Notes under the pieces: generated by a model
What the model was told of the DNA's origin: nothing
The model's input: the letters and a program-made list of their open reading frames with translations, nothing else
The model's database searches: none
Shown: positions 1-19,634 of the stretch, piece after piece
Numbering within the stretch: position 1 is the first letter of the stretch
How the letters are laid out: each line of letters begins with the position of its first letter
Program-made: the position numbers and the translations under genes
Assembly: GCA_020629815.1 (NCBI GenBank)
Contig: JAHDCN010000026.1
Span: 1-19,634, forward strand
DNA from: Verrucomicrobiota bacterium
GTDB taxonomy: Bacteria > Verrucomicrobiota > Verrucomicrobiia > Verrucomicrobiales > DEV007
Direction of reading: 5' to 3'
DNA length: 19,634 nt

Positions 1-518
1 TCGGGCCACACGCCTTGATGGAACACCTGGTTTTCGAGGTGCAGGAAGTTTACCGACTGCAAGGTGTGGAAATTAACGATAAGCACATCGAGATCATTAT
101 CCGCCAGATGCTGCGTAAGGTGAAAGTGACCGATCCAGGTGACACCAATTTCCTTTGGGGTGACCAGGTCGAGCGCACAACCTTTGAGGCGATCAACCAG
201 GACATGGAAGAGCAAGGTGGTAAGCCTGCTGAAGGTGAGCCTGTTCTTCTCGGAATTACCAAGGCATCACTGGAAACCGAGAGTTTCATCTCAGCGGCAT
301 CATTCCAGGATACTACACGGGTTCTTACCGAAGCGGCAACGCTGGGTAAATACGATTACCTGCGTGGTTTCAAGGAAAATGTAATTATGGGGCACTTGAT
401 TCCTGCGGGAACGGGCTTCCACCGCGTGCGCAACATGCATGTCGAGGAGCACGGTGATCCTTCCGATCTCATTGAGGAGGAAGAAGATCTGGTCGATGGC
501 ACCGAGTTGATCGGTTAA
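1..518 (+). CDS. rpoC: DNA-directed RNA polymerase subunit beta', C-terminal fragment
   Basis: This is the 3' end of the gene for the largest catalytic-core subunit of RNA polymerase; the 5' part lies outside the window. The reading frame is open from base 3. The visible residues match the highly conserved beta' C-terminus: [20 protein letters not shown], then the RQMLRKV segment, then [28 protein letters not shown], a LRGFKENVI stretch and LIPAGTGF. In the family this region is jaw and C-terminal clamp sequence. The tail after LIPAGTG is short and acidic ([10 protein letters not shown]). The gene ends in TAA, followed within 30 bases by a strong intrinsic terminator, so it is probably the last gene of an rpoBC transcript. 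Identification is secure; only the true start is unseen. Confidence 0.98.
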
Positions 519-520
519 GA

Positions 521-624
521 ACCGGTTAGAAACCTATTTCAGAAGAGCCTCTTCGATTTGATCGGAGAGGCTTTTTTGTTTTCAAGTTTACCGTAAAAAA
601 ATCCATTCTACCGGTTTTACCGGT
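521..624. promoter_or_regulatory. Three ACCGGT palindromes in the rpoC-sulfatase gap (candidate operator)
   Basis: The 6-bp palindrome ACCGGT occurs at 521-526, 610-615 and 619-624; the last two are 9 bases apart and can also pair with each other across a TTT spacer. Both lie just upstream of the preferred sulfatase start at 656. The clustering is visible in the sequence. A regulatory role is inference, and no convincing -35/-10 pair was found beside them. Confidence 0.3.
546..577 (+). terminator. Rho-independent terminator of rpoC
   Basis: A 12-bp stem (546-557 pairing with 561-572, one G-T wobble) closes a TTG loop and runs directly into a T tract. It begins 27 bases after the rpoC stop codon. 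It has the canonical form of an intrinsic terminator on the plus strand. Confidence 0.93.
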
Positions 625-655
625 GAGATGGTCTAAAAGAGTGATACGCTCCCAC

Positions 656-2239
656 ATGATTCGTTCGATTTGCTTGATACTGTTTTTGAGTTTCATCTCG
701 ATTCACGCGGGTGTTTCGGAAAACAAGAAACCCAATGTGATCGTCATGATTGCCGATGACCTTGGTTATGCTGATCTGGCCTTCCTGCCACAGGCTCCAG
801 CGGATGTAAAACGTTTGGGAACCCCCGGGTTTGATCGTTTGGCAAAAACAGGAACCTATTTCTCCAATGCCTATGGCACTTCGCCCATTTGCAGTCCTTC
901 ACGAGCAGGACTGATCACCGGTCGTTTTCAACAACGGTGGGGCAACTACTGGTATGGGGAAGGGGGATTGCCACAGAAGGAAGTGACCATACCTGAAGTG
1001 TTGAAAAAGGCCGGATTTTATACGGCAAAGTATGGCAAGACTCATCTGAATGGTGGTCCCAAGGAGTTTCCTACGCTTCACGGTTTCGATGAATACCTGG
1101 GATTCATGAATCACACCTGGGACTACATCCGTCTTCATGAAAAAGATGAGGCTGCCTATCGTGCCCGTCCGTCCTTCAAGACCTTTGGGAAGTGCCAGGA
1201 TGTCGGACCAATGCTGAAAGCAGAAGCGCCCGGGAAAACGATGGATGAGGCGGAGCGCGTTTCCTATGAGGATGGATTCACGACGCGCATCTTCACCGAC
1301 GAAGCGGTTGACCTGATTAAGCGTAAAAAGGAGGAGCCGTTCTATTTGCATGTAGCACACAATGCAGTTCACATGCCGACCTATGTGGTCGAGCAGACGT
1401 GGGCGGAAAAAACAGGGGCACGGTTTGTGCCATGGGACCGTGACGCAAAGAAATGGGGATTTCCCTACTGGGAGCCGGAGGAGGAAGCTCAGAAAGTCTT
1501 TCACAAAAAATGGGGCCATATGGGCGAGATTGATGTGGAAGGACGTCGTTGCTACCTCGCCAATCTTCTCGCCCTCGATCACAGTATAGTTCGGGTTCTT
1601 GACGCGCTGGAAGAAACGGGTCAGCGGGAAAATACCATCGTGTTTTTTGTCTCTGACAACGGCGGGACTATTAATACCTATGCCAACAACACGCCGTTGA
1701 GCGGATGGAAATACATGTTCGGTGAAGGAGGAATTCGGATTCCGTTTCTGGTAAGCATGCCCGGCACGCTGCCTGAAGGTGAGGTGAATGAGCGCGCTAT
1801 CGTTTCTACGATGGATATCTTTCCGACCGTTGTGGATTTGCTGGACCTCGACGCTCCCGCTTCATTTGATGGCAAAAGTTTGTTGCCGGTATTGCATGGC
1901 GAGCGAAAGGACAATCACGAATTCATTGCCTGGGCACAAAACCGGACGAAATGGGTGCTGCGAAAAGGGGATTGGAAACTCACTCATGATGTTCCGTGGG
2001 AGCATCGAGATTTTGATGTAAAGGAAAACGGTGATGTCGTCGACAATGGAACCTATTCCTACGGTGGGGGATTACAGCTCTTCAATCTGAAGGACGACAT
2101 TGGCGAAACCAAAAATCTGGCCGATAAGCATCCGGAGATCGTCAAAGAATTGAAAGAACTTTATGCCAAATGGGATGCAGAAATGGGTGGCCCCAGAACC
2201 AAAGACGGCAAGTTGAAGGTTGGCAAAAAGAAGAAGTGA
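656..2239 (+). CDS. Secreted type I sulfatase (Cys-type)
   Basis: A sulfatase of the alkaline-phosphatase-like superfamily, predicted to hydrolyse sulfate esters, probably on polysaccharides, outside the cytoplasm. The start at 656 is preferred because it gives a signal peptide at once (basic MIR, then hydrophobic CLILFLSFISI, then HAG). A GTG at 623 in the same frame would add 11 residues. Residues counted from 656: the metal-binding pair ADDLGYADL near 34; the sulfatase signature C-S-P-S-R with Cys79, the residue converted to formylglycine in this family; later SDNGG and GEGGIRIPF, the usual metal and substrate-pocket segments. The length of 527 residues is normal. The C-terminus is a lysine-rich tail (KVGKKKK). 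No formylglycine-generating enzyme or anaerobic maturase is present in the window, so maturation must depend on a gene elsewhere. The substrate cannot be told from sequence alone. A small membrane-protein gene overlaps the stop. Confidence 0.93.
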   Translation: MIRSICLILFLSFISIHAGVSENKKPNVIVMIADDLGYADLAFLPQAPADVKRLGTPGFDRLAKTGTYFSNAYGTSPICSPSRAGLITGRFQQRWGNYWYGEGGLPQKEVTIPEVLKKAGFYTAKYGKTHLNGGPKEFPTLHGFDEYLGFMNHTWDYIRLHEKDEAAYRARPSFKTFGKCQDVGPMLKAEAPGKTMDEAERVSYEDGFTTRIFTDEAVDLIKRKKEEPFYLHVAHNAVHMPTYVVEQTWAEKTGARFVPWDRDAKKWGFPYWEPEEEAQKVFHKKWGHMGEIDVEGRRCYLANLLALDHSIVRVLDALEETGQRENTIVFFVSDNGGTINTYANNTPLSGWKYMFGEGGIRIPFLVSMPGTLPEGEVNERAIVSTMDIFPTVVDLLDLDAPASFDGKSLLPVLHGERKDNHEFIAWAQNRTKWVLRKGDWKLTHDVPWEHRDFDVKENGDVVDNGTYSYGGGLQLFNLKDDIGETKNLADKHPEIVKELKELYAKWDAEMGGPRTKDGKLKVGKKKK

Positions 2240-2436
2240 GAGTGAAACCGAATCGGATAGAATATCTAAGGATCTGCGTAGGCTTAGGAGGGGTCTTCTA
2301 CTACCTGATCGTTAAATTTCACGATTGGACTTGGAATCCCCTGAACTGGAATTGGCTGGGAGTATCACTCTTAGTTGCCCTGATCCTTGGGATAATCGCC
2401 TGGGGATTCTGGTTTGACCAAATTAACCGGGACTAG
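2236..2436 (+). CDS. Small two-helix membrane protein, unknown function
   Basis: A short reading frame that begins with GTG at 2236, overlapping the TGA stop of the sulfatase (GTGA), or with GTG at 2242. The overlap suggests translational coupling. From 2236 the product has 66 residues: a basic N-terminus (RVKPNRIEYL), a first hydrophobic segment (ICVGLGGVFYYLIV), a polar Trp/Asn-rich turn (HDWTWNPLNWNW) and a second, longer hydrophobic segment (LGVSLLVALILGIIAWGFWF), ending QINRD. This looks like a genuine small inner-membrane hairpin protein rather than random sequence. No family was recognised. It could assist sulfatase export or be unrelated; neither role is shown. The convergent TPR gene ends 17 bases downstream. 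Confidence 0.55.
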   Translation: MRVKPNRIEYLRICVGLGGVFYYLIVKFHDWTWNPLNWNWLGVSLLVALILGIIAWGFWFDQINRD

Positions 2437-2453
2437 TCTTTACGGCAGATAAG

Positions 2454-4589
2454 CTACCGCATGCCCAGGGTCATGCCGGCTGCCCGTGCTTTTTCGAGGA
2501 AAGCTTCGATCTGTGGGTCTTTGGGAATTCCCAGATCCATTGCTTTCCGATAGTGAGCATTTGCCTTGGCGGGATCAGCTGCTTTTTGCGTCGTGTAAAG
2601 GATAGCCAGATTGAAATGGGCATCGCCGAATTGTGGATTGATTTGCACCGCTTCGGTAAATGCTTCTTTCGCCCGGCGGATCCAACCTTTCTGGCTGGAG
2701 ATCACCCCGATACAGTTGTGAGCTTCGGCATTTTTTGGATCGTGAATCAACCCGGCTTCGAGGCGAACTAAAGCGTCATCATTCTTACCCTGCAGAAAAA
2801 GCGCACGCCCCAGCAGATAGTTCGCCAGGCCGGATCGGTTGTCGATCGCCAGCGCCTGTTCGAGGAAAGATTCTGCTTCTGCGAAGCTTCGAGTCGCTGT
2901 CTTAAGCAAACCGAGGTTGCAGAGGCAATTCACGTTTTGCGGGCGATGATGAAGATACTTCCGAAATTCAGACTCAGCCCTTTGAAAGTCCCCTTGGGAA
3001 AATGCTTCCCTGGCAGACTGATCGATTTGTTCCAGACGGATGGCCAGTTCCCGATTGTTTTCCACCGGAGCATTTCCCGGAGCAATCAGGGTGGCCGTGT
3101 CAGTGGCCTGGCTTGCGCCGGCTTTGGGCACTGGTCTGGGAATCACAGTTTGTTGACCGTTAGTTTGGGTCATCTCCACTCCGGGAATCCGAAAGGCTAA
3201 GGCTCTTTCCTGTTCGGTCAGCTGAGGCCCTTTGGCCATATCTTCAACCAGCCCGAGGAGCACATCTGAGCGGGCTCCGACTTTGTCCAGCTGTTGCAAA
3301 AGAAGGTCTTTTGCCTCTTTGATTTTCGCCTGCTGGCGAAGCTGTTTCAGCACGAGGTTGCGCAGCAGCTGATTTTCCTGTCTTTCCAACGGAGAAGTGG
3401 AGGCAAGGGCATTTCGCTCCTCTGCGGAAAGTCCATCTGACAGCATCTCCAATTTTCGCTGGAGGGAATCGATATTCTGCTGATGCACCGCATTCTGCTG
3501 GACCAGCTGATCCCGCTCTGACTTAACTTTGCTGATTTCCGATTTCAGCAAAACAATGTCGGAATCTTTTTGCTTGTTCAGTTGTGACAAGCTTGCTGCC
3601 AGCTTTTCTGCGCGGTCGAGTTGCTGACTCAGTTGGTTATTCCGATCCATCAGCTCTTTCAGCGCTTTGCCGCCATTTCCTTTGCCGCTGACCAGTTCGA
3701 CCAGATTATCCCGCTCGCGTTCCAATTGCTTCACCTTCTCTTCCAATTTGGTCTGCTCACGGCGGGCCTCCTCAACCTCGGCTAACAAAGCCTTGTTGAG
3801 ATTGTCGGACTGTTCCAGCTGAGCAATCGAATCCCGAAGCATCTGCTTGAGGCGCTCCTTCTCCGCGCCATCCGCTGTTGCGGCCTGCTGCCGAAGGGAG
3901 CTAACGTTGTTGCTTTGGGTGGCGACCTGTTGCTTGAGCAGTTTGATTGTCTTATCCCGATCCGCAACTTTCTCGCGAAGATCGAGGTTCTCTTTCATGA
4001 GTTGGGAAATCAGGTTGTCTTTTCTCTCCAAGTCTTCGTAGAGGCTGTTGGAAATCTCTCCCACTCGCGAGTGAAATGGCTTTACCCGAGGCAGCGTCTG
4101 GCTTTGTCCCTGAGGCTCCTCCCATGCAGGAAGTGCGAATTCCGAACCTGTATCATCAATGGAAATCTCACGTTCTCTTGCACCGCCAGATGGCAGGGAT
4201 GTTGGCGGAGCTTGAATCGGTTTGGCTACGATCCTTTGCGCAGGCTGACGGGGCTGGCGCATCTTGATTTTTAATTCATCCCGCTTCTCCTCTAAAACGA
4301 CCCGCCGACCTTTGATGATATCGGGCTGAAACTCCGGAAAACTTTGCTCAAGCTGCAAGTAAAGTGGACTGGCCTGATTGATCTTGTTCAGCGCATCCAA
4401 ATACTTGCCTTCCTCCTCCAGTTTCTCGGCGGCCTGAACCAGTAAAAACGCTCGATACCAGATATTGTGAGGATCATTGACCGTTCCCTGCTGAGCGGAA
4501 GCAGGGGTTGCAGTAAACAGAAAGACACCCAACAGCGCAGCGACAGCTATCGCTGGACTTTTTCGGAAAAAGTCAGGGATGATTCTCAT
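2454..4589 (-). CDS. Secreted coiled-coil and TPR-repeat protein
   Basis: A 711-residue protein on the minus strand. Met at 4589 is preferred over one 20 codons upstream because it is followed directly by a signal peptide (basic FFRK, hydrophobic AIAVAALLGVFLF, TPASA then QQ, cleavage near residue 32). After a short helical N-terminal module with EKLEEEGKYLDALNKINQAS comes a long heptad-rich segment (about residues 170-450) full of Glu, Gln, Lys and Leu, predicted to be coiled coil. After a Pro-rich linker, about four TPR units follow from residue 530 to the end (for example QGDFQRAESEFRKYL, RSFAEAESFLEQALAID, GKNDDALVRLEAGLIHDP, GWIRRAKEAFTEAVQINP). TPR domains mediate protein contacts, so a periplasmic or envelope scaffolding role is inferred. 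No enzymatic motif is visible. It stands alone, convergent with the sulfatase pair and divergent from the HNH gene. Confidence 0.88.
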   Translation of the reverse strand: MRIIPDFFRKSPAIAVAALLGVFLFTATPASAQQGTVNDPHNIWYRAFLLVQAAEKLEEEGKYLDALNKINQASPLYLQLEQSFPEFQPDIIKGRRVVLEEKRDELKIKMRQPRQPAQRIVAKPIQAPPTSLPSGGAREREISIDDTGSEFALPAWEEPQGQSQTLPRVKPFHSRVGEISNSLYEDLERKDNLISQLMKENLDLREKVADRDKTIKLLKQQVATQSNNVSSLRQQAATADGAEKERLKQMLRDSIAQLEQSDNLNKALLAEVEEARREQTKLEEKVKQLERERDNLVELVSGKGNGGKALKELMDRNNQLSQQLDRAEKLAASLSQLNKQKDSDIVLLKSEISKVKSERDQLVQQNAVHQQNIDSLQRKLEMLSDGLSAEERNALASTSPLERQENQLLRNLVLKQLRQQAKIKEAKDLLLQQLDKVGARSDVLLGLVEDMAKGPQLTEQERALAFRIPGVEMTQTNGQQTVIPRPVPKAGASQATDTATLIAPGNAPVENNRELAIRLEQIDQSAREAFSQGDFQRAESEFRKYLHHRPQNVNCLCNLGLLKTATRSFAEAESFLEQALAIDNRSGLANYLLGRALFLQGKNDDALVRLEAGLIHDPKNAEAHNCIGVISSQKGWIRRAKEAFTEAVQINPQFGDAHFNLAILYTTQKAADPAKANAHYRKAMDLGIPKDPQIEAFLEKARAAGMTLGMR

Positions 4590-4689
4590 GTTTGTGTTCC
4601 AAGCGAGGATCGTACGAAGACGACCATAAAGATGCAATGAATTCGGCATTGCGCCAAGTGGAATTTTTACGGTTTCGACACATGTTTTG

Positions 4690-4770
4690 CGCCTCTCGAC
4701 TACTTTTCAGAGGCAGAAATGTCACCAGTAGGGCCAATAGAAAGGCATTGCTGCGAGCGAGATGTTCGCT
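4690..4770. repeat. Two short hairpins in the TPR/HNH divergent gap
   Basis: The roughly 200-bp divergent gap holds two small inverted repeats: GCCTCT (4691-4696) with AGAGGC (4709-4714), and AGCGA (4756-4760) with TCGCT (4766-4770) just before the HNH ribosome-binding site. They could be operator or leader structures, but both are short enough to be chance. Nothing else was recognised in the gap. Confidence 0.2.
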
Positions 4771-4798
4771 AAAGTGAAAGATTCCTGAGGGTATGGCA

Positions 4799-5407
4799 AT
4801 GACGGGTCAGGTACTTGTGTTGAATCGGCTGTGGCAGCCAATTCATATTTGTGATGTTCGCCGGGCGTTTGCACTCCTTTTTCTCGGTCACGCGCAAGTC
4901 GTTCGTTCCGATGAGGAGTCCAACTACTACACCCATGATTTTGATTCGTGGATGGAGGAGTCGAAAGGCTATCGGGGACAAGACGTCATTCGAACGGTTT
5001 CGCATTGTTTCCGGGTGCCCTCGATCATTGTGTTGAACCTGTTCGACCGTCTTCCCAAGCAGGAAGTGAAGTTTACCCGGCAGAATGTCTTCGAGCGCGA
5101 TTCCTACACTTGCCAGTATTGCGGTAATCATTTTGAGCCGAGGCAGCTGAATATCGACCATGTGATTCCGCGGGATAAAGGAGGGAAGACAACCTGGGAG
5201 AATGTGGTGTGTTCCTGTATTTCCTGCAATTCCCGCAAGGCGAACTACCTGCCGGCGGAGGCTAACATGTTTCCTATCCGTGAGCCGAAGGCGCCAAGGT
5301 GGCGGCCTCTGTTTGGCGGAGCCTCCGGGAAGAAAGCAGGGCGTGTTGATGAGAGTTGGCGCCACTTTATTGAGCCGTCTCCGACAAAAGTGAGCGTCTC
5401 TCGTTAG
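4799..5407 (+). CDS. HNH endonuclease family protein
   Basis: A 202-residue protein with a C-terminal HNH nuclease fold. Counted from the start at 4799: Cys105-x2-Cys108 (CQYCG), then IDHVIPRDKGG with the catalytic Asp-His pair at 120-121, WENVV with Asn135, and Cys140-x2-Cys143 (CISCNSRK). The two CxxC pairs are the usual zinc site of the McrA-like subgroup. The N-terminal half (VLVLNRLWQPIHICDVRRAF) is typical of a chromosomal HNH family widespread in bacteria whose role is not established. The purine tract GAGGG at 4787-4791 lies 7 bases before the ATG at 4799 but only 1 base before the ATG at 4793, so 4799 is the better start. No partner methylase, toxin or phage gene is adjacent, so neither a restriction nor a homing role is supported by context. 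Confidence 0.88.
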   Translation: MTGQVLVLNRLWQPIHICDVRRAFALLFLGHAQVVRSDEESNYYTHDFDSWMEESKGYRGQDVIRTVSHCFRVPSIIVLNLFDRLPKQEVKFTRQNVFERDSYTCQYCGNHFEPRQLNIDHVIPRDKGGKTTWENVVCSCISCNSRKANYLPAEANMFPIREPKAPRWRPLFGGASGKKAGRVDESWRHFIEPSPTKVSVSR

Positions 5408-5432
5408 TGGCACAATTAATAGAGAAAAAGGT

Positions 5433-5461
5433 TTGTCTCTAACTATCGGAGATTCTATTCT
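5433..5461 (+). promoter_or_regulatory. Candidate sigma70-type promoter for the DUF5069 gene
   Basis: TTGTCT (5433-5438) and TATTCT (5456-5461) are separated by exactly 17 bases, each matching the consensus at four of six positions. This would place transcription start about 30-35 bases before the ATG at 5502. The spacing is good but the hexamers are only moderate. Confidence 0.35.
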
Positions 5462-5501
5462 CTCACCGATTTTTACGAAACCAGACAATCACTAAAAACT
5501 T

Positions 5502-5942
5502 ATGAGTAATATCGTACCTACAATCAGTTCCGGCATCGCCGGCCCACTTGGCGTTCTTCACTTGCCTCGCCTTTGGATGAAAGCTTCTCTTGGTGCAGTT
5601 GGAAAACTCCATAGCGACTATCCTGCAATCGGTGCAGGTTATGACCAAATGGTTCTTGATGGCCTCGGCATCGACAAAGGAGCTTTCGAAGACTACATCG
5701 CCAGTGCTAAGCCAAGCTACATCGAGCTGGAAGCCTGGGTTCTTGACCAAAAAGGTGGTTCTCTCGATCAGGATGCAGTTGATGAACTGAACTCCGCAAT
5801 CGTTGGTTACATTCACGACGACGACACTCGTGGTGAGATTCTCGACGCAGCTGGTCGTTCCGATGACGGCACGATCAAAGACGCGGTGAATCTGAACAAC
5901 CTGGATGACTGGTCTATTTTCCACTCCCAGGAGCTCAAGTAA
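5502..5942 (+). CDS. DUF5069 domain protein
   Basis: A 146-residue soluble protein that I recognise as the DUF5069 family, frequent in Planctomycetes and Verrucomicrobia and of unknown function. Diagnostic features are the opening GPLGVLHLPRLWMKASLGAV (the family's conserved HLPR segment), HSDYPAIGAGYDQMVLDGLG, a central YIELEAWVLDQKGG, and a C-terminal helix with IVGYIHDDDTRGEIL. There is no signal peptide or membrane segment, so it is cytoplasmic. The start at 5502 lacks a Shine-Dalgarno sequence; the leader is A-rich instead. It is flanked by a candidate promoter and a strong terminator, so it is probably a single-gene transcript. No catalytic motif is evident. Confidence 0.8.
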   Translation: MSNIVPTISSGIAGPLGVLHLPRLWMKASLGAVGKLHSDYPAIGAGYDQMVLDGLGIDKGAFEDYIASAKPSYIELEAWVLDQKGGSLDQDAVDELNSAIVGYIHDDDTRGEILDAAGRSDDGTIKDAVNLNNLDDWSIFHSQELK

Positions 5943-5966
5943 TAGAGTTGAAAACTTTTCTGAAAG

Positions 5967-5999
5967 ACCTGCTCTGGAGTTCCGGGGCAGGTTTTTTTG
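5967..5999 (+). terminator. Rho-independent terminator after the DUF5069 gene
   Basis: An 11-bp stem (5968-5978 pairing with 5983-5993, with two G-T wobbles) closes an AGTT loop and is followed by seven T residues. It begins 25 bases after the DUF5069 stop. The next gene's ATG lies only 12 bases after the T tract. Confidence 0.93.
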
Positions 6000-6011
6000 T
6001 GTCTTTAATTG

Positions 6012-7529
6012 ATGAAAATCCTCGGACTCCTGTTTTTTTGTCTCCCGCTTTTTCCCGTCATTCTCTGGTCAGAGGAATCTCCCCGCCTTTCCGGCATTTG
6101 GTCCGATGGCATCGTATTGCAGAGAGACCGGCCCATCGTCGTCAGGGGTTTTGGGGCCGGTGCCGGGAACCAATTGGAATTACAGCTCGGTGAACAGCGC
6201 TGGAAATCGCAGGCTAACGCGAATGGAGAGTGGGTTGTAACAATTCCGGCGCAGCCTGCCTCCGATATCGGCGTCTCCCTTTCTCTCAAGCAAGACGCGA
6301 AGGTCATTCAGGAAGTGAAAGATATCCTGTTTGGCGATGTTTGGCTGGCTGCCGGGCAGTCCAACATGCAATGGCAGGTCAAAGGCATGATCAAAGGTCT
6401 GCCGGAAACCAAAGATTGGGCGGATGCCGTTCACCTTCCATACGTTCGCTATCGCAGGGTGAACGACCCGGTTCTTACCGATCGAAAGAAGCGCGCTGCT
6501 GAATTACAGTCGGGCGAATGGAAAAAGCTCACGGCAGAGAACGTGTTGCAGTTCTCAGCAGTCGCCGCAGTCTTCGCCGAATCGATTGCCGAAGAAGTGA
6601 GTGTGCCCATTGGAATCATCGATGTGAGTTGGGGAGGCAAACCGATCGAGCCCTTTATTCCGCGGGAAAATTTTGAAACCTCTCTGCTCAAGCAAATTCG
6701 CGATCTTGCTGATGCCGATAGGCTCGAGGAATTGCAGAACTTGCCAGGCGGAGTGATAATTCGAAATCCGGAAGGCTATCCCGGATCGATTTACCATGCG
6801 AGAATGGCTCCGCTGAACTCGTTTCCAGTAAAAGGATTTCTCTGGTATCAGGGTGAATCCAATGCAGGGAAAGGGGAAGACCCTCGTGAATATCGCCACA
6901 AGATGAGGGCGCTCGTTTCCGGTTGGCGGCAGGATTGGCAGGACGACCAACTGCCAATTTACTTTGTGCAGTTGCCCTCTTTTGAACCGGCTACCGGTTG
7001 GATTCGTATGCGCGAAGAGCAGCGTCTGGCTTCTCTTTCGATTCCAAACTCAGCGATGGCCGTTACCATTGATTTGCCCGGGGAGGACATCCACCCGCCG
7101 CACAAAATCGAAGTCGGGAAACGTCTCGCACGGTTGGCTTTGAAGAAGACCTACGGACGGAATATAGTTCCTTGCGGCCCTGTCCTGGAGAGCGCCAATT
7201 TTTCCGGCGGCGAGGCGATGCTGAAGTTCACCAATATCGGAGAAGGTCTTGAGGTCAGAAGTTATGGGCTGAAGCGCAGCATCGACGATATCCTTTCTGC
7301 CGAATTAGACTGGATAGAACTAGCCGGACAAGACGGCATCTGGCATCCGGCAAAAGCCGAGTTTCAAGACTTTGGCCTTATCGTCAGCAGCCCAGACGTT
7401 CCCGATCCCAAAGCGGTTCGCTACGGATGCGCCACCATGCCGCAGGGAAACAACCTTTACAATTCAGAGGGACTGCCAGCTTCACCGTTTTGCACAAAAC
7501 TCGAATGGTTGCCATGGCAGCAGCAGTGA
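6012..7529 (+). CDS. Secreted sialate O-acetylesterase-like hydrolase (SGNH type)
   Basis: A 505-residue exported esterase of the sialate O-acetylesterase / SASA group, which removes acetyl groups from sugars such as sialic acids or acetylated polysaccharides. The start at 6012 gives a signal peptide (MKILGLLFFCLPLFPVILWS); a TTG one codon upstream is less likely. A beta-rich N-terminal region (about 24-108) precedes the SGNH block I motif GQSNM with nucleophile Ser117. Further family motifs are IIDVSWGGKPIEPFIP, WYQGESNAGKGEDPREY and near 358-366 GEDIHPPHK with Asp359 and His361, then VGKRLARLAL. All expected catalytic segments are present, so it should be active. It sits only 12 bases beyond the DUF5069 terminator and therefore needs read-through or a promoter inside the upstream region. 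Together with the two sulfatases it suggests breakdown of decorated polysaccharides. Exact substrate unknown. Confidence 0.9.
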   Translation: MKILGLLFFCLPLFPVILWSEESPRLSGIWSDGIVLQRDRPIVVRGFGAGAGNQLELQLGEQRWKSQANANGEWVVTIPAQPASDIGVSLSLKQDAKVIQEVKDILFGDVWLAAGQSNMQWQVKGMIKGLPETKDWADAVHLPYVRYRRVNDPVLTDRKKRAAELQSGEWKKLTAENVLQFSAVAAVFAESIAEEVSVPIGIIDVSWGGKPIEPFIPRENFETSLLKQIRDLADADRLEELQNLPGGVIIRNPEGYPGSIYHARMAPLNSFPVKGFLWYQGESNAGKGEDPREYRHKMRALVSGWRQDWQDDQLPIYFVQLPSFEPATGWIRMREEQRLASLSIPNSAMAVTIDLPGEDIHPPHKIEVGKRLARLALKKTYGRNIVPCGPVLESANFSGGEAMLKFTNIGEGLEVRSYGLKRSIDDILSAELDWIELAGQDGIWHPAKAEFQDFGLIVSSPDVPDPKAVRYGCATMPQGNNLYNSEGLPASPFCTKLEWLPWQQQ

Positions 7530-7540
7530 AGGTCAGAATT

Positions 7541-7595
7541 GTTTCAAATTAGGAGCTAACTGTACCGGAAGTCGGTTCAGTTTGAGATTTGAAAC
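7541..7595 (+). ncRNA. Long imperfect hairpin downstream of the esterase
   Basis: GTTTCAAAT (7541-7549) pairs perfectly with ATTTGAAAC (7587-7595). Inside it AACTG (7558-7562) pairs with CAGTT (7578-7582) and, after a T-T mismatch, ACCG (7564-7567) with CGGT (7573-7576), leaving a GAAGT loop. The nested two-part stem begins 12 bases after the esterase stop. It is followed by only a short TTTT, so it could be a weak terminator, an mRNA-stabilising 3' structure, or a leader element of the next gene. Typing it as RNA is an inference from the nested pairing. Confidence 0.4.
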
Positions 7596-7688
7596 ATTTT
7601 GCACTTGTTCTGATCGTCAGATTCCGATAAGTATCAATGAGTTCTGAGAAATTGAATTATTCCCGGAGCAAAACGTCTGCTTCCTCAC

Positions 7689-8120
7689 ATGGCCTCTCCT
7701 CCAAGACCGAACTACGGTATCAGCCGGATCGATCAACCAGAGAAGAAAAATCATGGCTATTACGTTCGCATTAGCCACAAAGGAAAATCGACTCAGAAGT
7801 TTTTCCCCGACAAGTCTTCCGGGGGCAAAGCAAAGGCTCTGAAAGCAGCCAGGGAGTTTCGCGACAGTGTTTTGCGGAAACTGCCGGAGCAGAAGCAGGC
7901 TTATGCAGCAAAGAAGAAACGTCGCATCAAAAAGTCCGGCGTGGTAGGGGTCACTCATGTGGTTTCCAGTTCGCCATCAGGCAAAGTGTACCACTACTGG
8001 CAAGCGGCATGGAAAGAGGGCAAGAAGCGAAAGACTGCCAAGTATTCCATCGAGCGTTATGGCGACAAGGAAGCTCTGCGCCTAGCTAAAGCCGCTTTAG
8101 CGAAACAAAAGAAGAGTTAG
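7689..8120 (+). CDS. Small basic protein with two AP2-like halves, probably DNA-binding
   Basis: A 143-residue, very Lys/Arg-rich protein without a signal peptide. It appears to contain two related units joined by a basic linker (AAKKKRRIKK). Unit 1 (about 9-65) reads YGISRI, then HGYYVRISHKGKSTQKFF, then a helix ALKAAREFRDSVL. Unit 2 (about 83-138) reads SGVVGVTHV, then YHYWQAAWKEGKKRKTAKYS, then a helix DKEALRLAKAAL. The pattern of a GV/GI strand, an aromatic strand with a basic hairpin, and an Ala-rich helix is that of the AP2 DNA-binding fold. In bacteria that fold is best known from phage and homing-endonuclease proteins. There is no nuclease or integrase domain here, so a nucleoid or regulatory DNA-binding role is inferred. 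The AP2 call rests on pattern only. Confidence 0.65.
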   Translation: MASPPRPNYGISRIDQPEKKNHGYYVRISHKGKSTQKFFPDKSSGGKAKALKAAREFRDSVLRKLPEQKQAYAAKKKRRIKKSGVVGVTHVVSSSPSGKVYHYWQAAWKEGKKRKTAKYSIERYGDKEALRLAKAALAKQKKS

Positions 8121-8162
8121 TTATGCGTTTGACTCTGATTCGCCGAACTCTACTTTCTTGGC

Positions 8163-8852
8163 GTGTCCTCAGCAGAATCATCCAACTCCGCCCCTGCAGT
8201 CGAAGCCCGAAATGTTTTCCGGACTTTCCATATTGGCGACAACAGTATTGAAGTGCTCAAAGGCGTGACGCTTGAAGTGCAGAAGGGGGAGAAGCTATTT
8301 CTTGCTGGACCTTCGGGCGCCGGGAAAACCTCTCTGCTCTACACTCTCGCAGGTTTGGAAAAGCCAAATGACGGTGAGGTCTTTATCAATGGCCGGTCCC
8401 TGTATTCTCTCGGTCGGCGGGAGCAGGCCAAAGTGCGGGGAGACTCAATGGGCTATGTCTTTCAGAGTTTCTTTCTTCTGCCTGAGCTGACTGCTTTGGA
8501 GAATGTGATGATTCCGTCGCTCATACGCGGGAAAAGCCAAAAAGAGCGAGCGAAGGAATTGCTCGAAAGGGTGGGCCTCGGTGAGAGGACAGCTCACCTC
8601 CCAACTGAATTGTCAGGAGGCGAACAGCAGCGGGTCGCCATTGCGAGAGCCCTGATCAATAACCCGGCAATCATTTTCGCCGATGAGCCAACAGGAAATC
8701 TCGATTCCAAAACCGGTGGTGGCGTTATGGAGCTGTTGATGACCTTGGTTGAAGAAGAAGAGCGGACTCTTTTGGTAGTGACTCACGATGCCGAGCTCGC
8801 TGATTCCGGTGATCGCAAGGTGACGCTCATCGACGGCAAAATCGATGAGTGA
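8163..8852 (+). CDS. lolD: ABC transporter ATP-binding protein, LolD/MacB type
   Basis: A 229-residue cytoplasmic ATPase. The motifs are in order: Walker A GPSGAGKTSLL, Q-loop YVFQSFFLLPELTALENVMIP, signature LSGGEQQRVAIARAL, Walker B AIIFADEPTGNLDS and the H-loop VVTHD. The Q-loop sequence ending in LLPELTALENV is characteristic of LolD, which powers LolCE release of lipoproteins from the inner membrane for transfer to the outer membrane; related MacB-type ATPases are hard to separate by eye. The start is GTG at 8163. An in-frame stop at 8136 with no other start codon before the Walker A region makes this choice firm, although no Shine-Dalgarno sequence is seen. No permease is adjacent, so LolC/E-like partners must lie elsewhere. 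The gene symbol is tentative. Confidence 0.85.
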   Translation: MSSAESSNSAPAVEARNVFRTFHIGDNSIEVLKGVTLEVQKGEKLFLAGPSGAGKTSLLYTLAGLEKPNDGEVFINGRSLYSLGRREQAKVRGDSMGYVFQSFFLLPELTALENVMIPSLIRGKSQKERAKELLERVGLGERTAHLPTELSGGEQQRVAIARALINNPAIIFADEPTGNLDSKTGGGVMELLMTLVEEEERTLLVVTHDAELADSGDRKVTLIDGKIDE

Positions 8853-8857
8853 GAGCT

Positions 8858-8923
8858 GACCTAACCCTGTTGGGTCAATGAGTGTACCCTGTTAGGTCGA
8901 TGACCTAACCCTGTTGAGTGTGA
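8858..8923. repeat. Three tandem 22-bp near-palindromic units
   Basis: Three units with an exact 22-bp period start at 8858, 8880 and 8902. The core is GACCTAAC-CCT-GTTRGGTC. Unit 1 has both arms (one wobble), unit 2 a degenerate left arm with an intact right arm, unit 3 an intact left arm with a degenerate right arm. GTTAGGTC (8891-8898) and GACCTAAC (8902-8909) also form a perfect 8-bp stem across units 2 and 3. A 16-bp stretch is repeated exactly at 8857-8872 and 8901-8916. The array starts 5 bases after lolD and ends 56 bases before the next sulfatase. It could be an operator array, since 22 bp is about two helical turns, or a transcript-end structure. Confidence 0.6.
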
Positions 8924-8979
8924 GTGTTTTCACTGATCTGCGGAAGTTGCGGTAGCTCCGTGTCTGTTTAGGCTGAGGG

Positions 8980-11547
8980 ATGCGTACACTTCTGTTGATT
9001 TTTCTTGGCCTCAGCTCGCTGCTTTTCGCTGAAGAGCGTCCACCGAATATCGTCTACATCATGTCGGACGAGTTGGCCTATTTTGAATTGGGCCACATGG
9101 GCAATCCTTATATCAAGACGCCCAATATGGACAAGATGGCGGAACAGGGAATCCGTTTCACCAATGCCTACGCTGCCTCTCCGGTCTGTGCGCCATTGCG
9201 CGGCCAACTGATGACGGGAAAACACTCCGGTCACGCATCGGTTCGAGCCAATGATGGGGGAACTCCACTCCGCGCCGATGAAGTCACGATTGCCTCGATG
9301 CTGAAAGATCAGAAAGGCTACGCTACCGGCGGCTATGGAAAGTGGGGTGCAGGCGGACGCGATTCCACAGGTGTTCCGGAAAAGCACGGTTTCGATGATT
9401 TTTTCGGTTACTACGATCAGGTCCACGCCCATTCGTTCTATCCGCCTTACCTCGTCAGGAACAGCGAAGAGGTGGAGCTCAAAGGTAACATCGGCGGTCG
9501 AACTGGCGAGTCGTATGCGCACTACCCGATCATGAAGGCGGGGCTGGAGTTCATTCGCAAAAACAAAGACAAACCGTTCTTTGCCTATTTTCCAATCACG
9601 CCTCCCCACGGCATGTATGACATCCCCGCAGACGATCCAGCCTGGGAGCAATACAAGGACGAGGAATGGATGAAAGACCCTTCGCTGGCGCAGGATATCA
9701 AAAACTACGCCGCGATGGTGACCATGATCGACAACGACCTGGGCGATATCGTTGCTTTGCTCGAAGAGCTGAAGCTGACTGATAACACGGTCGTTTTCTT
9801 CACCGGTGACAATGGTGGTGAAGATCGTTTTAAGAGCAAAGATCATCCGCGTGGTTTCTTTGGAGCGAATGTAAACCCGAAGACCGGAGTCGGATTTCGC
9901 GGTGGCAAGCGACTGCTCTACGAAGGTGGGTTGAAGATTCCCTTTTTGGTCAAGTGGCCCGGTAAAATCAAAGCCGGTCGCGTGAGTGATTTCATGTTTG
10001 CTCAGTACGATATCATGGACACGCTCGCCGACATTGCCGGAGCGAAGGCGCCGGACGACACCGATGGCATTTCCATCCTTCCTGAGTTGCTGGGGAAAAA
10101 ACAGGAAGGTCATGAAATGTTTTACTGGGAATACGGCAGCCAGACCGCTGTTCGCTGGGAACAGTGGAAAGCGATCCAACCCAAAAAGGACGGCCCGTGG
10201 GAATTGTACGATCTGAACAAAGATATCAGCGAAGCGAACGACGTAGCAGCCCGCTATCCCGCTCAGCTGAAGAAGATGCAGGAGTTTGCGAAGTCGCAGC
10301 ATATTCCAGCAGTGATCGGAACCTATTCTGATCCGGAAAGAAAACGCCACGAAAAAGATCGCTGGGCAAAATGGGGGACAGTCAAAGATCAACCGACCAG
10401 TTTGCCGAAGGGCACTTCCAAGCGAATCAAGCACAAGCACCGGATACCGGCCGACCAGGTGAAGCTACTTCGGTTCAGCAGTGAAAATCGCGGCAATGAC
10501 CGACTGGCTCCGTATGCGATTAATGGGATGCCGGGCAAAGTCTGGCATTCCAATTTTTCTGACAAACCGGCCAAGCATCCGCATGAGCTGGTAGTCGATC
10601 TTGGACGCGCTCGGGAGTTGACCTCGATTCACTACCTTGCCCGACAGGACAAGGGCTGGAATGGAGCTTTTGCGAAGACGAGTTTTTTCATCAGTAACAA
10701 TCCGGATCAGTTTCCGGAAAAACCTCAGCTGACTGCGACTTTTACCAAGACAAAAGAGCCGCAACCTGCGGACTTCGACCAACCGCTAAAAGGTCGCTAC
10801 GTTCTGATTCGCAATGAAAGCGAAGTGAATGGAGGCAAGTTTGGATCAGCAGCAGATATTGGATTTATCGAAGTCGGCCCGAATGAAAAACCTGAGAACC
10901 TTGCCTTCGTCGATAAGTGGCATAACGCCGCGGATAGCTGGGCTATTGCGGGAGAAGTGGTCGGCAGCAAGGAGAAGAAAGAGTGGGCAAAGGTCGAAGA
11001 TGGCAAAGGTATTTTCTACAATGGATCAAAGGAGAAAGCCGCGAATATCCGGAGTAAATTCCAACATGGTGACGTGGAGGCTCAGGTAGAGTTCATGGTT
11101 CCGAAAGGTTCGAACTCCGGGCTGTATTTCATGGAGCGCTATGAGGTGCAAATTCTCGACAGTTTCGGGAAGTCGAACGCTCAGATCAGCAAGCACGATT
11201 GCGGTGCGATCTACGAACGCTGGAATAAAGATGCTCCCAAAGGTAAGCAGGGATATGAGGGGAATCCTCCCTCCTCGAACCAGAGTAAGGCTCCGGGAAA
11301 ATGGCAATCGTTTCACATCGTCTTCCGTGCACCGCGCTTCGATGCCAATGGAAACAAAACTGAGAAGGCCCGGTTTGTTTCGGTAAAACACAATGGTGTT
11401 GAGATTCACCGCAATGTGGAAGTTACCGGACCCACTCGTGGCGGCAAAGGCCTACCCGAAGCTCCGGTGGGTTCACTGGTGATTCAAGGTGATCACGGAC
11501 CCGTGGCGTTTCGAAAAATTCACCTGAAGCCGCTTACGTTACCGTAG
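8980..11547 (+). CDS. Secreted multidomain sulfatase with F5/8-C-like and DUF1080 modules
   Basis: An 855-residue exported protein that joins three modules. Signal peptide MRTLLLIFLGLSSLLFAEE; then a sulfatase domain (about 21-470) with C-A-P-L-R at Cys70-Arg74, TGDNGGEDRF and YEGGLKIPFLVKWPG. The usual metal-binding Asp-Asp is Asp30-Glu31 (IMSDELAYFELG). From about 483 to 634 comes a discoidin/F5-8-type-C-like domain (ELVVDLGRARELTSIHYLAR, later KGRYVLIRNESEV and ADIGFIEV), usually carbohydrate-binding. From about 641 to the end is a DUF1080 (3-keto-disaccharide hydrolase / concanavalin-like) domain with GSNSGLYFMERYEVQILDS and GPVAFRKIHLKPL. The likely role is attack on sulfated glycans outside the cytoplasm. 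The signature has Leu where Ser/Thr is usual, but C-x-P-x-R is kept, so formylglycine maturation remains plausible. A GAGGG tract abuts the ATG. Confidence 0.92.
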   Translation: MRTLLLIFLGLSSLLFAEERPPNIVYIMSDELAYFELGHMGNPYIKTPNMDKMAEQGIRFTNAYAASPVCAPLRGQLMTGKHSGHASVRANDGGTPLRADEVTIASMLKDQKGYATGGYGKWGAGGRDSTGVPEKHGFDDFFGYYDQVHAHSFYPPYLVRNSEEVELKGNIGGRTGESYAHYPIMKAGLEFIRKNKDKPFFAYFPITPPHGMYDIPADDPAWEQYKDEEWMKDPSLAQDIKNYAAMVTMIDNDLGDIVALLEELKLTDNTVVFFTGDNGGEDRFKSKDHPRGFFGANVNPKTGVGFRGGKRLLYEGGLKIPFLVKWPGKIKAGRVSDFMFAQYDIMDTLADIAGAKAPDDTDGISILPELLGKKQEGHEMFYWEYGSQTAVRWEQWKAIQPKKDGPWELYDLNKDISEANDVAARYPAQLKKMQEFAKSQHIPAVIGTYSDPERKRHEKDRWAKWGTVKDQPTSLPKGTSKRIKHKHRIPADQVKLLRFSSENRGNDRLAPYAINGMPGKVWHSNFSDKPAKHPHELVVDLGRARELTSIHYLARQDKGWNGAFAKTSFFISNNPDQFPEKPQLTATFTKTKEPQPADFDQPLKGRYVLIRNESEVNGGKFGSAADIGFIEVGPNEKPENLAFVDKWHNAADSWAIAGEVVGSKEKKEWAKVEDGKGIFYNGSKEKAANIRSKFQHGDVEAQVEFMVPKGSNSGLYFMERYEVQILDSFGKSNAQISKHDCGAIYERWNKDAPKGKQGYEGNPPSSNQSKAPGKWQSFHIVFRAPRFDANGNKTEKARFVSVKHNGVEIHRNVEVTGPTRGGKGLPEAPVGSLVIQGDHGPVAFRKIHLKPLTLP

Positions 11548-11560
11548 AGGAGAGATGGGG

Positions 11561-11580
11561 AACGGGCACTCCTGCCCGTT
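11561..11580. repeat. Perfect 8-bp hairpin AACGGGCA-CTCC-TGCCCGTT
   Basis: Perfect inverted repeat with a 4-base loop, located in the convergent gap between the multidomain sulfatase and the ftsB-like gene. It is not followed by a T tract on either strand, so it is not a standard intrinsic terminator. Its compact G+C palindrome and intergenic site resemble dispersed REP-like elements, but dispersion cannot be tested from one copy. Confidence 0.55.
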
Positions 11581-11608
11581 AGAAAAACGGTTTGGAGACA
11601 AAGCGAGG

Positions 11609-11971
11609 CTAATCCCGCTCCAGCCGAATAATGACTTCGTCTTCTTTTTGAAGATTCAGCCGATCTCTGGAAACACTTTCCAGGTATTCCTGATCGTCCT
11701 TAAGCAGGCGGTGCTCCTGGCGCAGGCGGCTGACCTGCGTTTCTTTGTCCTGCTTGATGGCGTTGAGTCGATTCAACTCGGAGTCGAGTGCTTTCTGCCG
11801 GTCAATTTCCGGCCAGAAAAGTTTGGCTACCGCCAGAACAATCAAAATATAGAGAACAACCTCCATGACCCGACTCAGGACCTTCCAGACATTTCCGCGG
11901 TGACGGATCTCCCGACGAGTTTCTGTGCTCGTCGGGAGGTCGAGATTGTCCTGAAATTCGGGGTCACGCAT
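11609..11971 (-). CDS. FtsB/DivIC-family septum formation protein
   Basis: A 120-residue bitopic membrane protein on the minus strand. A basic cytoplasmic N-terminus (RREIRHRG) precedes one membrane segment (VVLYILIVLAVAKLFW) and an extracytoplasmic coiled coil (DSELNRLNAIKQDKETQVSRL, continuing with RLRQEHRLLKDDQEYLESV), ending SRDRLNLQKEDEVIIRL. The final segment is the conserved C-terminal motif of the FtsB/DivIC family, in which DxxYLExxAR-LNLxxxxEVIxRL-like sequence is typical. These proteins join FtsL and FtsQ in the divisome to activate septal peptidoglycan synthesis. The gene follows enolase closely, a recurrent order that supports the call. The ATG at 11971 is given; a TTG at 11989, two bases past the eno stop, would add six residues. 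No Shine-Dalgarno sequence decides between them. Confidence 0.85.
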   Translation of the reverse strand: MRDPEFQDNLDLPTSTETRREIRHRGNVWKVLSRVMEVVLYILIVLAVAKLFWPEIDRQKALDSELNRLNAIKQDKETQVSRLRQEHRLLKDDQEYLESVSRDRLNLQKEDEVIIRLERD

Positions 11972-11990
11972 GAGGTTTGGTTCGGGCAAA

Positions 11991-13329
<1,339 letters not shown>

Positions 13330-13414
13330 AAGAGCCTAAATACTCCCGAGATTCCTGTATATGCAGGTGAGCGATAGCCCGAAAGGGCAGATTTTCAAGC
13401 GCCAACCTTGTGAC

Positions 13415-14104
13415 CTACTGCCCGGGAAATGAGCCCTGGATCTGCGGTGGAGCGTTTTTTGACTGCTCGATGACTGCTTTTATTGGCTCTCCAAAGAATG
13501 CGAGAACGATCAATCCTACGATTACGGCGAACAAAAGCACGTAGCCGATAATCACGCCGATCATGGATTGGGAGAAGCCGGGGCCGGGTTGCACCGAACT
13601 CTGCTTTGCCCGGGATAATCCCAGGTGCCCAAAAATAATGGCGGCAGGTGCGGCGATTATTGCCAGCGTTCCGCAGCTGATTACGCCCAATATAGCGCTG
13701 ACCAGGGAAATGATTCCAAATGCAGGGGATGGGACGTAATCGTCGTCATCCCAATCCTGATCGCGACGTCGACGCCGATCGGAGGAACGGTCATCACGGT
13801 AGTCATCTTCCCTGCTTCGATCCCGGCTTCTTTGATCCCGATACCGGTCTTCAGGGATTTCAGGCCCCACATCATCTTTAGGCGGAACCGGAGGCAGAGG
13901 GGAGTATTCTTCTCTCGATGGCGCCTCCGGGGATGCAACCGGCCCAGGCTCAGGTGCAGCCTGGCCTTGATTTAACGATGAAGGGGCGACCGGAAATTGG
14001 ATTTGCGAAGTGCAAATCGGACATTCAACGCTGGTTCCGTAAAATGTCTCATCTCCGGAAACTTTTTGGCCGCATTTAGGACAGGCTACCTTGATCGTGG
14101 ACAT
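13415..14104 (-). CDS. Zinc-ribbon protein with charged linker and two membrane segments
   Basis: A 229-residue protein in three parts. The N-terminus is a zinc ribbon: VACPKCGQ with CPKC, then VECPICTSQIQFPV with CPIC, four cysteines suited to one zinc. A Pro/Glu-rich stretch leads into a low-complexity Arg/Asp segment (about residues 85-120, DRYRDQRSRDRSREDDYRDD and more). The C-terminal third has two hydrophobic segments: FGIISLVSAILGVISCGTLA continuing IIAAPAAII, and MIGVIIGYVLLFAVIVGLIV. The latter, with GHLGLSRAK between them, resembles DUF4190-type membrane domains. ATG at 14104 is preferred; the upstream in-frame codon at 14119 is TTG. Function is unknown. It lies 137 bp upstream of eno on the same strand, with no T-tract terminator between them. 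Confidence 0.75.
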   Translation of the reverse strand: MSTIKVACPKCGQKVSGDETFYGTSVECPICTSQIQFPVAPSSLNQGQAAPEPGPVASPEAPSREEYSPLPPVPPKDDVGPEIPEDRYRDQRSRDRSREDDYRDDRSSDRRRRRDQDWDDDDYVPSPAFGIISLVSAILGVISCGTLAIIAAPAAIIFGHLGLSRAKQSSVQPGPGFSQSMIGVIIGYVLLFAVIVGLIVLAFFGEPIKAVIEQSKNAPPQIQGSFPGQ

Positions 14105-14169
14105 ATTTTCGCGGTTCAATAAGGGGCAGAAGGTTACAAAACTTTCCGGGGGACCACAAAAAAACCCAC

Positions 14170-14203
14170 AAAGACCCGGCCTGCAATCGAAAACGGGCCT
14201 TTT
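14170..14203 (+). other. Terminator-like hairpin in a divergent intergenic region
   Basis: AAAG-A-CCCG (14170-14178) pairs with CGGG-C-CTTT (14194-14202) with one A-C mismatch, a 15-base loop and TTTT at the 3' side. It has the look of a weak plus-strand terminator but no gene on that strand ends here. It lies about 40 bases upstream of the lipoprotein start, so it may be a 5' leader attenuator. A run of seven A residues at 14157-14163 gives a T tract for minus-strand transcripts as well. Confidence 0.3.
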
Positions 14204-14241
14204 GTCTTGCGGTAATAATGAGGTTTGTTCACCCTTCAGGC

Positions 14242-14523
14242 ATGAGAAATCACCTGCTGACCGGCTTGCTTTTTGTTTTCAGTGTCATTTCTCTATCCAG
14301 CTGCGCCACGACTCCCGATGCTGGAGCAACCACTGCTGCTGTGCCCTACCCACTGAAAACATGCGTGGTAATGGATGGGGTGGCATTAAAGCAGGAGGGA
14401 CGTCCCATCCGGACCGTTTATCAGGGGCAGGAAATGCTGTTCTGCTGCAAGCAGTGTCTTCGCATATTTCAAAAAGATCCGGAGCAGTATATGAGCAAAT
14501 TCAGACAACAAACTGGCGGGTAA
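14242..14523 (+). CDS. Small lipoprotein with YHS-like metal-binding domain
   Basis: A 93-residue lipoprotein. From the ATG at 14242 a classic type II signal (MRNHLL, then TGLLFVFSVI) leads to the lipobox LSSC with Cys21 as the lipid-attachment site; an earlier in-frame ATG at 14218 would lengthen the signal without need. After an Ala/Thr-rich spacer the domain YPLKTCVVMDG (Cys41) and the second motif FCCKQC (Cys68, Cys69, Cys72), followed by FQKDPEQYMSKF, match the YHS pattern of an early Cys, then FC-x2-C-x3-F-x-DPxxY. YHS domains are found in heavy-metal, often copper, handling proteins, so metal binding in the periplasm is inferred. It is divergent from the zinc-ribbon gene and stands alone. 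Confidence 0.82.
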   Translation: MRNHLLTGLLFVFSVISLSSCATTPDAGATTAAVPYPLKTCVVMDGVALKQEGRPIRTVYQGQEMLFCCKQCLRIFQKDPEQYMSKFRQQTGG

Positions 14524-14528
14524 CCCAA

Positions 14529-14559
14529 TTTACCCTAACATTTTGTGAAAAAATATAAT
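14529..14559 (+). promoter_or_regulatory. Candidate promoter of the coiled-coil/GTPase operon
   Basis: A perfect -10 hexamer TATAAT (14554-14559) sits in an AT-rich gap, with TTTACC (14529-14534) as a possible -35 at a long 19-base spacing. A second possibility closer to the gene is TGTGATAAT (14591-14599), an extended -10. The gap is the most AT-rich stretch in the window and lies directly before a run of four same-strand genes, so a promoter here is likely even if the exact pair is uncertain. Confidence 0.45.
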
Positions 14560-14609
14560 TAACATAATTTAGGTTTACAAAAACCATAATTGTGATAATT
14601 TTAGGAGTT

Positions 14610-15281
14610 ATGGCAACTCCTAGCCCGAATCAACCCGAGCAACAGGACAGCATGGAAGCTGTTCGTGACCTACTTTTTGGCAAAAAGTCCAATGAGATCA
14701 GTGAACGTTTTGTGTCGCTGGAGCGCTCACTCCGTGAAGCGGTCGACCGCGTCGAAGAACGCGTGAATGGACGTTTCGACTCTCTCGATCAGTATCTCCG
14801 AGCTGAGGCTGAGTCTACTCAGGCCGAAATCCGGATGCTGGAAGAGAAAATTCGCTCCGAGGCAGCGCAACGTGAATCCGAGGATCGCAATCTTTCCGAT
14901 CTGATGGGTGCAATGAAATCATCGAATGATGACCGTATGACAAAAGCCGATCAGGCATTATCGGAAGTCCGCGACAACACCAGACAGGAAATTTTTACTC
15001 AAACGAAGCGCCTGTCCGACGAGATCAGCGATACCCGTCGGGAATTGCTCAAGCGCATTGAGAATGACATTGCTCAGTATGCCGAGACTGTTTCTGACCG
15101 TGATGAACTTGGTGGAATGCTGATCGAGATGGGACTTCGCATCAAGCCCGGTTCTGCAGACGAAGGCCAGCCAGTATTGGAGCTGGAAGCAGGGGACGTT
15201 GAAGAAGTTTCCGATCAAGCCGGTGAAGAAGATTCCGAAGGCCGCCTGGTAAAAGACGTTACGATTGAATTGAGTCGCTAA
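14610..15281 (+). CDS. Cytoplasmic coiled-coil protein, first gene of the GTPase cluster
   Basis: A 223-residue protein with no signal peptide or membrane segment. After a Pro/Gln-rich start (MATPSPNQPEQQDS) and DLLFGKKSNEI comes a long, highly charged helical region (about residues 25-165) with heptad spacing: ERFVSLERSLREAVDRVEER, VNGRFDSLDQYL, AEIRMLEEKIRSEAAQRE, then QEIFTQTKRLSDEISDTRRE and LLKRIENDIAQ. The rest is DELGGMLIEMGLRI and an acidic tail. It should form an extended coiled coil, perhaps a scaffold or tether. The start at 14610 is preceded by AGGAG only two bases away. It is 40 bp upstream of the BON/OmpA-like gene on the same strand. I do not recognise a named family; its function is inferred only from structure and position. 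Confidence 0.75.
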   Translation: MATPSPNQPEQQDSMEAVRDLLFGKKSNEISERFVSLERSLREAVDRVEERVNGRFDSLDQYLRAEAESTQAEIRMLEEKIRSEAAQRESEDRNLSDLMGAMKSSNDDRMTKADQALSEVRDNTRQEIFTQTKRLSDEISDTRRELLKRIENDIAQYAETVSDRDELGGMLIEMGLRIKPGSADEGQPVLELEAGDVEEVSDQAGEEDSEGRLVKDVTIELSR

Positions 15282-15321
15282 TCTCACCGCTTTGTTTCCC
15301 CTCCGCCATTACCCTGAAGGA

Positions 15322-17196
15322 ATGAGCGAAAGCCCTGAAAGTACAGTAGCCAAAAACGATCAACCAAAGGCCAGCCGTGATGAGCTGACCCGGTTGAAGG
15401 AGTTGATTTTGGCGAACGAGCACCATGCTCTGTCGACTCTGCAGTCAGAGTTGCTGAAGGTTCAGGATTTGCCCGGTATTTTGGCGGAACGTCACGGCGA
15501 CTCTTCAGACCGGCTTTCGAAAGCGCTCGCTTTGCCACTCGTGGATGCGGTGAAGATCAGTGCGTCTAAAGAAGGGAAAGAACTTTCCTCAGCGCTGTTC
15601 CCGATCATGGGACCGGCGATCCGTCTTTATGTCTCCGACATGCTGCGTGGTCTCACCGAACAGCTGAACGAAACGATTAAGTCGGCGACTTCGGTGAAAC
15701 AGATCAAATGGCGTGCCGAAGCCAAGATGATGGGGAAACCCTATTCGGAGTATCTCCTGCTCAAAACGATCAACTACCGGATCGAATATGTTTTGATGGT
15801 CGATCCCGACTCCGGGTTGCTGCTTCAGCAAGTGTCGCGGGATTCTGCTGCGAATGACAATCCAGAACTCGTTTCCAGCATGCTGGTTGCGATTCGTAGC
15901 TTCGTTCGTGATTCCTTTGCCCAGGGTGGAGAAGGGGAGCTCGGTCGGTTCTCTTTCGGGGAACACGAAATTTTCCTCGAGACCGGACCGGATGCGATTA
16001 TCGCAGCGGTAGGAACAGGTACTCCGCCGCCGGCTTTCCGGAGCCAGATGAAGGAGACGTTGGAAGCCATTCACACTGAAGGCGGAGAAACGCTGGCAAA
16101 CTTTGACGGAGATCAGTCGTCGGTAGCATTTTCCAGAATACATCTCGAGAAACTGCTGGTAGAAAACAAGGCTGTTTCTGAGGGGAGTAATCCCTGGCCG
16201 TTGCGAATTGCAGCAGGAATCGTTGGGTTGGGTTTACTAGGGGTCGCCGGATTCTATGGTTTTGAGAACTGGAAGTGGAAGAAAGCCGTTACAGCTCTTC
16301 AGGATACCCCGGGTATCGAGGTGTATCAAAACGAGCGGGGCTGGTGGAATAAGCGAATCCTTGGAATTCTGCATGATCCTCTTGCCGTTTCGCCGGTGCA
16401 GGTAATCGAATCTCACGATATTGCTATTAGCCGGGCGAAGCTTCGGATCACGCCTTTCGAGTCGCCGAATGAGCCAATGGCTTCGCAGCGTGCTGCTGAA
16501 GAAGAGAAGGCACGTAACGAAGTGATTCGCCAGTACGAAGAGCGACTGACGCAGCTGAATGAACAGGTATCTTCTTTGCAAGAGACATCAGTGGAACTGA
16601 GGAAGCTTGCCAGCACCAAGGGTATTTCTCCTGAGCAATGGCAGACCCTGTTGGCGTCTGACTTCTATTCCCGCTACCAGGTTCGAGACTCGGTCGATCT
16701 CAATTTCGATGCCGATTCAAACACGTGGAAGGTTAGCGGTCGTATTGAGGAACCTGTTTTCTCCCAAATTCAGGAGGAAGCTGCCGACTTCTTTCCCGAT
16801 TCCACTGTCGATACTTCGACTTTGCAAGACTCCTCTGCCGACCGAATGGCTGAGCTGCGCGACCAAATCGAGAAGTCCCGAATTACCTTTCTTCGCGATA
16901 GCGAGATTGTTTCCAAGGATGGTTTTGCAGCCCGGGAGAGAGTGCACCGCGCCCTTTCCGAGCTCGAGCAGCTGCACCGTCTGACCGGGACCTTCCCTCT
17001 CCCTAATATTGAAATTTTCGCGACATCAAAAGCATCAAGTTCCAATCTTCGCGCCTCTACCATCATCCGAAAGCGCCTGATTTTGGAGTCTGAGGCCCTG
17101 GAAGAAGAGGGCTTCGGGGAAACACGAGTTCGCCCCGTGATTGACCGTAAAGCTTCCGTGTCGTCAGAAGACACCCTGTATTTCCGCATTAAATAG
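15322..17196 (+). CDS. Membrane-anchored protein with BON-like domains and degenerate OmpA-like C-terminus
   Basis: A 624-residue protein resembling the large proteins annotated 'OmpA family' in various phyla that share an N-terminal helical module. That module (about 10-280) contains LKELILANEHHALSTLQSEL, LPLVDAVKIS, LFPIMGPAIRLYVSDMLRGL, IKWRAEAKMMGKPYSEYLLL and YVLMVDPDSGLLLQQVS, and should be cytoplasmic as there is no signal peptide. One membrane helix follows at about 292-314 (PLRIAAGIVGLGLLGVAGFY). Outside are a BON-like segment (DTPGIEVYQNERG, ILGILHDPLA), a coiled coil (NEVIRQYEERLTQLNEQVSS), a second BON-like part (WKVSGRIEEPVFSQI) and a C-terminal part (IEIFATSKASSSNLRASTII) in the position of an OmpA-like domain. 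The usual TD-x-x-G-x3-N pattern of peptidoglycan binding is mostly lost. The product may link a cytoplasmic GTPase to the envelope. ATG at 15322 is preferred over TTG at 15292. Confidence 0.78.
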   Translation: MSESPESTVAKNDQPKASRDELTRLKELILANEHHALSTLQSELLKVQDLPGILAERHGDSSDRLSKALALPLVDAVKISASKEGKELSSALFPIMGPAIRLYVSDMLRGLTEQLNETIKSATSVKQIKWRAEAKMMGKPYSEYLLLKTINYRIEYVLMVDPDSGLLLQQVSRDSAANDNPELVSSMLVAIRSFVRDSFAQGGEGELGRFSFGEHEIFLETGPDAIIAAVGTGTPPPAFRSQMKETLEAIHTEGGETLANFDGDQSSVAFSRIHLEKLLVENKAVSEGSNPWPLRIAAGIVGLGLLGVAGFYGFENWKWKKAVTALQDTPGIEVYQNERGWWNKRILGILHDPLAVSPVQVIESHDIAISRAKLRITPFESPNEPMASQRAAEEEKARNEVIRQYEERLTQLNEQVSSLQETSVELRKLASTKGISPEQWQTLLASDFYSRYQVRDSVDLNFDADSNTWKVSGRIEEPVFSQIQEEAADFFPDSTVDTSTLQDSSADRMAELRDQIEKSRITFLRDSEIVSKDGFAARERVHRALSELEQLHRLTGTFPLPNIEIFATSKASSSNLRASTIIRKRLILESEALEEEGFGETRVRPVIDRKASVSSEDTLYFRIK

Positions 17197-17215
17197 ATTT
17201 CCCGTTTTCACTATC

Positions 17216-17737
17216 ATGAGTGCCCAGAAGAAAATATGTATGCTTGGCTCGTTTGGAGTTGGTAAGACCAGTCTTGTGAGTCGCTTTGTCCACTCCATTT
17301 TCTCGGAAGAATATCTGACCACTATCGGTGTGAAGATTGATAAGAAAGAGATGAGCGTGGCCGGCGAAGATTTGCAGCTGATTCTCTGGGATTTGGCTGG
17401 TGATGACCGGTTCGACAATTTGCAATCTTCCTACCTCATGGGAATCTCCGGTTTCCTGCTCGTTGTCGATGGCTGTCGTTACGATACATTGAAAGTAGCC
17501 AAGACTATTCTCGATAAGAATCAGGCTCAGCTCCGCAATGTGCCCTTTCTTTGCCTCATCAATAAGAGTGACTTGGAAGCTGACTGGGAGATTCGCAAAG
17601 AGCACATCGACTTGATGACGCAGGCAGGTTGGCATGTTCGCAAGACCTCAGCGAAGGATGGAGACTCTGTTGAAGAGTCCTTTCATGACCTCGCAACTTT
17701 GATGCTCGGTAAGGACCTTGTTGTTCTTCCCGGTTAA
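17216..17737 (+). CDS. Ras/Rab-like small GTPase
   Basis: A 173-residue prokaryotic member of the Ras superfamily. All five G motifs are visible: G1 GSFGVGKTS (11-19), G2 Thr36 in TTIGVKI, G3 WDLAGDDRF (58-66), G4 NKSD (116-119) and G5 TSAKDG (144-149). The overall layout and length are closer to Rab/Ras than to TrmE/Era-type GTPases, and it lacks the TKRD form of G4 common in MglA. The residue equivalent to Ras Gln61 is Asp63, so the canonical catalytic Gln is missing. There is no C-terminal cysteine for lipidation, so membrane recruitment, if any, would be through a partner. The start at 17216 is 19 bases after the previous gene with no Shine-Dalgarno sequence; an upstream in-frame ATG at 17141 would overlap that gene. 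It is probably cotranscribed with its neighbours. Confidence 0.92.
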   Translation: MSAQKKICMLGSFGVGKTSLVSRFVHSIFSEEYLTTIGVKIDKKEMSVAGEDLQLILWDLAGDDRFDNLQSSYLMGISGFLLVVDGCRYDTLKVAKTILDKNQAQLRNVPFLCLINKSDLEADWEIRKEHIDLMTQAGWHVRKTSAKDGDSVEESFHDLATLMLGKDLVVLPG

Positions 17738-17773
17738 CTATTTTCGCCATTTTCTATCCCCTCACCATTTTTA

Positions 17774-19634
17774 ATGAACCCCACCGAATCGAAAATTCTG
17801 GCCACGCTTGACCTTGCGTTGCTAGCTTGCCCAAAAGGTCGCACGAACGCTCTGCAGCTGCAGAACGCTGATGTGCCAGAGTGGCTGGAGGACTATTTTG
17901 GCGAGAGCTGGAACAGTGACCGTTGCCGGATTGAAGTGGAGGAGTTCTCCGCGATTGGTGCCTTCATTCAGCATTGTACGCTTTGCTTTGAAACCGGAAA
18001 TTTCACTGGACCTGAGTCGATTGTTTTTGAGGAAGACTTTGGAGGAAAAGGCCAATTTTCCGGCGAGATCACAGCGTTTATCGATGAGGAATCGAGTCTG
18101 AAATTTCTCATGCGTCCGGCAAATGATCTGGATGTGATTACGCGCTCCGAGCTGCAAATGATTCGCCAGACTGCACTCAGTAGAACCAATTTTGCCGAGG
18201 CCAGTAGCCATGGGCCATCGACCATGCTGAGCGCCGGTGAGAAGGATTTTTCTGATGTGGAATCCTACTTGATTGGCGCGTTGGATGCTTCGTCTGATGC
18301 CATCCTGATTCTGGATCACGATCGCTGCGTTGTGGGTTGCAACGATACGGCTCGCGAGTTGTTTCCGAAAATTTCCGAGGCAGCTTCCGAAGGGGAAAAT
18401 GCTCTGCGGGAAGAGCTTCTCAACCAGACCGTTTCCCGAAATGACGCCAGTGCTCTCTTGGATCGGGTTAGCCATGGAATCAATCAGCGGATTGAATCCG
18501 AATGGGAATTTGCTGAGCCTTACAAGCACAAGCGTAAGGTCATTGTCTCTCCGGTGAAGAATAGCGGTGGAGCGATCGGCACAGTCTGGAGTTTTGTGAA
18601 AGAAAACGATGCTGAAGAGTTTCACGCTACACTCACAGAAGCAGAGCGCATGGAGGCGATTGGCAGATTGGCCGGTGGAGTTGCCCACGATTTCAACAAC
18701 CTGCTCGCAATCGTGCTGGGTAATTTGACTCTGCTGGAGCATCATCCCGCATACGATAGTGATGAAGATCTTAGCACGCCGGTTACCATGGGAAGACGTG
18801 CTGCTGAGAAAGCGGTGACTCTCGTGAAGCAACTGCTCGGCTACTCCCGCAAGACTCGTCTGCAAACGGAAGTGACCAGCATGGAGGAGCTTGTCTCAGG
18901 AACGACTGAACTTTTCCAGAGCACCGGCCAGACCGGTATCGAAGTGGTTGTCGATCTCGAAGACGATGCCTGGGATGTAAAAGTCGATAGCGATCAGATG
19001 CAGCAGGTGATCATGAACATCCTGCAAAATGCCGGGCATGCTACCGGCGAGGATGGAAAAGTAACTGTTACGACCAGAAACTTCGTTCTCAATGATCGCG
19101 ATATGGCTGAAGCGATGGAATGTGATCCCGGGCACTATGTGATCATCACGATTGCTGATAACGGCAGTGGAATGGATGAAGATACCCGCGAGAAAGTCTT
19201 TGAGCCTTTCTTCACTACGAAAGGCCCCGGTAAAGGCACTGGTCTAGGTCTCGCCAATGCTCTTGGGATAGCTCGTCAGCATGGCGGGAACCTCACCTGC
19301 ACATCAGCTCTGGGGCAGGGTACCGCTTTCAGCATCTATCTACCTCGCCACCGTGACCAGATGGAGGAGGCGAAAAAGAAAAGTGCGATCGTCACCAAGA
19401 GGGAGGAAAAGCCTGCCGAGAACGATGGCACTCCTGCGATCCTGGTTGTCGATGATGAAGAGCTTCTCCGCAATCTAGTTCGGACCATGCTGGAGAAAAA
19501 TGGCTTTCGCACCTATGGCGCAGAGAACGGTCACGAGGCTTTGAAGATTATTGAGAGTCACCGCGACGAAATTATTTCTATCGTTCTGGATCTCGCAATG
19601 CCCGAAATGACCGGGACAGAAACCTTCAAGCGAC
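17774..19634 (+). CDS. Hybrid sensor histidine kinase with PAS and receiver domains (3' end missing)
   Basis: The reading frame is open from ATG 17774 to the window edge (620 codons seen). An N-terminal region of about 160 residues has no recognised fold but contains Cys19, Cys51, Cys68 and Cys71, the last two as CTLC. A PAS-like domain follows at about 165-275 ([20 protein letters not shown]). The dimerisation and phosphotransfer segment has the H-box [20 protein letters not shown] with phosphoacceptor His305. The ATPase domain has N-box [10 protein letters not shown]1 [10 protein letters not shown]-box FEPFFTTK and G2 [10 protein letters not shown] receiver domain begins near residue 557 ([10 protein letters not shown]), with Asp606 in [10 protein letters not shown] as phosphate acceptor. 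No membrane segment is seen, so it is a cytoplasmic kinase. It begins 36 bases after the GTPase gene with no terminator between, suggesting cotranscription. The missing end should complete the receiver and may hold more. Confidence 0.93.

Follow-up and report, generated by a model that had tools for sequence, protein, structure and literature searches.

The closest described systems are those around the Group 1 Rup GTPases, which were surveyed in 2014 by Wuichet and Sogaard-Andersen. According to the available text of that survey (PMC4316618), the Group 1 Rup neighbourhood comprises a coiled-coil protein, a second protein whose conserved domain is often joined to a transmembrane (TM) segment and OmpA, a GTPase lacking the Gln of the G3 motif, and an output module, either GGDEF/EAL or a histidine kinase, whose N-terminal region contains an invariant Gln. 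The same text discusses a trans-acting Gln, describes the Group 1 GTPases as very similar to Rab/Ras/Rho/Ran proteins, proposes that the Rab/Ras/Rho/Ran group arose by horizontal transfer, and reports that their GAP had not been identified in 2014 and that none of the Rup proteins had been characterised. No functional study of Rup proteins, of bacterial longins or of this gene set was found among the literature matches listed.

Other known systems resemble these in part. MglA–MglB and the actinobacterial conservons (CvnA–D) unite a small GTPase and a GTPase-binding fold in one module, in conservons together with a kinase, and both MglB and CvnB are Roadblock proteins. The eukaryotic longin Rab GEFs Mon1–Ccz1 and Fuzzy–Inturned combine the longin fold with a Rab-type GTPase, and are two-subunit complexes with several longins in the available text of PMC6864590. 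A table in the accessible part of PMC4917890 lists "Longin/Roadblock" jointly as present in bacteria; bacterial longin-like domains as such are therefore not claimed as new here.

The window analysed here, a stretch of 19,634 nucleotides, is the entire contig (G000:C534) of a MAG from Verrucomicrobiota with a completeness of 69%, and the four genes at its end are a variant of the catalogued, uncharacterised Group 1 Rup-type system. The window fits that arrangement, with a coiled-coil-like protein as the first part and with a kinase output whose Gln128 is a candidate for the Gln described in the text of the survey. The sequence-only reading had known of no described function for this four-part combination; the combination itself is catalogued in the available text of the survey as the Group 1 Rup system (PMC4316618). 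We propose, with a probability of roughly 0.55, that the locus is a Group 1 Rup-type cassette in which an envelope-sensing longin protein sets the state of the GTPase and the GTP-bound GTPase turns on the output kinase. The features of the locus are as follows.

14592..15281, + strand: gene 1, coiled-coil-like cytoplasmic protein, 229 aa from GTG 14592 or 223 aa from ATG 14610
15322..17196, + strand: gene 2, longin–TM–periplasmic protein P0002, 624 aa, counterpart of the Group 1 Rup "conserved domain–TM–OmpA" protein
15772..16170, + strand: predicted cytoplasmic longin domain, gene 2 residues 151–283 (predicted fold)
16207..16263, + strand: single transmembrane helix, gene 2 residues 296–314 (hydropathy; model helix 291–328)
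16837..17193, + strand: OmpA/Pal-like fold, gene 2 residues 506–624 (by fold; Lys at the OmpA Asp column, Arg retained)
17216..17737, + strand: gene 3, Rab-like GTPase of Group 1 Rup type, 173 aa (Pfam Ras, E 1.5e-30)
17774..19634, + strand: gene 4, hybrid histidine kinase, open at the contig end (PAS-like N-terminus by fold only, HATPase_c, partial receiver)
18155..18157, + strand: codon for kinase Gln128, in the helix that follows the PAS-like domain; candidate trans-acting Gln

The recomputed coordinates confirm four same-strand genes with intergenic gaps of 40, 19 and 36 bases; the start of gene 1 is ambiguous between the two codons listed, and the kinase is truncated by the assembly, as the window is the whole contig. 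An AT-rich, promoter-like region had been described before gene 1, of which the AT-richness stands (GC 0.225 at 14520–14599) and the promoter-like signal does not, promoter-like sites being at chance level (5 seen vs 4.4 expected) with none on the forward strand just upstream of gene 1. As to the supposed absence of an internal terminator, terminator-like sites also occur only at chance level (7 seen vs 6.3 expected), and the intragenic ones on the forward strand sit in coding sequence. Just 5′ of gene 1 (14218–14523) lies a small ORF that looks lipoprotein-like by eye and has a CCxxC motif; elsewhere the window encodes two sulfatases (623–2239 and 8980–11547, the second with F5/8 type C and 3-keto-disaccharide hydrolase domains) and a sialic acid-type acetylesterase (6009–7529).

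The product of gene 3 is a Ras-like GTPase, as had been read from the sequence: besides its Pfam Ras match, it has one domain and all of the motifs G1–G5 (GSFGVGKT, TTIGVK, WDLAGD without the Gln, NKSD and TSAK). MglA, which had been offered for comparison, is not the closest parallel, since most of the best solved relatives among the matches listed carry the names Rab or Sec4, the protein lacks the catalytic Gln, and none of the 14 window proteins scanned has a Pfam match to Roadblock, the MglB family. Across 23 GTPases (that of the window and those of 22 loci, the near-identical L024 and L025 each being counted), GxxxxGKT and NKxD are invariably present and a G5 pattern of SAK type was detected in 18, while none has the Gln after WDxxG and none has the Gly of Ras position 12, which is occupied by F, Y, S or P. 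In Ras, changes at the catalytic Gln and at position 12 lower hydrolysis, and outside help for GTP hydrolysis is therefore to be expected in these proteins.

The conserved domain of the gene 2 protein was left unassigned in the available text of PMC4316618, and is predicted here to be a longin domain. The core of the gene 2 model has the topology bb-a-bbb-aa, which is the longin definition in the available text of PMC6864590. Its structural match extends over almost the whole of Sec22b, with the second C-terminal helix included, and those of the 50 listed structural matches of gene 2 that cover the core are SNARE, coat/adaptor, TRAPP, CPLANE, Mon1–Ccz1 and archaeal longin chains. We take the SNARE, coat/adaptor, TRAPP, CPLANE and Mon1–Ccz1 matches over the core to be longin-type. 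MglB is found among the Foldseek matches of gene 2 (E 5.9e-3) and is absent from those 50, so that a Roadblock-like core is still conceivable. The assignment is made from the predicted fold alone, in a single model with an overall pTM of 0.36: longin and Roadblock family matches were absent from P0002 (E <= 10) and from 10 relatives (E <= 1), and the core profile met no longin chain among PDB sequences at E <= 10. For the other gene 2 members, 25 of 74 families are listed, and the remainder may conceal an isolated weak match. Kinship among divergent longins may show in the fold only; the core of gene 2 is termed here a predicted longin domain.

The missing sequence link, found alike for P0002, the 10 relatives and the core profile, would also suit a PAS/GAF-type ligand sensor that merely resembles a longin, with the GTPase nearby through a shared pathway and not through binding. 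Longins belong to a PAS/GAF-like superfamily in the available text of PMC4917890 and PMC3521125, and longin-like genes occur in genomes without a GTPase match. Such a sensor is nevertheless rather improbable in view of the extent of the Sec22b match, second C-terminal helix included, and of the SNARE, adaptor, TRAPP, CPLANE, Mon1–Ccz1 and archaeal longin chains among the matches listed.

The gene 2 protein would span the inner membrane once, with the longin side in the cytoplasm; the flanking charge gives no topology (70 K/R before vs 79 after the TM helix in 26 proteins). A contact between the membrane protein and the GTPase on the cytoplasmic side had been suggested earlier, and the predicted longin domain now offers a structural reason for it; the binding itself we infer. 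The protein had further been read as a BON/OmpA-like anchor, and its OmpA-like part is borne out by the fold and by relatives, the homologues carrying Pfam OmpA and a TM segment (of 26 members, 18 match OmpA and 4 match BON at E <= 10, with 25 of 74 families listed), whereas P0002 itself reaches no Pfam cut-off and is matched by no Pfam model for BON or OmpA.

Residues 506–624 share the fold of the OmpA/Pal peptidoglycan-associated proteins, in which the OmpA Asp is the peptidoglycan-binding residue. This Asp is lost in all 12 proteins formed by P0002 and its 11 nearest relatives in the alignment A1 and is kept in all 14 others, while the Arg of the site is present in all 26 aligned gene 2 proteins, the alignment being loose in its most divergent rows and leaving out the incomplete P0009 and P0022. 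Because the Asp is replaced, peptidoglycan binding should not be assumed for P0002. In two Cyclobacteriaceae loci, gene 2 encodes only 271–280 aa and stops at the core, and the clusters also encode a separate PG_binding_1 protein of 210–211 aa (L003:6149-6784 and L004:6128-6760), so that a wall-binding element recurs in non-homologous form. Both of these proteins have an N-terminal hydrophobic stretch when inspected by eye.

The gene 1 protein matches no family above the Pfam cut-off. Its N-terminus bears the motif MEAVRDLLFG, a type that occurs in gene 2 proteins too, and the similarity of the N-terminal motifs around (R/K)xLLxG in genes 1 and 2, a permissive pattern, suggests that the two proteins pair. 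In 13 of the 18 other loci a neighbouring gene matches a gene 1 profile; four of these 13 (L002, L003, L004 and L017) had supplied the profile seeds, picked by position. The partner read earlier as a coiled coil recurs to this extent, and is described here as coiled-coil-like. In L064 a single ORF (3935–5815) combines a gene 1-type N-terminal motif with a weak longin-core match (36.6 bits); it was rejected as evidence for binding, since a motif of this kind is present in the gene 2 proteins as well.

The GTPase query led to 18 other loci, 3 from a first search, 3 from 56 relatives and 12 from 384 genomes of the class. The system is uncommon, being present in 4 of the 56 relatives and 11 of the 384 class genomes, with the genome of the window included in both. 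In 14 of the 18 loci, the cluster contains a gene that is matched by a gene 2 core profile, and in L002 the four-gene order is identical to that of the window. The remaining loci (L040, L046, L047 and L048) are without a clustered gene 2, but their genomes have one elsewhere, beside a second GTPase copy in G300 and G562 and unlinked in G522 and G531. The gene 2 query reached a Nostoc plasmid (L023), plasmids of Mesorhizobium and Rhizobium (L024 and L025), and L020. The unit thus recurs in Verrucomicrobiota, in Bacteroidota, on a cyanobacterial plasmid and on alphaproteobacterial plasmids; rare adjacency of the homologues, which would have counted against a module, was looked for and not found, since a gene 2 relative is clustered in those 14 loci.

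The two central genes also keep company at the level of genomes. Eleven genomes of the class sample have the GTPase (E <= 1e-18), and exactly these 11 reach at least 231 bits with the longin core, a cut that was set after the scores were known (the next being 115, then 67), with both draws taken as the same 384 genomes. Weaker longin-core matches occur in 11 further genomes and tell against a strict pairing: ten belong to one family (34–67 bits), and the other is G675, whose 115-bit match has an internal stop. A distance correlation also entered the analysis, and is confounded by common descent. The GTPase was found in none of these 11 at E <= 1e-4, an empty answer that alone shows little, and G675 and five of the ten weak-family loci have no GTPase of this family within 11–12 kb. 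In four of the five weak-family loci inspected, a gene 1 relative lies immediately before the gene for the longin-like protein; L057, L058, L059 and L065 (G280, G605, G578 and G651) show this divergent gene 1–longin-like pair in a family of the same order. Such pairs may use another GTPase or none. The longin-core gene of G675 (L060:5118-6782) has an internal TAG in the search row, in a genome without a GTPase match, and is perhaps part of a decaying system. In G005, the search row of the longin gene (L015:6497-8374) shows an in-frame TGA; the coil, GTPase and kinase genes are otherwise present in the cluster.

All 16 genomes chosen for having either the longin gene or the GTPase have both; newly paired among them are only G216 and G367, picked by the longin gene, and G522 and G531, picked by the GTPase, and in these four the genes lie on different contigs. 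Four adjacent genes without any joint function would agree with promoter and terminator signals that do not rise above chance. That reading is contradicted by the neighbourhood counts, with clusters recurring across phyla and genes co-occurring even when unlinked, and is very hard to credit.

Gene 4 was correctly recognised as a hybrid kinase: HATPase_c and the cut receiver lie above the Pfam cut-off, HisKA (25.2 bits, cut-off 26.9) and PAS (17.9 bits, cut-off 22.6) lie below it, and CckA is top-ranked in NCBIfam, well under its cut-off. Its N-terminus as query found no relative at E <= 0.001, and the output protein of L047 served as query for the output family. The output proteins of related loci share N-terminal domains and have their effectors swapped, the gene after the GTPase elsewhere encoding a class III cyclase, a sigma-54 activator or a LytTR DNA-binding protein; on the Mesorhizobium plasmid, a class III nucleotide cyclase (L024:9279-10349) directly follows the Rab-like GTPase. 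Gln128 aligns with a Gln that is kept in 15 of 19 locus outputs, and so is not invariant, in a count that leaves out the downstream ORF of L046 (judged spurious) and L018, L044 and L048 (no plausible output gene). In the wider family this Gln is found in 128 of 131 proteins, all three exceptions being locus outputs. A set of 140 proteins, of which 120 are listed (P0032–P0151, all with HATPase_c), has in common an N-terminal domain with a conserved W, FLENFL and Q that is unnamed in their Pfam annotation, and the few with taxon names are of Acidobacteriota type.

The signal could also run in reverse, with the kinase as sensor and the GTPase as output, as has been proposed for actinobacterial conservons in the available text of PMC4316618 and PMC13343842, and the window kinase does have a PAS-like domain. 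This direction is improbable, as the proteins encoded after the GTPase elsewhere are outputs (cyclase, sigma-54 activator or LytTR protein) and the envelope-facing part belongs to gene 2.

In the cassette that we favour, the periplasmic BON/OmpA-like part of the 624-aa protein would sense the state of the envelope, and its cytoplasmic longin domain would bind the Rab-like GTPase and set its nucleotide state, as an exchange factor or as a GAP platform. The coiled-coil protein, with its similar N-terminal helix motif, would assist the longin domain. The GTP-bound GTPase would then bind the N-terminal PAS-like domain of the hybrid kinase and switch the kinase on, and the Gln on the helix behind this domain may replace the missing catalytic Gln of the GTPase, ending the signal. 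Gene order, co-occurrence, motifs, the predicted longin and PAS-like folds, and the shared N-terminal domains with swapped effectors are the computed parts of this model; the membrane topology, physical binding, GEF or GAP direction, sensed cue and role of the Gln are inferred. The longin domain might instead be a passive dock that recruits the GTPase and the coiled coil while another protein sets the nucleotide state. We consider this unlikely, though the most serious of the alternatives, because no other recurring candidate regulator was noticed on inspection of the loci listed, and because the catalytic Gln is missing from all 23 GTPases, so that outside help is expected.

The cassette differs from the Group 1 Rup systems as described in the available text of PMC4316618 in several respects: Verrucomicrobiota are absent from the phyla named there, the OmpA-like part of the window lacks the Asp, as do the 11 nearest relatives, and related loci have outputs beyond histidine kinases and GGDEF/EAL. 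In contrast to the Roadblock proteins MglB and CvnB, the window has a predicted longin fused to a TM helix and a periplasmic part, with a Rab-like GTPase; unlike the two-subunit eukaryotic GEFs, it is a bacterial system with one predicted longin and a TM anchor. As far as the literature matches reach, the longin prediction for the constant partner and the cyclase, sigma-54 and LytTR outputs look new. The same goes for the matched occurrence of GTPase and longin core at the cut for strong matches, and for a wall-binding part that is altered or replaced.

The predicted longin domain in the constant partner provides a concrete candidate regulator for the Group 1 Rup GTPases. It is possible, and we put it forward only tentatively, that the bacterial GTPases closest to Rab and Ras are regulated by an envelope-anchored longin, forming a complete Rab–longin machine with exchangeable outputs and maybe an ancestry shared with the eukaryotic couple. 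The way in which these GTPases are switched thereby becomes testable, as does the question whether the pairing of Rab and longin is older than eukaryotic membrane traffic or parallel to it.
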